Source: a virus. Taken from it: DNA of 56,043 nt. Made by a program: the position numbers and the translations under genes. Positions 1 through 56,043 of this stretch are shown piece after piece. The DNA lies in the IMG/VR virus record IMGVR_UViG_3300043395_001804, positions 1-56,043 of that record; one strand, given 5' to 3'. Position 1 is the stretch's first letter. Each line of letters starts with the position of its first letter. The notes beneath the pieces were generated by a model. That model had not been told where the DNA came from, ran no database searches, and worked only from the letters and a program-made list of their open reading frames with translations.

Positions 1-344
1 TTGTCTAGTGTGGCTAGTACTTCGTTCTCCGAACTTTCTTCGAAGTCTACTACCATTAAAGGGATACGTGGAGTCTTGGCCTTGAGAGCTTCATCTACTC
101 TCATGTGTCCATCAAGTAAGCGATTGGTTCTTACGTTGAAGAGAGCCATACCGAGATAGCCGAACTTTTCTTGAAAGGCTTTGTACGTGGCTCGTTGGCG
201 TTGAGAATGGATACGCCAGTTCTTAGGGTTGGGAGGTAGTTTACTAGGGTCTACTTCTCCCACGTACAGGTCAGTACCCTTTAGATGAATGAAGGTCTTC
301 AACCAAGGATACTGACTTTTGTACTTATCGATTAGTGTTGGCAT
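1..344 (-). CDS. ParB-like N-terminal domain, 5' part of a ParB-DUF4417 fusion
   Basis: Starts at an ATG at 344 and stays open to the left edge with no stop. The translation reads MPTLIDKYKSQYPWLKT, then a stretch with NPKNWRIHSQRQR, LLDGHMRVDEAL and PLMVVDFEE. This is the pattern of ParB/Spo0J-like nuclease domains (NPRNWR-H, DGH-R) that phages often place near methylases or DNA-processing genes. The codon cut by position 1 is completed by the last base of the window, and the frame then continues into the gene at 55254-56043. I therefore read this as the N-terminal 115 residues of one circularly continuous protein. The start lies 2 nt after the stop of the upstream gene, as expected in a tight operon. 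The exact function (DNA binding or nicking) is inference. Confidence 0.75.
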   Translation of the reverse strand, partial: MPTLIDKYKSQYPWLKTFIHLKGTDLYVGEVDPSKLPPNPKNWRIHSQRQRATYKAFQEKFGYLGMALFNVRTNRLLDGHMRVDEALKAKTPRIPLMVVDFEESSENEVLATLD

Positions 345-345
345 G

Positions 346-690
346 TTACAGTTTTACTGATGGGTCGGAAATTGGGACAATCTCAATCAGTAGTGTAAAC
401 GCCATGCTTTCTTTTGCAACCTTAGTAATTGAAAAAGTGAATCCTTCGATGTTACGTAGTCGCTGAAGTTCAGCAATTACTGTATCGATTGATTCTGGCT
501 TGGTATCGTATGGTTGATCGATAATCTGATTGTCGTTGCTTGCTAAGCTTAGTAGCTTATCGATCTGACCAATGATGCCAAGCTTAACTCCTTCACTTAG
601 CAGTTTGCTTTCCTTTAGCTGAACTTCGCTTATTGTTATTCCCACTCTTGGGTCTTCGATTTTCTCCAGCTTGGTTATTAGTCTTAACAC
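346..690 (-). CDS. hypothetical protein, 114 aa
   Basis: Not recognised. Starts with GTG at 690, preceded by GGAG at a good distance (GGAGACTACTCGTG). The reading frame overlaps the 3' end of the primase-helicase gene by about 98 nt, which is long for this genome. The protein is mixed alpha/beta in character without Cys clusters or membrane segments (LKESKLLSEGVKLGIIGQID, then an Ile-rich C-terminus). Its stop is directly followed by the ATG of the ParB-like gene, so it is translated within the replication operon. A later start would shorten the overlap. Confidence 0.6.
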   Translation of the reverse strand: MLRLITKLEKIEDPRVGITISEVQLKESKLLSEGVKLGIIGQIDKLLSLASNDNQIIDQPYDTKPESIDTVIAELQRLRNIEGFTFSITKVAKESMAFTLLIEIVPISDPSVKL

Positions 691-2785
691 GAGTAGTCTC
701 CAAACATGCTATGAGGTCTTCACAAAGGGAATAAGTGTAAGTGTCTCGGCCTCGATTGCCGGACTTGTTGTTCTCTTTATCGTGGATGACGATATCGAGT
801 TGTTCTAGGTCAGTGAGGATTTGATGTACGCGAGTACTTGGAATCTTCAACGTATCGATGATGGACTTGCGAGTAACATTCTTGTGTTTATGGATGAAGT
901 TAATTACTTCGTAGTTGAGTCCTGGGCAAGAGTCGAAACCAATCTTACGAATGATAGCGTATGTTGCTTCGGATACAACCTTCTCGCCTCTAACGTGAGC
1001 TAGGGCATGGGCTAGGTTTTTGAACTGGAGAGATAGACGGGTAGCGACTGCGGCTCTTGGTCGGTAGATCATACCTTCGTTTCGGTCTTTCACTACTTCA
1101 GCTTGCAGTCTTGCGGCTACCTTAGCCAATGCCATGATCTTGTTACGGATTGGTATTGGTACTTCGGCTACGTTCTCTGGATTGAAAGTTTCGAACAAGT
1201 GTTTGTAGTATCCAAGCATTGTGTCGGATAGCTTCTTCTTGTTCTCTTTCTTCTGTCCCATGTTCTCCCATGCTTGGCTCATGTGTTCATCTTCATCGAA
1301 GTCGTTTCCTAAGAAGTCGATTCGCAAGAATCGCTCTCCCTTGGAAGCGTCATTGTGCTTGTAGATGATTGGTGTAACACCGGCGATGATGTTGAACTTG
1401 AAGTCAGTGGCTTCGTAGGACTTGCCGTTACCCCAAGTAATCTTTACGTAACCATCGTAGGCATCACGTAGTAAGTCCCATAGTTGTTGCTGTACTCCGT
1501 CTGGCATACCAAGTAGTACGGTCATATCTTTGATGAACAAAGTTTTCTCATTCATCTTATGAAGGGTCGATGCGTCTGAACCATCTGTGTTTCTCCATCC
1601 TGATACAAGCGATGTTGCAGTCAGCTTGGATACGTAATCGAAGTACTTGTTGTTACCACCGAATGCTTCGATTACTGTTGACTTACCGCATGATGCAGGG
1701 CCGACAACGAATAACCAAAGTGGTTCGCCTGGAAGACGTACTGAAAGTGATGTAGCAAGCATAGCATCGATTGTTTGTAGAATCGATCTGCTTGTGTATA
1801 AGCTTTCCTTGATACGTTTCTGGAAGGTAGAATAAGAAGTAACTGGTTCAATCGATTCAATGTCTGCATTGAACGTCTTCTTGACTTCGCTACCTTCTTC
1901 TTGTTCTAGTTCTTCTGTGTAGTCTTCTTCAGTTGTAGCTGCCATATCAAGAAGAACTGGTAGAACTTCTGTCTTGGTCTTAGCGTTAGTCCATACGTCC
2001 CTAACGTCTTTGAGTTCTACGTTTTTCTTGACTAGCTTTAGCTTTGATAGGGCTGATGATCCCCAATTAGCTATGCTGTATCTGAGTCCGATGCTACGTT
2101 TGCGTAGCACTTCGATACCTTGATCGCCACCTTGATCTTTGTCAAAGAAGAAGGTTAGATACTTGCCTTTGAATGATTTGTTCCAGGACTCTTTCCAGCA
2201 TGTTGCACCTGGAAGTCCAAGTATGGTAGGTGCTTCTTTACGCATTGCTCTAAAAGCTGCGTAAAGAGCAAGTGCGTCCCATTCTCCTTCTGTGACAAGG
2301 ATTTCGGGGTCGTACTGCTTCGTGTTGAATACCTTATAAAGCTGTAGATCAAAGCCTGGGGCTTTGAAGATTCTAAATCGATTCTTTGGGTTGAAGTTGT
2401 TAGGATCGAATGCACCCAAGTTAAGCAATTGGTTAGATCCGTAGTAGGGAACGTACCATCTTCCCGTATTTGGATTTCGATGCCAATTAGCAAGTTCAAA
2501 TACCTCACTTGGGATTCCTCTTTCCGTTTCAAGAAATTTGTAATCTTCTGGAGTAGTGAGAACTTTGAGGGCTTCGTGAAACTGCGTAATAAAAGTGTAA
2601 TAGTTACCCGACCTACTACATTTCTTACAGTTATATAGTCCACTTGTGTTATGGAAGTAGAAGTGATTAGCTTTTCCGCAATTTGCGAATGGGCAGTTGG
2701 CAACATGATTATCCTTTACTTGTTTCGTAGCTTCGACACCAAAGAATTTGTAAAAAGCAACTGGGTCTTGTTGTGCGTTAGGCAT
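593..2785 (-). CDS. primase-helicase: zinc finger, Toprim, AAA+ ATPase, winged helix
   Basis: 730 aa. An N-terminal CHC2-like zinc ribbon (CPFANCGKANHF ... YNCKKCSRSGNY, residues ~31-62) is followed by a Toprim domain (ILVTEGEWDALALY ~162; FFFDKDQGG ~212) and a central ATPase with Walker A GPASCGKST (~365) and a later GLLxD-type region (LWDLLRDAYDG). The C-terminus has a helix-turn-helix pattern (TRKSIIDTLKIPSTRVHQILTDL). This combination primes and unwinds DNA at the phage fork and fits its place next to the family A polymerase. The ATPase looks more like a P4/MCM-type or AAA+ helicase than DnaB, but this is a reading by eye. The last ~40 residues are Lys/Asn-rich and overlap the next gene. 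Confidence 0.85.
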   Translation of the reverse strand: MPNAQQDPVAFYKFFGVEATKQVKDNHVANCPFANCGKANHFYFHNTSGLYNCKKCSRSGNYYTFITQFHEALKVLTTPEDYKFLETERGIPSEVFELANWHRNPNTGRWYVPYYGSNQLLNLGAFDPNNFNPKNRFRIFKAPGFDLQLYKVFNTKQYDPEILVTEGEWDALALYAAFRAMRKEAPTILGLPGATCWKESWNKSFKGKYLTFFFDKDQGGDQGIEVLRKRSIGLRYSIANWGSSALSKLKLVKKNVELKDVRDVWTNAKTKTEVLPVLLDMAATTEEDYTEELEQEEGSEVKKTFNADIESIEPVTSYSTFQKRIKESLYTSRSILQTIDAMLATSLSVRLPGEPLWLFVVGPASCGKSTVIEAFGGNNKYFDYVSKLTATSLVSGWRNTDGSDASTLHKMNEKTLFIKDMTVLLGMPDGVQQQLWDLLRDAYDGYVKITWGNGKSYEATDFKFNIIAGVTPIIYKHNDASKGERFLRIDFLGNDFDEDEHMSQAWENMGQKKENKKKLSDTMLGYYKHLFETFNPENVAEVPIPIRNKIMALAKVAARLQAEVVKDRNEGMIYRPRAAVATRLSLQFKNLAHALAHVRGEKVVSEATYAIIRKIGFDSCPGLNYEVINFIHKHKNVTRKSIIDTLKIPSTRVHQILTDLEQLDIVIHDKENNKSGNRGRDTYTYSLCEDLIACLETTRVKTNNQAGENRRPKSGNNNKRSSAKGKQTAK

Positions 2786-3092
2786 TGGTTTTCCTTCGTA
2801 GGTTTTCTGGAATTGTTTGAAGTGCTGTTTTAACTAAATCTTCAGCAATGACAAACAGTTCATCATCGCTTATTTTGTCTATACCAATAGACTCAAAAGT
2901 TATTGGTATGTTATAGACAAATTTCTTGTGGTTTGTTTTACGTACTGTCCAACGTATATTAAACTTAGTACGTTCAATAGACGCAGTAATACAGCCAAAG
3001 TTTAGCTCTCTATGTACAACTCTTAGTACTATAGAGAATCGTAAAAACACTTTATCATAGTACTCTTTTGAAAGAGCTACTTTATTAAGCAT
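2778..3092 (-). CDS. hypothetical protein, 104 aa
   Basis: Not recognised. I place the start at the ATG at 3092 (MLNKVALSKEYYD), which overlaps the polymerase stop as TAATG, a typical translational-coupling junction. The frame extends further upstream into the polymerase gene but that part is probably not used. The protein has no Cys pairs or membrane segments; the C-terminus (DDELFVIAEDLVKTALQ) is predicted helical. It also overlaps the primase start by 8 nt, so the three genes are co-translated. Confidence 0.65.
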   Translation of the reverse strand: MLNKVALSKEYYDKVFLRFSIVLRVVHRELNFGCITASIERTKFNIRWTVRKTNHKKFVYNIPITFESIGIDKISDDELFVIAEDLVKTALQTIPENLRRKTNA

Positions 3093-5092
3093 TAGTTGTT
3101 TCTCCAATCTTGGAGTTTGATTGCCTGACTCCAATTGTCTTCGATGATTTCTGGTTTACAAATACACGGTACTCCATACTGCTTTCCTGCGTCTTGCATG
3201 ATAGTTGCTAAGTCTGATAACACCTTAACGATCCTTTCCCGCCCAAGCTTTTTCTGGAGAGAGAAAAGTAATTCGTCATGGATTTGTAGAATCAATGCGG
3301 CTTTACTTTTAGCTACGATGTTAGAGTAGTCGAAGTTTACTAAACGATTAGAGATTAAGTAACTGTCACAATTGGTTAAAGCTGTCTTGACGATATCGCC
3401 CTCGGTTCCTTGGACGATGTAATTTACTCCTGCGTAGGCTTTGCTTCGTTGAACGTGGAGTCGGTATCCACCGGCGGTTTCGACGTAGCCATGACGTTTG
3501 ACGAACGATACGGTTCTATCAATCGATTCCGTAACACAAGGAAATAGTGTCTGTACTCTTCGAAAGATTCCCTTGATTCCGCACGTTGCGTCGATCTTGC
3601 TTTCTCCTGCTCCGAATATGTATCCGAAGTTGACATTCTTTGCTACCCTCCGTTGTATCTTAGTTGGTTCATCGGTTTCAAAGATTTGCATAGCCATGTA
3701 GGTATGGAAATCGAAACCATCTTCAAACGCTTTAACTAGCTTTGGGTCTTTCGACCAGTAAGCAAAGATTCTAAGCTGTAATTGATCGTAGTCAATACTA
3801 GACCATATACGATCTTTGGTAGGGCCGAATACCTTACGGATGCAGTACGATGTAATGATGTTACCATTTTCATCAATACGTTCTTTGCCTTTGCTGATGT
3901 TCTGACCGTTAGGGTTTTCTGATGCTAAACGAGTAGTTGACGTACCTACTTGTTTGATGTTTGGTAGTAGTAAATAAACAGTACTACCGGATTTCTGTGT
4001 TCTGAATCGTATGTACGATTGTAGATAGTTGTTAGCTGCATTGACTTCACGGTACGCTATCATCGCGTCTACGAATTCAATTGCTGCTTTGGATTTCTTC
4101 TGGGTCTTGAGTTCTGGCAGTACGCTCTTATCAGTTGAGTCGTTTCCTGCATCGGTAAGTTTGACTGACTTGAATTTGAACTTGGTGAATAAGGCTTGGG
4201 ATAATTGTGGTGGGCTGTTGGGATTGAATTCGTTGTCGGATAGTAGTAATCGCATCTTAGCGACTAGACCAGCTTTGGTGCTCTCTGCTTCTTTAACTGC
4301 CTTGGGGAAGTGCGTATCGTGTATCGAGATTCCGCACTTGGTCATACGGTACAAAGGCATTACAACCTTTTGCTGTATCTCGTATGGCTTTAGTAAGTGC
4401 GTATTTACTTCGAATGTTTGTTCTTGGCGTATGAATAGTGCGGCTGTACGGATAGCGTCTTTGATCGCGTACTGCTTACATAGTTGCTTTCTAGGATCGG
4501 AGTCGGGAGCTAGTTGAGTTAGCCAAAAATCGCATTTGTGAAATCGATCTTTCTGTCCTGCGAGTTCTGGTAATCCTGCTTCTGCTAATCGTATCTTGCC
4601 TGACTCTGACTGAGGCTTGAACTGTCTACGTAACTCTTTGATGAAGTCATCTAGTTCTTTTTCGTCGTCGTCTAAGATATCGCAGTAGAGTAACGCTTGC
4701 TCTTTGAGTCCTAAAGGATCGCTTGAGTTTAGAACGTGTGCTCTAATCATTGTGTCATGATAATTGCAGTTATGCTCTAACTCGATTGGAAACGAGTTCC
4801 ATTCTGGAAGAGGGAGAAGAGAAAGCATGAACAGGTCAAAGTTCAAGTTATGGAATACTAGGGTCTTGAACGATGATACGTAGTTGTAAACCTGAGCTAG
4901 TGTTTTCTTAGACCAGTTAGGGGTTCGTGTGCGGGGATCTACGATGGCTTCCCAATACTTAGTTACTCCGTTGTTGTCGCATGTAGATATTGCGAATGCT
5001 TTGCAACCGTGGTGTCCGAATAGACCTGTTGTTTCTGTGTCGATTGCTAAGAATTTAGTGACTGCTTTGTATTTACGTACTGAAGTTGCCAT
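3092..5092 (-). CDS. family A DNA polymerase with 3'-5' exonuclease
   Basis: 666 aa. Exonuclease motifs are visible: FLAIDTETTGLFG (Exo I, ~residue 15), HNLNFDL (Exo II, ~83) and a DAIRTAALF region. The polymerase domain has motif A SIDYDQLQLR (~432), motif B RRVAKNVNFGYIFGAG (~478) and motif C LQIHDELLF (~607). It would replicate the phage genome with the adjacent primase-helicase. Two substitutions stand out: the steric-gate Glu of motif A (DYSQIELR in typical enzymes) is Gln, and the motif B Tyr (NFG-IYG) is Phe. The start lies about 26 nt beyond the strong terminator at 5118-5161, so its own transcription start or read-through is needed. Confidence 0.93.
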   Translation of the reverse strand: MATSVRKYKAVTKFLAIDTETTGLFGHHGCKAFAISTCDNNGVTKYWEAIVDPRTRTPNWSKKTLAQVYNYVSSFKTLVFHNLNFDLFMLSLLPLPEWNSFPIELEHNCNYHDTMIRAHVLNSSDPLGLKEQALLYCDILDDDEKELDDFIKELRRQFKPQSESGKIRLAEAGLPELAGQKDRFHKCDFWLTQLAPDSDPRKQLCKQYAIKDAIRTAALFIRQEQTFEVNTHLLKPYEIQQKVVMPLYRMTKCGISIHDTHFPKAVKEAESTKAGLVAKMRLLLSDNEFNPNSPPQLSQALFTKFKFKSVKLTDAGNDSTDKSVLPELKTQKKSKAAIEFVDAMIAYREVNAANNYLQSYIRFRTQKSGSTVYLLLPNIKQVGTSTTRLASENPNGQNISKGKERIDENGNIITSYCIRKVFGPTKDRIWSSIDYDQLQLRIFAYWSKDPKLVKAFEDGFDFHTYMAMQIFETDEPTKIQRRVAKNVNFGYIFGAGESKIDATCGIKGIFRRVQTLFPCVTESIDRTVSFVKRHGYVETAGGYRLHVQRSKAYAGVNYIVQGTEGDIVKTALTNCDSYLISNRLVNFDYSNIVAKSKAALILQIHDELLFSLQKKLGRERIVKVLSDLATIMQDAGKQYGVPCICKPEIIEDNWSQAIKLQDWRNN

Positions 5093-5117
5093 GATTGTAC
5101 TTATTGTAGTAAGTCGA

Positions 5118-5161
5118 TAAAAAAACCAGTCATGCTAGACCGTGATATCTAGCATGACTGG
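5118..5161 (-). terminator. intrinsic terminator, 14-bp stem plus T-run
   Basis: A perfect 14-bp inverted repeat (5126-5139 with 5148-5161, CCAGTCATGCTAGA) with an 8-nt loop is followed, on the minus strand, by seven T. This is a textbook Rho-independent terminator for leftward transcription. It ends the SSB/ATPase unit and also the short transcript predicted from the promoter at 5233-5261. Confidence 0.9.
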
Positions 5162-5227
5162 CTGAGGCAAGTTACCGTGTATGGCTACGGCAACTAAAGG
5201 TGAGTTGACTACAACTCGCATCGATTG
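5118..5227 (-). ncRNA. candidate small RNA (~110 nt) upstream of polymerase
   Basis: A good sigma70-like promoter (5233-5261) and a strong terminator (5118-5161) bracket about 110 nt without an open reading frame. The predicted leftward RNA holds three consecutive stem-loops: GAGTTG/CAACTC, GTTGCCGT/ACGGTAAC (one wobble pair) and the 14-bp terminator hairpin. Nothing in it looks like a ribosome-binding site. It could be a trans-acting RNA or a leader that attenuates polymerase expression. Expression is inferred, not seen. Confidence 0.45.
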
Positions 5228-5232
5228 ATCGG

Positions 5233-5261
5233 ATTGTATATTACAATTCGTTCCGATGCAA
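5233..5261 (-). promoter_or_regulatory. sigma70-like promoter, TTGCAT-17-TACAAT
   Basis: On the minus strand TTGCAT (5256-5261) and TACAAT (5233-5238) are separated by exactly 17 nt in a gene-free stretch. Transcription would run toward the polymerase gene but meets the terminator at 5118-5161 first. Confidence 0.6.
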
Positions 5262-5267
5262 GAAGTT

Positions 5268-6110
5268 TTAGCCTACTTCTTGAACTTCGTCAAGTTTGAC
5301 GGTTAAGGCTTCTCCCTTGGAGTTCTTGGCCTTGAAGACCTTCTTCTTTTCGTCGTAGGACAGAAGAGTTACCTTACCTGCTTTTGACATCTTGGCGGTC
5401 TTTACAGTGGCCTTTTGCCCAACCCATTCGGAAGGTTCTTCAAGATTGTCTTCTTCATCGGAATCATCATCTGAATCGTCGTCTGAGCCTTCGTCGGAAT
5501 CATCAGAGTCTTCATCCGAATCGTCTTCGGAGTCGTCATCCGATTCTTCTTCATCTTCGTCCTGGTCTTCTTCGTCTTGATCTTCTGCGTCTTCGTCATC
5601 GAGTGGACGGTTGACGCGAACATCGATGCCGGTTTCAGAGTAACGAGAGATGGTGATCGATACCAAAGGCTTGTCAGTCTTGATCGTTTCGAACATTTCC
5701 TTCAAGGCATCAAGGCTGAGGTCATCAGTTTCGAAACCGAGATTCTGGAGAGTGAAAGACAAGTCCTTGTAGGCTTGTTCTTCAGTTCGCTTGCCTTGCT
5801 CAACCAAGCTAATGTACTTGGATGGAGTTTGACCTTTGCCGGTGTTGCCGGTGCAAACAAAGTTGAAGCTAACGTAGGGCTTCTTGTTCTTGTCAACACC
5901 GCAACGAGCAGCGGTACAACGTGCAGTTGTCGTAACCTTGCCTTCGATCTTCAACTTGAAGGCGGCGATGATTTCTTCAGGAGTAGTGAACCCCTTCGGT
6001 GCCTCTTCTTTACCGGCCTTCTTCAAGATCGAACCTTTGGTCTTGATCGCTTTGAAGAAGTCCGAAGAAGTATCTTTCTCGGTGCTCTTTGTGGTTGGTC
6101 GTGTAGCCAT
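5268..6110 (-). CDS. single-stranded-DNA-binding-like protein with acidic tract
   Basis: 280 aa. Residues ~45-165 have the mixed beta-strand character and position of phage ssDNA-binding proteins of the DUF669/SSB-like class (KPYVSFNFVCTGN, LVSITISRYSETGIDVRV). They are followed by an extreme Asp/Glu/Ser tract (~residues 171-222) and then a small basic-hydrophobic C-terminal domain (VTLLSYDEKKKVFKAKNSKG) that looks like an SH3/KOW fold. The long acidic tract could mimic DNA or recruit partners as SSB tails do, but it is internal rather than terminal. It is co-transcribed with the RecA-like ATPase upstream; the intergenic TGCAATG element lies just before its start. The assignment rests on context and composition. 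Confidence 0.55.
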   Translation of the reverse strand: MATRPTTKSTEKDTSSDFFKAIKTKGSILKKAGKEEAPKGFTTPEEIIAAFKLKIEGKVTTTARCTAARCGVDKNKKPYVSFNFVCTGNTGKGQTPSKYISLVEQGKRTEEQAYKDLSFTLQNLGFETDDLSLDALKEMFETIKTDKPLVSITISRYSETGIDVRVNRPLDDEDAEDQDEEDQDEDEEESDDDSEDDSDEDSDDSDEGSDDDSDDDSDEEDNLEEPSEWVGQKATVKTAKMSKAGKVTLLSYDEKKKVFKAKNSKGEALTVKLDEVQEVG

Positions 6111-6123
6111 AGCTTTCTTTCCT

Positions 6124-6144
6124 TATGCAATGCAGAATTTATTA
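6124..6144. repeat. intergenic TGCAATG element, copy 1
   Basis: TGCAATGCAGAATTTATTA on the plus strand, between the ATPase stop and the next start on the minus strand. The next start has AAGG directly after the element. Member of an 11-site family. Confidence 0.8.
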
Positions 6145-6162
6145 AACGTAACAACGAAGTAA

Positions 6163-7035
6163 CTACTCTTGGTCGCTGGACTCTACAATGATTCCAGTTT
6201 TGATTTGGTTTTCCCAGGCTTTGATAAGCGTTTCATAGCCTTTTGTCGGATCTTCTGGAAGGTAGAAAGCATTTAGCTGTTTACCTTTGACGTTGCAGAA
6301 TCTATCACGGACTCCGCACTTAGTCCAGATGGTGTCCCATCTACAGTGGACTGCTCGTTTGGTATTGTGGTAGCCAATGAAGAATGCAAAGTCCATTGCT
6401 TTCTTCAGCCACTCAAATACTGCTGATGGGCCTGAAGGACTGTAAATGTTTTCAGTTGTCCCTGTGTTGAGTTCTCCTTCTCGTTCTTTGGTGTGTGCTG
6501 TAAAGACTACTCCGAGTCTTGAATTGAACTTCAAGTTATTGAGTACTCTTTCAAACTCTTTGTTGATTTCGCCACGAGATGCCCCATAGTCTTTCTTAGG
6601 TACATGCTCCATTTGGTTCTCAAGACACCAATTGTTTTCACAAGCTTTGTAACACTCACTGATGTTATCGATACCAATAACTTTGATTGACTTGTCGGAC
6701 TCTGCTTGTTCAAGAAGCGTTGTAAACTTCTTCCAAGGATTCTCTTGACCTTGCTCCATTTCTGGAACAGAAGAGATTTTGAAGTCGATCTGTCTTGCTC
6801 TAATGTTTCGTCTTGCTGGTTCGAACTGGAAGATAACTGAGCCAGGAATCGAAGCCATTAGTGAGGACTTCCCTACACCTGCTGTACCATGCAGTAGTGT
6901 GTAGTAGTCGAAGAAGTCATCAGATGGTTCGTTGTACTCTTCTGGGCCTGGGATCTTCCATTCGGTCGAAGAAGCTTTACTAACAGTCTTGCTTTTTGTA
7001 GCGTTCGGGTTGACTCGCCGTACTCTTGTAGCCAT
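6163..7035 (-). CDS. RecA/Sak4-like AAA ATPase
   Basis: 290 aa. Walker A is LLHGTAGVGKSSLM (~residue 48) and Walker B is IKVIGIDNIS (~118). The layout (short N-terminus, P-loop, FEPARRN segment, VFTAHTKERE) matches the phage AAA_24 / Sak4 group of single-strand annealing ATPases and 'nucleotide-binding proteins'. It sits between an SSB-like gene and a PD-(D/E)XK nuclease, a common phage recombination cassette. It likely loads on SSB-coated DNA and promotes annealing or recombination-dependent replication. No zinc motif is visible. Confidence 0.8.
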   Translation of the reverse strand: MATRVRRVNPNATKSKTVSKASSTEWKIPGPEEYNEPSDDFFDYYTLLHGTAGVGKSSLMASIPGSVIFQFEPARRNIRARQIDFKISSVPEMEQGQENPWKKFTTLLEQAESDKSIKVIGIDNISECYKACENNWCLENQMEHVPKKDYGASRGEINKEFERVLNNLKFNSRLGVVFTAHTKEREGELNTGTTENIYSPSGPSAVFEWLKKAMDFAFFIGYHNTKRAVHCRWDTIWTKCGVRDRFCNVKGKQLNAFYLPEDPTKGYETLIKAWENQIKTGIIVESSDQE

Positions 7036-7123
7036 ACCTTCTATTCCTTTCGTTCGTTGAAGGGAATAGAAGTGTAAGTGAGCGATAGTTGAATGTCAAC
7101 AGGTACCCAGAAAAAATTTCCAA

Positions 7124-8182
7124 CTATTTTTTAGATGGTTTTTTCTTAGGTTTTTCTTCGCTTGTTGTTGATTCCTTCTTGACTTGGCCTTGCTCCCCTT
7201 GTAGTTCTGGGAAGCATGTTTCGATCTGATCTAATCCTAATTTTGATCCGCTTGTTACGTAATCGAAGTAGTCTCCTACGCCGATAGTCATTGGATCGAA
7301 GATTCCGAACGGATTTTGAAAGTGGTGAGGATTTGGTTTTCCCTGCTCGTCCACCCAGGGATTGAAAGGGTTTGATTTGATTGACTCCCACCATACTACT
7401 ACGCTTTCAATCATTGGAACCAATGTCCGATGATAGAAGTTGTTAATGTCTGATTGAGTCAGTTCAACTTCGTACCGTTTGAAGTAGTGAGACATTTCAT
7501 TATTTGCTAATGATGTATCTACGTCTTTGGCTACTTCATCATTGATACGTTGTAGGAACTCGTTATCCGATTCGTTCTCTCGTTGCTTCTGACCAGGACG
7601 ACGAATTACGTTGTATAGTACCCCGCCGATCTTCTGACCTTTGTAGTCTTGCGTCATTGAATAGACGTAGAGCATAGTTTGAAGATCGAACGGAAGAGTA
7701 GCTAAGATTTTGTTCTCATCGATATTGGTCTTAGTCTTGTTCTCTTGGAGCCATAACGCTCCTTTGCGTTTGAACATTTCATCGCGTCTACCACGTAGGC
7801 GAATGATTTTGCCAGTTGTAGTTGACTTGTATGGAATGTCGAAGACTTCTTCTTGAGCTACGTATTGGTGCTTCTCATTCGCGTAGTAGCGATTGTAGTG
7901 AGGAACAAGAATACATGCTTGCTTTACTAGCATTGGCTCCATTGAGGATGATTGATAGAACTTCAGTAATTGAGTAATTACTTGAGAAGTTGTCTTTCCT
8001 TGTGCTGTGTACTCTAAGGCTTTATGGAAGATCGTACCGAACTCCATAGCTTCTTTACGTTCAGAAGGGCGTAGACCTTCTACAGTTGCGATTCTGAAGC
8101 GTTCTCTACAGTTACGAAACTTGCAGAGAAGAGAGTACGATATTCCATCCTTGTATAAATCCCACGTTGGTTTCCTGTTCAT
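7124..8182 (-). CDS. PD-(D/E)XK exonuclease, RecB/Cas4-like
   Basis: About 352 aa from the ATG at 8182; the frame stays open to 8239. N-terminal SYSLLCKFRNCRERFRI and GTIFHKALEY are the S-x-L-x-x-C and G-x-x-H-x-x-L motifs of the RecB-like nuclease family. LRGRRDEMF and LWLQENKTKT supply the catalytic D...E-x-K core. It probably resects or trims DNA ends together with the neighbouring ATPase and SSB-like proteins. Only the first Cys of the Cas4-type cluster is clear, so an Fe-S cluster is doubtful. The C-terminus is Lys-rich. The start is uncertain: 8203 and 8239 are also in frame. Confidence 0.82.
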   Translation of the reverse strand: MNRKPTWDLYKDGISYSLLCKFRNCRERFRIATVEGLRPSERKEAMEFGTIFHKALEYTAQGKTTSQVITQLLKFYQSSSMEPMLVKQACILVPHYNRYYANEKHQYVAQEEVFDIPYKSTTTGKIIRLRGRRDEMFKRKGALWLQENKTKTNIDENKILATLPFDLQTMLYVYSMTQDYKGQKIGGVLYNVIRRPGQKQRENESDNEFLQRINDEVAKDVDTSLANNEMSHYFKRYEVELTQSDINNFYHRTLVPMIESVVVWWESIKSNPFNPWVDEQGKPNPHHFQNPFGIFDPMTIGVGDYFDYVTSGSKLGLDQIETCFPELQGEQGQVKKESTTSEEKPKKKPSKK

Positions 8183-8195
8183 GTTAATTATTGCC

Positions 8196-8699
8196 TCATA
8201 CATGCTTTTGAAGTAGTAATTTGGTTCTGGCTTTAGCAAGGTCTGACATAAAGATTTCGTATTTGTTTGGTAACTGGATATGTTGTACGTGTTGCTTTGT
8301 TAGAAACTTACTCACACTTGATCCAAGTGCAAATATGAGTTTCGGCTTTATAGTGTTTACTACCAGTTCGAAGTTTTGAAAGCAAGCCTTTCTTTGAGCT
8401 TGTGTAACTTTCTCGGTTTCTGTGTAACAAACTACTTGGTTGACCACCAAGTATTTTTCTGGAGGGAGAAGAGGGGAAATAAAGGTTTTGAAGTAAGAGC
8501 CAACTGATCCAGTCATCGGTTCGCTAACTACAGATTCGATATCGTTTGGTGTTTCATCGACGAACAGATATAGACCTTTTGGAAGTTTGGCTTTGAACAG
8601 TTTTTTGTCTAGTGGCTTCTCGTTCCCATTGCATAATTCGCAATTGCTACACTGTAGTATTTGACTACCAAGTGAGAGGGGAATACGAGGAAGGGTCAT
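8196..8699 (-). CDS. uracil-DNA-glycosylase-like protein (family 4 type)
   Basis: About 167 aa from MTLPRIPLS; starts at 8729 and 8738 are possible. The N-terminus has closely spaced Cys (CSNCELC), then LFVDETPND, GSVGSYFKTFISPLL, VVNQVVCY and KPKLIFALGSSV. This order follows the iron-sulphur uracil-DNA glycosylase superfamily: Cys cluster, G-E-x-P region, SG-x-x-L, N-x-V-x-C, I-x-P-x-x-x-x-x-LG. The usual GExPG is degenerate (DETPND), so substrate or activity may differ. It would remove uracil from, or sense damage in, phage or host DNA. A copy of the purine motif overlaps FISPLLPPEK. Confidence 0.65.
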   Translation of the reverse strand: MTLPRIPLSLGSQILQCSNCELCNGNEKPLDKKLFKAKLPKGLYLFVDETPNDIESVVSEPMTGSVGSYFKTFISPLLPPEKYLVVNQVVCYTETEKVTQAQRKACFQNFELVVNTIKPKLIFALGSSVSKFLTKQHVQHIQLPNKYEIFMSDLAKARTKLLLQKHV

Positions 8700-9345
8700 A
8701 GACTTCGTTGTATATTTTGTAACGGCCATAGATACCACCTGGGACTGATTTGTTTAGTTCTTCCCATTGAGACTTTGCAGGAATGCCCCAAAGATTACGC
8801 TCACCAGTTTTGTCAGCGTATGCTTTGATATCTGCTATCTCTTTAGGAGTAAAGAACCGTGGATCTGCAATTTTGTATTGCATACATAGTTCTCTAATTT
8901 CGTCTAAGGTCAGAGGTACTACTGCTCTGGTCTTTTCTCTACATGGATACTTTTGAGAGCAGTACTTGAGTGATAACAAGTATGGTTTGATCTGGGTATC
9001 GTAAAGTCTTCCATTGCGGAACTTATTACGGTACATGCCAATGGATAGTTTGCCAGAGGTTAGACCTCCACCAATCTTTAAGCCTGTCTTTGGATTGATA
9101 CCTTTGTCCTCATACTCTCTAGCCCAGTTAGCTAAGATTATTGAGTCGGTAAGAATCTTGTCGTATCTGCCAAGTATGGCGTTCTTCTCGTTTAGTTCGA
9201 ATAGAGCGTCGAACCATACTCCTTGTGTTAAGTTGGTGATGCGTCCACCTGTACCGTACTTTGGTCTTGGTAGCTTACGGTTCAGGATGGGCATTTCAGG
9301 ATCAAGAGACTGAGACAACATATAGTTAGCTTCGTCTTTGTACAT
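8665..9345 (-). CDS. hypothetical protein, 226 aa
   Basis: Not recognised. The protein is soluble and basic, with YGTGGRITNLTQGVWFDALFELNEKNAILGRYDKILTDSIILANWAREYE near the N-terminus and a helical middle part. There are no metal-binding Cys clusters or P-loop. Position between MazG-like and uracil-DNA-glycosylase-like genes suggests a nucleotide or DNA metabolism role, but that is context only. Confidence 0.6.
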   Translation of the reverse strand: MYKDEANYMLSQSLDPEMPILNRKLPRPKYGTGGRITNLTQGVWFDALFELNEKNAILGRYDKILTDSIILANWAREYEDKGINPKTGLKIGGGLTSGKLSIGMYRNKFRNGRLYDTQIKPYLLSLKYCSQKYPCREKTRAVVPLTLDEIRELCMQYKIADPRFFTPKEIADIKAYADKTGERNLWGIPAKSQWEELNKSVPGGIYGRYKIYNEVYDPSSYSPLTW

Positions 9346-9347
9346 CG

Positions 9348-9737
9348 CTATTCACCTGCTTTGTCTTTGCGTTCCAGTGCGTCTTTGTCACTGTATTGAG
9401 TTGGGTATCGCTTCTCAAGTTTGCTGATGTTCTTGATAAGGATGAACTCTCTGGTCAAGTCAATTTCTTGACGAAGCATTTCCATGTAGAACTCAAGATC
9501 GCCAAGTTCTTCAACGATGTTATCGATATCAAGTTCTTTGTTGTAGATTGTTGTTTTCTTGATTGAATCAAGAAGTTCACCAGCTTCACCACAAATACCC
9601 ATAACTGCATGGATAAGCCCTGCTTTGGAAGCGTTGAACAGTGTAACGATTTCAGATGGTGATTTGGTTCGTGACTTTACGAACTTGGAGTACTTGTCAT
9701 CTAAGTTTGAACTGAATTGTTGTGACTCGTTTTTCAT
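9348..9737 (-). CDS. MazG-like nucleoside triphosphate pyrophosphohydrolase
   Basis: 129 aa. HAVMGICGEAGELLDSIKK (~residue 39) and VEELGDLEFYMEMLRQEI (~75) are the two Glu/Asp-rich metal-binding motifs of the all-alpha MazG/dUTPase-2 superfamily. Such phage proteins hydrolyse NTPs or dNTPs, or lower alarmone levels to keep the host metabolically active. The length fits a single-domain phage MazG. It sits 2 nt downstream of a start in the replication operon. Confidence 0.82.
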   Translation of the reverse strand: MKNESQQFSSNLDDKYSKFVKSRTKSPSEIVTLFNASKAGLIHAVMGICGEAGELLDSIKKTTIYNKELDIDNIVEELGDLEFYMEMLRQEIDLTREFILIKNISKLEKRYPTQYSDKDALERKDKAGE

Positions 9738-9773
9738 TTGTTTATCGATGTTAGAGTTGTAGTCAACTAATAC

Positions 9774-10052
9774 TTAGCAGTCCCATTTACGTAGGGATTT
9801 ATTGATTCTGCTATTCGGATCTCTTGCAGTCTTGGGAGAAGTAAGCTTTGACTTCATACCTTTCATCCGACTACAGAACTTTTTTCGGCGGCCTGCGTCT
9901 GCTTTGGACTTCTTGGCTTGTTCCTTGCTTACGGGAGGTTTCAGGTTGGAACCTGGGTTCTCTCGTTCGTAGGACTTTCTGCCTTTTTCGTTCAGTCCTC
10001 CAGCGGCATTCTTGCCTTCTTTGCGTTGCCATGCGGCTGATTTTTTTGGCAT
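9774..10052 (-). CDS. DUF6321-like small basic protein
   Basis: 92 aa, strongly basic. The order AAWQRKEGKN, GGLNEKGRKSYERENPGSNLKPPV, RRKKFCSRMKGMK and terminal LRKWDC matches a family of small phage and bacterial proteins (DUF6321, from memory). Function unknown; the conserved Cys and Arg/Lys clusters suggest nucleic acid or virion association. Confidence 0.7.
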   Translation of the reverse strand: MPKKSAAWQRKEGKNAAGGLNEKGRKSYERENPGSNLKPPVSKEQAKKSKADAGRRKKFCSRMKGMKSKLTSPKTARDPNSRINKSLRKWDC

Positions 10053-10109
10053 GATGACTTAACTTTCTTGGGTTGTTGTTTGGTCTTCGAATGTTTGCAT
10101 CCACAAGAC

Positions 10110-10241
10110 TTACTTGCTTTTGCTTTTCGCTTTTCCATTTGATTTGCTCTTTGGTTTGGGTGATGCTTTCTTGCAACTATCGGGACTGTAGGGCTTCTTA
10201 CCCTTTACAGGCTCGTAGCCTTTCCAACATCGGTTCTTCAT
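10110..10241 (-). CDS. small Cys/Lys protein, 43 aa
   Basis: Starts at ATG 10241 and reads MKNRCWKGYEPVKGKKPY then SPDSCKKASPKPKSKSNG and a Lys/Ser tail. Many phages encode such short 'CWKGYEP-GKKPYSxGSC' proteins next to the DUF6321 and DUF6496 types, which are both neighbours here. Function unknown. It overlaps the upstream gene's stop by 4 nt. Confidence 0.6.
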   Translation of the reverse strand: MKNRCWKGYEPVKGKKPYSPDSCKKASPKPKSKSNGKAKSKSK

Positions 10242-10717
10242 CGAGACTTGCCTTTCTTTGCTTTGGCTTTGGCGTTGCCTTTGCTCATTCCTGCTTGGTT
10301 CATGGCAATTGCAACTGCTTGGTTCTGTGGTTTTCCTTTCTTCATTTCCTTACGGATGTTCTTGGAGATTTCCGCACGTGATTTTCCTGGTTCTAGTGGC
10401 ATCGTTCGATCCCTTTTGAATGGAGGTAAGTAGATTGTAACTGGCGTAGCTTTAATGTCAAGTAGCGATTTTCTAATCGCACTTCTGACAAATAGAAGTA
10501 GAAGACGGTCGTGTATCAAGTGTCCGTACTCTATGTATTCGGACGTACATTTGATAGCATGTACTACCGAGTCTATGTAGCGAATAGTTAGCTCTGGGCC
10601 TAACTGGTTTATCGTATGTACTACGCTACAGCAAGGACTATTCTGACTTTTGATTTCAATGAACCGACCGAGCGATTCTGCTAATTTAGTCCCTAAGTCT
10701 CTGTTATGATTTAACAT
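10238..10717 (-). CDS. hypothetical domain fused to DUF6496-like C-terminus
   Basis: 159 aa frame. The last 54 residues (from MPLEPGKSRAEISKNIRKEM, then GKPQNQAVAIAMNQAG) match the small DUF6496-type protein family (G-K-S...NIR-EM--GKP--QAVAIAL). That part has its own ATG at 10402 with AAGGGA about 8 nt upstream, so it may also be made alone. The first ~104 residues (LAESLGRFIEIKSQNSPCCS ... ATPVTIYLPPFKRD) are not recognised but look like coding sequence. Either a true fusion or two genes that lost the intervening stop. Confidence 0.6.
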   Translation of the reverse strand: MLNHNRDLGTKLAESLGRFIEIKSQNSPCCSVVHTINQLGPELTIRYIDSVVHAIKCTSEYIEYGHLIHDRLLLLFVRSAIRKSLLDIKATPVTIYLPPFKRDRTMPLEPGKSRAEISKNIRKEMKKGKPQNQAVAIAMNQAGMSKGNAKAKAKKGKSR

Positions 10718-11843
10718 TATTCTTTTCCATCTTTTGCTTAGTTGACAATGTTGCGTTGTCTATTCCTACGTTGTATCGGTATTTTAGTATTGCTTCTTTT
10801 TGTGCTTCATCATGGTATGGATGGTTAAGTCTCCATAGCTCCCAGTCTTCTCCAGCATTGTAGTGCTCGTAAATCATATCCCATCCAATTTGTAGAGCTT
10901 CGTTCTTCCAATTGATTTCATGCGTCTTATGAAAGAATAGAGGTTCTCCGAACCATTTCAATTCTACGTTCATTCGCCCTAAATGCCAAGGTATCCAATA
11001 GTCAAACATTGGTTGACCAATAGCGAAGTCTAAGTTCGGAAACTTTCCACAAAGTTCTTCTGGAAGAAGAAAAGCATCAATACCCCATCTTTCTATATCT
11101 CCATCCATTGGAGTGTCAATGAAGTTTCTTCGAATGCCAAGTGCAGGTGCTTGAGACATAAAAGAGTCTATTGGATGGTATATCTTTATGTCTGAGTTAA
11201 TTATTAGTTTGAAAGGTGTAGATACTTTAGCTGTGAGTAGGCTATGTATCTTTGGTGTTTGCTTATGGTAACGTAATGACGGTTCGCCTAGTTGAAATTC
11301 TACGTCTTTGAATATAGGCTTTAGTTGTTCAATTTCAGTATCTAGGTTTACTGATACTACATTAAAGCCACTACGTTGCCATGAGTTTAGACAATCTAGT
11401 TGAATATCTATGTTCGAATTATAGAACGATGTTACTATAGTAGCATCTCGTGACTTAGATACGATGTTGTCTTTTAAGTCTGGTCGCCAATAGAATAGTG
11501 CTTCATCTAAAGACCATGTAGGCTTTTGCAGCTTTAGGTTCACGAAGTTATGCAGTTCCCAACTCCAAGTGAAGTCTTCTAGTTCACCTAAGAATTTAGG
11601 TTGAACACTTTGTTTGAAGAACTGATAACCACTTGGGCAATTACACGATTTAGGAATGGTTGTTTCCCATTCGGCTAGCCATTCAGGAGTAAGTCTACGT
11701 TTAGTATGTAGTTTCTTCCAAGCAAGTCTACCAGATACTACAGTGGTATCGATGGTATTTTCATGCTGGACTATTGGGGTTGTTGTTAGCGATTTTTCGT
11801 TATGTTCTGAAGTTATCCAGAACAAAGGATGTTCAATGTCCAT
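10704..11843 (-). CDS. glycosyltransferase-like protein (GT-A fold)
   Basis: 379 aa. The segment ATIVTSFYNSNIDIQLDCLNSW looks like the first strand and helix of a GT-A fold, and LIINSDIKIYHPI contains a DxD-like 'SD' acidic site. LRYHKQTPKIHSLL and DAFLLPEEL follow in the order seen in family 2-like or alpha-glycosyltransferases of phages. It may glycosylate a virion protein or modified DNA base. It overlaps the Cys-rich structural gene by 31 nt, which favours a virion protein as partner. The first ~120 residues are unassigned. Confidence 0.55.
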   Translation of the reverse strand: MDIEHPLFWITSEHNEKSLTTTPIVQHENTIDTTVVSGRLAWKKLHTKRRLTPEWLAEWETTIPKSCNCPSGYQFFKQSVQPKFLGELEDFTWSWELHNFVNLKLQKPTWSLDEALFYWRPDLKDNIVSKSRDATIVTSFYNSNIDIQLDCLNSWQRSGFNVVSVNLDTEIEQLKPIFKDVEFQLGEPSLRYHKQTPKIHSLLTAKVSTPFKLIINSDIKIYHPIDSFMSQAPALGIRRNFIDTPMDGDIERWGIDAFLLPEELCGKFPNLDFAIGQPMFDYWIPWHLGRMNVELKWFGEPLFFHKTHEINWKNEALQIGWDMIYEHYNAGEDWELWRLNHPYHDEAQKEAILKYRYNVGIDNATLSTKQKMEKNNVKS

Positions 11844-13048
11844 GTATCGTTTAACTCACCAAAGAGTAAAGTATGATTTTCTAAAGGCCGTACTAAATTC
11901 TTTCCCCTGTTTCTTTCGGTTATTTCAGAATAAAGACATTGGCCTATATCTACGTCATCTTCTGTAGTACAGTTTCCTATACTTGATCCGGTCAAATTTC
12001 CGAATCCAGGAAAGTCTGCTGGCGGGGATATCCAAGTACCATACGCTGGAGTTTCTTCAAACGTACCTCTACAGTTGCTCCATGCACTACAATTATAGTC
12101 TTGTAGTTCTACATAATCGTAGTATGCCAAGTCTGGATAGTCTCTATTTTTTCCACAGCATAAATCTTGGGTTCCTGGGAATAGACCTGAATTAAGTTCA
12201 GGGCCAAGCGTTACTGTAAATGGAACATTGTTACAGGATACGCTTTCAATGTTTGGAATGAACTTTGATCTCTGAATGCAGCGTACTCCATTTGGTATAT
12301 TAGGATCTTCATCTGGGTTTCCTTCTGTCCATACTGGATCTGGACACGATGGTACTGACGGGTAGGGTTCGGTTGAGTAATCCGATCCTGGCGTAAATGA
12401 GCCTCCCCCTGGTTGGCACACAGAACAAGCTCTTTCAACGTCTTGAGGTTCGCCACCTACAGGGTAAGTGATACAAGGTACTGAAAAGTAATTTATTTTT
12501 CCGTACCTATACTGGCATCTATTTTCTCTGTACTCAAAAAATCTTTGGTAAGTAAGACGAACATTTACGTCTATGCCGCATATAGTTTCTCCATAAACTA
12601 TTCTCTTACCTTGGCGTATATCTACTTCGAGATTCAAGTAACGAATAGCTGCTTTATAGCATCTTGATGCTACATATACACCGTTTCCCTCTATTCTGGA
12701 TAGAAGATAAGGAACAGGGTCGCTTCCTGGTACTTGGCAACAATAGTATTTGTCTGCTTTGATTTTGTCCCATAATCGTTCTTTCTCTTCCCAGGTACGT
12801 GTAAACGTATGGCCTACAGAGTTTGATAGATCAATTGGAGCACAACCAGATAGCCCACAGAATTCCAGATTATTAACTGTGCCGGGATTTCTGGAGTAAG
12901 AGATAGGAAATACTAAAGATTCTGCTGGATGGTTTCCAGTTATCGAAAGAGTTGTTGCACAAGGGGTCTTACCAAAACAGATGCAACCACAACCAACGGT
13001 TAGATCGTTACAACAGTCTTTACAACAAGTACAAGGATACCAACCCAT
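11813..13048 (-). CDS. Cys-rich structural protein
   Basis: 411 aa with an unusual Cys density from the very start (CTCCKDCCNDLTVGCGCICFG) and many Cys pairs later (CSVCQPGGG, CCGKNR). There is no signal peptide; the Cys are likely disulphides or metal sites in a virion protein. It lies between the baseplate-like gene and the glycosyltransferase-like gene, in the tail-end module. Not assigned to a family; a distal tail or fibre part is inferred from place only. Confidence 0.5.
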   Translation of the reverse strand: MGWYPCTCCKDCCNDLTVGCGCICFGKTPCATTLSITGNHPAESLVFPISYSRNPGTVNNLEFCGLSGCAPIDLSNSVGHTFTRTWEEKERLWDKIKADKYYCCQVPGSDPVPYLLSRIEGNGVYVASRCYKAAIRYLNLEVDIRQGKRIVYGETICGIDVNVRLTYQRFFEYRENRCQYRYGKINYFSVPCITYPVGGEPQDVERACSVCQPGGGSFTPGSDYSTEPYPSVPSCPDPVWTEGNPDEDPNIPNGVRCIQRSKFIPNIESVSCNNVPFTVTLGPELNSGLFPGTQDLCCGKNRDYPDLAYYDYVELQDYNCSAWSNCRGTFEETPAYGTWISPPADFPGFGNLTGSSIGNCTTEDDVDIGQCLYSEITERNRGKNLVRPLENHTLLFGELNDTWTLNILCSG

Positions 13049-13053
13049 AGTTA

Positions 13054-14583
13054 TTACTCGCAGTAAGGATTACCGTTACAGGTTTGACCAGAAGTCCAAG
13101 TACCACCGATCTTTTGACACGCTAACTGAGTTGTTTCTATGCAGTAACTTCTGGTAGGGCCGTTTTCGATTTTAAGTGATACACAGCATTTGCCTTGGGT
13201 TACTATAACTGCACCGCTTGGTGGGCATTCAGATTGAAGAATATGAAATCTACAATTTGATGCTTCTCTACTAACTAGGACTACCATTCCTGTTTTAGCT
13301 TCAGTGAATATCCCTGTTCTATCGAATACCGATGTAGATATTTCGACTAGCTTTCCATCCATGTTTAAGATTACCGCATTTGCCCCGTACTCTCCAGGTA
13401 TGTTAGTAGAAGCCATATTCGTTAGCAATACTGCTTTGTAGACTTTATCTGTTCCAGCTAAAGCATGTAACCATGATTGAGAGCTAGGCATTTCCCAAGG
13501 GATCGAACGTAGTCTAGTTCGAAGGCCGTACAGATTACTCTGGAAGTAGTAAGTAATCGATTGAATATCGTTAGTGATGCTGTCTGGTATTAAACCTTGA
13601 TATGTAACGTCGATTACTCTGAGTAGCCGAGTCTTGGCGTTAGGTTCAATATCAGTTGCGAATGAATTGACTTCTTCATCGCCGGAACCTGAATCTAGGT
13701 CTTCCGCTATATGATTGATAAGTGCGTATGGAACTACTACTTTGATATTTTGAATATCAGTGTTTGCGTTGATCGTCGATTTGTAAATGTTGTCCGAGAG
13801 TGTTATTGCTTTTGGTTCAGATTCGTAATACTTAGTTTTGCATGAACCAAATGGTACGCTATCATCCATTGCTTCGCAGTCTCTATCGTCTTTAATAACT
13901 ACTTTATAGCTTAAAGCTTTAGCTAGACTGAATGACTTATTGTAGAGTAATTGAGAGTTACTTGGAAAAGTGAATTTCGCGTCGGTCAGCTTTGGCAACG
14001 ATTCTCCTGGAGGGAGAAATACAGTAAAGAAGTTAGACGCTGCGATGTACGCTAAGTACTCGATTAGTGGTACGTCTGAAATTACGTGCTGATTAAAGAT
14101 TTGAGGAATACGGAGTTTTGGGTTCTCGTCTTTGAACTCGCTTACTAAGTCTGAGTAAGTTTGGTACTGCTTATAGACTCGGTTGTGCTTGTGGTACTTA
14201 CTTGCTGTATGCTCTAGTTCAATTATAAGAATGCGAGAGCCATCCTGACCTGATACGCCAGTTGGGTAGATCGGAGACATAATTACAGCGGTACTAATTA
14301 TGTCTAAGTTAGCAAACTCTTTAATATTGTTGCTGTCTTCGATTATGAGTTTAGCTTTTCGGTTATCGGTGTTTGGTGTTCCGATAATCTCGATCCATTC
14401 TTTTTCCGATACTAGAAACTTGCCGTAGCTTCGATTAGGAAATGCTTGCCAAGTGAAGAAGTTTACGTCTTCAAGAGCGATACCGATACGTGCAAGATGC
14501 TCGGCTAGGTACGTGTGGTCTTTGACTTGAATGTACTTAGTTGCTTGAGCAGGTCTAGTATCGGTTATCGCTATCTTGAACAC
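13054..14583 (-). CDS. tail or baseplate-like structural protein
   Basis: 509 aa, GTG start at 14583 with AGAGG a few nt upstream, directly after a TGCAATG element. The protein is rich in beta-strand-like segments, and the C-terminus has a small Cys cluster (CPPSGAVIVTQGKCC ... CQKIGGTW ... CNGNPYCE) that resembles a secreted or adhesive knot. No enzyme motif is seen. Location after the portal and before the Cys-rich protein suggests a structural role. Confidence 0.5.
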   Translation of the reverse strand: MFKIAITDTRPAQATKYIQVKDHTYLAEHLARIGIALEDVNFFTWQAFPNRSYGKFLVSEKEWIEIIGTPNTDNRKAKLIIEDSNNIKEFANLDIISTAVIMSPIYPTGVSGQDGSRILIIELEHTASKYHKHNRVYKQYQTYSDLVSEFKDENPKLRIPQIFNQHVISDVPLIEYLAYIAASNFFTVFLPPGESLPKLTDAKFTFPSNSQLLYNKSFSLAKALSYKVVIKDDRDCEAMDDSVPFGSCKTKYYESEPKAITLSDNIYKSTINANTDIQNIKVVVPYALINHIAEDLDSGSGDEEVNSFATDIEPNAKTRLLRVIDVTYQGLIPDSITNDIQSITYYFQSNLYGLRTRLRSIPWEMPSSQSWLHALAGTDKVYKAVLLTNMASTNIPGEYGANAVILNMDGKLVEISTSVFDRTGIFTEAKTGMVVLVSREASNCRFHILQSECPPSGAVIVTQGKCCVSLKIENGPTRSYCIETTQLACQKIGGTWTSGQTCNGNPYCE

Positions 14584-14593
14584 GGTATACCTC

Positions 14594-14614
14594 TGTGCAA
14601 TGTGGAATTTATTA
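14594..14614. repeat. intergenic TGCAATG element, copy 2
   Basis: TGCAATGTGGAATTTATTA; its final TTA doubles as the stop codon of the portal gene on the minus strand, and AGAGGTAT of the next gene follows immediately. Confidence 0.8.
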
Positions 14615-15886
14615 GACGGTTAAGCCGGTGTCTTCTTCAGTCTGACTTACTAGGTCTGTAGTTCCGCCTTTAGGTATTTGATTGATGTTCTGTTCGATCT
14701 CTGCATCCTCAAGAGATACACGTTCAACAGAGTATTTGGTTGTCTGGAAATTTACCAGTACTAGGTATTTGAGTACTTGAATATCAAAGTCGTAAATGAC
14801 TTCATCGGAAAGATGGGCTAGAGTACTGTAGTAGAGCATCATAGGAACTTTACGTCCTGTTGCTGAACCCATAGTGTTATCGCCTTGGGATTCTGCTACT
14901 TCAGGAGGAATGCCTAGAGCTTCTAGGATTTCGTATCGAAGCTCTCTTGGGTACTCCATAAGACCATTTGGAGTGATGTTCGCTGCTGGTGGAGTGTAGG
15001 CCCACTTCTGTTGACCTGATGAAGCGTTAATGTCATCTGGGAAGACTCTGTAGCCACCAGTACGGAGATTAGACATCATACGTACTGCTAGATCGAGATT
15101 ATCGATTTCAGTAGTGCCTACTTTGGTTTTGCCGATTGGGTAACGCATTTCGCCACCATCAAAGGCATTCTTGATAAACCATGTACGTCGAATGTCTCTA
15201 GCTCCATAGCATACGTAGGATTCGTGCCAAGGAATGCTACACCATTCAAGACGAGATTGGCCGTAGGTACTGTTGTGTTTACGGTTATGCAAGTGCCACA
15301 GTACTTTGGGGAACAGAAGGTCTTTCCCGTTTGGATGATCTACGATGCCTTTGATATGAGCACCGACTAGCTTTTGATCTAAGAAGAGTGGACGTACTGA
15401 GTCAGTTGAGTAAAGCTTTAAGTAGTCGTACTGTACTTGCTTTTCTTCATTGACTTTGTAGACAACTTGGTTACATGAGAAGCCCCATTCGATACAGGTT
15501 AGGGCTTCATCGAGTCCACGAGTCCAGAAGCGTTTCAGAGTTTTTAGAATGAACTCTTCAACTTTGGGATCATCAGCGGATACTTTATACATGAAGTTAG
15601 CACCATTGGCTTTTAACAAGTCAATAAGTGCTGGACTCTTACTTTTCTCTGCTGACATAAAGACAGTGTTGTATTGAATTGGGCCTTTGAGCATTTGAAG
15701 GCCGAATCGAATACGTCCATCCCGCATCATTACTGGGATCGTAGTACGGTTGAACATCGGAATGTTATGGCCGTACTGAGGATCGTACAAGGGCAATGGA
15801 GAGTTGTTTGCAATCGTATCAATAGGATTGCTCGCATAGGTGCTGAGCATCTGTTGGACGTTTGATGTTGGCTTTCTATGCGACAT
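14612..15886 (-). CDS. portal protein (DUF935-like)
   Basis: 424 aa. The order RFGLQMLKGPI, a helical 'wing' region with FWTRGLDEALTCIEWGFSC, WHLHNRKHNSTYGQSRLEW, and then YPRELRYEILEALGIPPEVAES with SATGRKVPMMLYY matches Mu gp29-type portals. The portal forms the dodecameric DNA gate of the capsid and docks the terminase. Its place downstream of the tail genes, ~20 kb from the terminase, is unusual. Confidence 0.75.
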   Translation of the reverse strand: MSHRKPTSNVQQMLSTYASNPIDTIANNSPLPLYDPQYGHNIPMFNRTTIPVMMRDGRIRFGLQMLKGPIQYNTVFMSAEKSKSPALIDLLKANGANFMYKVSADDPKVEEFILKTLKRFWTRGLDEALTCIEWGFSCNQVVYKVNEEKQVQYDYLKLYSTDSVRPLFLDQKLVGAHIKGIVDHPNGKDLLFPKVLWHLHNRKHNSTYGQSRLEWCSIPWHESYVCYGARDIRRTWFIKNAFDGGEMRYPIGKTKVGTTEIDNLDLAVRMMSNLRTGGYRVFPDDINASSGQQKWAYTPPAANITPNGLMEYPRELRYEILEALGIPPEVAESQGDNTMGSATGRKVPMMLYYSTLAHLSDEVIYDFDIQVLKYLVLVNFQTTKYSVERVSLEDAEIEQNINQIPKGGTTDLVSQTEEDTGLTV

Positions 15887-15888
15887 AA

Positions 15889-16140
15889 CTATTTGTTCCT
15901 ACTGTTATCGATTGTTTCTTGCATCATCCATCTATCTTGAATCCGTAACGCTGCTTTGTGGTCTTCGAAGGCTGTGTAGTGGATTGCGTAAATGTTAGAA
16001 GCACTGATTACTTCTAACTCTTGTAATCGTTCCCTAGCCTGAAGCATCGGCATCACAAGACTGAGAAGCCTTAGTTGTCTTGCTCCCCATCCTGCGGGGA
16101 GTCCATAGAATCTGACGGACTCAGCGATGGGTAAGACTTT
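15889..16140 (-). CDS. -1 frame extension of the 16071-16403 gene
   Basis: From the A-rich slip site the -1 frame is open for 83 codons, starting KVLPIAESVRFYGLPAGWG and ending in ERLQELEVISASNIYAIHYT and DRWMMQETIDNSRNK. The last part could be read alone from ATG 16053 (54 aa), but it has no clear ribosome-binding site. An -1 event at 16137-16145 would give a 171-residue fusion. The two-frame pattern is that of tail assembly chaperone pairs (gpG/gpGT of lambda). The stop is 2 nt before the portal ATG. Confidence 0.6.
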   Translation of the reverse strand, partial: KVLPIAESVRFYGLPAGWGARQLRLLSLVMPMLQARERLQELEVISASNIYAIHYTAFEDHKAALRIQDRWMMQETIDNSRNK

Positions 16141-16403
16141 TTTTTGATGTCTACCAACATATCGTTGGCTTGAGCATAGAGAGCTAGAGCAACGGATTTG
16201 TGCTTGATGCCGAATCCGTACTTAGACTCTAGCTTGTCTACAACTAAGTCCCAGAAGTCGTCTAAGCCAAGCTTCTCGGATTCGTTGATTGCGTTTTGAC
16301 GAATGAGTACAACGTCAAGACAATCAACCTTGCCAAGAACTTTGTCACCGTCCTTGACTACGATTTCGCATTCTTCATCTGTTGGTAATTGGAATTCTGC
16401 CAT
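16071..16403 (-). CDS. putative tail assembly chaperone, short form
   Basis: 110 aa, acidic, helical (LGLDDFWDLVVDKLESKYGF, VALALYAQANDMLVDIKKK). It follows a large tail protein and carries a slippery A-tract near its end. Short products with a -1 extended partner are typical of tail assembly chaperones that bind the tape-measure protein. The family cannot be named with certainty and the gene is not between tail tube and tape measure as usual, so the role is inferred from the frameshift. Confidence 0.55.
   Translation of the reverse strand: MAEFQLPTDEECEIVVKDGDKVLGKVDCLDVVLIRQNAINESEKLGLDDFWDLVVDKLESKYGFGIKHKSVALALYAQANDMLVDIKKKSYPSLSPSDSMDSPQDGEQDN
16137..16145 (-). promoter_or_regulatory. 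-1 ribosomal frameshift site (A8G)
   Basis: On the minus strand eight A followed by G, read in frame as AAA AAA AAG, is a strong -1 slippery sequence. A 6-bp hairpin CTCCCC/GGGGAG (16083-16101) lies downstream at ~35 nt. Confidence 0.6.
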
Positions 16404-16436
16404 CGCTAAACCTTTTTCTGGAAAGAGGAAAAGAAA

Positions 16437-18851
16437 CTATGCGTAGTAATTTGCTCTATTGGCTTCAAATGAAATGTTAGCACAAGACGGATCACCTTTC
16501 AAGGCATAGGTAATGTCCCAAACTCCACGGAAGATCGGTAAGTCTGCGGATTTTCCTACTTGATAGCAAGTGTAGTTGCCTTCTCCGACTCTGTAAGCTT
16601 GTATTGTAATTGCTCCACCACCAGAGCCAGTACCGGCGTTTCTACAACCTACTAGGGTTGGACAGGGTACTGGATATCCGACTCGTAGAGCTTGGCCTGT
16701 AAATTGTACATAAGTAGTAACATTTCCGAATACTTGTACGTCACTGTATTCGTAGCCCGATGTTGTTGGCTCTGCATTGTTGTTACCGTTGATGTTGAAT
16801 ACTCTAGCATCCCTGCTTGTAGTTGCTGGTACAGCGGTTGTAGCTCTACTAGCAATAAGCTGCGGTTGAATGCTTGGGAATAGTACGCTGTTCTCATTAC
16901 GTCTTAGTTTGAACTTGGTGTCGTAGGATATCCAGGTTTGAGAAGGATTGACGTTCTTCAGATACGTAGAGTCGTTAGTTGGATCGTAAGACTTGTATGG
17001 TGACGTACTAAAATTTGATGTTGGCAATCCAGGTACGTCTTTCAAAGGAGCGTTACCACCCCATGCCTGATCTATGTTTTCTGGAAAGGGAAAGTTAAGA
17101 TTGCCGAATGTTTCCAAGTGAGCATTACGTCTGCGTTCAGCAAGTGTATGTGTGTTAGCTGAGTCAACATTATCGTAATCGAATGTAGCATTTGAGGATA
17201 CGATACTGCGTTCAGGGTTACGTGGGCCTGCATCATTTGAGAATCTATTTGGATTCCAACCATCGTAAGGGTTGAATACCATATCGTACCCAGGTAGTAG
17301 AGGGCCTCGATAACCAAATACATTCTGGGCATTAGCCATGTATTCGCGTGAGATACCCCATTGATTGCCGTAGCTTTGAGGTATTGCGTTGAATACGTGT
17401 TGCTGATTCGCTACTGTTATTGGCACTTTGCCTAAGTCTGCTGGCAGTACTTGGCCGTTCCATGCAATTGAGACTGGATAGAACAATCCAGTACTTACAA
17501 ACAAAGCGTTCAAGTTGGTAATTACTAGGTACTTGAGTGTGAATGAACATTCACGATTGTAAATGTTTTCTTTGATTGAAATGTTATGCAATAAGTGTCT
17601 ACGTTCTGCTCCCGTAGCTGCTACGTCTTGAATAGCTCCACTTAGAGCATCTTTGGTCTTTAGATTGACTTCATTTTGAAATGGAAGAGTACCGGCCATA
17701 CGTTGACGACATATCGTCATCATTGCTAACCATGCCCATCCTTTCCATACACCAGGACGTACAGTGAATGTACCTTCGAATACGTTGTTCCATGTTAAGA
17801 ATCCAGAGCCTTCGAATACATCGCCACCGAGTAAGCTAGACGATACTGAGTGCGATACGTCTGCTTTGAGGATGTTTGGAAGTATTGGGTTGTCGCTCTT
17901 AATTTCTCTATCGACGATTGTGTATTCGATAGATCGTTTGTTCTTCTTGAATTTGTACTTTTGAGTACGAGTAAAGCCAAGTGGGTGTAGAGGCTCAAAG
18001 TAGTGTGTAAGTACTTGAAGCAATCTTGGAATTGCAGTTGGAGATTCTTTTAAGCGATTGACTAGAGCACCTGTACCTACAAACTCTAGTTCGCCTGTTA
18101 GGGTCATAACGGCTGTACCGTCTTCGTCTATTTCGAACTCTTGTTCTTCAGTATGAGATAGTAAGTAGTTACTTACTTGACCACCTGAGTTACTTTGTTC
18201 GGGTGCAATATCGAAGATAGTATTTATGTAGTTGTTGACAATATCTGTGATTGTCTGAGCACCTGCATAAACTCTAGTTTGTCCTGTAAGTGCTCCTTGT
18301 TCTACAGTTCTTCCACCAAGATTGTTAGAAGTTTGTTGTTCTTGTTCTGGATTATCGAAACTGCCTGATTTGGTTTTGACTGGGCCTGTAGCGATGTTGA
18401 ATACGCATCGCCATTTGCATCGTACTGCGTTGTTGCCAGCTAAAGGTTCCCATGTAAGGACTTCGGGGAATGGGCCTTCGAAGATATTGAATGGTACGTG
18501 TCGTAGAGCGTTATTTACTCCAACTGTGTTGGTTACTGCTCTACCAATTATGTTCATTTCTGTACCCATACCGTGGTAGTACAGTTTCAGTTCTTTGTTC
18601 GGTGCTTGAAGTTCTTCATGGATTTTGTCCATTTGCTTATCAACACCAGTGTACAGAGGATCAGTGACGGTTACTGTCTCTGTAGTGATGATGAAGTCTA
18701 CTTCTAGTGTACATCTTACGTACTTAACTACTAGATTGTCTTCAGTGTAGACGTTCTGTTTGTTAAGTGTTACTTTTGAAAATGCGTGAAATAAGTAGTT
18801 ACCGTATTTGACTTGTTCGTATCGACATACTGGTTGTGGTTCATCTGGCAT
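16437..18851 (-). CDS. large tail-associated protein
   Basis: 804 aa, beta-rich, no enzyme motif. The N-terminal half (YHGMGTEMNIIGRAVTNTV, NIFEGPFPEVLTWEPL, CKWRCVFNI) reads like a structural ring or baseplate-hub protein, and the C-terminal third is Asn/Ser/Thr-rich. It follows the tape measure, the usual place for distal tail or baseplate genes. The gene ends in a 30-nt spacer that is itself a copy of the purine motif and provides AAAAAGG for the next start. Confidence 0.5.
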   Translation of the reverse strand: MPDEPQPVCRYEQVKYGNYLFHAFSKVTLNKQNVYTEDNLVVKYVRCTLEVDFIITTETVTVTDPLYTGVDKQMDKIHEELQAPNKELKLYYHGMGTEMNIIGRAVTNTVGVNNALRHVPFNIFEGPFPEVLTWEPLAGNNAVRCKWRCVFNIATGPVKTKSGSFDNPEQEQQTSNNLGGRTVEQGALTGQTRVYAGAQTITDIVNNYINTIFDIAPEQSNSGGQVSNYLLSHTEEQEFEIDEDGTAVMTLTGELEFVGTGALVNRLKESPTAIPRLLQVLTHYFEPLHPLGFTRTQKYKFKKNKRSIEYTIVDREIKSDNPILPNILKADVSHSVSSSLLGGDVFEGSGFLTWNNVFEGTFTVRPGVWKGWAWLAMMTICRQRMAGTLPFQNEVNLKTKDALSGAIQDVAATGAERRHLLHNISIKENIYNRECSFTLKYLVITNLNALFVSTGLFYPVSIAWNGQVLPADLGKVPITVANQQHVFNAIPQSYGNQWGISREYMANAQNVFGYRGPLLPGYDMVFNPYDGWNPNRFSNDAGPRNPERSIVSSNATFDYDNVDSANTHTLAERRRNAHLETFGNLNFPFPENIDQAWGGNAPLKDVPGLPTSNFSTSPYKSYDPTNDSTYLKNVNPSQTWISYDTKFKLRRNENSVLFPSIQPQLIASRATTAVPATTSRDARVFNINGNNNAEPTTSGYEYSDVQVFGNVTTYVQFTGQALRVGYPVPCPTLVGCRNAGTGSGGGAITIQAYRVGEGNYTCYQVGKSADLPIFRGVWDITYALKGDPSCANISFEANRANYYA

Positions 18852-18879
18852 AGTATATTTACCTTAGTTGTTGAGTGTG

Positions 18880-21800
18880 CTATTTTCTAGGATCATTCTT
18901 CATAAACTCTTCTTCGTAATCTGGAAGTTGAGTTGATCTACCAAGTAGCCAATCCAATAAAGTGCTCATACCTTTCGCAATTGTTTGGACACCCTTTGCT
19001 AAAGGTTCAACAAATGCGTACATTAACTTGAATATAAGTGTTCCAAAAATAGTTAGCATTCTCAATAGCATAACGATTATACTTAAAGAATCTACCAGTA
19101 TTTGGATAAGTGGCCCTGCTTGATCGAAAAGGTCTACACCTAAGTTGTACAACTGTCTACTTAATAAGTTAGAAGATTGTTGGTAGTTTGCTAAAGATGC
19201 TCCTCTTGAATTTGCTATCTCCATGTTGTTGACTAAGTTTTTTAACTTATTATCAATGTCTGAAAGTATCAAGTCTGGAGAGAATGCTTCTACATTCTTT
19301 GAAGTGTTATCAGCAATTTCAGCTAAGTAAGAAGCACTTAGAGTAACTCCTGCTACTATTAGACCTACTGGGCCTGCTACTGCTCCTGCTGCTCCTGTTG
19401 CTCCAGAAGCTAGACCCATACTTGCTGCTCCTTGTGCTGCGTATCCGGCTAGCCCAATTGTTGAAGCAGTATTAGAAGCTTGTCCAAAGATTTGACCTGG
19501 GCGTACCCCACTTTTCGTAGATGCTGCTACTAAAGTCTTACCTACTGCGTTTATTGACGCTTCAGCTATTTTGAAGTTCTTGATAGCTTGGATATCAATA
19601 CCCGCATTTTGAGATAGTAGACCAATGTTGGCTCGGCTTGGTGGAATCTCTTCCCCGTCTGGGCCGAATCCTATTGGTGGATTAGTACCACCACCCCCAC
19701 CACCTTTGCCACCTTTTCCTGCGAATGGATCGAAAGCTATATTTAACGGTTGAGGTTCTCTCTCTGGTTTACCATAGAAGTTCTTTGGAGCGTTCTTTGG
19801 TCTAAATGCTTCTGGCTTGAATGTGCCTTGACCTTCTTGGTATGCGGCCATTATCTCTTCAGGGGATAGTTCTGATTCGAATGAAGCTGAAGCCATGAAC
19901 TCTTCGAACTTCTTGTCGTAGGCTATCTTAGCCATAGCGTCTAAGTCACGCTTATTTAGTTTGCCTCTGTTTGTCTCAACATAAGTCTTAGCTGCCTCAA
20001 ATGCTTCTACGTTGGCTAACTCTTTGTACTTCTTAGTAACAAAGGATTTGAATTCACGTTGGAATTGCTTAACTGTTCTATCCTCGTCCTTCTGTTGCAT
20101 TTCAAGTTCTTCGATATCCCGATCAATTTTGCCTTGTGCAAAACCACGAATAGCACTTTCAGGAATCTCAGTACGAATTGACTCTGCTATTTCGCTATAC
20201 GATTGTTGAGTCTTTTCACGTACAGTTTGTACTCTTCTCAGTACTTGGCGTAACAATCCAAGTTTTTCTTGATCTATATTTTCGGATTCTGATACTTTAT
20301 CTATGTAATCCTTAATTCTAGCTTCTAAAGTATTAGACGGATTCTCTAGGTTTGTCCTAAAACTCTTTGCGGAACTTGTTGCAGAAGCTACCTTTTCGTC
20401 CACCAACTTCTGAGTGTCTTCGAAGTCCTTGATTCGCCTACCCGCCTCAAAAGTTCTCTGGAGGGAAGAAGGAAGCGTAGATTCTTTAGCAGTAAATAGC
20501 TTTGATTCAAATGAGCGTTCAAGATTCTCTACTTGTGCTACGAGTACGCGATAGTACTCTTGCTCTGATATGAACCCTTGCATGAATTGATTGTAAGCAT
20601 CTTCGCCATCGTCGCCTTCTCCGTCATCGCCGGTTGGTGGTGCTTTGGGTGTCTTGGGTGGTTTCTTACCTCCACCACCGGACATAGCCTTATTGATGCT
20701 CTCTGCGGCTGATTGTGCAGCTTGCTCTACGTTAGTTACGATTGCATCTTTTAGCTTTTTCTTAGCATCTTTTGTCTTGGTAGCAACTACTGGTTCTGCT
20801 GGTTGACCAGGGGACTCTTGGGTGTAATTGAATAGATTGTCCTTGGCTTCAACTACTGGTTGAACTGCTTGTTCTACTTCTTTAGCTATTGGCTCTGGCT
20901 TTTCTAAAGCATTAGCTATAGATTCAGAAGCAGATGTTTGAGCGTCAACAGTCTTTAGTGGATCGGACACCGGAAATGGAATTTCTCCTTCTGTCTCTCC
21001 AAGAAGACTTGACGGCCATTTTTTTACTCGGTCAAAAGACTTTTGGTCTGATTGCTGATCCCATCGAATCGGCCCGCGAAGTACAACTGGCATTGATGTG
21101 GCTCCAAGATTCTTTAGAGCCATTGCACGATGTCGCCCTTCATGACCAGTAACTTTTGCTTTGCCGGTTTTTTGGTCAATCTCAAATCCTAGATGGGGAA
21201 GGGAACTAAACTTTTCCCCTCTCTCTAAAACTCCAGCAACAGTCTTAGTTTTTTCAGGGGAGATGTCAGCCGCCCCTTCACTTCCAAGTTTTTCTGCCAT
21301 TTGTAAAAATTGATCTGGCTGCATTCTGATTACAGTTAAACGAGACTTGTATTCAGATGCTTCTTGGTTTGCTTTTTCAATAGCTTTTGGGTCGAAGTAA
21401 TCTTCGCCTTTTACTTGTGCTTTTGTTTGTGCATTAGCTACTGAAGTCTCTGGAAAAGAAGATAAATCAGCTTTTGTTTTCTTTGAACGAGACTTTGGCT
21501 TTAGTGTTTCGGTCTGTGCTTGTTCTGTGATTGGAGATTCAGCTTCTACAACTGGAGTTTCTTCAATCGTAGATTGTTGAGTTTGGCTAGTTGACTCTTT
21601 TTCTGTATTAAAGATTAAATCATGTAAGAAACTTAGAGCGTTTACTTGGGTAGGTACGAAACTTAGGGGCTTTACTTGAGAAGGAATCTCTTGAGCTATA
21701 GACTGCTTATGCTGTCTAGCTAGTTCATTGAACTGCTGTATTTCTTTGTTCTGCTTTTCAGATGCTTCCACGCTCTTAGATAGCCTCTTAGTGTTAGCTA

Positions 21801-22407
21801 AGTCTTTACCTTTACGAATAGCTTTTGCTCGTTTATCTCTCTCAGATTCTCCTGCTTCTGTATCTTCGAAGATTTGTTCAGTTACAACTGGAGTTTGTAC
21901 TTGTTCAGTAGTTGGAGCTTGTACAGTCTCAGTACTAGCAGCTAATTGAGCTAATGCGTTCTCTCTTTCTTTCAGTAGAGACTCAAGAGCTTTAGCTACT
22001 CTTTCGTTCATACGTCTTTTATTTTGGTTAGGCTTATTGCGATTCTCTTCAATAGTTTGAAAAGACTTGCCTTTGAAGCCTACACCCTTTTGTACGTAGA
22101 GTGCTCCTTTGGACATTAAAGCTCTTAGTTCTTTACTGATTTTGACTTTAGAAGAGTCTAGCTCAGTAAGTAACTCTTTAGTATTTGCTGCTTTACCTGA
22201 TACGTACTTATCTAGTGCGGATTGCTGAGTCTTTGTCTTTGAGTCAGTTTTAGCTCTTGCTTCAGATTCAGTCTTAGACTTGAGAGCTTCGGTATCTAGC
22301 TTCTCTTGTGCTTTGCTAGGCTTGGACTCGACTTGGTTCTCGTTCTCTGGCTTCTCTGGGTTGTTGTCGCCTTTGAAGTTGATATTGATATCGATTGAGT
22401 TAGCCAT
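18880..22407 (-). CDS. tape-measure-like protein with embedded ParB/sulfiredoxin-like domain
   Basis: 1175 aa. The N-terminal ~250 residues are Lys/Glu/Gln-rich coiled coil. Residues ~345-440 contain LTVIRMQPDQFLQMAE, KAKVTGHEGRHRAMALK and MPVVLRGPI, a pattern of ParB/sulfiredoxin-like domains found in phage-ejected polyvalent proteins. Then come coiled coils (~600-830), a Gly-rich linker, and a C-terminal hydrophobic section (GLASGATGAAGAVAGPVGLI; SLSIIVMLLRMLTIFGTLIF). Length, coiled coils and hydrophobic C-terminus fit a tape measure or ejected internal protein. It follows the tail-tube-like gene. Confidence 0.65.
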   Translation of the reverse strand: MANSIDININFKGDNNPEKPENENQVESKPSKAQEKLDTEALKSKTESEARAKTDSKTKTQQSALDKYVSGKAANTKELLTELDSSKVKISKELRALMSKGALYVQKGVGFKGKSFQTIEENRNKPNQNKRRMNERVAKALESLLKERENALAQLAASTETVQAPTTEQVQTPVVTEQIFEDTEAGESERDKRAKAIRKGKDLANTKRLSKSVEASEKQNKEIQQFNELARQHKQSIAQEIPSQVKPLSFVPTQVNALSFLHDLIFNTEKESTSQTQQSTIEETPVVEAESPITEQAQTETLKPKSRSKKTKADLSSFPETSVANAQTKAQVKGEDYFDPKAIEKANQEASEYKSRLTVIRMQPDQFLQMAEKLGSEGAADISPEKTKTVAGVLERGEKFSSLPHLGFEIDQKTGKAKVTGHEGRHRAMALKNLGATSMPVVLRGPIRWDQQSDQKSFDRVKKWPSSLLGETEGEIPFPVSDPLKTVDAQTSASESIANALEKPEPIAKEVEQAVQPVVEAKDNLFNYTQESPGQPAEPVVATKTKDAKKKLKDAIVTNVEQAAQSAAESINKAMSGGGGKKPPKTPKAPPTGDDGEGDDGEDAYNQFMQGFISEQEYYRVLVAQVENLERSFESKLFTAKESTLPSSLQRTFEAGRRIKDFEDTQKLVDEKVASATSSAKSFRTNLENPSNTLEARIKDYIDKVSESENIDQEKLGLLRQVLRRVQTVREKTQQSYSEIAESIRTEIPESAIRGFAQGKIDRDIEELEMQQKDEDRTVKQFQREFKSFVTKKYKELANVEAFEAAKTYVETNRGKLNKRDLDAMAKIAYDKKFEEFMASASFESELSPEEIMAAYQEGQGTFKPEAFRPKNAPKNFYGKPEREPQPLNIAFDPFAGKGGKGGGGGGTNPPIGFGPDGEEIPPSRANIGLLSQNAGIDIQAIKNFKIAEASINAVGKTLVAASTKSGVRPGQIFGQASNTASTIGLAGYAAQGAASMGLASGATGAAGAVAGPVGLIVAGVTLSASYLAEIADNTSKNVEAFSPDLILSDIDNKLKNLVNNMEIANSRGASLANYQQSSNLLSRQLYNLGVDLFDQAGPLIQILVDSLSIIVMLLRMLTIFGTLIFKLMYAFVEPLAKGVQTIAKGMSTLLDWLLGRSTQLPDYEEEFMKNDPRK

Positions 22408-22440
22408 GAGTCTGTCCGAGAATGCAAGAAGTGTTTCGGT

Positions 22441-22474
22441 AAAAGCAAATAGCCTAGCACTGGGCTAGGCTATT
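22441..22474 (-). terminator. hairpin terminator between tail tube and tape measure
   Basis: An 11-bp perfect stem (AATAGCCTAGC at 22448-22458 with 22464-22474) with a 5-nt loop, followed leftward by a weak T-rich stretch. It could lower transcription of the tape-measure gene relative to the abundant tail tube. Confidence 0.6.
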
Positions 22475-22506
22475 ATGATCTGTTTCTGTGGATTGTGCAA
22501 GAAACA

Positions 22507-23052
22507 TTACGGAGCTTGAGCAGCTACAGTGTAGTAGCTCATAGCTGCATCGCATGGCGGGAACGATCCAGCAGGATAGCCTGATGGGATAACTCCAGTT
22601 GACCAAGATGGAAGAATGTGCATTGTGATTGGGATTCTTCGCAAGCTTGATGCAAACTTAACCGCAACTGGATCGGTTGCCAGTACTGCTTTACCGAATG
22701 TGATCGAGTTGTACGCTACGTCTGCGGAGGTTCCAGCACAAGGGGTAAGAATCAATGAAGAAGCAAAGCTGCTAATCAGTTGCCCTGCATGACTTTTAAC
22801 TGCCCCGTCTACAATTGGGCTGTTCCCAGACCATCCCCAAATCAAATTGGTGATTGCTGCAAAGTTTGCCTCAGTTAGAACGAATCGAATCGACATATCG
22901 ATACCTTGGTGAACTGCGTCAACAAGTCCTCGATACTGGTCAACTCGGATCTCTTCTTGGATACGATTGAAAGACAGTTCGAAACCATCTTCAGTAGTTC
23001 CAAGTGGTAATGCGTTAAACGTAGCGGAATACGCACCTGCAATGAATGTCAT
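22507..23052 (-). CDS. major tail tube protein-like
   Basis: 181 aa, beta-rich with an N-terminus typical for tube proteins (FIAGAYSATFNALPLGTTEDGFELSFNRIQEEIRVDQY). It lies directly upstream of the tape measure, with a terminator-like hairpin after it, as for highly expressed tail tubes. No other domain is visible. Assignment by place, size and fold character. Confidence 0.65.
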   Translation of the reverse strand: MTFIAGAYSATFNALPLGTTEDGFELSFNRIQEEIRVDQYRGLVDAVHQGIDMSIRFVLTEANFAAITNLIWGWSGNSPIVDGAVKSHAGQLISSFASSLILTPCAGTSADVAYNSITFGKAVLATDPVAVKFASSLRRIPITMHILPSWSTGVIPSGYPAGSFPPCDAAMSYYTVAAQAP

Positions 23053-23612
23053 AGTGTCCTAAGCTCCTGTTCCAATTGTAGTTGGTTTCTAACGGTTTTG
23101 CGTTGTTTGAGCATTGTACTGAACTCTTGAATCTTTGTCAAAAGTTTGTCAATGTCCTCAACACTGGTTGGGATATCGGATGTTGGCAACTCTTTCTTGA
23201 TCCCTTCGATCTGTGCCTTGAACGAGTTTTGGGGATCTTCTTCGTCCTCAAAGTCAACGGTTTTCATAAACTCTTCAAGAGAGCCTAGCTCCTGCCTAGC
23301 CAAGTTCGTCTTTTGATTCGACTCCAACCATTGATTGCATTTGTAGCACGTAGATGCTTCTGGGTATGTCGTAACAACTCTTGCTTTTGACGAAGAATTA
23401 CAAGCTGTTACCCATTCCTGTCCTGGGGTCATCTTCAAAGCAAAACTGGTTCCGTTCTTGCTGTAAAGTTTATGAGTGGGTGCTTGCTCTTTTGGGAGCA
23501 GCAAGCAAATACTAACTAACTGAGTCATTACCGCACTTTCGCAGCATTCAGCCAGTCGTTGGGACGGGTGGTAAGTGTCTTTGTTGCACTTCGAACATCG
23601 GAATTTGAACAT
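23049..23612 (-). CDS. zinc-ribbon protein in neck/tail module
   Basis: About 187 aa from ATG 23612 (MFKFRCSKCNKDTYHP), preceded by AGAAGGA. Two Cys pairs are visible: CSKC near the N-terminus with ECC, and CYKCNQWL around residue 85. The C-terminal half is acidic and helical (DIDKLLTKIQEFSTMLKQRK). Overlaps the tail-tube start by 4 nt. Function unknown; may be a chaperone or tail completion factor. Confidence 0.6.
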   Translation of the reverse strand: MFKFRCSKCNKDTYHPSQRLAECCESAVMTQLVSICLLLPKEQAPTHKLYSKNGTSFALKMTPGQEWVTACNSSSKARVVTTYPEASTCYKCNQWLESNQKTNLARQELGSLEEFMKTVDFEDEEDPQNSFKAQIEGIKKELPTSDIPTSVEDIDKLLTKIQEFSTMLKQRKTVRNQLQLEQELRTL

Positions 23613-23626
23613 GAGGCATATCCTTC

Positions 23627-23682
23627 TATGCAATGTGGAATTTATTACGGTCGGCAACTAGCTAATAAATTCAGCATTGCAC
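23627..23682. repeat. paired TGCAATG elements forming a hairpin
   Basis: Two TGCAATG elements face each other (23627-23647 and, inverted, 23663-23682) with a 15-nt spacer. Together they form a long stem (about 18 of 20 positions match). The inverted copy overlaps the 3' end of the 23671-24279 gene. Confidence 0.8.
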
Positions 23683-24279
23683 GCCATAGATCCTGGAGGG
23701 GGAAAGGAAACGTCCGGTGTAGGTGTGGCCTGCCGGTCGGTCGGAGTCGCTCATATCGGCAGACGAGAAGTAATCAGCTTGTCTAGGCATTGGTTCTGCA
23801 TCTGCTCCTATGTATTCGAATCCATCGATAATGTCTACACCATCAGTAAGAATATCATATATTCTATTACTATATGGTTTATAATTCTTTCTTAGGTACT
23901 CTTGAACTACCATATTCTTACTACTGTTTGTTCTACTTATAGTAGTAATTACTAAATCTTTAATTAGATTTAGAGAAGTATATTCATCGTTCATGTAACT
24001 AATAAGACGATCTGTAGGTGCTAATCTAGTTCTAGCACCGCATACTACGTCAAAGCCTACTCTATCATAGACATAGTTCTTAGGCCCACCTTCTGATCTT
24101 ACTTCTGCGTAGTTCGATCTTGACTGAGGATGGATAAGAATGAAGAACTGTCCAACTGTTGGGGGAGGCTGGTCGTATGCAGTTACGTAGATGCAATCTT
24201 TGTTGAGTTTGGGAATGTCCATCAATGGAGAGTCACAGAGCACGTTCTTGACTAATTCTAGTATTGTCTTCTCAAACAT
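23671..24279 (-). CDS. neck / head-tail connector-like protein
   Basis: 202 aa. Sequence such as LVKNVLCDSPLMDIPKL, GQFFILIHPQSRS and YVYDRVGFDVVCGARTRLAP is beta-rich and fits head-tail completion proteins by place (between a gp10-like gene and the tail tube). The last residues (GRFLSPSRIYGVQC) overlap both a purine motif and the inverted TGCAATG element. Family not certain. Confidence 0.5.
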   Translation of the reverse strand: MFEKTILELVKNVLCDSPLMDIPKLNKDCIYVTAYDQPPPTVGQFFILIHPQSRSNYAEVRSEGGPKNYVYDRVGFDVVCGARTRLAPTDRLISYMNDEYTSLNLIKDLVITTISRTNSSKNMVVQEYLRKNYKPYSNRIYDILTDGVDIIDGFEYIGADAEPMPRQADYFSSADMSDSDRPAGHTYTGRFLSPSRIYGVQC

Positions 24280-24289
24280 TTATCTTTCC

Positions 24290-24922
24290 TTATTCCAGAG
24301 AACCAGGGGGTGCAGGGGGTGGTAACTCTCTTAGTTGTTTTCTTCTGTCATACTCTTGTCTGACACGTTCAATTCTTCGTCTAGCTGCTTGTCTACGTTT
24401 GACTTCTCTTCTGTTCCAGTAGTTGGATAGAACTGGAAGAGACTTTTGAATTGCATCTGAAATCAAAGCTTCATCAGCTACGAAGATTTGTCGTTTTCTG
24501 TCTACGTCATCTGCATAAGGAACTGTTACCTCAAAGTGAATCGACTCAAGGTCTACCCTAACTATCTGGTCTTTGTTTCGTGGAACATAGACACCATTAC
24601 GAAACCATCCTGGTTTGAGGGCTTCAAGTAATCGTCTAGTTCTGATGTTGATTGCAATAGCACCAGCATATCGGTAATTGAGTCGTTTCTTCAGGTCTAT
24701 GGTCTTTTGGCTAAGCGGTTTCCATCTGTTACCATAGCTGTCAACTGCTTCCATTCTCCGATATGCTGGTACTCTTGCTTTCTGTAAAAAGGCTTGGTAG
24801 TTGAGCTTGACTACGTTGTATAGGATCAAGTTCAACGCAAAGTACTTGAATGCGTCATCCATTTTGTGTGGCTCTACACCACCTTCATGAGCTAGCAAAT
24901 CAAGTACGTGTCTTACAGCCAT
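24290..24922 (-). CDS. HK97 gp10 / Mu gpG-like virion morphogenesis protein
   Basis: 210 aa. The core GNRWKPLSQKTIDLKKRLNYR and TRRLLEALKPG is the W-x-P-L-S...TL-K...G-L--S pattern of head-tail joining proteins (Mu gpG, HK97 gp10-like). The C-terminus is Arg-rich and then Pro-rich. It overlaps the upstream connector gene by 10 nt. Confidence 0.65.
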   Translation of the reverse strand: MAVRHVLDLLAHEGGVEPHKMDDAFKYFALNLILYNVVKLNYQAFLQKARVPAYRRMEAVDSYGNRWKPLSQKTIDLKKRLNYRYAGAIAINIRTRRLLEALKPGWFRNGVYVPRNKDQIVRVDLESIHFEVTVPYADDVDRKRQIFVADEALISDAIQKSLPVLSNYWNRREVKRRQAARRRIERVRQEYDRRKQLRELPPPAPPGSLE

Positions 24923-25413
24923 AGGAACGGGATCATTCTGCTTAGGAACTGATTTCCAACAGTACGGTTAGAAGTGATTACGTCAACTCGGATTGGACTG
25001 TATGGGAAACGATTATCAGAGGATACGTTCTGGAATACTACTAAAGTATTACCTGAACGTGGTAGTTCTGATAGGAATGCGTCACCAGTTGCAATTTGGT
25101 CTAAGTCGGTAAGTGCTTCTACGTATTGTTCTGCGTACAGTGAAGGATTACCTCTACGAATAGATAAGAGATAGCAACCGATGATAGTTGCTATCTCTCT
25201 AATTCTTGGAGAGTCTTTCAGGTTGATATCATCGAAGCTCTTATTGAGTACTTGTTTGATTCGACCTGTAGCTCGTTCGCAAATTTCGTAGATGACTTCA
25301 TCATTGTCAGCAACATCGTCTGTATGGAGCAATGATCCATCTTCCGAGATAAGTCTTTGAATCTCGTCTTCGGAAGTAAACAGATACGGATATCTCTGAC
25401 CTGATAGCGTCAT
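24913..25413 (-). CDS. head-tail connector (gp6/DUF1320-like)
   Basis: 166 aa, mostly helical at the N-terminus (LFTSEDEIQRLISEDG, ICERATGRIKQVL, RIREIATIIGCYLLSIRRG). This matches small adaptor proteins that bind under the portal. It is directly downstream of the major capsid gene. The family name is tentative. Confidence 0.6.
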   Translation of the reverse strand: MTLSGQRYPYLFTSEDEIQRLISEDGSLLHTDDVADNDEVIYEICERATGRIKQVLNKSFDDINLKDSPRIREIATIIGCYLLSIRRGNPSLYAEQYVEALTDLDQIATGDAFLSELPRSGNTLVVFQNVSSDNRFPYSPIRVDVITSNRTVGNQFLSRMIPFLWL

Positions 25414-25416
25414 AGG

Positions 25417-26589
25417 TTACAATCCACTTCGCCAGACGTTAGCCCAAATAACAGCTTGTGGCTGTGGAAGGATTGGAACGTAGTTCAGAAGCATCTTGAT
25501 ATCGAACCGTGGAGGATCGATTTCGCGGGTACGCCACTGATACAATCCAGTAACCGTCTTGACTTCGCTCATGACGTTCTCTGCGACTGGTTCCATGCAA
25601 GTACCGAAGCCTACCCAATCTCCAGGGGGAGGAACGATCAGAGCATATCCATCTGGAATCAAAGCACTCCAGTTAGACACACTGACTTGATTGGCGTAGT
25701 CAGGTACAACATTGTTGAGTACAAGACCTTCATTGTAGATATGAAAATTGTACTGTGGCAATGCTCGGAACTGAACCGTGTATGGGCCACTGGTTGGAGG
25801 CTCGTCACCACGAACTTCACGGTTGGTAAGGCTATCGAAGATACGGTAAGCCGTACCACCGACCTTAGCCAACTGGGTGTTGTTGAACAGGTGCTTTCCA
25901 GTGTTCCCGTTCATGATGATATCAGTAGGCTGATAACCGCTAACACGAGCAGCTTGCACACTGATTTCGTTCAGGTGATCGAGAATAGGAGCAGCAGGAT
26001 CGTTCCATGCTTCACCAGCACCGATGATGCCACCAAGATCGCCTTTGTTGCTAGCCGGAATGAGGTACTCATTCTTGTGGATAGCATTCGCATCGGTCAG
26101 TTCGCAGAGTCGGAACGCTTCACCGTCTTGCTTGATACCGAAGCCACCTTGGAACATCTTAGCAACCATCCATTCAACGGAGTTGGTTACTTGAGTCTTC
26201 AGGTGCTTCATCTGCATAGCGATGTAGCGTTGTCCAGTAGCATCGACTTTGGTATTCAAACCAAAGCTACCAAGTTGACGGGTCATGAAGACCTTTTCAT
26301 CAGCAATGGTAGTCTTGATGTTGGTTCGGAATACTGCGGCCATTGCAGTACCAACAGGCTTTTGGCCTACGGATACTGGTGGAGCCATTGGAGCAGTCAT
26401 CGGAGCCAGTGTACGAGTATTGGCTACTAGATCGTAACCGAAGACACGTTGCTGACTTGCAATGACTGGGGTATCAGTTGGTGCAAGCTTAAAGTATCGT
26501 TGAAAGAACGATGCTGATGTATGCAGTTGCTCGTAAAGTCGAGCAATCTGTGGTACTCGCATCAACTGATCGTAGGACATTCCTGGCAT
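25417..26589 (-). CDS. major capsid protein
   Basis: 390 aa. The sequence FGYDLVANTRTLAPMTAPMAPP, long alpha/beta sections and the place after protease and decoration genes identify an HK97-fold major capsid protein, probably of the capsid-E-like group. NIKTTIADEKVFMTRQLGS fits the spine and E-loop region. There is no obvious delta domain; scaffolding is likely supplied by the upstream protease gene product. Confidence 0.8.
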   Translation of the reverse strand: MPGMSYDQLMRVPQIARLYEQLHTSASFFQRYFKLAPTDTPVIASQQRVFGYDLVANTRTLAPMTAPMAPPVSVGQKPVGTAMAAVFRTNIKTTIADEKVFMTRQLGSFGLNTKVDATGQRYIAMQMKHLKTQVTNSVEWMVAKMFQGGFGIKQDGEAFRLCELTDANAIHKNEYLIPASNKGDLGGIIGAGEAWNDPAAPILDHLNEISVQAARVSGYQPTDIIMNGNTGKHLFNNTQLAKVGGTAYRIFDSLTNREVRGDEPPTSGPYTVQFRALPQYNFHIYNEGLVLNNVVPDYANQVSVSNWSALIPDGYALIVPPPGDWVGFGTCMEPVAENVMSEVKTVTGLYQWRTREIDPPRFDIKMLLNYVPILPQPQAVIWANVWRSGL

Positions 26590-26639
26590 GTTAAAGTCTC
26601 TCTTTCTTTTTGTTCTGTAATGAAGGAATCAACTAGCTA

Positions 26640-27470
26640 CTAGGTAGCAATCGTTGGGGTTTGAGCTTCCCAAAGCATTGGGATAACGAGCCACTTGGTT
26701 CCAGTTCCGATGACTCGGAACGAACCACCAACTTTCTCGGATGCTGTGCTAAGAGCAACAGAGTCAGCAGCAATGTCGTTGTAGACAACAAGAATATCAG
26801 TTGTTGCACAAGTGATAGTCATGTTCTGGTCAACAGCATTGTAGAAGGTGTACTCAAGTCCACGCTTTGGAGTAGCTGGAAGAGTGAAGGTGATTGCTCC
26901 TGTACCGTTGGTAACGAAGAGTTGACCAGCTTCGGATTCAAGCAAGGTCTTGTCAGCAGTAACAAGGTTGGAGACTTGACCAGGGACGTAACCAGCAGGA
27001 TCGTCATCGAATCGGAAGGCCATAGCCATTTGACGACGAATGACGTACTCAAGGGCATGGCCTACGATACCGTCACTGGTCGAAGAAGCGATAACCAAAC
27101 CAGTAGCTTTGACGCAACCAGCAAAGAGAATGTAACCCATGTAACGATCTTGATCGCTTCCCATGAGTTGCATTTTCTGAGCACTCATAAGAACGCCAAC
27201 GATCTTTTGGGTTCCATCTGTGGCATCTGGGTTCCATTGCTTCAGCTTGCCAGCATCAGCACCGGAAGTAACCTTACCGAGCAACAAGCCAGGACGAAGA
27301 ACATCGGTGAAGTTGGTGTTACCAGCATCACGCGAAGAACCGTCAATGACAGTTGCCAAGTAGATTTGTTGGTCAAGACGACCCCAAGTAATGTTGGTGG
27401 AGTTAACGACTTCCTGGAACGGAGTCATATAGTTTCCAGGCAGTACTCCGAACATATCGAAACTGAACAT
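26640..27470 (-). CDS. head decoration protein
   Basis: 276 aa. LATVIDGSSRDAGNTNF, LRPGLLLGKVTSG and KIVGVLMSAQKM follow the pattern of lambda gpD-like head decoration proteins. The C-terminal ~100 residues (GQLFVTNGTGAITFTLPATPKRGLEYTF) look like an extra beta domain as in capsid-bound fibres. Location between protease and capsid genes supports it. Confidence 0.75.
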   Translation of the reverse strand: MFSFDMFGVLPGNYMTPFQEVVNSTNITWGRLDQQIYLATVIDGSSRDAGNTNFTDVLRPGLLLGKVTSGADAGKLKQWNPDATDGTQKIVGVLMSAQKMQLMGSDQDRYMGYILFAGCVKATGLVIASSTSDGIVGHALEYVIRRQMAMAFRFDDDPAGYVPGQVSNLVTADKTLLESEAGQLFVTNGTGAITFTLPATPKRGLEYTFYNAVDQNMTITCATTDILVVYNDIAADSVALSTASEKVGGSFRVIGTGTKWLVIPMLWEAQTPTIAT

Positions 27471-27521
27471 AAATTTGTTTCCTTGTTATTGGATTGCTGT
27501 TGGTTGAATCAGTTTGAAGTA

Positions 27522-28754
27522 CTAGACCAAAGAGGCCATATACTTAGCCATATCGTCGATTTCTTTTTGATCGACGTTATCATCGTCAAGATTGCCCATT
27601 GTCAATCCAGAGACTTCTGGTTGCGTTGGTGCTGGCATGGATTCAAGAGACATCAGAAGCGTTTCCACAACTGGAGTAACGATTTGATTGTCCTTGAATT
27701 CGATGTTGTACGAGTCAGCTTGTGGGTACAACTGAGCATCGGCAAAAGCCTTGGTAGTACGACCTGTTGCAACCAAGTTATCGATACGGCCTCGATAACC
27801 CTTACGTCGATCCAGTTGCATTTGGTTTTGCATGGCAGACATAATGAGAAGATTTTGACTTCCCGCCTTATCTGCTTCTGGAGAAGAAGAGAAATCTTCT
27901 CTTGCGTAGGGCTTGTTCGTCTTGGGATTAACAATCTTGCCGTTAATCAAGGCATCGACCTGGGTAGGATCAAGGTGCGACATTAGTAGTGGCTCCACTT
28001 TGAAAGAATCGGGTTTGACACCTGAAGCGTCTTCAGAGTTCAACAATTGGTATTGCCCAACTGCAATAGACAAATTTTCTGCAAGATTGTCAATAGTTGT
28101 ACTGGCAGGTAAAAACAATTTGCAGACATTTTTTAAGTCTAGTATCAGTTGAGACAGACTTGAAGAATTTTGTTCCGATTCTTCTTCGGTGTCATCTTGC
28201 TCAGATTCTTCAACCATATTGGACATAACCAAGTGAACATCGTTGCTATTTTGTAGCTTGAAGTTCTCTTGGTTCAGTTCAATTGGGTGAGTAACCAAAG
28301 CGATGTGCATGATGCCTTCTTCGAGTAGTTCTTCTTTGTCTACTCCAGAAGTAATTGGAAGGTTCTTGCGAGTGTAGATCGAAGTGTCTTTGACCAAGGT
28401 TCCGATCTTGCCAGCAGGAGTATTTGGGTCGTTTGGATCACCAGGAGCGTCAATCGTTCCTACAAGAGCCATCTTTCCATTGTCTAGGGTCTTGGCTACT
28501 AGACTGTCCCAGAAACCAGCATTCACTGTTGCGTCTTCTAGTAGTCCATTGTCACCAGTAGATAGGGCTGTGATATCGAAGTCGTGCTTCCAAGGGCCAG
28601 GGATCTTCATTCCTTTGGCTTTCATCTTTTGGAACGTATCACTCAACTTTTGAAGACGTTCAGGAGTGACTTCAACGAATTCGTATTTCTTAGTTGCTTC
28701 GTTCCATTGTCGGAACTTACCTTGGGTCAAGACAGTCTTTTCGAACTTTGGCAT
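27522..28754 (-). CDS. prohead protease / scaffold (Mu gpI-like)
   Basis: 410 aa. GPWKHDFDITALSTGDNGLLEDATV followed by ALVGTIDAPG and IGTLVKDTSIYTRKN, then HIALVTHPIELNQENF, resembles the Mu I-type capsid maturation protease domain (residues ~50-170). The acidic middle (EESEQDDTEEESEQNSSS) and the helical, charged C-terminus fit a fused scaffold. It would cleave capsid and scaffold during maturation. Catalytic residues cannot be fixed by eye. Confidence 0.65.
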   Translation of the reverse strand: MPKFEKTVLTQGKFRQWNEATKKYEFVEVTPERLQKLSDTFQKMKAKGMKIPGPWKHDFDITALSTGDNGLLEDATVNAGFWDSLVAKTLDNGKMALVGTIDAPGDPNDPNTPAGKIGTLVKDTSIYTRKNLPITSGVDKEELLEEGIMHIALVTHPIELNQENFKLQNSNDVHLVMSNMVEESEQDDTEEESEQNSSSLSQLILDLKNVCKLFLPASTTIDNLAENLSIAVGQYQLLNSEDASGVKPDSFKVEPLLMSHLDPTQVDALINGKIVNPKTNKPYAREDFSSSPEADKAGSQNLLIMSAMQNQMQLDRRKGYRGRIDNLVATGRTTKAFADAQLYPQADSYNIEFKDNQIVTPVVETLLMSLESMPAPTQPEVSGLTMGNLDDDNVDQKEIDDMAKYMASLV

Positions 28755-30694
28755 TAGCTTATTCTCCTAGTTACGTCACGTTTCACAATGAATTTGTCTG
28801 ACTCATGTAGCATGATTGTACGACCTGCTACGTTTACACCTTTCAGATCATAGTTGTAATTGTTGCCGGTGTCAATGAATTGGGTAACTGACTCGTCTAC
28901 TTGAATTGTTATGTTGCTACCACTAACAGTCAAGGATGCTAATAACGGGTCAGTAGCAGTCTTCTTATTAGCGATTATTAGACCACCATTCAAAGCAATA
29001 AGTAGATCGCTCTGAGATTCGTCATCGCTTTGACGTTTACGTAGACAGAACCAAATTTGGTTATACGGAGTAAGATCACCAAGATTCTGAATTTGGAATG
29101 ACCAGAACGTACCTCGGTATACTAACAGTTCATCTAGTGCAAATGCTGTGTTCTGTAGTACTGCGGGTACGGTTACTGTAGCGATTACAGTTCCACCACC
29201 ACCTGATGGAGCTAGACTAAGAGCATTTACAGTCCATCTTACTAATGATGTACCTGAACCAACTAGCATTGTAGCTAAGTCAGTAACGAGTTGGGCTAGT
29301 GCTACTGGCACTCTTGTTAGTAATGCTGAAAGACTAGTATTGGTGTCGTTGAGTGTCTTGCCGACTGTACCTGGGGTGACGTACCCTGTGTGAACTGTAC
29401 CTAGTAAGTCTGCTGAAATGGTGTCGTAAACTGTTGATTCAAACGATGCTGGATGAATCGAATTTGGTTGAGTTTCATGTACATCAGCAGCTATATGGTG
29501 AGCACCAGTAATTGCTACAGTACGTTGATTGTCATTACTGATAACCCAACGATCTCCAAATGAACCACTAGCCCAACCACCACCAGGCATCGAGTTCATT
29601 ACTAGGTTTCGAGTTGTATTGGGTAAAGTTCCCAATGTTGCTTCTTTAGCAAGAATCGTCGATGCTTCGATTTGAACAAGAGTCGGTTTCAGTGACAAGT
29701 CGGAGCTTATTTGAGCAAGTATAGTTGATTGATCGAAGTCAACTACTGCTCCTGCCCAGATAGCATATCGAGCTTCGGTACTGGTTGTTCCACTACATTC
29801 GATCCGCAGGCTTTCTCTGGGGTGGGAAGCTGTAACAGTATAGGTAAATCGGTATCGTCCAACACTGGGGTTGGTGACTGCTGATAAGTTTGTGGAACGG
29901 TCAGTACCCGTAGAATTCGTAGCTGTGACTGTAGGTGCTGCATCCAGATTAACCAACTTGCCTTCATCATCGTTGACAACAAGAGTGAACTCATAAACTG
30001 ATGATCCGATTTCTGGGGCTTCGAGGACTGCTGAGCCGAACACGTTGCATTTGGCTGATAGGTTGTTGAGTCCAGTGATTGCTCCGAGGATTGAGTTGGT
30101 ACTGGTTGCGATACTAGCATCAAGGAAGTTGAGTCTTGCATCGGTAGTAAGGAGTGGGTTGGTTGGGATAGCTGCGATTGAAGCATTTAAGTAGTTCAAT
30201 CGACTATCAGTTGTAAGGAGGGGGTTTGTTGGAATCGAGTTGACGCTTGTTTGTGTAGCTCTACTAGCAACTGTTGTTTCATTGGCAACTGATGCAGGGA
30301 ACGTAACAGCAGCAGAAGCATTAGCGGTTTGCCCTGCAATCTTAGTTACATTTGCATCGATGTTTCGATTTTCAATCGAGAACGTCCGAAGGATCGTTCG
30401 AGTCAGGTCTTTTCCGTCTACTGTACCTGCTGTGAAAACAATGTCGTAATCCTTGCCGACTTCATACACCGCATCGGAAGTATCGATAACAAGTTCGTGC
30501 AAGCCTGCTTTGGAGTCATAATCAACGGTTGGTTGCGTGATTCCTGTTACAGTGATTTCAGTCGCAGAATCTTTATAGACTGCAACTGTTGGGTTGATTG
30601 ATGGGGTTGTTGGCAAAAGTGCTTGACTGAACGTGTTGAACTTTACACGAACAGTCTGTCCTTTTTTGAAATCTCCAAGATATTTATCTGACAT
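28754..30694 (-). CDS. tail fibre-like / Ig-like protein
   Basis: 646 aa. The first ~110 residues form a beta-domain (GDFKKGQTVRVKFNTFSQAL, YEVGKDYDIVFTAG) seen in phage head-fibre and adhesin proteins. It is followed by Thr/Asn/Ser-rich repeats, including near-repeats TNPLLTTDSRLNYLNASI and TNPLLTTDARLNFLDASI (~residues 150-185). It overlaps the protease start by 1 nt. Likely a virion fibre; receptor binding is inference. Confidence 0.6.
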   Translation of the reverse strand: MSDKYLGDFKKGQTVRVKFNTFSQALLPTTPSINPTVAVYKDSATEITVTGITQPTVDYDSKAGLHELVIDTSDAVYEVGKDYDIVFTAGTVDGKDLTRTILRTFSIENRNIDANVTKIAGQTANASAAVTFPASVANETTVASRATQTSVNSIPTNPLLTTDSRLNYLNASIAAIPTNPLLTTDARLNFLDASIATSTNSILGAITGLNNLSAKCNVFGSAVLEAPEIGSSVYEFTLVVNDDEGKLVNLDAAPTVTATNSTGTDRSTNLSAVTNPSVGRYRFTYTVTASHPRESLRIECSGTTSTEARYAIWAGAVVDFDQSTILAQISSDLSLKPTLVQIEASTILAKEATLGTLPNTTRNLVMNSMPGGGWASGSFGDRWVISNDNQRTVAITGAHHIAADVHETQPNSIHPASFESTVYDTISADLLGTVHTGYVTPGTVGKTLNDTNTSLSALLTRVPVALAQLVTDLATMLVGSGTSLVRWTVNALSLAPSGGGGTVIATVTVPAVLQNTAFALDELLVYRGTFWSFQIQNLGDLTPYNQIWFCLRKRQSDDESQSDLLIALNGGLIIANKKTATDPLLASLTVSGSNITIQVDESVTQFIDTGNNYNYDLKGVNVAGRTIMLHESDKFIVKRDVTRRIS

Positions 30695-30696
30695 AA

Positions 30697-31842
30697 TTAT
30701 CCTATCAAAATGTTATCGATTGGAGAGTAAGAACCACCACCACTCGTTACCCACGCTTCGGTTGTAGTTACTGAATTGGCTTTTCTGAAAACAAACTTGC
30801 CTAAGTCCCATCGTGCCAATGAGGAAATTATTATGTCGCCAGTTGTGTCTATGGCTAAAACAACATTAGGGGTTCCAGTACCCGTCAATTGCGAAATGGT
30901 TCCGGTGCCAATCATGCGAATCTCCCCGTTTCCGGTAAGAACCGGATTAGACGATTGATTGTACGCAAGGTTCCCACCTATGCAGAGAGCTTTCCCATTT
31001 ATGGTTTGTGTTACCGATCCTCCAGCCGTTAGCAAGTTCCCTGAACATACTAAATTTGATGAAAGAGTTAGGGTAAATGCCGATGCAAATAATATGTCCT
31101 TGAACTCAAGTGTACTTGTGTCAAATGTGCAATTACCGGCTATAGCTATTTGATGCGTTCCAGCAAAAGTTACCGTTCCACTTAAATAACGAATTGTCGC
31201 ATTAGAACCACCGACTCTTAGCAAGCAACCGGAAGCAAATGTGAAATTGCCGTCAAAGTCTATCGGGTTACGAATAGACCCAGCGGTGTGTGAAGCTGCT
31301 GTGAATGTCCCACCTGTAATTCTTAGCGTTGTCGTCCCTGACAAAGTACCACTGGTAAATGGTGTTGTGATACCACCAGAGCAAGTTAAAGTGTTTCCGT
31401 TTATTATTAGGTTACTCGTACCGCTTGCTCCGAGATTAAAAAGTCCACTAACAGTCCAATTGTCAGCAAGCGTATATGTGGTAGAAACATTTAAGTTAAA
31501 TGTATTCGGCCACGACCTTCCGTTGCTTGTCAAAGTCGAAGCACCATTGATCGTTAGGGCTCCTGTTCCACTAATGCCCATATTTGCAGAAAGTGTGACA
31601 TTGCCAGAAACCGTAATGGCGAATGTCATTGTGATCGTGTTTGAATAGCCTGTGAAATTGAGACTAAGTGCAACACGGTTTGAAGCATTGACCGTACAGT
31701 TAGGAGAGTTATTATCAAAAAATACTGCGTCGGCTGCGGTAGGTATGGTAGCACCACCAGCACCACCAGAAGTAGCTGACCAATTATTTGTGTTACCCCA
31801 GTTGTTGTCTACACCACCACTTATGAAGTATCTGTCTGCCAT
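30697..31842 (-). CDS. beta-helical adhesin-like fibre
   Basis: 381 aa. Begins MADRYFISGGVDNNWGNTNNW, a start common in phage adhesins. It continues as low-charge, Gly/Thr/Asn/Ser-rich repeats (LTINGASTL, GTTTLRITGGTF, GNLLTAGGSV) typical of a right-handed beta-helix. The repeats predict a surface-exposed fibre binding host polysaccharide. Plus-strand composition differs from neighbours because of the repeats, producing long antisense frames that are not genes. Confidence 0.65.
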   Translation of the reverse strand: MADRYFISGGVDNNWGNTNNWSATSGGAGGATIPTAADAVFFDNNSPNCTVNASNRVALSLNFTGYSNTITMTFAITVSGNVTLSANMGISGTGALTINGASTLTSNGRSWPNTFNLNVSTTYTLADNWTVSGLFNLGASGTSNLIINGNTLTCSGGITTPFTSGTLSGTTTLRITGGTFTAASHTAGSIRNPIDFDGNFTFASGCLLRVGGSNATIRYLSGTVTFAGTHQIAIAGNCTFDTSTLEFKDILFASAFTLTLSSNLVCSGNLLTAGGSVTQTINGKALCIGGNLAYNQSSNPVLTGNGEIRMIGTGTISQLTGTGTPNVVLAIDTTGDIIISSLARWDLGKFVFRKANSVTTTEAWVTSGGGSYSPIDNILIG

Positions 31843-32345
31843 TACAGTACCGGCTCAGGGCCGACCCCATCGTAGTTTGTCCAGGCTTCTTTGTAGGCTT
31901 GGATTCGATCCCAAGCCTGTTCCTCTCGCAGTTCTTTTAAGTCTGCGAGCTTCATGTTTTTGATAGTAATATCAATTAGTTCTTTTGTTGTTTCGATACC
32001 AGCATCTTCTAGCATCGAAACATAGTGTATTCCAAGATCAGCAAGTTGTTGGCAAACTGGATTATTGAATCCTCGTAAGACAGTGTTTACTGGATCATCA
32101 CCAATTTCAAGCCCATCACCAGCAGCAAGATCAACTACCCATTGACATTTGTTTTGTGCTAGGTAGTTGAAGAAATTATCGACTTGATCCCACCCAATGA
32201 GTTTAGCGAGATCAATTGACTTCCACTTGCGAGTATCGGCTTTTTTGACTGTCTTTTGAGTCAAATCTTGCCACACCTTTTCTGGGGTGGAAGTTCGCCA
32301 ATCTGGAATAGATTGGATTAGTTGATTAAGCACTTGCTGACTCAT
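31842..32345 (-). CDS. helix-hairpin-helix-like protein
   Basis: 167 aa from ATG 32345 (MSQQVLNQLIQSIPDW). The upstream extension in this frame is mostly in the membrane-protein gene and unlikely to be used. Helical repeats near the C-terminus (LADLGIHYVSMLEDAGIETTKELIDI, LREEQAWDRIQAYKEAW) resemble helix-hairpin-helix units of the 'ELADAGI-T--EL' type. Its start overlaps the membrane protein's stop (TAATG). Function unknown. Confidence 0.6.
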   Translation of the reverse strand: MSQQVLNQLIQSIPDWRTSTPEKVWQDLTQKTVKKADTRKWKSIDLAKLIGWDQVDNFFNYLAQNKCQWVVDLAAGDGLEIGDDPVNTVLRGFNNPVCQQLADLGIHYVSMLEDAGIETTKELIDITIKNMKLADLKELREEQAWDRIQAYKEAWTNYDGVGPEPVL

Positions 32346-32500
32346 TACCACCATCCTTTGGTCAAAGTGCGAATTGCTTCGACGATGACTTCGCACAAGT
32401 AAACGATAATTGCAAAAAAGACTACAGCAAGAAATAATACTGGAAAAAAGAATATGGCAATAAGCCATACCCAAGCTCCACCAGTTGTATCAGGTTTCAT
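32345..32500 (-). CDS. small single-span membrane protein
   Basis: 51 aa from ATG 32500. One strong hydrophobic segment (WVWLIAIFFFPVLFLAVVFF, continuing to IIVYLC) with a short basic C-terminus. Size and location near two other membrane proteins suggest part of a lysis or holin cassette, but a single span is not diagnostic. Confidence 0.6.
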   Translation of the reverse strand: MKPDTTGGAWVWLIAIFFFPVLFLAVVFFAIIVYLCEVIVEAIRTLTKGWW

Positions 32501-32510
32501 GCTATACGCC

Positions 32511-32819
32511 TTATCTGTGAAGTTCGATACCACCACGACGAGCACGCATTCGATTGGCTTTTCGATCTTTGAAGAACTTGATAAGGGTTAGAATCAAGTT
32601 GACAATCGTTAAGATCGTCATTGGATCGATTCCAGCTAGTTCTTTGTCGTTTTCAATTTCGCTACGAAGTTCAGCTATTTGAACTTCGCGTTCTGCCTTG
32701 GTCTTACCAGTTACTCGGCTAGAGTACTTGTTGACCAATTTGATAACAAGTCTCTGATCGCGTACCTTGAGACTTGTTGGAACGTCTTGGAGAAGGGTAT
32801 CTTCGGCATCGCTATTCAT
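32511..32819 (-). CDS. small protein with C-terminal hydrophobic helix
   Basis: 102 aa. Basic, helical N-terminus (KVRDQRLVIKLVNKYSSRV), then a hydrophobic stretch IDPMTILTIVNLILTLIKFF followed by a strongly basic tail (KDRKANRMRARRGG). The hydrophobic segment plus basic C-terminus is holin-like. It overlaps the next upstream gene by 8 nt. Confidence 0.55.
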   Translation of the reverse strand: MNSDAEDTLLQDVPTSLKVRDQRLVIKLVNKYSSRVTGKTKAEREVQIAELRSEIENDKELAGIDPMTILTIVNLILTLIKFFKDRKANRMRARRGGIELHR

Positions 32820-33234
32820 GTTTATGGCCTCTGCTGATTGAATCGATTTTGCTGTCTTGAAGCTTCATGTGCGTATCTAGGTTTTCAACCTTGTCGTCAA
32901 GGTTATCCACTTTTTTTTCGATTGTGTCAAGTCTTTGAGTGTTGATTATCTGTGTGGCAGACATTTGGGTTAGAGACTTGGCTACCTCAGTCATTGTTTC
33001 TCCCATTGCACCTAAAGTTTTGTCTACTTTGTCTAAGTGGGATTCCATGACTTTCATTCCTCTATCTCTGAATGGAATGACTACTTCTTTCCCAATCCAA
33101 GAACTCAATTTCCATACACCCATTGCGATAACGAAGACTATCAGGAGTAGTACGCCTGTTATGGTGTACTTGTCTTCGATAAGGAACCTATGGGCTTGGT
33201 CTGCTATCTCGGTTTGGGAAAGCAAGTAAATCAT
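32812..33234 (-). CDS. membrane-anchored coiled-coil protein
   Basis: 140 aa. N-terminal transmembrane helix (TGVLLLIVFVIAMGVWKLSSW, ~residues 27-47) then a long heptad-like coiled coil (VDKTLGAMGETMTEVAKSL; TIEKKVDNLDDKVENLDTHM). Membrane anchor plus periplasmic or cytoplasmic coiled coil suggests an i-spanin or holin-associated protein in a lysis cassette. Confidence 0.6.
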   Translation of the reverse strand: MIYLLSQTEIADQAHRFLIEDKYTITGVLLLIVFVIAMGVWKLSSWIGKEVVIPFRDRGMKVMESHLDKVDKTLGAMGETMTEVAKSLTQMSATQIINTQRLDTIEKKVDNLDDKVENLDTHMKLQDSKIDSISRGHKHE

Positions 33235-33250
33235 TTAATAACTTTCTAGG

Positions 33251-34291
33251 TTATAGAAGGGGTACGGAATCGGGCAAGTCAATTTCGCCTATTGCTTGAA
33301 CTGTTACCAGCTTACGTGAGTACCATTTTGATACTTCTTCAACTGGTATGTTATAGATGATGTTTGGCCCCCAAGACTCGTTTGAGAGTCTTATGTAGAC
33401 CTTACCATCTGATGCAGTAAAGTAACCTTGGAAACTCATGTTGTGTCCCCATGAGTCTCTTGGGTTCTGAGCGTGAATTGGGAAACCGTCTTTGTGCTCT
33501 CCGATCTTGTAGATAGCGATACCAGAGCAAACTGACATTGGTTTGAATTGCTTATGCAATGCAAGGTGCGTATCAATGTCGGTTACTTTAGGAGACTCTA
33601 GCAATCTAAAGTCGGTGAATGGAAGAAGAGTATCTAAGAATTCCCAGTTCTGGAATCTTCGGTACACAGAGTTGTCTTGAGGTTCTGGGAAGTCCTTATC
33701 TCCAACAACATTGAGCTTGGTAAGAATCTCCAAGAGTTTTCCGTTATTGCACAGGATTACTCCGTCCTTGATAAGTGACTCGTACTGGACTTCGCACCAA
33801 GAACCGTCACTACCTTTAAGCTTTCCTCTACGACGACCACAACCATAGCTGAATGGTGCATAGAAAGATAAGTTGTTAGTACTGAATTCGTTACGTCCTA
33901 GTAACTCTTCAGCGTCTCCTTTGACAACTACTTCGTAGAGTGCTCTACGTGTCCAAGGTCGGAATGTATTTGATATGACGCAAGATCCGGTCTTTTGAGG
34001 TAGCCATGCCAAACGTCTTCCGTAGATCATTTCATCGATAAGCGTTAGATCGTATGAGTCAGCAGCGTAACCTTTGGAGTCATGCAGCTTACGAAGACGA
34101 TCCATCATAGGATTGTTGACTTCAACCGAATCTCTAGCTCGATATGCTACGGGCATATCTGAGGCTAACTTATCGAATAGACGGGATTCGTGATCGTGAC
34201 GTTTATCGATTGGGGTAGTGTCGTCGTCACCCCAACCCATAGGCCCACGTACTAAATGAATATCTGAATCTGGAACTGATTGATTAGTCAT
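33251..34291 (-). CDS. papain-like cysteine peptidase-fold protein
   Basis: 346 aa. QKTGSCVISN (~residue 98) looks like the Gln...Gly-Ser-Cys active site of papain-type C1 peptidases, WGHNMSFQGYF (~295) supplies the His, and IRLSNESWGPN (~312) the Asn-x-SWG motif. All three are in canonical order and spacing. It could act as an endolysin, a virion protease or an anti-host effector. Neighbours are membrane proteins on one side and a signal-peptide protein on the other, which favours lysis or envelope work. No signal peptide. Confidence 0.6.
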   Translation of the reverse strand: MTNQSVPDSDIHLVRGPMGWGDDDTTPIDKRHDHESRLFDKLASDMPVAYRARDSVEVNNPMMDRLRKLHDSKGYAADSYDLTLIDEMIYGRRLAWLPQKTGSCVISNTFRPWTRRALYEVVVKGDAEELLGRNEFSTNNLSFYAPFSYGCGRRRGKLKGSDGSWCEVQYESLIKDGVILCNNGKLLEILTKLNVVGDKDFPEPQDNSVYRRFQNWEFLDTLLPFTDFRLLESPKVTDIDTHLALHKQFKPMSVCSGIAIYKIGEHKDGFPIHAQNPRDSWGHNMSFQGYFTASDGKVYIRLSNESWGPNIIYNIPVEEVSKWYSRKLVTVQAIGEIDLPDSVPLL

Positions 34292-34293
34292 GT

Positions 34294-35037
34294 TTAGTTC
34301 TCCAAGCCTGTTGCTATTGCAGAGAGATACAGAGCGTAGTCCATCCTAGATAACGGCCATCTTGAACGTAGGTCTGCATTTAGATTCTCAAACAACGTGG
34401 AGTACTTCGGACTGTCTGAACCAAGTAGCTTGGCTTTCGAATCCGTAATCAGCGTGGTAGCGTCATTGATAGTAGCAATTGGAGAATCTGTCAACAATTT
34501 TGAGGCTTGTCGGTATAAGGCTCCTAGCTCTTTTCTCTTTTCCAGTGATTTTGACCAGTCCTTAGTGCGTTTTCCGATGTTGTTGAATTGGTCATCTGGA
34601 ACGGTATTTGGGCTAGGTGACGGGTCTGGAGTCGGAGTAGGATCGGGAGGAACTACGTCACCAAGATCGACTACTAGGTTCTTTTCTTCAATGCCACGTT
34701 CTGGATCGAATGCAGTTACATCTACAGCGTATTTACCACTACCTAGAAGAATGTATTCGGTTTCGGATAGCTTAACCACTATCGTAGATTCGAAGAGGTT
34801 CTGTCTAGCTCGTACTCTTACGAACTTGTAATCAGTTGTAACAGTTAGAAACGCTGCCGGTTGGAATGCTGGCTTGCTACCTTCGTTGTCGAATACAACA
34901 AAGCTTTGGATGACTTTCGGATTCTTTACTCCAGAAAGTACTTGTGTCTTAGTTACTGCAACTTCTAATTCTGCAATAGCTAATTTATTCAGCATTGCAG
35001 ACATTAGGAATGGGATCAAAAGTAGTCGATAGAACAT
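34294..35037 (-). CDS. secreted protein with Pro-rich linker
   Basis: 247 aa from ATG 35037 (MFYRLLLIPFLMSAMLNKLA), with AGGAG 7 nt upstream. The N-terminus is a signal peptide probably cut near AIAELE. A beta domain (~25-130; TVTTDYKFVRVRARQNLFES), a PDPTPTPDPSPSPNT linker and a helical C-terminal domain follow. The start lies 10 nt after the terminase stop. Codons 14-20 overlap a near-copy of the TGCAATG element. Role unknown; possibly envelope or lysis related. Confidence 0.65.
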   Translation of the reverse strand: MFYRLLLIPFLMSAMLNKLAIAELEVAVTKTQVLSGVKNPKVIQSFVVFDNEGSKPAFQPAAFLTVTTDYKFVRVRARQNLFESTIVVKLSETEYILLGSGKYAVDVTAFDPERGIEEKNLVVDLGDVVPPDPTPTPDPSPSPNTVPDDQFNNIGKRTKDWSKSLEKRKELGALYRQASKLLTDSPIATINDATTLITDSKAKLLGSDSPKYSTLFENLNADLRSRWPLSRMDYALYLSAIATGLEN

Positions 35038-35047
35038 TAGTTCGCTC

Positions 35048-36511
35048 CTAGAGAAAGAAACCGGAATCGTTGAAAGACTTTGGATAGCCAAGGTTCATCT
35101 GTAGCAGTTGAGGTACGTAGGCATTTAGTGAGTCTGCCGATACGGAATTCGCCTGAAACATAGGATCGTAACCTTGACCTTCCCAGGTAACATCATTGCA
35201 AGCATCGGAAAGTGTGTCAACAATATCATCTGTCATACCTGGATGTCCAGTCCAGGTAAATACTTCGTCCATGCACTCTTTGAGCCATGCTGCTTCTTCA
35301 GGTAAGTAAATGCGATTGTTACGCATTCGAAGTTGAGCATTCAAAGAATTTTGGATTTTATCTTTAGCTTTCGGGTTGGGTACTACGTTAAGACCGTAGT
35401 TAGCTGCTAACTGGGCAGGGCCGATACCTAGACCGTTAGTCTCCATTTTGACGTATTGAGGTTTCCATACTTTATAGATATCGCATAGAACCTTAACGCA
35501 TTCTGGAATTTCAGCACGCATACGCTTCATGTAGAGCCATAGTAGCTTGTAGTCATGAGTAAGACCCCAAACAGAATAGACTGTATGGGACATACCGTTA
35601 CGTGTTGTAGACTGATCGATGATGCCTTCTTTGACTGTTGCAGCAGAGTCAGCAGTCATGAAGACTTTCTTCAAGTCTTTGTAGTGAATACCTATTTCGT
35701 TGATAACGAAGTACTCGCCTTTGGATTTATAGAATCTAACGTCTTGGACTCTGAAGCGTGAATCAGGAGAAGCGTCCCAATCGCCATGCTCTAATTGAAG
35801 CTTACGTACTTCATCTAGTTCTTGGAGAGATTGACGATACGATCTTTGATCGATGTATTCGTTATCTCGTAAAGAAGACGGTACGAATGGTTTGTTAGGA
35901 TTACGACCTACCCAACGAATACGCTTAGAAACAGCCTTAGTTTCGTGGTCTACTACATCGTAAAGTTCTTTCTCAATTTGGTATCTATTCTTTATCCAGA
36001 GGTGTCCTGGGCCGCCTGGGTTACACGACATTCGAAAGCGAATAGGAATAGACTTATACATTTGACAGATGCTACAGTTATCCATGTAGTTTGGAACCAT
36101 TTCACCGCTTTTAGGATCTTTCTTTAGCTTGTGCTTTGGACAGACCTTTTTACGAAGACGGGAAAAGAGATATCTAGGAGCTTGGTCGTTTTCAAAGTGT
36201 CCAGCTTCGTCGATTGCAGCAAATTGGAATTCTGCCCCTTGGTAGCGTTCTTCAACTCGGTAATCACCAAGATAGCCGAACTGAAGCTTCGCGTAAGGGC
36301 CAGGAGTTCCATCAGGCCAAGTCGTATCGAAGTAGTACGTATGTTCGTCTGGTGAGTAATGGGCGGTTTTAACGCCACGTAGCCACTGAGAAGCACGATC
36401 CAATAGAGCTTCGTTCTGCTTCAACTCTACGAGAGTTCGACGAAGGATTAGAGCAGAGTACCCAGGGGTATCTGCAAACTGCAATGCTGCCATTAGGAGA
36501 ACGTCTGATTT
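35048..36511 (-). CDS. terL: large terminase subunit, 3' segment (from Walker A Lys)
   Basis: 487 codons reading KSDVLLMAALQFADTPGYSA then ILRRTLVELKQNE. Walker B is FQFAAIDEAGHFE, the coupling motif is RMSCNPGGPGHLW, and the nuclease domain starts at VFMTADSAATV with a later acidic site DDIVDTLSDACND. It drives DNA packaging with the portal. The segment lacks its own P-loop glycines: those are in the 36579-36692 segment in another frame, 67 nt upstream. The first in-frame ATG (36493) follows the catalytic Lys and has no good ribosome-binding site, so independent translation would give an inactive ATPase. Confidence 0.92.
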   Translation of the reverse strand, partial: KSDVLLMAALQFADTPGYSALILRRTLVELKQNEALLDRASQWLRGVKTAHYSPDEHTYYFDTTWPDGTPGPYAKLQFGYLGDYRVEERYQGAEFQFAAIDEAGHFENDQAPRYLFSRLRKKVCPKHKLKKDPKSGEMVPNYMDNCSICQMYKSIPIRFRMSCNPGGPGHLWIKNRYQIEKELYDVVDHETKAVSKRIRWVGRNPNKPFVPSSLRDNEYIDQRSYRQSLQELDEVRKLQLEHGDWDASPDSRFRVQDVRFYKSKGEYFVINEIGIHYKDLKKVFMTADSAATVKEGIIDQSTTRNGMSHTVYSVWGLTHDYKLLWLYMKRMRAEIPECVKVLCDIYKVWKPQYVKMETNGLGIGPAQLAANYGLNVVPNPKAKDKIQNSLNAQLRMRNNRIYLPEEAAWLKECMDEVFTWTGHPGMTDDIVDTLSDACNDVTWEGQGYDPMFQANSVSADSLNAYVPQLLQMNLGYPKSFNDSGFFL

Positions 36512-36578
36512 GCCTTTTGCCCCCTACAACCCAACCCTCTTTCTGGAAGAGAGAAGAGAAAACGTAGGGGGCTTAAAC
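36512..36578 (-). other. 67-nt insert in the Walker A codons of terL (bypass or micro-intron-like)
   Basis: Lies between GGC (36579-36581, last Gly of GGAAGGG) and AAA TCA (KS). Reading minus strand: GTT TAA, then stem arm GCCCCCTAC (36564-36572), a 36-nt loop with a pyrimidine tract and CCAGA, the perfectly complementary arm GTAGGGGGC (36519-36527), AAAA, and a second GGC (36512-36514). Skipping from the first to the second GGC restores exactly the consensus GGAAGGGKSD. The length (67) is not a multiple of 3. Matched take-off and landing codons, an early stop and a hairpin are the hallmarks of T4 gene 60 bypassing; an excised RNA is the alternative. Confidence 0.8.
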
Positions 36579-36692
36579 GCCTCCCCCTGCTGCCCCGCCA
36601 AACAATGCGTCTAGGTGGGGAAGCAGGAGGAACTGTAACTGAGTGGCGAATGGCTTGTGCGGAATATACTGGGAGCACCAGGGGATACGCAT
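36579..36692 (-). CDS. terL: large terminase subunit, 5' segment (to Walker A Gly)
   Basis: 38 codons: MRIPWCSQYIPHKPFATQ then LQFLLLPHLDALFGGAAGGG. ATG 36692 is preceded by AGAGGT at 4 nt. Terminase large subunits of this type begin with YIPH-P--KQ--FL, then a hydrophobic helix and (Y/F)GGAAGGGKSDALLMAALQ, so this is clearly the true N-terminus. In its own frame it ends two codons later at GTT TAA. The protein becomes complete (525 aa) only if the 67-nt insert is skipped. Confidence 0.9.
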
Positions 36693-36701
36693 GAATACCT
36701 C

Positions 36702-36722
36702 TATGCAATGCTGAATTTATTA
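36702..36722. repeat. intergenic TGCAATG element, copy 4
   Basis: TGCAATGCTGAATTTATTA. The final TTA is the stop codon of the RuvC-like gene, and AGAGGT for terL follows at once on the minus strand. Confidence 0.8.
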
Positions 36723-37193
36723 AGCGAAGTGAAGTCTACAAGCTTCACAGATTAGTACTGAGTCTGCGGTGATAGGACTTAGATTAGGTGCTCTAGTGAG
36801 CCTAGAGGCTAGTACGAGCATCTTGTCTTTGTCACTACCTGGGGCGTTTACTAACTTCTTCCATTGAACAGGAGTTGGATACCAGAAAGACGTTACACCT
36901 TTGGCATGTAACATGCCTTTGATAAGTCCGAACTGTTCATGAAGACTTGCTATGGCTTTAGTGCCTTTGCTGAACATCATTGGGCGTTCAATGGTGATGA
37001 AGCACTCGGACTTACTACATAGATCAGATAGTAGATTGAACATTTCTGGTTCTAAGATAGTTCGTTGCCGAGTTTCGTCACCATGACGTTTATGAAACGG
37101 ATAGATAGCCCAGTAAGGCTTCGATCCTGGTAACTTTGATTGGACGGTTAATGCACCTTTTTGGCCTAAGTCGATACCGATGTAGCGAATCAT
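36720..37193 (-). CDS. RuvC-like Holliday junction resolvase
   Basis: 157 aa, RNase H fold: IRYIGIDLGQKGALTV (first Asp), CFITIERPMMFSKG (Glu), then SFWYPTPVQWKKLV and SPITADSVLICEA (final Asp, where D-A-x-x-I-A is usual). Phage RuvC-like resolvases trim branched DNA before packaging, matching its position just before terL. The length is standard. Confidence 0.82.
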   Translation of the reverse strand: MIRYIGIDLGQKGALTVQSKLPGSKPYWAIYPFHKRHGDETRQRTILEPEMFNLLSDLCSKSECFITIERPMMFSKGTKAIASLHEQFGLIKGMLHAKGVTSFWYPTPVQWKKLVNAPGSDKDKMLVLASRLTRAPNLSPITADSVLICEACRLHFA

Positions 37194-37387
37194 GGAAATT
37201 TGATTCCGTACTTCTCAAACGTGGATTTGTGTCTACGTACTAAGTAGTTTTGGTAGTACCCGTCAAACCATGCTTTGCGTTCATCGGGTCTTTTGTCGTA
37301 ACGATCTGGACATTTTGATGATTTGCCTTGTTCTTCGGCTTTCTTACCGGCTTCAAAGGCTTTTTTGACTTCTTCTGGCTTAGACAT
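37190..37387 (-). CDS. ribosome modulation factor-like small protein
   Basis: 65 aa from ATG 37387 (MSKPEEVKKAFEAGKKAEEQ). A-F-x-x-G-x-x-A-x-x-x-G...CPDRYDKRPDERKAWFDGY matches the Rmf-like pattern (A--G--AG------CP------R--W--GW). Such proteins may bind ribosomes or RNA; in phages the role is unknown. Overlaps the resolvase start by 4 nt. Confidence 0.55.
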   Translation of the reverse strand: MSKPEEVKKAFEAGKKAEEQGKSSKCPDRYDKRPDERKAWFDGYYQNYLVRRHKSTFEKYGIKFP

Positions 37388-37392
37388 TGAAG

Positions 37393-37692
37393 CTAGTCCG
37401 GTTTGTGGATCATGGCATCGTAGCAATCTCCTACTAACTTGGTGAGATACAGAGCGTTATCGATCTCACTTTGAGCTAGTTGGGACTTACGAGCCATGAT
37501 TGACACGTTACCGTGGTTATCAAGTATCTTTGTCATGAAAACTGAGAAGGCTTGTAGCTGCATCTTTTGTTTCATAGTAGTTACTTCAGATGCAAATGCT
37601 GTTGAATCCAGTTCTGGTCTGGAATCAAGCTCTGAGTCACCGAGCATATCGGCTACTGACTTGATATCACGGTTTTTTGGTTTCTGAGTCAT
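37393..37692 (-). CDS. hypothetical protein, 99 aa
   Basis: Not recognised. Soluble, charged N-terminus (KNRDIKSVADMLGDSE), then helices including MQLQAFSVFMTKILDNHGNVSIMARKSQL. Overlaps the small-terminase-like gene by 26 nt. A second subunit for packaging is possible by place only. Confidence 0.55.
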   Translation of the reverse strand: MTQKPKNRDIKSVADMLGDSELDSRPELDSTAFASEVTTMKQKMQLQAFSVFMTKILDNHGNVSIMARKSQLAQSEIDNALYLTKLVGDCYDAMIHKPD

Positions 37693-38344
37693 TGAAGTTC
37701 CTTTGCAATTGGAGTATTTGGTCTAGTTCCATAGTCTTTTGGGCTAGTGGCCCAGGTAAAGCTGGTGCAGTATGAGTAATACCATGCTTTTCAAGTAAGT
37801 CAACTGGCTTTTCTTGCCTATCAACCTTAACTGTGAGTAAATCATTGTCGATAATCTCGTTCAAGTCACAGCCTTGTTCGCGTAGTCTACGCAATGCAGT
37901 CATGAAGTCAGCAGTAACATCGAGTGTTTCTTTAGCTACTTTGTTGCCTTCAGACGACTCTTCGCTCCAATCGTCACCTAGCATCCTAGCAGGCCCACGA
38001 GTTAGGAAGAACTTAGGGTCTACTTGAGCTACTTTAGATTCAGCTAATCCTTTAGCTACTGCCCAACCCTTAGCTAAGTGTTTCCATAGTCTAACTTCAG
38101 GCATGTATGGTGCATCTTCTTCATGCTCCTTACCTCTTTTCACCCAGTTAATGAACCGTTGAGCAGGGATACCTAGTGCAGATGCAATGGCCGACATAGA
38201 GAAGCCTACGGATGCCATTTCTTCAGACTTCTGCATCGCTATGAAGTCTGCCAAAAATAACTCTACTTCAGTTAAATCTTTAGTAGTAGCAGGTAAATTT
38301 TCATCAATAACTAAGTCTGGTTTTTTCGACCGTTTTCTTGTCAT
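37667..38344 (-). CDS. small terminase subunit-like protein
   Basis: 225 aa. A DNA-binding helix-turn-helix is suggested by MSAIASALGIPAQRFINWVKRG (~residues 49-70), followed by LWKHLAKGWAVAKGLAESKVA and FLTRGPARMLGDDW, as in phage small terminases that recognise pac/cos DNA. It is the first gene of the leftward packaging-structural cluster, with a TGCAATG element immediately upstream of its ATG. Confidence 0.65.
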   Translation of the reverse strand: MTRKRSKKPDLVIDENLPATTKDLTEVELFLADFIAMQKSEEMASVGFSMSAIASALGIPAQRFINWVKRGKEHEEDAPYMPEVRLWKHLAKGWAVAKGLAESKVAQVDPKFFLTRGPARMLGDDWSEESSEGNKVAKETLDVTADFMTALRRLREQGCDLNEIIDNDLLTVKVDRQEKPVDLLEKHGITHTAPALPGPLAQKTMELDQILQLQRNFNDSETKKP

Positions 38345-38352
38345 TTTGAGGC

Positions 38353-38373
38353 TAATAAATTCCGCATTGCATA
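38353..38373. repeat. intergenic TGCAATG element, copy 5 (inverted)
   Basis: On the minus strand TGCAATGCGGAATTTATTA, 10 nt before the small terminase ATG. Oriented toward the gene, unlike most leftward copies. Confidence 0.8.
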
Positions 38374-38524
38374 GCGGGCTACGGGTACTGAAAAAATTTT
38401 TCGGACGGCCCTTGCGACCGTTTAGTAACTAGCTATACTTAGTACTACAATGGGTAAGGAAAGGTACTATTTACTTACTTACTAATAACTTATTTATTTT
38501 TATAAAAAGTTACTAAAGCAGTAC
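38374..38524. other. divergent AT-rich intergenic region
   Basis: Separates leftward packaging genes from the rightward csrA operon. Very AT-rich (TATTTATTTTTATAAAAAG at ~38490) with a small hairpin CGGACGGCCC...GACCGT near 38401. A weak leftward promoter (TTGTAG-17-TACTAA) may serve the terminase genes. Confidence 0.4.
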
Positions 38525-38554
38525 TTGACAGCTACATACCGCATCTACTATACT
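38525..38554 (+). promoter_or_regulatory. sigma70 promoter of the csrA operon
   Basis: TTGACA (38525-38530), 18-nt spacer, TATACT (38549-38554). This is the best consensus promoter in the window. The predicted start near 38561 falls inside a TGCAATG element. Confidence 0.8.
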
Positions 38555-38556
38555 GG

Positions 38557-38575
38557 ATGCAATGCAGAATTTATA
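38557..38575. repeat. TGCAATG element, copy 6, at the csrA transcription start
   Basis: TGCAATGCAGAATTTATAG on the plus strand, beginning 3 nt after the -10 box. The element would therefore form the 5' end of the csrA mRNA. Confidence 0.75.
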
Positions 38576-38642
38576 GCGTACTCCGACCGAGTACTCCAAA
38601 ATAGTTATGGAAAACCATCTACCTTTCACTAAGGATTAGAAG

Positions 38643-38852
38643 ATGCTAGTTCTCTCTCGAAGAATAGGCGAACGAATTGTCATCGGTGATGACATTGTTA
38701 TTCAGATAACCGATATAGACTTTAGAGCAGGTAAGGTCAAAGTTGGTATCGATGCTCCACAAGGAGTTAGGGTAGATCGAGAAGAAGTTAGGATAGCGAT
38801 CAATAGAAATAAGGCTAAAGCAAATGACTTCATCAAAGCAAAGAATGATTAA
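38643..38852 (+). CDS. csrA: CsrA/RsmA translational regulator
   Basis: 69 aa. MLVLSRRIGERIVIGDDIVI and VKVGIDAPQGVRVDREEV match CsrA throughout: conserved LxLxRxxxExIxIxDxI start and GIxAPxxVxVxRxEV with the RNA-contacting Arg (VDRE). Standard length plus a Lys-rich tail. CsrA binds GGA motifs in mRNA leaders. Its own leader has GGA in an ATGG/CCAT hairpin loop edge (38609) and in the ribosome-binding site (38633), so autoregulation is likely. First gene of the only plus-strand operon. Confidence 0.93.
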   Translation: MLVLSRRIGERIVIGDDIVIQITDIDFRAGKVKVGIDAPQGVRVDREEVRIAINRNKAKANDFIKAKND

Positions 38853-39069
38853 CTGTGCTGATTGTGGTAAGGAAACAACCTACAATCGAAACAGAGGTAA
38901 GATTTGCTGGAAGTGTAAAGATATTAGATACAGCAAACGTACAACTGAGACACTTGCAGAACCACAACGCTGTCCGACCTGTGGTAAGAAGATAGTTATA
39001 GTTCCATGTATCGCGTGTAGCATGGTTAACAATGTCAAGAAGTCTAAGAAAGGAATTGCCAATGGCTAG
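38845..39069 (+). CDS. double zinc-ribbon protein
   Basis: 74 aa from ATG 38845 (overlapping the csrA stop by 8 nt; an upstream ATG at 38824 is in frame). Two Cys clusters: CADCGKE...CWKC and CPTCGKKIVIVPCIACSM. Likely a small zinc-binding regulator or RNA/DNA-binding protein. Function not known. Confidence 0.6.
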   Translation: MINCADCGKETTYNRNRGKICWKCKDIRYSKRTTETLAEPQRCPTCGKKIVIVPCIACSMVNNVKKSKKGIANG

Positions 39070-39391
39070 TAAGAAACCAACTGTGTACGATATGGGTGTC
39101 CTATCCGTAGTAGATACGTTTATAAATAACGTATTTGAGTACGAATCAATACAAATTCAGAAAGTTACTAACGGAGTAGTACGTATGGTAGTACTGAAAA
39201 ACGTACTTACCAAGATGGGAGCTTCGCCGTACCGATGCGGAGTCAAGTTCGATGAAGTACGTATTCACCATGATGGTACTGTGACACTGGTAAACAATAA
39301 GCAAACCGTTACTCGCAGATTGGTGTTTTCATTTTCTCCTTATCTACTTCCAGAAAAAGGGGTGCAGGGGAATGCCGAAGAAGTACAGTAA
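39062..39391 (+). CDS. hypothetical protein, 109 aa
   Basis: Not recognised. From ATG 39062 (MASKKPTVYDMGVLSVVD). Contains FEYESIQIQKVTNGVVRMVV and FDEVRIHHDGTVTLVNNKQ, a small beta-rich domain. Near the end the plus strand carries a pyrimidine tract and CCAGA, an opposite-orientation copy of the recurrent motif. Overlaps both neighbours. Confidence 0.55.
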   Translation: MASKKPTVYDMGVLSVVDTFINNVFEYESIQIQKVTNGVVRMVVLKNVLTKMGASPYRCGVKFDEVRIHHDGTVTLVNNKQTVTRRLVFSFSPYLLPEKGVQGNAEEVQ

Positions 39392-39533
39392 GAAAGAACT
39401 TGAAATACTCAAGAAGATCAAAGTTAAAAAGAAGACTGTTAGTACTGATACCTGTATAGCTTGTGGTGGTACAGGTATATCATCATCGGGTTCGCGTTGT
39501 CATCCTTGTTCTGGAAGAGGAAAAAAGAAATGA
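39372..39533 (+). CDS. small DnaJ-type zinc-finger protein, 53 aa
   Basis: ATG 39372 (MPKKYSKKELEILKKIKVKK), ribosome-binding GGGGA just upstream inside the previous gene. The C-terminus CIACGGTGISSSGSRCHPCSG contains the CxxCxGxG...CxxCxGxG pattern of the DnaJ zinc centre. The last codons (SGRGKKK) are a copy of the purine motif and also give the ribosome-binding site of the next gene (ATGA overlap). Confidence 0.7.
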   Translation: MPKKYSKKELEILKKIKVKKKTVSTDTCIACGGTGISSSGSRCHPCSGRGKKK

Positions 39534-40117
39534 GTAACTTCAAAGAAGGTGATCCAGTTATTATCAATTCACCCCATTCTGTATGGAATGGATATAGAGG
39601 TATAGTAGCTAACATCAATGATGATAGCAACAAAGCAGATATCAGGTGCGTAGTATGCTCAAGGGACAAAACCTTTACTCTTGGAGTATATCCGTTCAGC
39701 TTACTAAAGCTTGATACACAAGCTATTGTAGAGCAACACGGAGCTACGTTGTCTCAACCAACTGTAGGCAACGTACCAATCAATAACGTAGGGCTACAAA
39801 CGCATATCGAAGCTCGGTTCGATTGTGTTGATCCAGTTGTAATGAAGCTCCTAGCTGAATGCCGTGGCTTTGGAGTCAATAAGTACGGCGAACACAGTCA
39901 TAAGAAGATACCAGTATCAGATCATTTGAACCATGCGATAAATCATATCAATGAACATCGTAGGAATGATAAGTCTGAGCTACACTTGGTAAATGCGATG
40001 TGCAGATTGATGTTTGCCATATCGCAGTTACATGAGCAAGGTCAGTATGTAGATACGTACTGGCATCCAGATACGCTACCCAAACCTGTTCCTGGAGAGA
40101 AGAAAGAAAATGAATAA
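39530..40117 (+). CDS. KOW-like domain plus dATP/dGTP diphosphohydrolase-like (DUF5664) domain
   Basis: 195 aa from ATG 39530. N-terminus FKEGDPVIINSPHSVWNGYR with GIVANIN is a small KOW/SH3-like domain that recurs in the gene at 40298. The C-terminal part (LLAECRGFGVNKYGEHSHKK, DHLNHAINHINEHRRNDKSE, VNAMCRLMFAIS) matches the DUF5664/MazG-like helical family by pattern. Ends with GEKKENE, again encoded by a purine motif that doubles as the next ribosome-binding site. Confidence 0.6.
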   Translation: MSNFKEGDPVIINSPHSVWNGYRGIVANINDDSNKADIRCVVCSRDKTFTLGVYPFSLLKLDTQAIVEQHGATLSQPTVGNVPINNVGLQTHIEARFDCVDPVVMKLLAECRGFGVNKYGEHSHKKIPVSDHLNHAINHINEHRRNDKSELHLVNAMCRLMFAISQLHEQGQYVDTYWHPDTLPKPVPGEKKENE

Positions 40118-40298
40118 GCGTAAGTTAGTTGATCGTTTGATTAAGGCTATCACTCGATATGAGAGTGAGTACAACCTGTTAGACGATTCTCAGAAACCAG
40201 AGTACTACGAAAGGATACGTACACTACGTAGTAATCTGTTAGGTCTAGTTGGAACGAACCATCCATTCTTTTCTGAAGTAAGAAGGAGAAAGAAGTAA
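40110..40298 (+). CDS. hypothetical protein, 62 aa
   Basis: Not recognised. Basic, helical (RKLVDRLIKAITRYESEYNL). Start preceded by GGAGAGAAGAAAG; overlaps the next gene by 1 nt (TAATG). Confidence 0.6.
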   Translation: MNKRKLVDRLIKAITRYESEYNLLDDSQKPEYYERIRTLRSNLLGLVGTNHPFFSEVRRRKK

Positions 40299-41167
40299 TG
40301 AGTAACACTAAGCCTGATACTCCAATTTGGGTACTATGTACTACTCTTGGAGATATTACAGATGGTCAAGTAAACATAAAAGTTCATCATCATGGTGCGA
40401 ACTTCTACGCACACTTAGAAGATTGTAAACTTGATGATCCATCAGATACGTTACCTAGTCCTGTTACTAAAGCTAAGAAAGTAAGATACAAGAGAAACAA
40501 AATGAAAGTTGGTGATAAAGTTTTGGTTGAGTGCGAAGTAGTTGAAGCTCCTGGAGCTTCTAATTGTAAGGTTCATAACGAATGCGTAGGTTCATTTTGG
40601 GTAGCTAATAAATTCTGCAAACCCATCGAATCCGAACCAGTTGAGCAAACTAAGTTTGTTCATCGTCCAGAACTAGGCGATACAGTTGTTTTCCCAAATG
40701 GACTACGGATTGTAGTACACGATAACAATGAGCAAGGCTTTACAGTTGTACAAGACGCTCCTGAGTCTGAAGCAGTTGAGCAAGCTAATACTATCAAGTT
40801 CAAAGTTGGCGATCCTGTTATAACTTGGGATGGAAGAAAAGGAATTGTTACCGATATATATGCGGCTAGTGAACATTCGATCAGAGTTATGCTCAATCCG
40901 TTCAGCTTTGTGCATTGCAAACCGACTCAGGTTACTCGTGGTACACCTGAGATAGACAGTTCTATGCGACAATTGAACTGGAATGAAGTTATACAGGACG
41001 GTGATGTATTAGTAACTATCAATGATCGTTACGCAGGTTACAAACAGCCATTAACTATCTATGCAATAGATAGTATTGGAAAGAGAGTTGATGATGCTTT
41101 CTCTAAGGGAAAGAAGCTAGGTCTTACTAAACTATTCTACAGACGAATTGAGAAAGGAACTAAGTAA
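40298..41167 (+). CDS. multi-domain KOW/SH3-like protein
   Basis: 289 aa with three or four similar small beta domains: KVGDKVLVECEVV (~70), GDTVVFPNGLRIVVHDNNEQ (~127), FKVGDPVITWDGRKGIVTDI (~168) and a last one near 235 (VLVTINDRYAGYKQPLTIYA). The third is clearly related to the N-terminus of the preceding gene. Such repeats suggest nucleic-acid or protein binding. No catalytic motif. Overlaps both neighbours by 1 nt. Confidence 0.6.
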   Translation: MSNTKPDTPIWVLCTTLGDITDGQVNIKVHHHGANFYAHLEDCKLDDPSDTLPSPVTKAKKVRYKRNKMKVGDKVLVECEVVEAPGASNCKVHNECVGSFWVANKFCKPIESEPVEQTKFVHRPELGDTVVFPNGLRIVVHDNNEQGFTVVQDAPESEAVEQANTIKFKVGDPVITWDGRKGIVTDIYAASEHSIRVMLNPFSFVHCKPTQVTRGTPEIDSSMRQLNWNEVIQDGDVLVTINDRYAGYKQPLTIYAIDSIGKRVDDAFSKGKKLGLTKLFYRRIEKGTK

Positions 41168-41394
41168 TGTATAAGATTCAATGGAGCCTGCCACACGACG
41201 AACATCAGAGGGTGTTCATACTTGTTCCAGATGTAGACACACTGTACGAAGTTTACCACGTACTTAGAAAGAGCGATCAAGTTACTAACTTAGTAGTCTC
41301 TAACCTAAGCGGTGACGTAATCAATATGAAAGAAGGATTAGCTAATGTTGCTACTCAAGGTACGTGTTCAAGAATTGTAAAGACTTGGAGATAG
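41167..41394 (+). CDS. hypothetical protein, 75 aa
   Basis: Not recognised. MYKIQWSLPHDEHQRVFILV suggests a ferredoxin-like beta-alpha-beta fold (LYEVYHVLRKSDQVTNLVV). Linked to its neighbours by a TAATG overlap. Confidence 0.55.
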   Translation: MYKIQWSLPHDEHQRVFILVPDVDTLYEVYHVLRKSDQVTNLVVSNLSGDVINMKEGLANVATQGTCSRIVKTWR

Positions 41395-41397
41395 ATA

Positions 41398-41976
41398 ATG
41401 GCTAACTCAATACATTCAATCAGAGTTATAGATGGAGACACAGTAGAAGCTATGGTAGCTGGTACTGAGTTCTTCAAGAATGATTACAAGCTACTTAGTA
41501 TCCGTATCTATGGTGTCGATACTCCAGAGAAGAGTACTCTAGCTGGTAAGCTAGTCAAACAAGTAGTGATACAGACCTTGGCTAGCTATAAGCAACCAAT
41601 GGTCATATATGCTACTGAAGATAAGTTCTCTGGTCGTGGAGTAGGAGACATAGTAGATGGGCCTAATCAGACTTGGCCTACACTTGGTAAGTTCCTGTTC
41701 GAACACGGACTTGCTAGAGCTTACTATGGTGGTGCTAAGAAACCTTGGACTGATAAAGAACTTCTGGAGGTAGAAAAGAAATGTAGTCTACTACTGCCAG
41801 AGTACCATGACGAACAGATACGAGTAGCTACTATTAGTAACGATCAGCAGTACAGCTTAGAGCAAGAACGATCCAGTGTAGTGTACTATGGTACTGGGAG
41901 TATTAGACAAGCATCAGCCTTTGAAGTGACAAAGATGCCTAGTGTACAAGAGTGGCTAGAGTCACCACAGTTCTAA
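41398..41976 (+). CDS. thermonuclease (SNase-like)
   Basis: 192 aa. IRVIDGDTVEAMV, IRIYGVDTPEKSTLAG and YATEDKFSGRGVGDI match the staphylococcal nuclease fold: Asp of DGDTV, Arg-x-x-G-x-D-x-PE, and the basic-residue region with Arg in GRGVGD. FLFEHGLARAYYGGAKKPWT follows as in family members. It would cut DNA or RNA. No signal peptide, so it acts inside the cell. Last gene of the plus-strand operon, followed by a terminator. Confidence 0.82.
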   Translation: MANSIHSIRVIDGDTVEAMVAGTEFFKNDYKLLSIRIYGVDTPEKSTLAGKLVKQVVIQTLASYKQPMVIYATEDKFSGRGVGDIVDGPNQTWPTLGKFLFEHGLARAYYGGAKKPWTDKELLEVEKKCSLLLPEYHDEQIRVATISNDQQYSLEQERSSVVYYGTGSIRQASAFEVTKMPSVQEWLESPQF

Positions 41977-42010
41977 CTCTTACTCTCTACTCCAGAAGAA
42001 CATAGCGAAT

Positions 42011-42037
42011 AGCTCAGTAGCGATACTGGGCTTTTTT
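42011..42037 (+). terminator. intrinsic terminator of the csrA operon
   Basis: AGCTCAGTA (42011-42019) pairs with TACTGGGCT (42024-42032, one G-U) and is followed by six T. Ends rightward transcription 35 nt after the thermonuclease stop. Confidence 0.85.
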
Positions 42038-42038
42038 C

Positions 42039-42252
42039 GTATCTATATCTGATATACCGAGTAGATACTCAAAGGATAGCAGTACCGTTCAGAGCATTGA
42101 GTAACACTATACTACTTAATACTGCTAAGCACTACATAGAACTACTTAGTAGTACATAGCTACATCTATATGTATATCCATATAGCTAAATAGTATCTAG
42201 CTACAATCAAGGGGTAGTCATCTATAGACTACTACAGCTAATCAGTAAAGTA
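42039..42252. other. gene-free, hairpin-rich stretch
   Basis: No open reading frame. Several short perfect stems: GTATCTA/TAGATAC (42039-42067), CTATATG/CATATAG (~42165-42184) and GTAGTC/GACTAC (~42214-42232). AT-rich. May contain the promoter for the GGA-rich RNA that follows; none is convincing. Confidence 0.4.
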
Positions 42253-42396
42253 GTAGTTGCAGGACATATATGAAAAAGGGATGTAACTACACTTTAGCAG
42301 TAACGGGACGTTTATCTGCGAAAAGGGATGCAACTAAATAATAAGAGACATATAGGTAAAAAAGGGATGTAGCGGTACCATATGGGAGCCGGTACT
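42253..42396 (+). ncRNA. candidate CsrB/RsmY-like CsrA-sponge RNA
   Basis: Six GGA trinucleotides in 125 nt on the csrA-operon strand (42262, 42279, 42306, 42326, 42365, 42385). Three are in AAAAGGGATGYA contexts, matching the known CsrA consensus core (ARGGAUGU). Stems that expose GGA: GTAGTT/AACTAC (42253-42290), AACG-GGA-CGTT inside GCAG/CTGC (42297-42319), and GTACC/GGTAC (42375-42395). No coding potential. CsrB-type RNAs titrate CsrA through repeated GGA loops, so this would pair with the phage csrA. Promoter and terminator are not clear. Confidence 0.45.
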
Positions 42397-42432
42397 TAGC
42401 ATAGCGTTGTGATTCGTTCATACTACGAACTG

Positions 42433-42462
42433 AAAAAAAACAGCATCATACTACGCACTGTT
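42433..42462 (-). terminator. leftward intrinsic terminator
   Basis: Minus strand AACAG...CTGTT stem (42458-42462 with 42439-42443) followed by a run of eight T (42433-42440). Ends leftward transcription from the 42664-43719 gene. Confidence 0.55.
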
Positions 42463-42555
42463 ACGCCGCCCCTATGCCTGGATTGTGCATCCAAGCTACA
42501 GAGTGTTATATAATACGGGGTAACTATGATATACTTATGATATATCAATGATATG

Positions 42556-42569
42556 CTTGAACGATCAAG
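42556..42569. repeat. CTTGANNNNTCAAG palindrome, copy 1
   Basis: CTTGAACGATCAAG. Same half-sites recur at 44615-44628 and 44702-44715 and, imperfectly, at 44560-44573 and 52545-52558. Looks like a dimeric-regulator operator. Confidence 0.55.
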
Positions 42570-42580
42570 GGAGCGAGATA

Positions 42581-42659
42581 CCATTACAATTTGATAGGTG
42601 AAACGCCTATTATATTTCACCTATCATCTAAGATATAATACAGTCTACCCTTGTAATGG
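42581..42659. other. nested inverted repeats
   Basis: Outer arms CCATTACAA (42581) and TTGTAATGG (42651) enclose a perfect 11-bp stem GATAGGTGAAA/TTTCACCTATC (42593-42603 with 42615-42625). Directly follows the 42664-43719 gene on the minus strand; could terminate it or be a replication or packaging structure. Confidence 0.6.
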
Positions 42660-42663
42660 GTGG

Positions 42664-43719
42664 CTATTCGGTTACTGGTTCTGATTCTGCTTTGGTGGAT
42701 TCATAGTATTTAGAAATACCATCTACCTTAACGGGTAGGTTTTGCTTAAGGGTTGGTAGGTTCTTGTCGTTGTAGACTGCATCGATCAAAGCAAGCCATG
42801 CAGGATAATCCTGTTCGATATCTGCCTTGGGTTGTGTGATGGTTCGGAATGCTTCCCAAGTCTTGGCTACCTTGCTGGCTTGCTGGTCAAGTGCATCGAT
42901 GAGTTTTCCGAGTTCGGTTTCGTCATCGCTACCAAGTATATCGAAAATCGCTACTGCGATAATTCCCAAGATCCTGTACTGGTCATTCCCCCATGCCTTG
43001 GAAGTCGGGCTAGCTATTTTCCAAGCCTCGAAAATTTGTAGTAGGCTCTTCATCGATTCGCCATGCTGTTCGAATGCAATGGTCCACACTGGGGCTAAGG
43101 TTCCATCACTCCATTGGGAAGCGGATTGATGCGGGGTCAGGATTGCTCCGTTCCAAGTCTCCCCTGCTTTACCGCCGCCCTTCACCGATTTGTTTTTAGC
43201 TCGGAGTCTGACAAGTTGGCCGGTTGTGGATTGCCATTGGCTCCAGTCCCGATATTCTTCGCTTTGCATCACTCGTAGCTCGTCGGTGCTGTCTCGTTTC
43301 TTGCCGGTTTGGTCGAAGCCACCCATTGAAGCCGAGCGGTCGCTAAACAATACATCGACGGTACCTGATTCGCCTAAGTCGATTCGTCGGAGAATGAAAC
43401 GGCTACGATGCCCTCCATCACCAGCACAGGTGCGGGACGTGTCAACCCCGCAGATTACAACCCTTCCTAGGTCGGGGTCATAGTCTGCGAGAGTCGGGCA
43501 GTTACGGGCAAGGTCCCTCGCGTTAGTCGTGTTTTCGGGACGATTGCCGTCGATTGTCATCGTATTGGGGTCGATGCCGGTGGCTTCAATCCAAGCGTCT
43601 CGGTCTGATGGTCCGATGGTCACTCGTACAGTAACGCCGATGAATGCAGTCGGGTTTTTCTTCAGTGCATTCCATACACTAGTAAAGCTGGTGACGATTG
43701 TGGTTGCGGTCTTCTTCAT
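42664..43719 (-). CDS. hypothetical protein, 351 aa, compositionally distinct
   Basis: Not recognised. MKKTATTIVTSFTSVWNALK start, then Arg/Asp-rich (RCGVDTSRTCAGDGGHRSRF-like region ~90-115), with AWGNDQYRILGIIAVAIFDI later. The coding DNA is more GC-rich than the rest of the genome (frequent CCG, GCG, GGG codons) and it stands alone between non-coding regions, so recent acquisition is likely. No metal or nucleotide motif is clear. Confidence 0.6.
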   Translation of the reverse strand: MKKTATTIVTSFTSVWNALKKNPTAFIGVTVRVTIGPSDRDAWIEATGIDPNTMTIDGNRPENTTNARDLARNCPTLADYDPDLGRVVICGVDTSRTCAGDGGHRSRFILRRIDLGESGTVDVLFSDRSASMGGFDQTGKKRDSTDELRVMQSEEYRDWSQWQSTTGQLVRLRAKNKSVKGGGKAGETWNGAILTPHQSASQWSDGTLAPVWTIAFEQHGESMKSLLQIFEAWKIASPTSKAWGNDQYRILGIIAVAIFDILGSDDETELGKLIDALDQQASKVAKTWEAFRTITQPKADIEQDYPAWLALIDAVYNDKNLPTLKQNLPVKVDGISKYYESTKAESEPVTE

Positions 43720-43805
43720 GGTCTAAGATCCTCTGGCCTTCTGGCCTCGTGTTTGCATTACTGGGAATCGTCGGTAATGCTTCGACGTTTGCCGAATGTG
43801 GCAAG

Positions 43806-43848
43806 GGATCAGGGGTAGAGTCGAACTACCCTCAAGCCGTTCTGATCC
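43806..43848 (-). ncRNA. tRNA-like minihelix (acceptor + T arm)
   Basis: On the minus strand GGATCAG pairs with CTGATCC (7 bp), and a perfect T arm GGTAG-TTCGACT-CTACC lies inside. Only 11 nt lie between the 5' acceptor strand and the T arm: D and anticodon arms are missing. A degenerate tRNA, a tRNA mimic or a hairpin terminator of the 43859-44062 gene are the options. Confidence 0.45.
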
Positions 43849-43858
43849 TTGGTTGGGG

Positions 43859-44062
43859 TTACTGGTGTCCGCACTGGTTACAATATCCGTCTTCGTCGCA
43901 GTTCTCTAAGTGGTTCGGGCAGTCCTTGATGTTTAGGATTCGGTGTAGTTCGTTGATTCTCTGAACTGCTTCCTTCACTACGTTTTTTAGTACGTGGTTC
44001 TCCGATTCCAAATGGAGCACGTATTGAACGATTTGTTCAAAGTCTTCTTTCGCTACCTTCAT
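43859..44062 (-). CDS. coiled-coil zinc protein, 67 aa
   Basis: From ATG 44062 (MKVAKEDFEQIVQYVLHLES), with TAGGAC upstream; a longer start at 44143 is less likely. Leu-zipper-like coiled coil followed by CPNHLENCDEDGYCNQCGHQ, a C-terminal zinc knuckle. May be a small DNA-binding regulator. Not assigned. Confidence 0.5.
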   Translation of the reverse strand: MKVAKEDFEQIVQYVLHLESENHVLKNVVKEAVQRINELHRILNIKDCPNHLENCDEDGYCNQCGHQ

Positions 44063-44614
44063 CTCGTCTTGTCCTATTCTATCGGTGTTTGTTCGTCCAG
44101 TTGGGGGACGGTTCCCTAGTTGGGACGATTCCCAACTATGCAATACTTTAGCAAGTATCGACTAGTTGGCAAGCCCAACTATAGGATACTTAGAATTTTT
44201 TTCGAGATTCTTTTTTTCCGGTTCTCTGTCTCTGTCTTCTCTGTCTCTGTTCGGTGCTCGATCATGGTATGGAATCGGCCTAGAATCAGTTTTCCTAATG
44301 GTCGCTGGAAAGCCCCTAGAATCGATTCTAAATGGGGTCTAATCGTTGGGGGGTGTTTGGACGGGTACGGGGTCGGAAGCGGTCTAAAGCGAAGCTAGGG
44401 CCGTTGGCATCGATGCCAACACCCTCCAACACCCCCAACACTCCGAAGGCTGAAATACCCCTCTCCAGAGGGGGGGCAGGGTTAGCTAGTATGGGGTATA
44501 GATAGACACGTATAGAAAGAGCCTCAGACTAGAGGGGATAGATGCTGAGCCTACGCGCTCTTGAGTGTATAAGCGAACCATTGAAGGGTTATGGGCTGAG
44601 CATCGGCCCGCACA

Positions 44615-44628
44615 CTTGAGTCCTCAAG
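44615..44628. repeat. CTTGANNNNTCAAG palindrome, copy 2
   Basis: CTTGAGTCCTCAAG, within the diverged repeats of the non-coding region. Confidence 0.55.
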
Positions 44629-44701
44629 CACCATCTATTTAGAGTACAGATGGTACTATGCAATCATGATAGTAGATATGGGTTGCCAAGCCGAGCACGC
44701 A

Positions 44702-44715
44702 CTTGAACCCTCAAG
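44702..44715. repeat. CTTGANNNNTCAAG palindrome, copy 3
   Basis: CTTGAACCCTCAAG, 16 nt before a TGCAATG element. Confidence 0.55.
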
Positions 44716-44731
44716 CATCGATCTATATAGT

Positions 44732-44752
44732 TATGCAATGCTGAATTTATTA
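44732..44752. repeat. intergenic TGCAATG element, copy 7
   Basis: TGCAATGCTGAATTTATTA; its TTA is the stop codon of the 44750-45049 gene. Confidence 0.8.
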
Positions 44753-45049
44753 GATGGATGTCAGTACTACCAATGTATCTGTTACTTCTTGGATATCCCT
44801 TAGCAACTTGATTGGGGATAACCAATTGTGTTTGTGTAGTAGATTCCATTTGATAGTTCTTTGTCCTAATTTTGATACGTTGTAATCGATGCCAAGTAGT
44901 TCAATTGTTCGATCAAGTACTAAGTAATAGTTACCTACATCGAACAGCACCGCTACCTTTAGTTCTTTCTGGAGAGGAAGAAGAGATAAGGTGCTGTCTT
45001 CTGTGATTAGTACTTTGAAGGGCCAATCTTTGCTAGTTGCTGTTGGCAT
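44750..45049 (-). CDS. hypothetical protein, 99 aa, with internal stem-loop
   Basis: Not recognised. MPTATSKDWPFKVLITEDST then STLSLLPLQKELKVAVLFDV. Codons 18-36 contain a perfect 8-bp inverted repeat (ACAGCACC/GGTGCTGT, 44944-44951 with 44990-44997) with a 38-nt loop that carries the purine motif. Same architecture as the terL insert, but the frame stays open here. Confidence 0.6.
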   Translation of the reverse strand: MPTATSKDWPFKVLITEDSTLSLLPLQKELKVAVLFDVGNYYLVLDRTIELLGIDYNVSKLGQRTIKWNLLHKHNWLSPIKLLRDIQEVTDTLVVLTSI

Positions 45050-45497
45050 TACTACTGTAGTATTCGATCAAGTGGTCAATTCGTCGAAGTGCTTCGTTGT
45101 AACCTTGCTCTTGGGTACAGCAAGAATAGCCAGGGAAGTCTTCATCGTACTCGAATTGTATTGTTGATTTAATTAAACGGTTACTATCTTCATCACCCCC
45201 ATACGGTGTGAATAGCCATTCACTTTCTTTCCAAGTGAGTCCTAACCATTCAGCAGCGTTGTCCCAACAGTCTCTAGTTGGTTTACTGGTTGTTGATAGT
45301 GCAACTGCGAATCCTGCTACACAAGCACAAGTGCCACAGTTATGAGTAAGAACTTCTGGTGCTGAAGCAGGGAGAATAAACCCCTGATACTTTGCTTCAC
45401 CAGTTTCTCTATCTGTGAAGTAGTTTGCATAGTTGAAGTTCTCTTCGAAGTTGATAATTGCCATACGTACTTGTTTGAGTCGTTCTACATTAGCCAT
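45033..45497 (-). CDS. Cys-containing phage protein (CGTxACVAG type)
   Basis: 154 aa. LTHNCGTCACVAGFAVAL and AAEWLGLTWKESEWLFTPYG match a widespread but uncharacterised phage family with a CGT-x-x-C-x-AG core. Acidic C-terminal half. Helical. Function unknown. Confidence 0.65.
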   Translation of the reverse strand: MANVERLKQVRMAIINFEENFNYANYFTDRETGEAKYQGFILPASAPEVLTHNCGTCACVAGFAVALSTTSKPTRDCWDNAAEWLGLTWKESEWLFTPYGGDEDSNRLIKSTIQFEYDEDFPGYSCCTQEQGYNEALRRIDHLIEYYSSNANSN

Positions 45498-45503
45498 GAT
45501 TTG

Positions 45504-45758
45504 TTAAGCCTTATCTGAGAGTGGATTGTATTGATTCGTTATTCTAGCTTTTCTTGTAGCTAGAATTTGTTGCTTGTTTACTGTACGCCAATAATCTTTG
45601 TATATCTCTGATGGAAGATATGATGGATTTGTAATCATAATTCTTACATTACACGAATGGCATCGCCAACAAGGACTCCTATCAATAGGAGATTCTATAA
45701 CTAATGTATCTTTACAGAAAGAACATACCAAAGAATTGTTTGATTGAGCATCTGACAC
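45504..45758 (-). CDS. zinc-ribbon protein, 84 aa
   Basis: VCSFCKDTLVIESPIDRSPC and CHSC form a four-Cys zinc ribbon at residues ~12-37. The C-terminal half is basic (ILATRKARITNQYNPL). Function unknown. Confidence 0.6.
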   Translation of the reverse strand: MSDAQSNNSLVCSFCKDTLVIESPIDRSPCWRCHSCNVRIMITNPSYLPSEIYKDYWRTVNKQQILATRKARITNQYNPLSDKA

Positions 45759-45769
45759 TAGACTAAGCC

Positions 45770-46054
45770 TTATTTGAAACGTGATAGGAACCTAGATACT
45801 TCTGGACTGTTGCTGATTTCTTCGATTGTGAATGCGGTGCTAAAGCACACTGAGCATTTGAATGGACTGCCTTTGTAGAGCGAGTTGTGATACCATACGT
45901 AGTAGGTATCATCTTCCAATTCAATATGCAGTTCACCATGAGGAGCTTGATGGGTAACAGTTTTGGTTAGTGTGATAATTGCTTTAAGTGGTAATCGTCT
46001 TGGTTGTTTGAATGCACCATTTGGATCTTCTTCGGGTAAGTCTTCGATATTCAT
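45770..46054 (-). CDS. hypothetical protein, 94 aa
   Basis: Not recognised. Acidic start (MNIEDLPEEDPNGAFKQPRR), then beta-rich HGELHIELEDDTYYVWYHNS and a CxxC-like KCSVCFSTAF. Overlaps the next gene by 4 nt. Confidence 0.6.
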   Translation of the reverse strand: MNIEDLPEEDPNGAFKQPRRLPLKAIITLTKTVTHQAPHGELHIELEDDTYYVWYHNSLYKGSPFKCSVCFSTAFTIEEISNSPEVSRFLSRFK

Positions 46055-46500
46055 GATAAGTATGGGGAACCTGGGCCTAGTGATAAGGGTTTGCTCTTGG
46101 TACGTTTACAGTGGCATATCTGGGTGTTGTCACCATAGGTAACACCATGCCAGTAGTAGCCTTCAAATACGAACCAACAATCGTATCTGACTCCTGCTAT
46201 GTTGTGTTTGCCATAACTGGTATGGCATTTGAATTGAAGTGTACCAGGCCAGTTTGATACTGTACCAGCAGTAAGTCTGCCTGAGGGTTGTTTTGCTTTG
46301 CTTGCTGGTTCACAATTCAGGTAGAGTGTGATCTTACCGTCTTGCCGCATACGTTCTTTGTCGAGAACTGCACAGCAATCATAACAGATTCGATTGTTGT
46401 CTTTGTCGAGTCCGTACCCTGCACTGATACTTTCTGGAGGGGAGAAAATATCCTTATTGCATCGAGTACACGTTGCTACTTTAACTGTCATTTGTGACAT
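46051..46500 (-). CDS. zinc-ribbon protein (GYGLD-CYDCC type)
   Basis: 149 aa from ATG 46500 with AGAAGGA upstream. N-terminal CTRCNKDIFSPPESISAGYG then NRICYDCCAVLDKERM is a treble-clef-like module (C--C...TGYG...CY-CC) frequent in small phage proteins. The C-terminal domain (LQFKCHTSYGKHNIAGVRYD) is beta-rich. The purine motif falls on the codons for DIFSPPES. Confidence 0.65.
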   Translation of the reverse strand: MSQMTVKVATCTRCNKDIFSPPESISAGYGLDKDNNRICYDCCAVLDKERMRQDGKITLYLNCEPASKAKQPSGRLTAGTVSNWPGTLQFKCHTSYGKHNIAGVRYDCWFVFEGYYWHGVTYGDNTQICHCKRTKSKPLSLGPGSPYLS

Positions 46501-46705
46501 CGGTTTGATCCTTCTGTTTGATGTAGTATCTACCATCTTCGTCTATAACTGCGGTTTCTTCTGGTTTATGCTTCGGTCTACCAATGGCTATTTCACCATC
46601 ATCTACCTTTCTTATAACATCTTTATCTGTGAATCTTAGTTTTGCGTAGTACCTGAAAGCACTACCCCAAGTTGCAAAGTGATTAGTGCCGTACCTTGTT
46701 GCCAT
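46481..46705 (-). CDS. hypothetical protein, 74 aa
   Basis: Not recognised. MATRYGTNHFATWGSAFRYY resembles short proteins that begin with a Tyr-rich helix; the rest is charged. The start lies inside the lipoprotein gene (23-nt overlap). Confidence 0.55.
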   Translation of the reverse strand: MATRYGTNHFATWGSAFRYYAKLRFTDKDVIRKVDDGEIAIGRPKHKPEETAVIDEDGRYYIKQKDQTDVTNDS

Positions 46706-46835
46706 GTTCTGTAAACTCCACTGAGTATTCGAAACGGGATGGGTCTAACTTGCTTGGTGTTGCTTTGAGTGTTATTCCAACTGACTGACAACCCATGAGG
46801 GTTGCCAGTGTGAGTAGTAGTAGCATCCTTGCCAT
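46683..46835 (-). CDS. small lipoprotein, 50 aa
   Basis: ATG 46835. Reads MARMLLLLTLATLMGCQSVG: a basic start, a hydrophobic core and a lipobox LMGC at residue 16. The mature part is only ~35 residues. Too short for most gene finders and covered by a spurious frame. It could be an outer-membrane spanin or a superinfection-exclusion lipoprotein; no lysis genes are adjacent. Confidence 0.6.
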   Translation of the reverse strand: MARMLLLLTLATLMGCQSVGITLKATPSKLDPSRFEYSVEFTEHGNKVRH

Positions 46836-46846
46836 GATTGGTTATC

Positions 46847-47245
46847 CTATGATTGTTTGAGGTATGATGCAGCAGCAAACTTAGCATTTTTCCAAGTTGT
46901 CTTGTTCACTCTCTTACTGAGAATTACTTTGATCTGGTCTTGGAGTTCATGAGGCGTTAAACCTTGGTTCTCCATAGCAACTTTGAGTGGTGCTGGATAG
47001 TTGTCGAAGAGTACCTTTGCTGCTTCGATTGTGGACTTCAAGGTTACTTGACCACAGAGCATGATAGCCCATCCAGTGTGCTTGTGGGTGATGGTGTATC
47101 TACGCTTCTTTTCGTCTTCGTACCCTGGGGTGATGTTGACAATGAACGGTGTTCCTGGAACTGACCAACTAACTGCCTGATATGTATCAAGCTTTTTCGT
47201 TTTGGTATTGAGTGTCTTAATTGTTGTGATCTTGCTACTTGCCAT
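46847..47245 (-). CDS. hypothetical protein, 132 aa
   Basis: Not recognised. Basic. YTITHKHTGWAIMLCGQVTL and MENQGLTPHELQDQIKVILS suggest an alpha/beta domain. Overlaps its upstream neighbour by 11 nt. Confidence 0.55.
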   Translation of the reverse strand: MASSKITTIKTLNTKTKKLDTYQAVSWSVPGTPFIVNITPGYEDEKKRRYTITHKHTGWAIMLCGQVTLKSTIEAAKVLFDNYPAPLKVAMENQGLTPHELQDQIKVILSKRVNKTTWKNAKFAAASYLKQS

Positions 47246-47594
47246 TGTTGTTGTCTCCGAAGTAAGTGATTGATACTTTGATTCTTGGATCGTTCAGGTA
47301 CTTCATTACCTTCTTGTTGTTACGATTCATCCAAGCATTGTATGATGCTTTGGCTTTTGCGTATGCTGGTCCTGGTTTGACTTGATCTTGGCAAGATTGA
47401 TGGACGTAGTCACCACTGAGTAGTACTATTGAATCTCTGTAGTCTTTGGACACTACCCCAATATGCTCTACGTGAACTTCTCCAGCATGAGCATGGTAGT
47501 CTTCGGGGTAGCGTGTTTCTTCTCTACATACCTTACCACAGTACCAGCAATTGACTCTTACAATTACTGGTTCGGATTGTTTGCGTTTAGCCAT
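47235..47594 (-). CDS. zinc-binding protein, 119 aa
   Basis: NCWYCGKVCREE (~15) together with a His-rich stretch (DYHAHAGEVHVEHIGV) and YVHQSC resembles a zinc-finger module, possibly HNH-like but without clear catalytic residues. Basic C-terminal helix (AKAKASYNAWMNRNNKKVMK). Function unknown. Confidence 0.55.
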   Translation of the reverse strand: MAKRKQSEPVIVRVNCWYCGKVCREETRYPEDYHAHAGEVHVEHIGVVSKDYRDSIVLLSGDYVHQSCQDQVKPGPAYAKAKASYNAWMNRNNKKVMKYLNDPRIKVSITYFGDNNNGK

Positions 47595-47600
47595 GATTGA

Positions 47601-48116
47601 TTATCCTAGCTTTACATCAGCGTAGTCAACGAATGAGATTAACATGATACTGAGTTCGGTTACACGAAGCGATTCGGTATCCATTGGTCTACCAGTATCG
47701 TCATAGGTCAATGAGTCTTCATCGTAGTCCTTCAGGTCTGGTTCTTGAATCAGACACGAATCAGTTTCATTTAGAAATTCGCTGTATGCTTCTTGCATTG
47801 AGTCTGCTGTTACTAAGTAGTGTGGTGGGAACGCACAGTCAGCATTGACACAAAGGTAAAGGCCGTACATTGAATCAAAGTCTGAATGATTGACAAAGTA
47901 GCTACCCATATCGATATGGACAAATATGCGATCTTTAAGTATGTCGTAAACAATTGGATCGCTACATGCGTCAACTTCATGCTTGAACAATGTAGCCAAG
48001 TACAGCGTTGTGTTCTTGTTGAGAGGGTCTTGACCTTTGGGGTACAAGATCATCATACGGATCAGATGGCCATTGATATTGCCTGGAACTGGAATTCGAG
48101 TGTTTGAAACTGTCAT
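47601..48116 (-). CDS. hypothetical protein, 171 aa
   Basis: Not recognised. Acidic; the middle (YFVNHSDFDSMYGLYLCVNA) and the C-terminus (EPDLKDYDEDSLTYDDTGRP) are aromatic and Asp-rich. A TGCAATG element with AAGGATAT lies before its start. Confidence 0.55.
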   Translation of the reverse strand: MTVSNTRIPVPGNINGHLIRMMILYPKGQDPLNKNTTLYLATLFKHEVDACSDPIVYDILKDRIFVHIDMGSYFVNHSDFDSMYGLYLCVNADCAFPPHYLVTADSMQEAYSEFLNETDSCLIQEPDLKDYDEDSLTYDDTGRPMDTESLRVTELSIMLISFVDYADVKLG

Positions 48117-48129
48117 GAATGTATATCCT

Positions 48130-48150
48130 TATGCAATGTGGAATTTAATA
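48130..48150. repeat. intergenic TGCAATG element, copy 8
   Basis: TGCAATGTGGAATTTAATA; located between a small membrane-protein stop and the next start, again followed leftward by AAGG. Confidence 0.8.
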
Positions 48151-48152
48151 AA

Positions 48153-48272
48153 CTACCAAAGGTAACATGCTGAGATTGTTGTACTAACTATGAAGACAAA
48201 TACTCCGAAGAGAAACATGCCTTCAATGAATTCATCTTCGTACCATTCACCGTTATTGTCGTTGAAGCTCAT
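48153..48272 (-). CDS. small membrane protein, 39 aa
   Basis: ATG 48272, overlapping the upstream stop as ATGA. MSFNDNNGEWYEDEFIEGMF then LFGVFVFIVSTTISACYLW: acidic N-terminus and a single C-terminal membrane helix. Too short for the gene track. Function unknown. Confidence 0.5.
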   Translation of the reverse strand: MSFNDNNGEWYEDEFIEGMFLFGVFVFIVSTTISACYLW

Positions 48273-48493
48273 GAGTTGGTTCCCCAAGTTTGAACTACGC
48301 CACCAATTGACTCTCCGTCTACTGCAAGTTCATCGTCTTCAGTAAACACCATAAGGCATCTGATATGCTCATACTGCTTGTACAGTGTGTCAAGAATACG
48401 ATCTGGTGTACACCGTATGTTGACACGAATACTATGGAAGACACCACTTGAATTGGTATGTCTTCCAATGAAATAGCAATTGTAAACATTCAT
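48269..48493 (-). CDS. hypothetical protein, 74 aa
   Basis: Not recognised. MNVYNCYFIGRHTNSSGVFH then RIRCTPDRI-like beta-strands. A small single-domain protein directly after the helicase gene (1-nt gap). Confidence 0.5.
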   Translation of the reverse strand: MNVYNCYFIGRHTNSSGVFHSIRVNIRCTPDRILDTLYKQYEHIRCLMVFTEDDELAVDGESIGGVVQTWGTNS

Positions 48494-48494
48494 G

Positions 48495-50063
48495 TTACTC
48501 TTCTCCTAGTTCTTCGGATTCGGTACTGGTTCCGTTGCATGGAATCAAGGTCATTGATTGCTTGCTACGGGTTAGAGCTACGTACTCTAGGTTGGACTCT
48601 TGCATTCGTTCCCATTGCTTCTTAGCCATTGGGTGTGGAAGATTGGAAGTGCCGTAAATGATTGTTCTGTTGTGCTCCAAGCCTTTGCTGGAGTGGATAG
48701 ATGATAGCTTGATTGCTGTCTTGTAGGCAGGATCTTTGGCTGATTCATCTGGCTTCTTGAACTCTTCGTCTAAGAAGTCGTGTACTTCTTTGACTGTACT
48801 GAACTTGCTGTTGTCGTACAGTTCAAGGATACACTCTCTGTAATCCATGAGGACTGCCTTAGCCATTGGACTTGGGCAACGTGTGATTGCTTTGTCCATC
48901 TTGGTATCGAACTGTTGTCGCCATGAACCGTCAAAGCTGCCTTTGAGATTCCAACCAATGAGAGACTTCATTGCTGAAGCGATTCCTTCTGATGCGAAGA
49001 AGACAACCTTTTGATTGCTGATTTCTTTACGCATCCTCAAGAAGTGTCGGATCAGTGGAGCATTGGTACGAGACATAATCAATACTCCGTCTTCGGGTAG
49101 TTGATCGTACTCGATACCATCTGCGTTTAGGATCTCTCCTGGTGGGCAGTCTGGACGATCTTTGATATCGGGTACGATTGCCCTAGCCATATCCAAGTGA
49201 GTGCTTGGGCATCGCCAACAGCAAGTAAGTGGAAGCTGTACTGCCTGAGTCTTTTCCTGGAGAAGAGAAAGAGAATTAGACATCGAGCCGTTGAAGGCAT
49301 AGATAGCTTGCCTGTCATCACCTACTGCGATGATGCGATTACCCCATTGAAGGGCAAGAGCCATGCGTAGTGGGTTGGTGTCCTGTGCTTCGTCAACGAA
49401 TAGATTGTCAACTGAGCCAGCACCCCATCCATTGATGTAGGGTAGCCAGAGCATCATATCGAAGTTGTAGTTGAATCCAGTACCATACTTGCCTTTGGTA
49501 CGTTCAGCACAGAGTTGGAGTACTCGTACTGCGTGTTCTACTACTTCTTCAACAGTGCATTCCATTTCGAGTCTGCCATACTCAGCATCACGCAGAATGG
49601 TCAAGGCATCGTCAAGGCTAATGTCTGGCTTGGCTGCCATAGTCATGAGCCATGAGACTGCTTTCTCGATACTGGATTGCAGTTTGTACTCGTTGGCTTG
49701 GGTTGGCTTGTTGCCACGGAATGCAACGGTTTGGATACGTTCACGCATACCGAAACCGCCTTTGTCCATCCATGAGCCTTTGGGCATAAGAGCCATACCG
49801 AACTTATGGAAGGTGCTGGCTTGACGGCCTGAGCCAAGACGTTCTGCCATTTCCTCTGCTGGTGCTTTGTTGAAGCATAGGATAACGCTGTCACGTGGAG
49901 CAATGGCTTCAATGGTGCTGGACTTGCCAGTACCGGCACGAGCTACGACGATGATATTGTTGTCGGTGCTTAGAGCATCCTTGATTGCGGATTGCTCTGC
50001 TGTCAAAGTGTGTCCGGTCTTCTTGGCCTTGGTTACGGTCTTGGTTGCTTTGCGAACTGGCAT
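48495..50063 (-). CDS. UvrD/PcrA-like SF1 helicase
   Basis: 522 aa. Motif I VVARAGTGKSSTI, motif II FVDEAQDTNP, motif III GDDRQAIYAFNGS, motif V IHSSKGLEHNRTII and motif VI LEYVALTRSKQS are all present in order. This is a complete short superfamily 1A helicase for replication or repair. A Lys-rich N-terminus (KATKTVTKAKKTG) precedes the core. A copy of the purine motif lies on the codons LSLLQEK between motifs III and IV. Confidence 0.9.
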   Translation of the reverse strand: MPVRKATKTVTKAKKTGHTLTAEQSAIKDALSTDNNIIVVARAGTGKSSTIEAIAPRDSVILCFNKAPAEEMAERLGSGRQASTFHKFGMALMPKGSWMDKGGFGMRERIQTVAFRGNKPTQANEYKLQSSIEKAVSWLMTMAAKPDISLDDALTILRDAEYGRLEMECTVEEVVEHAVRVLQLCAERTKGKYGTGFNYNFDMMLWLPYINGWGAGSVDNLFVDEAQDTNPLRMALALQWGNRIIAVGDDRQAIYAFNGSMSNSLSLLQEKTQAVQLPLTCCWRCPSTHLDMARAIVPDIKDRPDCPPGEILNADGIEYDQLPEDGVLIMSRTNAPLIRHFLRMRKEISNQKVVFFASEGIASAMKSLIGWNLKGSFDGSWRQQFDTKMDKAITRCPSPMAKAVLMDYRECILELYDNSKFSTVKEVHDFLDEEFKKPDESAKDPAYKTAIKLSSIHSSKGLEHNRTIIYGTSNLPHPMAKKQWERMQESNLEYVALTRSKQSMTLIPCNGTSTESEELGEE

Positions 50064-50091
50064 TGTGACTTCTCCTGAAGTAGATAGATGA

Positions 50092-50526
50092 TTAAACGGG
50101 CCATACGTAGTCAGGTTTGTTTAGGGGAACTGGCCCCCAATTGTACTGACTGTAAAACTCTGGGTATTTGAATAACAGGTTTTGTTGGTGTGAGTAACAC
50201 ACTCTTGATAACAGGTCTTTGTCATCGAACCAAGGTGGAAGTATGACGTTGCCACGTGCATCTTCGATGATTGCTTTGAAGTATTTAATAAGTGGTTTGG
50301 ATTTGATTGGGTCGATCCAACAATTGCGAAGTAGTTGGCTCATACCGTGTAGGCAGTATTGGGCTAGTGCTGGTTCGTAACCACGAAACATTTTGGATGC
50401 AGGGTGATTAGGCCAGCCACCATTGAGCAATGTCTTGGCTTCTCGCCATATTTGATTGCCCATACGTGACTTGTCCAAGCATCGGATCGACTTAGACAAG
50501 TCTGGGTAAGGTAGGAATACTTGCAT
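50092..50526 (-). CDS. pyrimidine-dimer DNA-glycosylase-like (MSMEG_6728 type)
   Basis: 144 aa. MQVFLPYPDLSKSIRCLDKS, RMGNQIWREAKTLLNGGW and NHPASKMFRGYEPALAQY match the bacterial/phage family related to T4 endonuclease V (F-P-x-x-x-x-SA--LD--RL-KQ---A--I---GW--HPA---W-GY). It would excise UV dimers or other lesions in phage DNA, alongside the neighbouring helicase. Confidence 0.75.
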   Translation of the reverse strand: MQVFLPYPDLSKSIRCLDKSRMGNQIWREAKTLLNGGWPNHPASKMFRGYEPALAQYCLHGMSQLLRNCWIDPIKSKPLIKYFKAIIEDARGNVILPPWFDDKDLLSRVCYSHQQNLLFKYPEFYSQYNWGPVPLNKPDYVWPV

Positions 50527-50819
50527 CAGTCTTTCTCAGGTTGTTTGAGGCTTTCTATCCTAGTAATAGCATCACAAAGCATGTCTCTTTCAAATACAAG
50601 TGTATCGCTTATTGGCCCATAGACTGCTTCAATTGATGGCAGTTTGATTTTGAGCAATCTTTGCACGTGGATACCGTGTAGGCAATTGATTAGAAGTCCC
50701 ATCTTCAAAGAATCAGGAACGTCAAGTTCAATTTGTTTTATCTGTTCTTCAATTGCATTGAAGATGTTTTCTACGGGTTTCCTAAGTTCGTTCATGATAT
50801 GATCTGACATACTTTGCAT
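50526..50819 (-). CDS. hypothetical protein, 97 aa
   Basis: Not recognised. ATG 50819 (MQSMSDHIMNELRKPVENIF) with AGGAG 7 nt upstream; the frame extends further but over the upstream gene. Largely helical (FNAIEEQIKQIELDVPDSLK). Its stop overlaps the following start. Confidence 0.55.
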   Translation of the reverse strand: MQSMSDHIMNELRKPVENIFNAIEEQIKQIELDVPDSLKMGLLINCLHGIHVQRLLKIKLPSIEAVYGPISDTLVFERDMLCDAITRIESLKQPEKD

Positions 50820-50821
50820 TG

Positions 50822-51157
50822 CTATTCTCCTAGCTCGATTGTGTGCATTTTGAAAGTGAAGATGTAGTTGCATCCTGAAAGTCGAATCATGTTAAGATTG
50901 TCGGCTTTCCATTCGATGCCACGTTTTTCTTTCAAGTAATTAAGGTACTGTTCGAGATTGTAAATCATTGTCAGTTCTTCTTTGAGAAGAGTTGTAACAT
51001 ACTTGGTTCTTTTGAATGGTGGTTTGAAGTCTGCTGGAGCGTCTTGATGGTATGAGAATGTTTTGAGACATTCACTCTTACCGTTATCAACCAATGCGAA
51101 CTGGATACGTGATCCTCTAACATTGGCTGGTGGTAGGTACTTGGTGGTGATGTACAT
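50822..51157 (-). CDS. hypothetical protein, 111 aa
   Basis: Not recognised. From ATG 51157 (MYITTKYLPPANVRGSRIQF), a start common to a small phage family (Y-x-x-K-Y-x-x-P-T---GSRI-A). Contains KGxxxxC-like ECLKTFSYHQDAP. Function unknown. Confidence 0.55.
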   Translation of the reverse strand: MYITTKYLPPANVRGSRIQFALVDNGKSECLKTFSYHQDAPADFKPPFKRTKYVTTLLKEELTMIYNLEQYLNYLKEKRGIEWKADNLNMIRLSGCNYIFTFKMHTIELGE

Positions 51158-51159
51158 GA

Positions 51160-51711
51160 TTAGGCTTTCCAAAGGTTAGAGTCTGGGAACTTTTCTTTAG
51201 CGTGTTGTAGCGAGTAGTACACTACTTCTTGATTGGTTTGATCGTATCCATGAACTATTTGCTTATCTAAGCAATAGTAGTAGGTATCGTGAAGATAGTC
51301 TTTGAAGTTTGAATCGTTGTATCTTCTGCGATGTGAATTGTCGTTGAACCTTCCAGTTTTGAGATCGATATGAATTCCGGTGTAAGACAAGAAAGTTGGA
51401 GTAGCGATTACTTTCCAGTCACAAGACCAACCATCATAGAAACCATCTTCGTTCATGTGATGGAAGTCAAAGGTCAGTATGATCTTGTCTGGTTGAGACT
51501 TGTCTAAGTCGATCTTGGTTCCTGAGTCGATGCCTGAGCCACGTGGTAGGAATGACTCAAGCTGCTGTACTCTGTCAGACTTGCCGTTCTGTTTGTAGCA
51601 ATGCAACGCTTCTGCAATTGCATTGACAAGAGATAGTGAACGGCCTAGTACGATTACTGGTTGCTGTGTTTGCACGATTTGTTTTCCTTCATGAAGAATT
51701 TTGTCATCCAA
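51160..51711 (-). CDS. hypothetical protein, 183 aa
   Basis: Not recognised. Beta-rich (PDKIILTFDFHHMNEDGFYD, WKVIATPTFLSYTGIHIDL). The ATG at 51711 lacks a ribosome-binding site; a GTG at 51675 with AAGGA upstream is a better start and would reduce overlap with the next gene. Confidence 0.55.
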   Translation of the reverse strand: MDDKILHEGKQIVQTQQPVIVLGRSLSLVNAIAEALHCYKQNGKSDRVQQLESFLPRGSGIDSGTKIDLDKSQPDKIILTFDFHHMNEDGFYDGWSCDWKVIATPTFLSYTGIHIDLKTGRFNDNSHRRRYNDSNFKDYLHDTYYYCLDKQIVHGYDQTNQEVVYYSLQHAKEKFPDSNLWKA

Positions 51712-51863
51712 GTACGGACTCGGTTATGTCGATCTGGAAGATTCCAATATACGTCCCATGTTTTTTCTTTTGTTGATTGTTTGTAATTCAAGTCTCTTGG
51801 GTTGTCACTCAGAAAATTCAAAAACATGCGTTTCCTAATTTTCAATGCTTGGCGACGTTTCAT
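51654..51863 (-). CDS. small basic protein, 69 aa
   Basis: Not recognised. MKRRQALKIRKRMFLNFLSD, then Trp/Tyr/Lys-rich. Strong positive charge suggests nucleic-acid binding. Confidence 0.5.
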   Translation of the reverse strand: MKRRQALKIRKRMFLNFLSDNPRDLNYKQSTKEKTWDVYWNLPDRHNRVRTWMTKFFMKENKSCKHSNQ

Positions 51864-51879
51864 TTAGAGTATCCTTTGA

Positions 51880-52227
51880 CTAAACGTATTGGAACTGAGA
51901 AGTGGGCTGTTCTACTTGACCTGGTTCGGCAAGTGGATAGCGATTTAGGAACTGCATCAAGGCTCTCTTGGATTGAACCTTGGAAGTGCCATAAGCGATG
52001 ATGTAGTTGCTGTCTCTGTCAGTCTTGTTGAAGTAACAACGAATCAGAACTCCGTCAATTGATGTTGATGGTGGAGCGTTGTGATTCCATTCATCATAGT
52101 TGAGTTTGACTACCATTGTTTTTGCGTTTACGTTCTCAGTCAAACATTTGTGCTGACTGATTCTGCGTAGTGGGTTCTGCTCTGCTTCGATACGGCAAGC
52201 AATGTAGACTTGCATAAGCAATGCCAT
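51880..52227 (-). CDS. hypothetical protein, 115 aa
   Basis: Not recognised. MALLMQVYIACRIEAEQNPL then a beta domain (GVLIRCYFNKTDRDSNYIIA). First gene after the promoter at 52364-52392 and probably the start of the early leftward accessory operon. A start at the second Met is possible. Confidence 0.55.
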   Translation of the reverse strand: MALLMQVYIACRIEAEQNPLRRISQHKCLTENVNAKTMVVKLNYDEWNHNAPPSTSIDGVLIRCYFNKTDRDSNYIIAYGTSKVQSKRALMQFLNRYPLAEPGQVEQPTSQFQYV

Positions 52228-52573
52228 AACTAAAATCCTTTATGTTTGCTAGTTGCAATTGTAATTCGAAACAAGCTTGCAACTATTAAGCTTGCATCGA
52301 TGCGATTCTATTGTTCGCAAAATCGGCACTGTCTCATTTTGAGATTTTTCTGCCGCATGTCTGATTGTATCGTATTTATCGGATACTTGCAAGTATATCT
52401 TAACTAAAATCGGAAAAAATTTTTTGCCGATAGAATCGGATTCCCAGTAGAAGAGGAACCGCACGCGACGGGCGTACACACACCCACCCCCGCCTATACA
52501 TATATGTACGTGCGTAGATATTACGTAGATACGTAGTAGGCTCGCTTGAGCGTTCAACCGGATGGTATATGTC
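52228..52573. other. gene-free promoter and leader region
   Basis: No gene. Holds the promoter at 52364-52392, an imperfect CTTGANNNNTCAAC palindrome (52545-52558) and a CA/CCCC-rich stretch (~52476-52494). A long open frame here has no family signal and is not called. Confidence 0.5.
52364..52392 (-). promoter_or_regulatory. sigma70-like promoter, TTGCAA-17-TACAAT
   Basis: On the minus strand TTGCAA (52387-52392) and TACAAT (52364-52369) spaced by 17 nt. Very similar to the promoter at 5233-5261. It would start the leftward accessory operon beginning at 52227. Confidence 0.65.
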
Positions 52574-52593
52574 TATGCAATGTAGAATTTATT
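52574..52593. repeat. intergenic TGCAATG element, copy 9
   Basis: TGCAATGTAGAATTTATTG in the non-coding region between the tRNAs and the accessory operon, followed by a hairpin GTGCTTG/CAAGCAC. Confidence 0.75.
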
Positions 52594-52651
52594 GTGCTTG
52601 AGCGAACAAGCACTATATTTCTCTGGAGAGAGAAGAAAAGAAAAGAAAAGA

Positions 52652-52718
52652 ACCTAGATCAATATGCTTTCGCGTTCTACCGTTGTCCGTCCCATTACTA
52701 CGGCATACTGATCTAGGT
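52652..52718 (-). ncRNA. long stem-loop RNA next to the tRNAs
   Basis: ACCTAGATCA pairs with TGATCTAGGT and the helix continues with GTATGC/GCATAT (one mismatch), giving ~15 bp, with a 35-nt internal part. It lies 6 nt from tRNA-Arg. It does not fold as a tRNA (no T arm). May be a processing signal or a small RNA. Confidence 0.45.
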
Positions 52719-52723
52719 CTTAG

Positions 52724-52797
52724 CTTGCCTGACCGGAGTTGAACCGGCAACTACACTTTAGAAGGGTGTTGCTTTTCCTGGATTAAGCTACAGGCAA
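52724..52797 (-). tRNA. tRNA-Arg (TCT)
   Basis: 74 nt. Acceptor TTGCCTG/CAGGCAA, D arm GCTT/AAGC, anticodon arm ACACC-CTTCTAA-AGTGT (U33, anticodon TCT at 52760-52762), T arm GCCGG-TTCAACT-CCGGT, discriminator G, no encoded CCA. The lowest anticodon-stem pair is a C-A mismatch. Decodes AGA (and AGG), codons that the phage uses. Confidence 0.8.
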
Positions 52798-52805
52798 GGT
52801 TAAGA

Positions 52806-52892
52806 GGATCGGCCAGGAATTATCATTAACCTGGAAGCTCTCTGATGGGTCATGACTCCCAAAAGGAACACTTAGCCGTTAGACACCGATCC
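52806..52892 (-). tRNA. tRNA-like gene, anticodon uncertain
   Basis: 87 nt with a perfect 7-bp acceptor GGATCGG/CCGATCC and T stem CCAGG/CCTGG. The T loop is 12 nt instead of 7, and no standard D and anticodon arms can be drawn. TGGG/CCCA could be an anticodon stem with an 8-nt loop AGTCATGA. Either a degenerate or an atypical tRNA. Confidence 0.4.
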
Positions 52893-52894
52893 AA

Positions 52895-52949
52895 AGAGTA
52901 GTGTGGGATTCGAACCCACCATGAACTAAGTCACCGGCCTGTCTACTCT
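52895..52949 (-). ncRNA. tRNA-like minihelix (acceptor + T arm)
   Basis: Acceptor AGAGTAG/CTACTCT (7 bp) and a canonical T arm GTGGG-TTCGAAT-CCCAC. Only 23 nt remain for D and anticodon arms, too few for a normal tRNA. Same kind of shortened tRNA as at 43806-43848. Just upstream is a GTAACTA/TAGTTAC hairpin. Confidence 0.45.
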
Positions 52950-52980
52950 CGTAACTAAAGTAGTTACCACTTGACAAAGA

Positions 52981-53460
52981 TTAGTCGCACAAGATTGTAG
53001 CGAACCAACCGTAGGTACGTAGGCTACGATTGTAACCATACTGAACTGATTGTTCGCGTCTAGGTCGGTTTGAGTAACAGCACCTACGCAATGCGTCTTC
53101 TGGAGAGACAGAAGAGAAGCCTACTCCTTCATATCGAGCACCACCAAGGGAGCCTCCTACGTGACGCATAACGCCTTGGGCTACTTGTTGTGTAGTCTTT
53201 AGTGCGGCTACTCCTGTACTTCGAACTGGTTGAACTTCTTGGAAGTACTGGACTACGTTTTGCGTAGGCTGTACTACCACTTCACTTACCACAGTTCGTA
53301 CTGGTGTGAAGCTTGGTACTGGATCGCTGAAAGTTGGTGCCGATTCGACTAGCATTGGTGCTGATTTGTAGCATCGACCTGTTGTGCATTGTTGTGCGAA
53401 ACTGGTAATGCTTAATAGTACTGTGATAAGTACTGCAACGATGATGGTTGGAAACTTCAT
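52981..53460 (-). CDS. secreted Cys-containing protein
   Basis: 159 aa. Signal peptide MKFPTIIVAVLITVLLSITS, cut near FAQ. The C-terminal motif YEGVGFSSVSPEDALRRCCY followed by a basic stretch and YGWFATILCD resembles short exported proteins that I associate with Planctomycetes (GVGFS--S---AIR-CCY...RGW-A). If so it points to the host or to a host-derived gene. A purine motif lies on the codons FSSVSPED. Confidence 0.6.
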   Translation of the reverse strand: MKFPTIIVAVLITVLLSITSFAQQCTTGRCYKSAPMLVESAPTFSDPVPSFTPVRTVVSEVVVQPTQNVVQYFQEVQPVRSTGVAALKTTQQVAQGVMRHVGGSLGGARYEGVGFSSVSPEDALRRCCYSNRPRREQSVQYGYNRSLRTYGWFATILCD

Positions 53461-53525
53461 GCTAAACTCTCCCTGGAGGATGAAAAGATAAACGGTACTA
53501 ACGGTTTGAACTACTGTGCGGTGTC

Positions 53526-53954
53526 TTATGGGTAGTTACGATCTTCGTCGTCTTCAAGTTCGATCATCGCATCGGTATCTTGCATAGGTTCTTCGGTTTG
53601 ATCGTCACCGAAGACTGGTACGTTGTTGTCGTTTTGTGCTGTGAAGAATTGATCGTACAATGATCCTGCTTGCTTCAGAATGATCTGCTTCAGCATTGGA
53701 TCAACTACAACGTCTGGGCCTGGAAGATCGATTGGTTGAATGTACTTGTCGTACATATCGCTTACCAATTTCAGTACGTCCTCTTTCTTGACGTTCTTGA
53801 GGTCGCTGTTCTTGATAGCTTCTTTGACTACATCAAGAAACCATTCTTTGATCCGTTCAACTGTTTTGTTGACGCTACCTTGAGATACACTCAAGTGTTT
53901 GTCCATGAACTCTTGCATCGAGTTCAGGTCTTGATTTTCAAATGCTGCGGTCAT
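53526..53954 (-). CDS. hypothetical acidic helical protein, 142 aa
   Basis: Not recognised. Helical (LNSMQEFMDKHLSVSQGSVN, VKEAIKNSDLKNVKKEDVLK) with an acidic C-terminus (DAMIELEDDEDRNYP). Followed on the minus strand by a spacer with a purine-motif copy before the secreted-protein gene. Confidence 0.55.
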   Translation of the reverse strand: MTAAFENQDLNSMQEFMDKHLSVSQGSVNKTVERIKEWFLDVVKEAIKNSDLKNVKKEDVLKLVSDMYDKYIQPIDLPGPDVVVDPMLKQIILKQAGSLYDQFFTAQNDNNVPVFGDDQTEEPMQDTDAMIELEDDEDRNYP

Positions 53955-53992
53955 TGTAGCAGTCCTTGTAACTAAGGGATAGATGGTATATG

Positions 53993-54047
53993 AAAAACCC
54001 CTTCAGCATCTAGTCGTGTGTCCGTTTAGACTTGTATGCTGAAGGGG
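53993..54047 (-). terminator. intrinsic terminator, 12-bp stem
   Basis: CCCCTTCAGCAT (53998-54009) pairs with ATGCTGAAGGGG (54036-54047), with an inner AGTC/GACT; followed leftward by five T. Ends the histone-like gene cluster. Confidence 0.85.
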
Positions 54048-54055
54048 TAGTGTTA

Positions 54056-54075
54056 CTGCAAAGCAGAATTTATTA
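54056..54075. repeat. TGCAATG-type element, copy 10 (diverged)
   Basis: TGCAAAGCAGAATTTATTA; its TTA is the stop codon of the basic protein gene at 54073. Confidence 0.6.
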
Positions 54076-54459
54076 AGCCAAAGCTGGCTCAAGTTCTTGG
54101 GACTTTTGAGCCTTCTTCTTTGCAGGCTTCGCGGTCTTCTTCGAAGTAGCCTTACTTGCCTTGGCTTGCTTTGCTGGTTTGGCTTGCTTGGTGTCTTCAG
54201 AAGACTTTGAACGATCTCGCCCAAACTTGCTGAACTTGAATTCAGGATTGGACTTGGTGAACTTCTCAACGAGTGCGGTTGCTTCGGTCTTCAAGGCTTT
54301 GGCTAGTGGGCCTTTACCTTCCCAGGCCAAAGCAATCAGGGTAGCCATTGCTGACTCTTGCAGGGTATCGCCTTGAAGCTTGACTGCTTGAACTGGAATA
54401 TGGCTTCCATTGATGAACTTACGTGCCTTTGGGTGTCCGAATGGTTTGGTAACGATCAT
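54073..54459 (-). CDS. basic protein with Lys/Ala-rich tail
   Basis: 128 aa from ATG 54459 (MIVTKPFGHPKARKFINGSH). A compact N-terminal domain (TLQESAMATLIALAWEGKGP) is followed by a Lys/Ala/Ser tail (AKQAKASKATSKKTAKPAKK) like histone H1 or AlgP repeats. Likely DNA condensing or regulatory. Next to two further basic genes. Confidence 0.6.
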   Translation of the reverse strand: MIVTKPFGHPKARKFINGSHIPVQAVKLQGDTLQESAMATLIALAWEGKGPLAKALKTEATALVEKFTKSNPEFKFSKFGRDRSKSSEDTKQAKPAKQAKASKATSKKTAKPAKKKAQKSQELEPALA

Positions 54460-54463
54460 GGTG

Positions 54464-54703
54464 TTACGGTGTTCTCCTTTTTGCTTGGAACATAGTGTTG
54501 GTCTTACCTCTGCCTGTGTTGATCGCAATGTCTTTCTTGGCGTACTTCGTGTTACGTGCTACTGCTCCCTTGCTGGCAATCTCGGATCGGCGTTGTGCTG
54601 AGAGCTTCTTAGCTCTTGCTGGCCCACCCTTCTTACCACCTGATGAACCAAGAATTGCTGCGGCCTTGTTCATGGCTTTGGTCTGTAACGGTTTTTTTGC
54701 CAT
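54464..54703 (-). CDS. small basic Gly/Lys/Ala protein (KGGPARAKKLS type)
   Basis: 79 aa. GGKKGGPARAKKLSAQRRSE and IASKGAVARNTKYAKK resemble plasmid and phage proteins with the 'GG-KGG-ARA--LSP-RR-EIA-KAA' signature. Basic and probably DNA-associated. Confidence 0.65.
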   Translation of the reverse strand: MAKKPLQTKAMNKAAAILGSSGGKKGGPARAKKLSAQRRSEIASKGAVARNTKYAKKDIAINTGRGKTNTMFQAKRRTP

Positions 54704-54726
54704 TTTACTACTCCGTAAATGGATTG

Positions 54727-55242
54727 TTATTTCTTACGTCTTGAAGAGTTTGTTCGGTTGGACTGTCCTTCCGATTGTCCCTTCTGTTTCGCTCGCCATG
54801 CTCGCTTACGTATGGCTGCCGGTGTCTGACTATACTCTCTCGGTTTGGATTTGGCAACTGACTTTTTACTACCAGTTGATGAATTCTTGGATTTTTTTGT
54901 TGTGGTCTTTTTTGGGCCTTTACTACCGAACAATGAACGGCCTTTCTTTGACTTGCTTACGTTTACTATCTTTGGGCCTTGATTGATCTTAACTGCTTTC
55001 GCTCGGCTTGCTGGCTTCTTAACTCGGCGGCCTCTGATACGTTGTATCTCTTTCTGGTCGCGGCCTTGTTTCTTTGCTTGCTCTGCTTGTAACTCTCTAG
55101 CTGATTTGCTTTCTTGCTCTTGAGCTAGTTGTCGATTAGTTTCTTTTATGCCTTTGCCTTTCTTCTTGGTCTTACCTTTTCGACCTTTAGCATTGTAGCC
55201 TTTAGCTACGTCTAGCTTTACACGTACATTTGAAGTTGCCAT
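54727..55242 (-). CDS. highly basic histone-like protein
   Basis: 171 aa, dominated by Lys, Arg, Ser, Gln (KGRKGKTKKKGKGIKETNRQ; KSKNSSTGSKKSVAKSKPRE). Low complexity with no fold evident except a helix (AAIRKRAWRAKQKG). Likely binds phage or host DNA. Third member of a basic-protein cluster. Confidence 0.6.
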   Translation of the reverse strand: MATSNVRVKLDVAKGYNAKGRKGKTKKKGKGIKETNRQLAQEQESKSARELQAEQAKKQGRDQKEIQRIRGRRVKKPASRAKAVKINQGPKIVNVSKSKKGRSLFGSKGPKKTTTKKSKNSSTGSKKSVAKSKPREYSQTPAAIRKRAWRAKQKGQSEGQSNRTNSSRRKK

Positions 55243-55253
55243 TTAGTTAGCTC

Positions 55254-56043
55254 CTATTTATAGCGTTTACGTTTGACGGTTACGATCTGTGGTAAAAAGA
55301 TTAGTTGAGTCTTACCTTTCTTTAGGTCACCTAGCATGTACTTTTGTTTCTCTTCTCCTGCGTAGAGAACCATGCAAACTGGTTTGCATACTTCTATGAT
55401 TTTGTTGATCCATTCTACTACACCTTTAGCTGCTCTTGCTTCTTGGGTACGACATTGAACTGCTAGAGTTGCCTTAGTTGGGAGAGTCTCTAATGAGTAC
55501 TTGGTTGAAAGAGTGTATGGAGGCCCATCCAAGATTGGGACGTTAGGAATTACTTTGAGTCCTGCATCTTGCCATAGACGGGTACACCATCTAGCTCGGT
55601 ATAGGTTCCAAATGTTCTTTGCTAAAGGCCAGTGTGTGTAGCATGAGAAGTCTGGGCCAATCAAACAACGTGGGTTCATGTTGATTGCCCATTCTACGAA
55701 TTCTGCTGCTTGGTTGTAAACGCATTCAAACTTATGGTCTTCAGTGTAAAAGCCGATACAGCCTGGATCGTATTCGTCTGAGAAACTTTGGCTGTAACAG
55801 TGGTAGGCTTGCTCTGCTGGGTCGTCTGGGTAAGTGCATGTTGGGGCTAGGTCTGGTGTTGCTAGGTTCTCCTTGCTGAGTTCAGGGATACCTAGTTCTG
55901 TTAGACCATCGTATAGAATTGCTGGATTGATGAATGTCTGGATAGGCCCATCCTTCCAAGCGGATTCATAATGATCTGTTGGTACTGATTCATCTTCTTC
56001 GCTACCCTCAGATTCTTCTGGAGAGGGAGAAGAAGAATCTTGG
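55254..56043 (-). CDS. DUF4417-like domain, 3' part of the ParB-DUF4417 fusion
   Basis: Open from the right edge to the stop at 55254 with no start in the window. An acidic linker (SSSPSPEESEGSEEDES) is followed by INPAILYDGLTELGIPELSK and NMNPRCLIGPDFSCYTHWPL, then RARWCTRLWQDAGLKVIPNV, the signature of DUF4417. The phase at the edge fits exactly the truncated ParB-like gene at 1-344, giving 377 aa in total. The linker overlaps a purine-motif copy. Confidence 0.75.
   Translation of the reverse strand, partial: QDSSSPSPEESEGSEEDESVPTDHYESAWKDGPIQTFINPAILYDGLTELGIPELSKENLATPDLAPTCTYPDDPAEQAYHCYSQSFSDEYDPGCIGFYTEDHKFECVYNQAAEFVEWAINMNPRCLIGPDFSCYTHWPLAKNIWNLYRARWCTRLWQDAGLKVIPNVPILDGPPYTLSTKYSLETLPTKATLAVQCRTQEARAAKGVVEWINKIIEVCKPVCMVLYAGEEKQKYMLGDLKKGKTQLIFLPQIVTVKRKRYK

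Follow-up and report, generated by a model that had tools for sequence, protein, structure and literature searches.

Two overlapping frames upstream of the portal gene

The window, a 56,043-base IMG/VR virus contig, carries a frameshift pair on its minus strand, directly ahead of the portal gene. The zero-frame ORF (16071..16403, minus strand) encodes the G-like short product of 110 aa, and its codons 87-89 read AAA AAA AAG, an A8G slip site at 16137..16145 (minus strand). The in-phase heptamer A AAA AAG lies inside this run, at 16143..16137 on the minus strand. A -1 frame extension encoding a putative T-like domain (15889..16137, minus strand) starts at the slip and comprises 82 sense codons followed by a TAG (15891..15889). 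The predicted slip product is a 171-aa fusion that has its first 89 residues in common with the 110-aa protein. The -1 stop is followed, 2 nt on, by the start of the gene for the portal protein (Mu-type, PF06074; 14612..15886, minus strand). These features had been proposed in a sequence-only reading of the window, and its coordinates and numbers for the slip site were correct, as was its description of a -1 frame open from the slip to 2 nt before the portal start: the TAG ends at 15889 and the portal ATG is at 15886. In-frame A AAA AA(A/G) heptamers are few in the window (n=5 in 15,329 codons), and the slip at A8G alone precedes a long open -1 frame, of 84 codons against 4-26 for the other four.

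Conservation of the slip and of the frame read after it

Portal-based scans of IMG/VR yielded nine related contigs (L003-L008, L024, L025 and L026), with portal identities of about 43-89%. A homologous pair lies directly upstream of the portal gene in all nine and in the window (10/10), and every one of the ten contigs has an in-phase A AAA AA(A/G) heptamer, of the canonical X XXY YYZ form, at the homologous place. The slip reads AAA AAA AAA (A9) in L003-L008 and L025, and AAA AAA AAG (A8G) in L026, as in the window. In L024 the sequence is CGA AAA AAA T, only A7, yet the exact in-phase heptamer A AAA AAA is kept. Conservation of the slip in relatives had been set as a check of the frameshift, and the in-phase slip is indeed kept in all nine. 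Across the ten contigs the first products measure 105-119 aa and the fusions 168-174 aa; the short product is acidic (pI 4.2-4.9) and the fusions align end to end among relatives.

A scan with the DNA pattern returned contigs already known, apart from L011, L016 and L017, which were rejected as chance matches lacking the homologous context. The fusion sequence used as query gave no match among viral contigs; its junction peptide is not contiguous in the DNA and hence makes a weak query. No record of the phage collection matched it either. Portal profiles found no match in bacterial and archaeal genomes, so neither a host nor a prophage was found.

Selection on the two frames was analysed by pairwise dN/dS (Nei-Gojobori). 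The zero frame is under purifying selection up to the slip. Past it, conservation is seen in the -1 frame, where dN/dS is about 0.1-0.2, and no longer in the zero frame; individual values are rough, because the overlap beyond the slip has just 16-22 codons. Between the window and L003, dN/dS in the overlap is 0.065/0.572 for the -1 frame and 0.183/0.076 for the zero frame; the corresponding values are 0.185/0.901 and 0.345/0.201 between the window and L004, and 0.21/2.73 and 0.498/0.266 between L007 and L008. The informative pairs listed agree on the direction of the switch, apart from the window paired with L007 and with L008, where the zero-frame value is near 0.4 and near 1, respectively. 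The selected reading frame switches at the slip. Protein alignments follow the same boundary: over its first 21 residues the -1 frame gives z 10-19 against L003-L008 and L024, whereas the zero-frame tail after the slip is without similarity (z ~0) in L007 and L008. In L025 the first -1 stretch has diverged (z 0.7), but homology holds for the extension as a whole (z 12). Good coding sequence had originally been placed after 16053; this boundary has to be moved to the slip itself (16137), since the -1 frame is conserved from there on, ahead of any usable start codon.

A rival reading makes the -1 frame a separate gene with its own internal start. Relatives without the slip but with a start of its own for the second frame were looked for among the nine, and the opposite was found. 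The window does contain GTG/ATG codons 87-96 nt past the slip, accompanied by a weak Shine-Dalgarno-like stretch, but the conserved -1 residues begin upstream of them; in L025 an ATG overlaps the A run, but it has no Shine-Dalgarno sequence. The -1 frame of L024 contains no ATG, GTG or TTG at all, and that of L004 and L005 has none for 200 nt, the first start codon coming 201 nt after the slip. On the start-codon survey and the selection data an independent start was rejected, and we regard a separate gene as extremely improbable. As the conserved -1 residues run from the slip and L024 offers no start, the extension must be made by a change of frame at or near the slip.

These sequence comparisons strongly support frameshifting, and the pair is best explained as one gene with a programmed -1 ribosomal frameshift. 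The majority of ribosomes would yield the 110-aa acidic protein, and a minority would step back by one base at A AAA AAG to produce the 171-aa fusion with its helical C-terminal domain. The same fusion could arise if RNA polymerase slipped on the A run and added one A. The A9 run of seven of the ten contigs is long enough for transcriptional slippage, but the A8G run of the window and L026 and the A7 of L024 are short for it, and the A7 keeps the exact phase needed by two tRNAs. Because A7 and A8G suit paired tRNA-Lys slippage, the ribosome is favoured, short of proof, and polymerase slippage seems very unlikely. We infer both the ribosomal rather than transcriptional nature of the slip and the rate of the shift.

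The hairpin described downstream of the slip does exist: a 6-bp stem, GAGTCC/GGACTC, closes a 12-nt loop at 16099..16122 (minus strand), 14 nt after the slip. The window, L003 and L006 have the stem intact; L004 retains part of it, with one compensatory change, and in the remaining relatives it is broken. No consensus RNA structure was found downstream of the slip among relatives, and Rfam gave nothing credible at the slip site. A stimulator conserved throughout the clade was therefore rejected, the stem being broken in the divergent relatives and a consensus structure absent; the hairpin is a possible stimulator in close kin only.

Gene order around the pair

On the minus strand the pair is preceded by a gene for an 804-aa conserved protein (16437..18851), presumably a tail tip or distal tail protein, which is its neighbour in all relatives; this protein of about 800 aa has no family match in Pfam or PHROGs. 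Further upstream lies the gene for the tape measure protein (1175 aa; 18880..22407, minus strand), so labelled because tape-measure PHROGs match its orthologues in L008 and L024. It follows by 99 nt the gene for a probable tail tube protein (181 aa; 22507..23052, minus strand), with no chaperone ORF between the two. The tube label is weaker than the tape-measure label, and is based on a match to phrog_2175 'protein with Ig domain' (1.9e-5) and on position.

The operon order tube, tape measure, ~800-aa protein, pair, portal is common to all relatives. The tape measure gene directly follows the tube gene in all of them, and in none of the ten contigs does the pair stand between these two genes. 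The unusual position first noticed in the window, after the distal tail gene and before the portal, is thus real and conserved in 10/10. The gene has probably moved together with the portal from its usual place before the tape measure to after the ~800-aa tail gene. In the literature searched, most subscription journals lying outside the search, we found no description of a tail chaperone encoded downstream of the tape measure. The displaced position, conserved in all ten contigs, is what is truly new.

Several other features of this region were observed. The portal gene itself comes after the tail genes and not between those of the terminase (35048-36493) and the major capsid protein (25417-26589), and this displacement is conserved in every relative whose context could be examined. 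In one syntenic clade the tape measure homologues vary in length between about 549 aa (L026) and 1175 aa (window), which implies large differences in tail length. Between a tail-terminator-like gene and the tube gene, a zinc-ribbon-like protein with paired CxxC motifs is encoded at 23049-23657; comparison with relatives suggests that the listed TTG lies about 15 codons ahead of the true start. On the contig of L026 (G009, C1:27859-30102, minus strand) the large terminase is split in two homologous parts, matching query positions 1-104 and 93-449, which lie about 880 nt apart in one 821-aa open frame. The in-frame insert without stops is possibly an intein.

Likeness to tail assembly chaperones and link to the portal

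Tail chaperones of long-tailed phages have as their signature a short and a long product made by a -1 slip (PMC5009743); they are recognised by their frame overlap and by standing ahead of the tape measure (PMC2147016, PMC3706429). The pair was read as a chaperone because the frame overlap is present and no other pair occupies the usual place. By analogy, it probably works like the lambda G/GT tail assembly chaperones. This identity, as we infer it, rests on the size of the pair, the acidic first product and the -1 slip near its 3' end, as well as on the helical extension, the tail operon and the lack of a rival candidate between tube and tape measure. The shared N-terminal part would coat the tape measure protein, and the helical extension would recruit tube subunits.

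The initial comparison with tail chaperone pairs stands as far as anatomy is concerned, but found no backing in homology of sequence or fold. Neither half matched anything in Pfam, PHROG, PDB or BFVD, not even the chaperone families of lambda and HK97, and the pair had no sequence match among the Pfam Phage_TAC models and PHROGs. Phage_TAC_1, TAC_2 and HK97 gp13 (2ob9) were present in the libraries searched, and as controls lambda G and HK97 gp13 matched their own Pfam TAC families. AlphaFold2 modelled the 110-aa protein with a pLDDT of 86: residues 1-90 form, with confidence, a beta-hairpin and three helices, and the tail past the slip is disordered. The extension is predicted to be all-helical, with four helices, at moderate confidence. 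Foldseek found no match for either half; for the zero-frame model there was none at E <= 0.001, and 2ob9, which is in the PDB, was absent from the best 50 of 59 hits. The pair is a probable orphan tail chaperone family.

Known systems resemble the pair in part. With lambda gpG/gpGT (PF06894, Phage_TAC_2) it has in common that the extension stops where the next gene starts (in lambda, T overlaps H by 8 nt), but it has no sequence similarity to them, and the next gene is the portal here and the tape measure in lambda. The lambda slip sequence is G GGA AAG, in contrast to A AAA AAR in the ten contigs. Lambda G is described as mainly four helices (PMC2147016), whereas the zero-frame model has an N-terminal beta-hairpin. 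HK97 gp13 (PF06222, Phage_TAC_1; PDB 2ob9) is of similar size, 128 aa against 110, and has an annotated -1 frameshift fusion; the pair has no profile match to this family, and the HK97 pair lies before the tape measure, the window pair after it. In phiCbK-like phages, chaperone genes slip by -1 on AAAAAAC, a comparable A-rich heptamer (PMC3556154), but again stand before the tape measure. In the non-canonical tail chaperone system of Bacillus phage 0305phi8-36 (PMC2147016), orfs 143/144 are two genes without frameshift upstream of the tape measure, whereas the window pair is frameshifted and downstream.

The main feature by which tail chaperones are recognised is a gene position before the tape measure. 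The present clade shows that this position is not obligatory, and annotation by position will miss chaperone genes displaced in this manner. The sequence-orphan family is worth testing.

The closeness to the portal gene suggests another function for a real frameshift, the chief rival of the tail-chaperone reading, in which the pair would serve head or portal assembly, whether as chaperone of the portal, as connector or as scaffold factor. In its favour, the portal gene comes directly after the pair in every contig, and the pair lacks homology to known tail chaperones. From the -1 stop to the portal start, the distances in the ten contigs are +2, +2, -1, -1, +2, +1, +2, -16, -4 and -4 nt. On the other hand, the pair comes after tail genes, no other tail-chaperone candidate lies between tube and tape measure, and the short/long -1 arrangement is itself the tail-chaperone signature mentioned above. 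A head or portal factor is therefore unlikely, and a tail chaperone remains the preferred reading.

A tail chaperone pair at this place could have a second effect. The -1 stop is reached only by shifting and touches the portal start in 10/10 contigs, from which it follows that the shift rate might also set the amount of portal through termination-reinitiation, although we hold this to be rather unlikely. The portal starts carry modest Shine-Dalgarno matches of their own, so that coupling of the portal to the frameshift is possible but not required. If it did occur, a single slip site would control the dose of the tail chaperone fusion as well as that of the low-copy portal ring. The portal start abutting the -1 stop makes this possible coupling directly testable.

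Elsewhere in the window, a 171-aa ORF at 54727-55242 has three in-phase slippery heptamers close together, at codons 110-116, after which the -1 frame closes within 9-15 codons. A tRNA-Arg gene with anticodon TCT is located at 52723-52797 (minus strand).

What the first reader, a model, noticed from the sequence alone, without database searches (positions are those of the whole stretch)
36512..36692. Large terminase gene interrupted inside the Walker A codons by a 67-nt hairpin element with matched GGC take-off and landing codons
Seen: the N-terminal segment ends ...FGGAAGGG, then GTT TAA; 67 nt later a different frame resumes at KSDVLLMAALQ. Joining GGC (36579-36581) to the codon after the second GGC (36512-36514) gives the exact terminase consensus GGAAGGGKSD. 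Between them: stop codon two codons after take-off, a perfect 9-bp stem (GCCCCCTAC/GTAGGGGGC), 36-nt loop, then AAAA and GGC. Known: T4 gene 60 and yeast mitochondrial byps are translated by ribosome hopping between identical codons across a hairpin with an early stop; introns and inteins favour P-loop sites. Inference: because terL is essential, the insert must be bypassed or removed. A second such programmed system in a phage structural gene would be new to my knowledge.
Basis: partly seen in the sequence, partly recalled or inferred. Interest (0 to 1): 0.96.

Follow-up and report, generated by a model that had tools for sequence, protein, structure and literature searches.

The report
Ribosome hop inside phage terminase gene
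In this bacteriophage the gene for the DNA-packaging motor is cut by a 64-base hairpin and a stop signal in the middle of its ATP-binding loop, and comparison with related and distant phages suggests that ribosomes jump across such gaps from one glycine codon to another, a trick known so far from very few genes.

Summary
The large terminase gene (terL) is split in its Walker A motif between GGC 36579-36581 and AAA 36509-36511 (minus strand) by a stop codon and a 64-nt hairpin gap followed by a second GGC. All five close relatives found (81-92% identical TerL) carry a version at the same codon; 39 of 44 farther relatives fetched are contiguous there, five could not be seen, none was broken. The six inserts share take-off GGC, a stop (GTT TAA/TAG), a 10-bp stem (60 of 60 cells paired), a 4-nt spacer and landing GGC/GGT. 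KSDVLL after the gap changes only synonymously and, in three of six, follows stops with no start codon between. Bypassing is the best reading; no product has been seen.

The window is not alone. IMG/VR scans found 61 other interrupted terL genes (its five relatives included; 23 clusters at 50% identity) with a stop after a Walker A glycine and coding resuming 1-67 nt later at Lys, mostly after a codon resembling the take-off codon. A control motif gave none. Streptomyces phage phiHau3, already suspected of bypassing, breaks at the same place. TerL Walker A looks like a recurrent ribosome-hopping site; the window clade has the longest gaps.

The parts
36579..36692 (-). terL first part: 38 codons from ATG, MRIPWCSQYIPHKPF...FGGAAGGG
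   Evidence: 5 of 5 relatives keep the frame; joined to the second part the phrog_979 score is 166.5 bits against 127.7 for the part from ATG 36493 alone
36582..36590 (-). GCA GGG GGA, G-rich Shine-Dalgarno-like stretch just 5' of take-off
   Evidence: GGG as first of the three Gly codons in 30 of 49 interrupted against 3 of 31 contiguous genes
36579..36581 (-). take-off codon GGC (third Gly of GGAAGGG)
   Evidence: GGC in 6 of 6 clade members
36573..36575 (-). in-frame stop TAA, second codon after take-off
   Evidence: TAA or TAG in 6 of 6
36515..36578 (-). 64-nt gap, absent from the inferred product
   Evidence: gap 58-64 nt in the six; in the window copy stops close the zero and +1 frames, the third frame is open
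36563..36572 (-). hairpin 5' arm GCCCCCTACG
   Evidence: 10 pairs, 60 of 60 cells paired, 2 pairs with changes on both sides
36519..36528 (-). hairpin 3' arm, contains AGGGGG (SD-like, ends 5 nt before the landing codon)
36515..36518 (-). 4-nt spacer AAAA (AANN in all six)
36512..36514 (-). landing codon GGC (GGC 2 of 6, GGT 4 of 6; that one tRNA-Gly reads both is recalled knowledge)
35048..36511 (-). terL second part, KSDVLLM... to stop (487 aa)
   Evidence: terminase large subunit; KSDVLL shows only synonymous changes

Best explanation
Full-length TerL is made by programmed ribosome bypassing. The ribosome translates 38 codons up to GGC, with peptidyl-tRNA-Gly in the P site; the G-rich Walker A coding sequence (SD-like) and the hairpin that starts 6 nt downstream hold it there; instead of terminating at the UAA one codon further on, the tRNA lets go, the mRNA slides past the folded gap, and the tRNA re-pairs with the second GGC (GGU in four relatives), helped by the AGGGGG in the hairpin's 3' arm, so that the next codon read is AAA (Lys) and the product is exact GGAAGGGKSD. 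Shown here: anatomy, conservation, frame preservation, synonymous-only change in the codons just after the landing site, co-changing stem pairs, and recurrence of glycine-flanked, stop-containing interruptions at this site of terL. Inferred: that the ribosome and not an RNA-processing enzyme removes the gap; the stimulators; efficiency; order of events. Inferred purpose: either throttling of TerL synthesis, or a scar that protects the otherwise immutable P-loop DNA from homing endonucleases of P-loop inteins, made harmless by bypassing.
For: Five of five close relatives keep the insert, with sequence and length diverged (shift 61-67 nt) but take-off codon, stop, stem, spacer and landing codon kept. 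Downstream TerL is intact and 81-92% identical to the window's. Codons KSDVLL between landing site and first ATG show nine nucleotide changes, all synonymous (chance that six random changes, as in the most diverged copy, keep the peptide about 9e-5). In the window, G004 and G005 stops close the resumed frame just before the landing site with no start codon between. Joining at GGC|AAA gives one phrog_979 match across the junction, 166.5 bits against 127.7. Recurrence: 61 other interrupted terL genes, each with a triplet before Lys (or before Gly-Lys) that matches the take-off codon at two or three of three positions, third-position C/T counted as equal (61 of 61, all three in 31); gap lengths vary in all frames inside one cluster, as expected if only the landing codon matters. 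GGG at the first Gly codon is enriched in interrupted genes (30 of 49 against 3 of 31; majority in 17 of 28 clusters). Control motif FDELTHF followed by a stop: 1 stretch, not in a terminase frame. phiHau3 breaks as GGC TTACTCC GGT AAG at the same Gly-Lys junction.
Against: No RNA or protein evidence. In the window clade a sense codon (GTT) lies between take-off codon and stop, unlike T4 gene 60 and the short cases. The shift is 1 mod 3 in all six although lengths differ, which bypassing does not require; in three of six (G001-G003) the +1 frame through the gap is open, so a +1 frameshift could read it there. The gap is longer than the 56 nt beyond which gene 60 sliding loses processivity in vitro (abstract of PMC11194080). 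Of the 49 third-glycine cases 19 land on AGY, CGN or GAC, a mismatch to the tRNA, and six are one-base slips; some of these could be ordinary frameshift or readthrough. Landing glycines may in part be the inherited Walker A codon, so the codon matches are not fully independent evidence. My scans required a stop (or TGG), so they cannot show that stops are favoured. The 31 contiguous genes and the one control motif are small samples, and contiguous phage records were 11 of 11 opened.
Confidence: 0.78

Rival explanations
1. The insert is removed from the RNA (a tiny intron cut by an unknown or host enzyme, for example archaeal bulge-helix-bulge splicing), and the ribosome reads a joined message.
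For: A hairpin with the junctions near its base; excision would give the same protein. The host is unknown.
Against: No Rfam intron match in the window at gathering scores; 61-67 nt is too short for group I or II introns (recalled); by inspection of the six sequences I see no conserved bulge-helix-bulge, the bases beside the stem not pairing consistently; excision would not need a second Gly codon or a stop, nor explain the 1-12 nt versions in other phages.
Confidence: 0.08
2. A +1 frameshift at GGC GTT TA(A/G) followed by translation of the insert, adding about 20 residues to the P-loop.
For: All six shifts are 1 mod 3; the +1 frame is open in G001, G002, G003; G-rich stretch upstream as in prfB.
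Against: Stops close that frame in the window, G004 and G005; the product would disrupt the Walker A motif.
Confidence: 0.06
3. Two separate proteins: a 39-residue peptide and a TerL that starts at ATG 36493, working without, or sharing, the Walker A lysine.
For: An ATG follows six codons after the landing site in all six.
Against: Codons KSDVLL before that ATG show synonymous-only change; contiguous relatives also often have Met there, so it needs no start function; the essential Lys would be untranslated.
Confidence: 0.04
4. Assembly error or decaying pseudogene.
For: Metagenome contigs, no reads available; no cultured phage of this clade found.
Against: The insert is in the window and in five contigs with five different IMG source numbers, with diverged sequence and intact flanks; three of the short cases come from records whose IMG numbers are of the kind used for isolate genomes (L228, L240, L301; the meaning of the numbers is recalled).
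Confidence: 0.03

Closest known systems
Streptomyces phage phiHau3 terminase (candidate bypassing; NC_018836.1)
   Same: terL; break exactly between the Walker A Gly and Lys codons; GGC take-off and GGT landing before AAG, deduced here; named as likely bypassing in PMC5009743 (passages read)
   Different: 7-nt gap beginning with a UUA codon thought to matter, first in-frame stop (TAA) four codons after take-off, no long hairpin; Walker A is KGWGK; proposed to exploit UUA decoding in the host
Bacteriophage T4 gene 60 bypassing
   Same: Short first ORF (46 codons there, 38 here), Gly take-off and matched Gly landing codon, nearby stop, stem-loops, SD-like sequence 5' of landing site (PMC5009743 passages; PMC11194080 abstract and introduction)
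   Different: 50-nt gap, stop immediately after take-off, KKYK nascent-peptide signal, topoisomerase gene; here 64 nt between codons, GTT before the stop, hairpin filling the gap
Inserted blocks (byps) of Magnusiomyces mitochondria
   Same: Inserted blocks skipped by ribosomes in protein genes (PMC5009743 passages)
   Different: 81 positions in one mitochondrial genome and apparently context-independent; here one site per phage genome
Bacterial prfB (release factor 2) +1 frameshift
   Same: G-rich SD-like stretch just upstream of a P-site codon followed by a stop (PMC5009743 passages); the GGN T AAR subset resembles it
   Different: One-nucleotide shift only; autoregulatory
P-loop inteins of TerL (mycobacteriophages)
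   Same: Insertions in the Walker A motif of TerL (PMC5050341, passages read)
   Different: Whole protein-splicing domains in frame; no stop codons

Membership tests
Programmed translational bypassing, T4 gene 60 type | One protein encoded by two ORFs with an untranslated gap between | tested here: met
   One phrog_979 match across the junction after joining; contiguous homologues. That the gap is untranslated is inferred
[quoted passage not shown]
   GGC to GGC (2 of 6) or GGT (4 of 6)
Programmed translational bypassing, T4 gene 60 type | Stop codon immediately 3' of take-off | tested here: not met
   GTT intervenes in all six; met in the short-gap genes, which were selected for it
Programmed translational bypassing, T4 gene 60 type | Functional RNA stem-loop at or after take-off | tested here: inconclusive
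   Conserved stem with two co-changing pairs; function not testable
Programmed translational bypassing, T4 gene 60 type | Nascent-peptide signal | not testable with these tools
   No KKYK in the first part; IPWCSQYIPHKPF is invariant in the six but its role is unknown
Programmed translational bypassing, T4 gene 60 type | Demonstrated fused product without the gap | not testable with these tools
   Needs mass spectrometry or a reporter
phiHau3-type terL bypassing | Break at the Walker A Gly-Lys junction with Gly landing codon | tested here: met
phiHau3-type terL bypassing | UUA codon after take-off | tested here: not met
   GTT in all six
Magnusiomyces-type byp | Many copies per genome | tested here: not met
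   Exact motif GGAGGCGTTTA once in each of five relatives; reading the conserved-ORF map, no other window gene looked split by such a gap
Self-splicing introns | Match to a known intron family | tested here: not met
   Rfam at gathering scores: only one tRNA in the window
Archaeal bulge-helix-bulge intron | 4-bp helix between two 3-nt bulges at the junctions | tested here: not met
   Inspection of the six sequences, no program run

The most novel reading that the evidence does not exclude
The Walker A loop of phage TerL is a general hot spot for ribosome hopping: in many separate lineages a stop-containing spacer, from one base to 64 nt, sits at its glycine-lysine junction and is skipped by peptidyl-tRNA-Gly re-pairing, because the glycine codons there act at once as slippery P-site codons and as a Shine-Dalgarno-like brake. 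The spacers either set a low dose of TerL or are scars that make the P-loop DNA immune to intein homing endonucleases; the hairpin form, seen in the window clade and separately in L143 and L268, may be a transferable bypass cassette.
Probability: 0.5. Interest if true: 0.95.

Novelty: new variant of a known kind. Interest (0 to 1): 0.88.

Why it matters
Bypassing has rested on gene 60, yeast mitochondria and a few candidates. A recurrent, easily found class at one essential codon pair of the packaging motor would supply dozens of natural hop sites with different gaps, stops and landing codons, letting the rules of take-off and landing be read from evolution and tested in reporters. It would also mean that terL, a standard phage marker, is sometimes mis-annotated as broken, and it offers a test of whether hop sites arise as escape from homing endonucleases or as dose control.

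Tried and rejected
Other such elements in the window: the loop motif CTCTCCAGA recurs, but the copies I looked at outside terL lie in ordinary coding sequence or intergenic leaders; tblastn of stop-to-stop ORFs against five relatives showed no other gene that looked split by a comparable gap. tRNA-Gly encoded by the phage: none; tRNA-Arg (TCT) only, and one tRNA-Ser in G003. Isolate phages with the same break: five tblastn searches of the 50,697 phage records, of which only the top 25-60 rows each were seen; the 11 records I opened from them are all contiguous at Walker A, so isolate evidence is missing except phiHau3. Pfam and NCBIfam did not help place the protein. The bulge-helix-bulge idea was dropped on inspection.

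Literature: ten searches listed no paper that I could recognise, from titles and abstract starts, as describing recurrent recoding at the TerL Walker A motif; the library holds open-licence PMC papers only. PRFect (PMC10885494) was searched for terms: no mention of terminase. The original phiHau3 paper was not seen (recalled, cited through PMC5009743).

Full report
What is there. On the minus strand of the window terL begins at ATG 36690-36692 and runs 38 codons to GGC 36579-36581, spelling ...LFGGAAGGG. GTT and TAA follow. Coding resumes in another frame at AAA 36509-36511 (KSDVLLMAALQ...) after a second GGC at 36512-36514. The second part, taken from its first ATG, is terminase large subunit by PHROG (phrog_979, 127.7 bits); joined to the first part it gives one match of 166.5 bits over profile 148-600. 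The gap of 64 nt holds a 10-bp stem beginning 6 nt after take-off and ending 4 nt before the landing codon. In the window copy stops close the zero and +1 frames of the gap; the third frame is open.

Relatives. Scanning IMG/VR with the second part returned eight loci, five of them close (81-92% identity); a pattern scan for the insert returned the same five contigs. All five have the insert at the same codon. Shifts, landing codon included, are 67 nt in the window and 64, 64, 64, 67 and 61 in G001 to G005. Take-off is GGC in six of six, landing GGC in two and GGT in four, the second codon a stop in six (TAA three, TAG three). The ten stem pairs hold in 60 of 60 cells, against 29-33 when one arm is slid; two pairs change on both sides. 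The nearest relative found without the insert is L050 (57% identity over its best segment), with contiguous GGT GGT GCT GCT GGA GGA GGT AAG TCT; it has an intein-like insertion farther on. Of the 44 other loci (32 viral, 12 from genome contigs; the five clade contigs set aside) 39 are contiguous at Walker A, none is broken, and five could not be judged: three contigs start inside the gene and in L079 and L080 I did not find the motif.

Why the codons after the gap are translated. The 18 nt between landing codon and the first ATG show nine nucleotide changes across the six sequences, all synonymous; six random changes, as in the most diverged copy, would keep KSDVLL with probability about 9e-5. 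In the window and G004 the resumed frame is closed by TAG four codons before the landing codon, in G005 by two TAG at the same place, with no start codon between. So neither a usual internal start nor reading straight through makes KSD there. In G001-G003 the +1 frame across the gap is open, and all six shifts are 1 mod 3; bypassing does not explain this and it may be chance.

The wider class. Testing whether stops after the Walker A glycines occur elsewhere, I scanned IMG/VR for the coding pattern of [FY]GGAAGGG followed by TRR (stop or Trp): 58 stretches, of which 53 resume a frame of at least 100 aa at K[ST] within 95 nt. With TRR one codon later: 35 stretches, 10 such: four of the window's relatives, L143, L268 (whose TRR is TGG; its stop, TAA, comes at the seventh codon), and four genes already; the fifth relative, L026, was missed only because that locus is cut short. 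With TRR one codon earlier, meant as a control: 53 stretches, 19 such, plus L308 and L335 with 57 and 92 aa left. A control motif elsewhere in TerL, FDELTHF followed by TRR, gave one stretch that is not in a terminase frame; that motif occurs in 15 of the 61 interrupted genes, and how many TerL in the collection hold either motif is unknown. The remaining stretches of the three scans were dropped before counting; among them L231 is terminase-like but has Asn in place of Lys.

After removing copies with identical flanks 61 genes remain, 49 broken after the third and 12 after the second glycine; the window is not counted, its five relatives are. They form 56, 46 and 23 single-linkage clusters at 90, 70 and 50% identity; of the 56 downstream parts that end in a stop, 54 are 385-495 aa and two are shorter (130 and 296). 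The triplet before Lys (or before Gly-Lys in the second group) matches the take-off codon at two or three of three positions in 61 of 61, C and T counted alike at the third; all three match in 31. Six of these are one-base slips (GGN T AAR), where the triplets overlap. Within one 50% cluster of 11 genes the inserts are TAGT, TAGC, TGAGC, TGAGT, TAGGT (twice), TGAC (twice), TAGCGA, TGAGGT and TGATCGGCGGG, so the frame is free while the take-off-like codon stays. That is what hopping predicts. Caveats: where the landing codon is Gly it may be the inherited Walker A codon; 19 of the 49 land on AGY, CGN or GAC, with a mismatch to the tRNA, and could be frameshift or readthrough events with an altered P-loop; and the scans required the stop.

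A signal at synonymous sites. The first of the three Gly codons is GGG in 30 of 49 third-glycine cases but in 3 of 31 contiguous genes (Fisher P 5e-6, relatedness ignored); 17 of 28 clusters at 60% identity have a GGG majority. At the other Gly codons upstream of take-off GGG is less common in the same genes (3, 10 and 2 of 49). GGGGG just before the P-site codon resembles the SD-like stimulator of prfB described in PMC5009743 (passages).

Independence. A tree of 100 TerL rows (60 interrupted: 59 of the 61, L251 and L322 left out for short sequence, plus the window; 40 contiguous) needs at least 11 changes of state, nine forced by well-supported branches. The sample was chosen for interrupted genes, and the L050 row is distorted by its insertion, so this shows recurrence, not frequency.

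Hairpin forms. L143 (41-nt insert) and L268 (42 nt) have stable hairpins at the same place (z -3.25 and -3.11). L143 reads GGT GCTTAG CCCC, G001 reads GGC GTTTAG CCCC, though the two TerLs fall far apart in the tree; this may be convergence or transfer.

Precedent. PMC5009743 (passages) names Streptomyces phage Hau3 terminase as a likely bypassing gene with KGWG before a UUA codon. In NC_018836.1 the sequence is GGC TTACTCC GGT AAG GAC, the resumed frame being KDPLLAVVCMVEF: the same Gly-Lys junction. I recognised no paper on the wider class in the ten searches listed under Tried and rejected.

Why at this place. P-loop inteins sit in the Walker A of TerL in mycobacteriophages, and a tested P-loop intein cut an intein-free allele (PMC5050341, passages). 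T4's gap has been explained as possible protection from a homing nuclease (PMC5009743, passage). A short insert at the Gly-Lys junction would spoil such a target, and hopping would make it harmless. Dose control is the alternative. Neither was tested.

Noticed in passing
L050 2101-3000; L054, L055: Large in-frame insertions ending ...NC just before the Walker B region of TerL look like inteins in relatives that lack the hairpin.
   Followed up: partly
window 15892-16436, minus strand: Two overlapping conserved frames (16074-16436 and 15892-16221), the second without ATG until codon 57: looks like a tail-assembly-chaperone type programmed frameshift.
   Followed up: no
window 349-708 and 596-2833, minus strand: A conserved 120-codon frame overlaps the primase end and has its first ATG at codon 102; GTG start or frameshift.
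   Followed up: no
window 6115, 14585, 23618, 36693, 44723, 48121, 52565 and others: Repeated 25-33 nt motif TGCAATGYnGAATTTATTA near gene starts, promoter-like; copies on both strands.
   Followed up: no
window 52723-52797, minus strand: tRNA-Arg (TCT).
   Followed up: yes
L294, L297, L298, L300, L301, L303, L305, L306, L309, L318, L322, L326: A sub-class breaks after the second rather than the third Walker A glycine, with a Gly landing codon in 12 of 12.
   Followed up: partly
L232, L257, L264-L266, L269-L275, L277-L281, L283-L288: A different, repeatedly found gene ends ...YGGAAGGG and then, after none or one further codon, a stop; probably a natural C-terminus and not a terminase.
   Followed up: no
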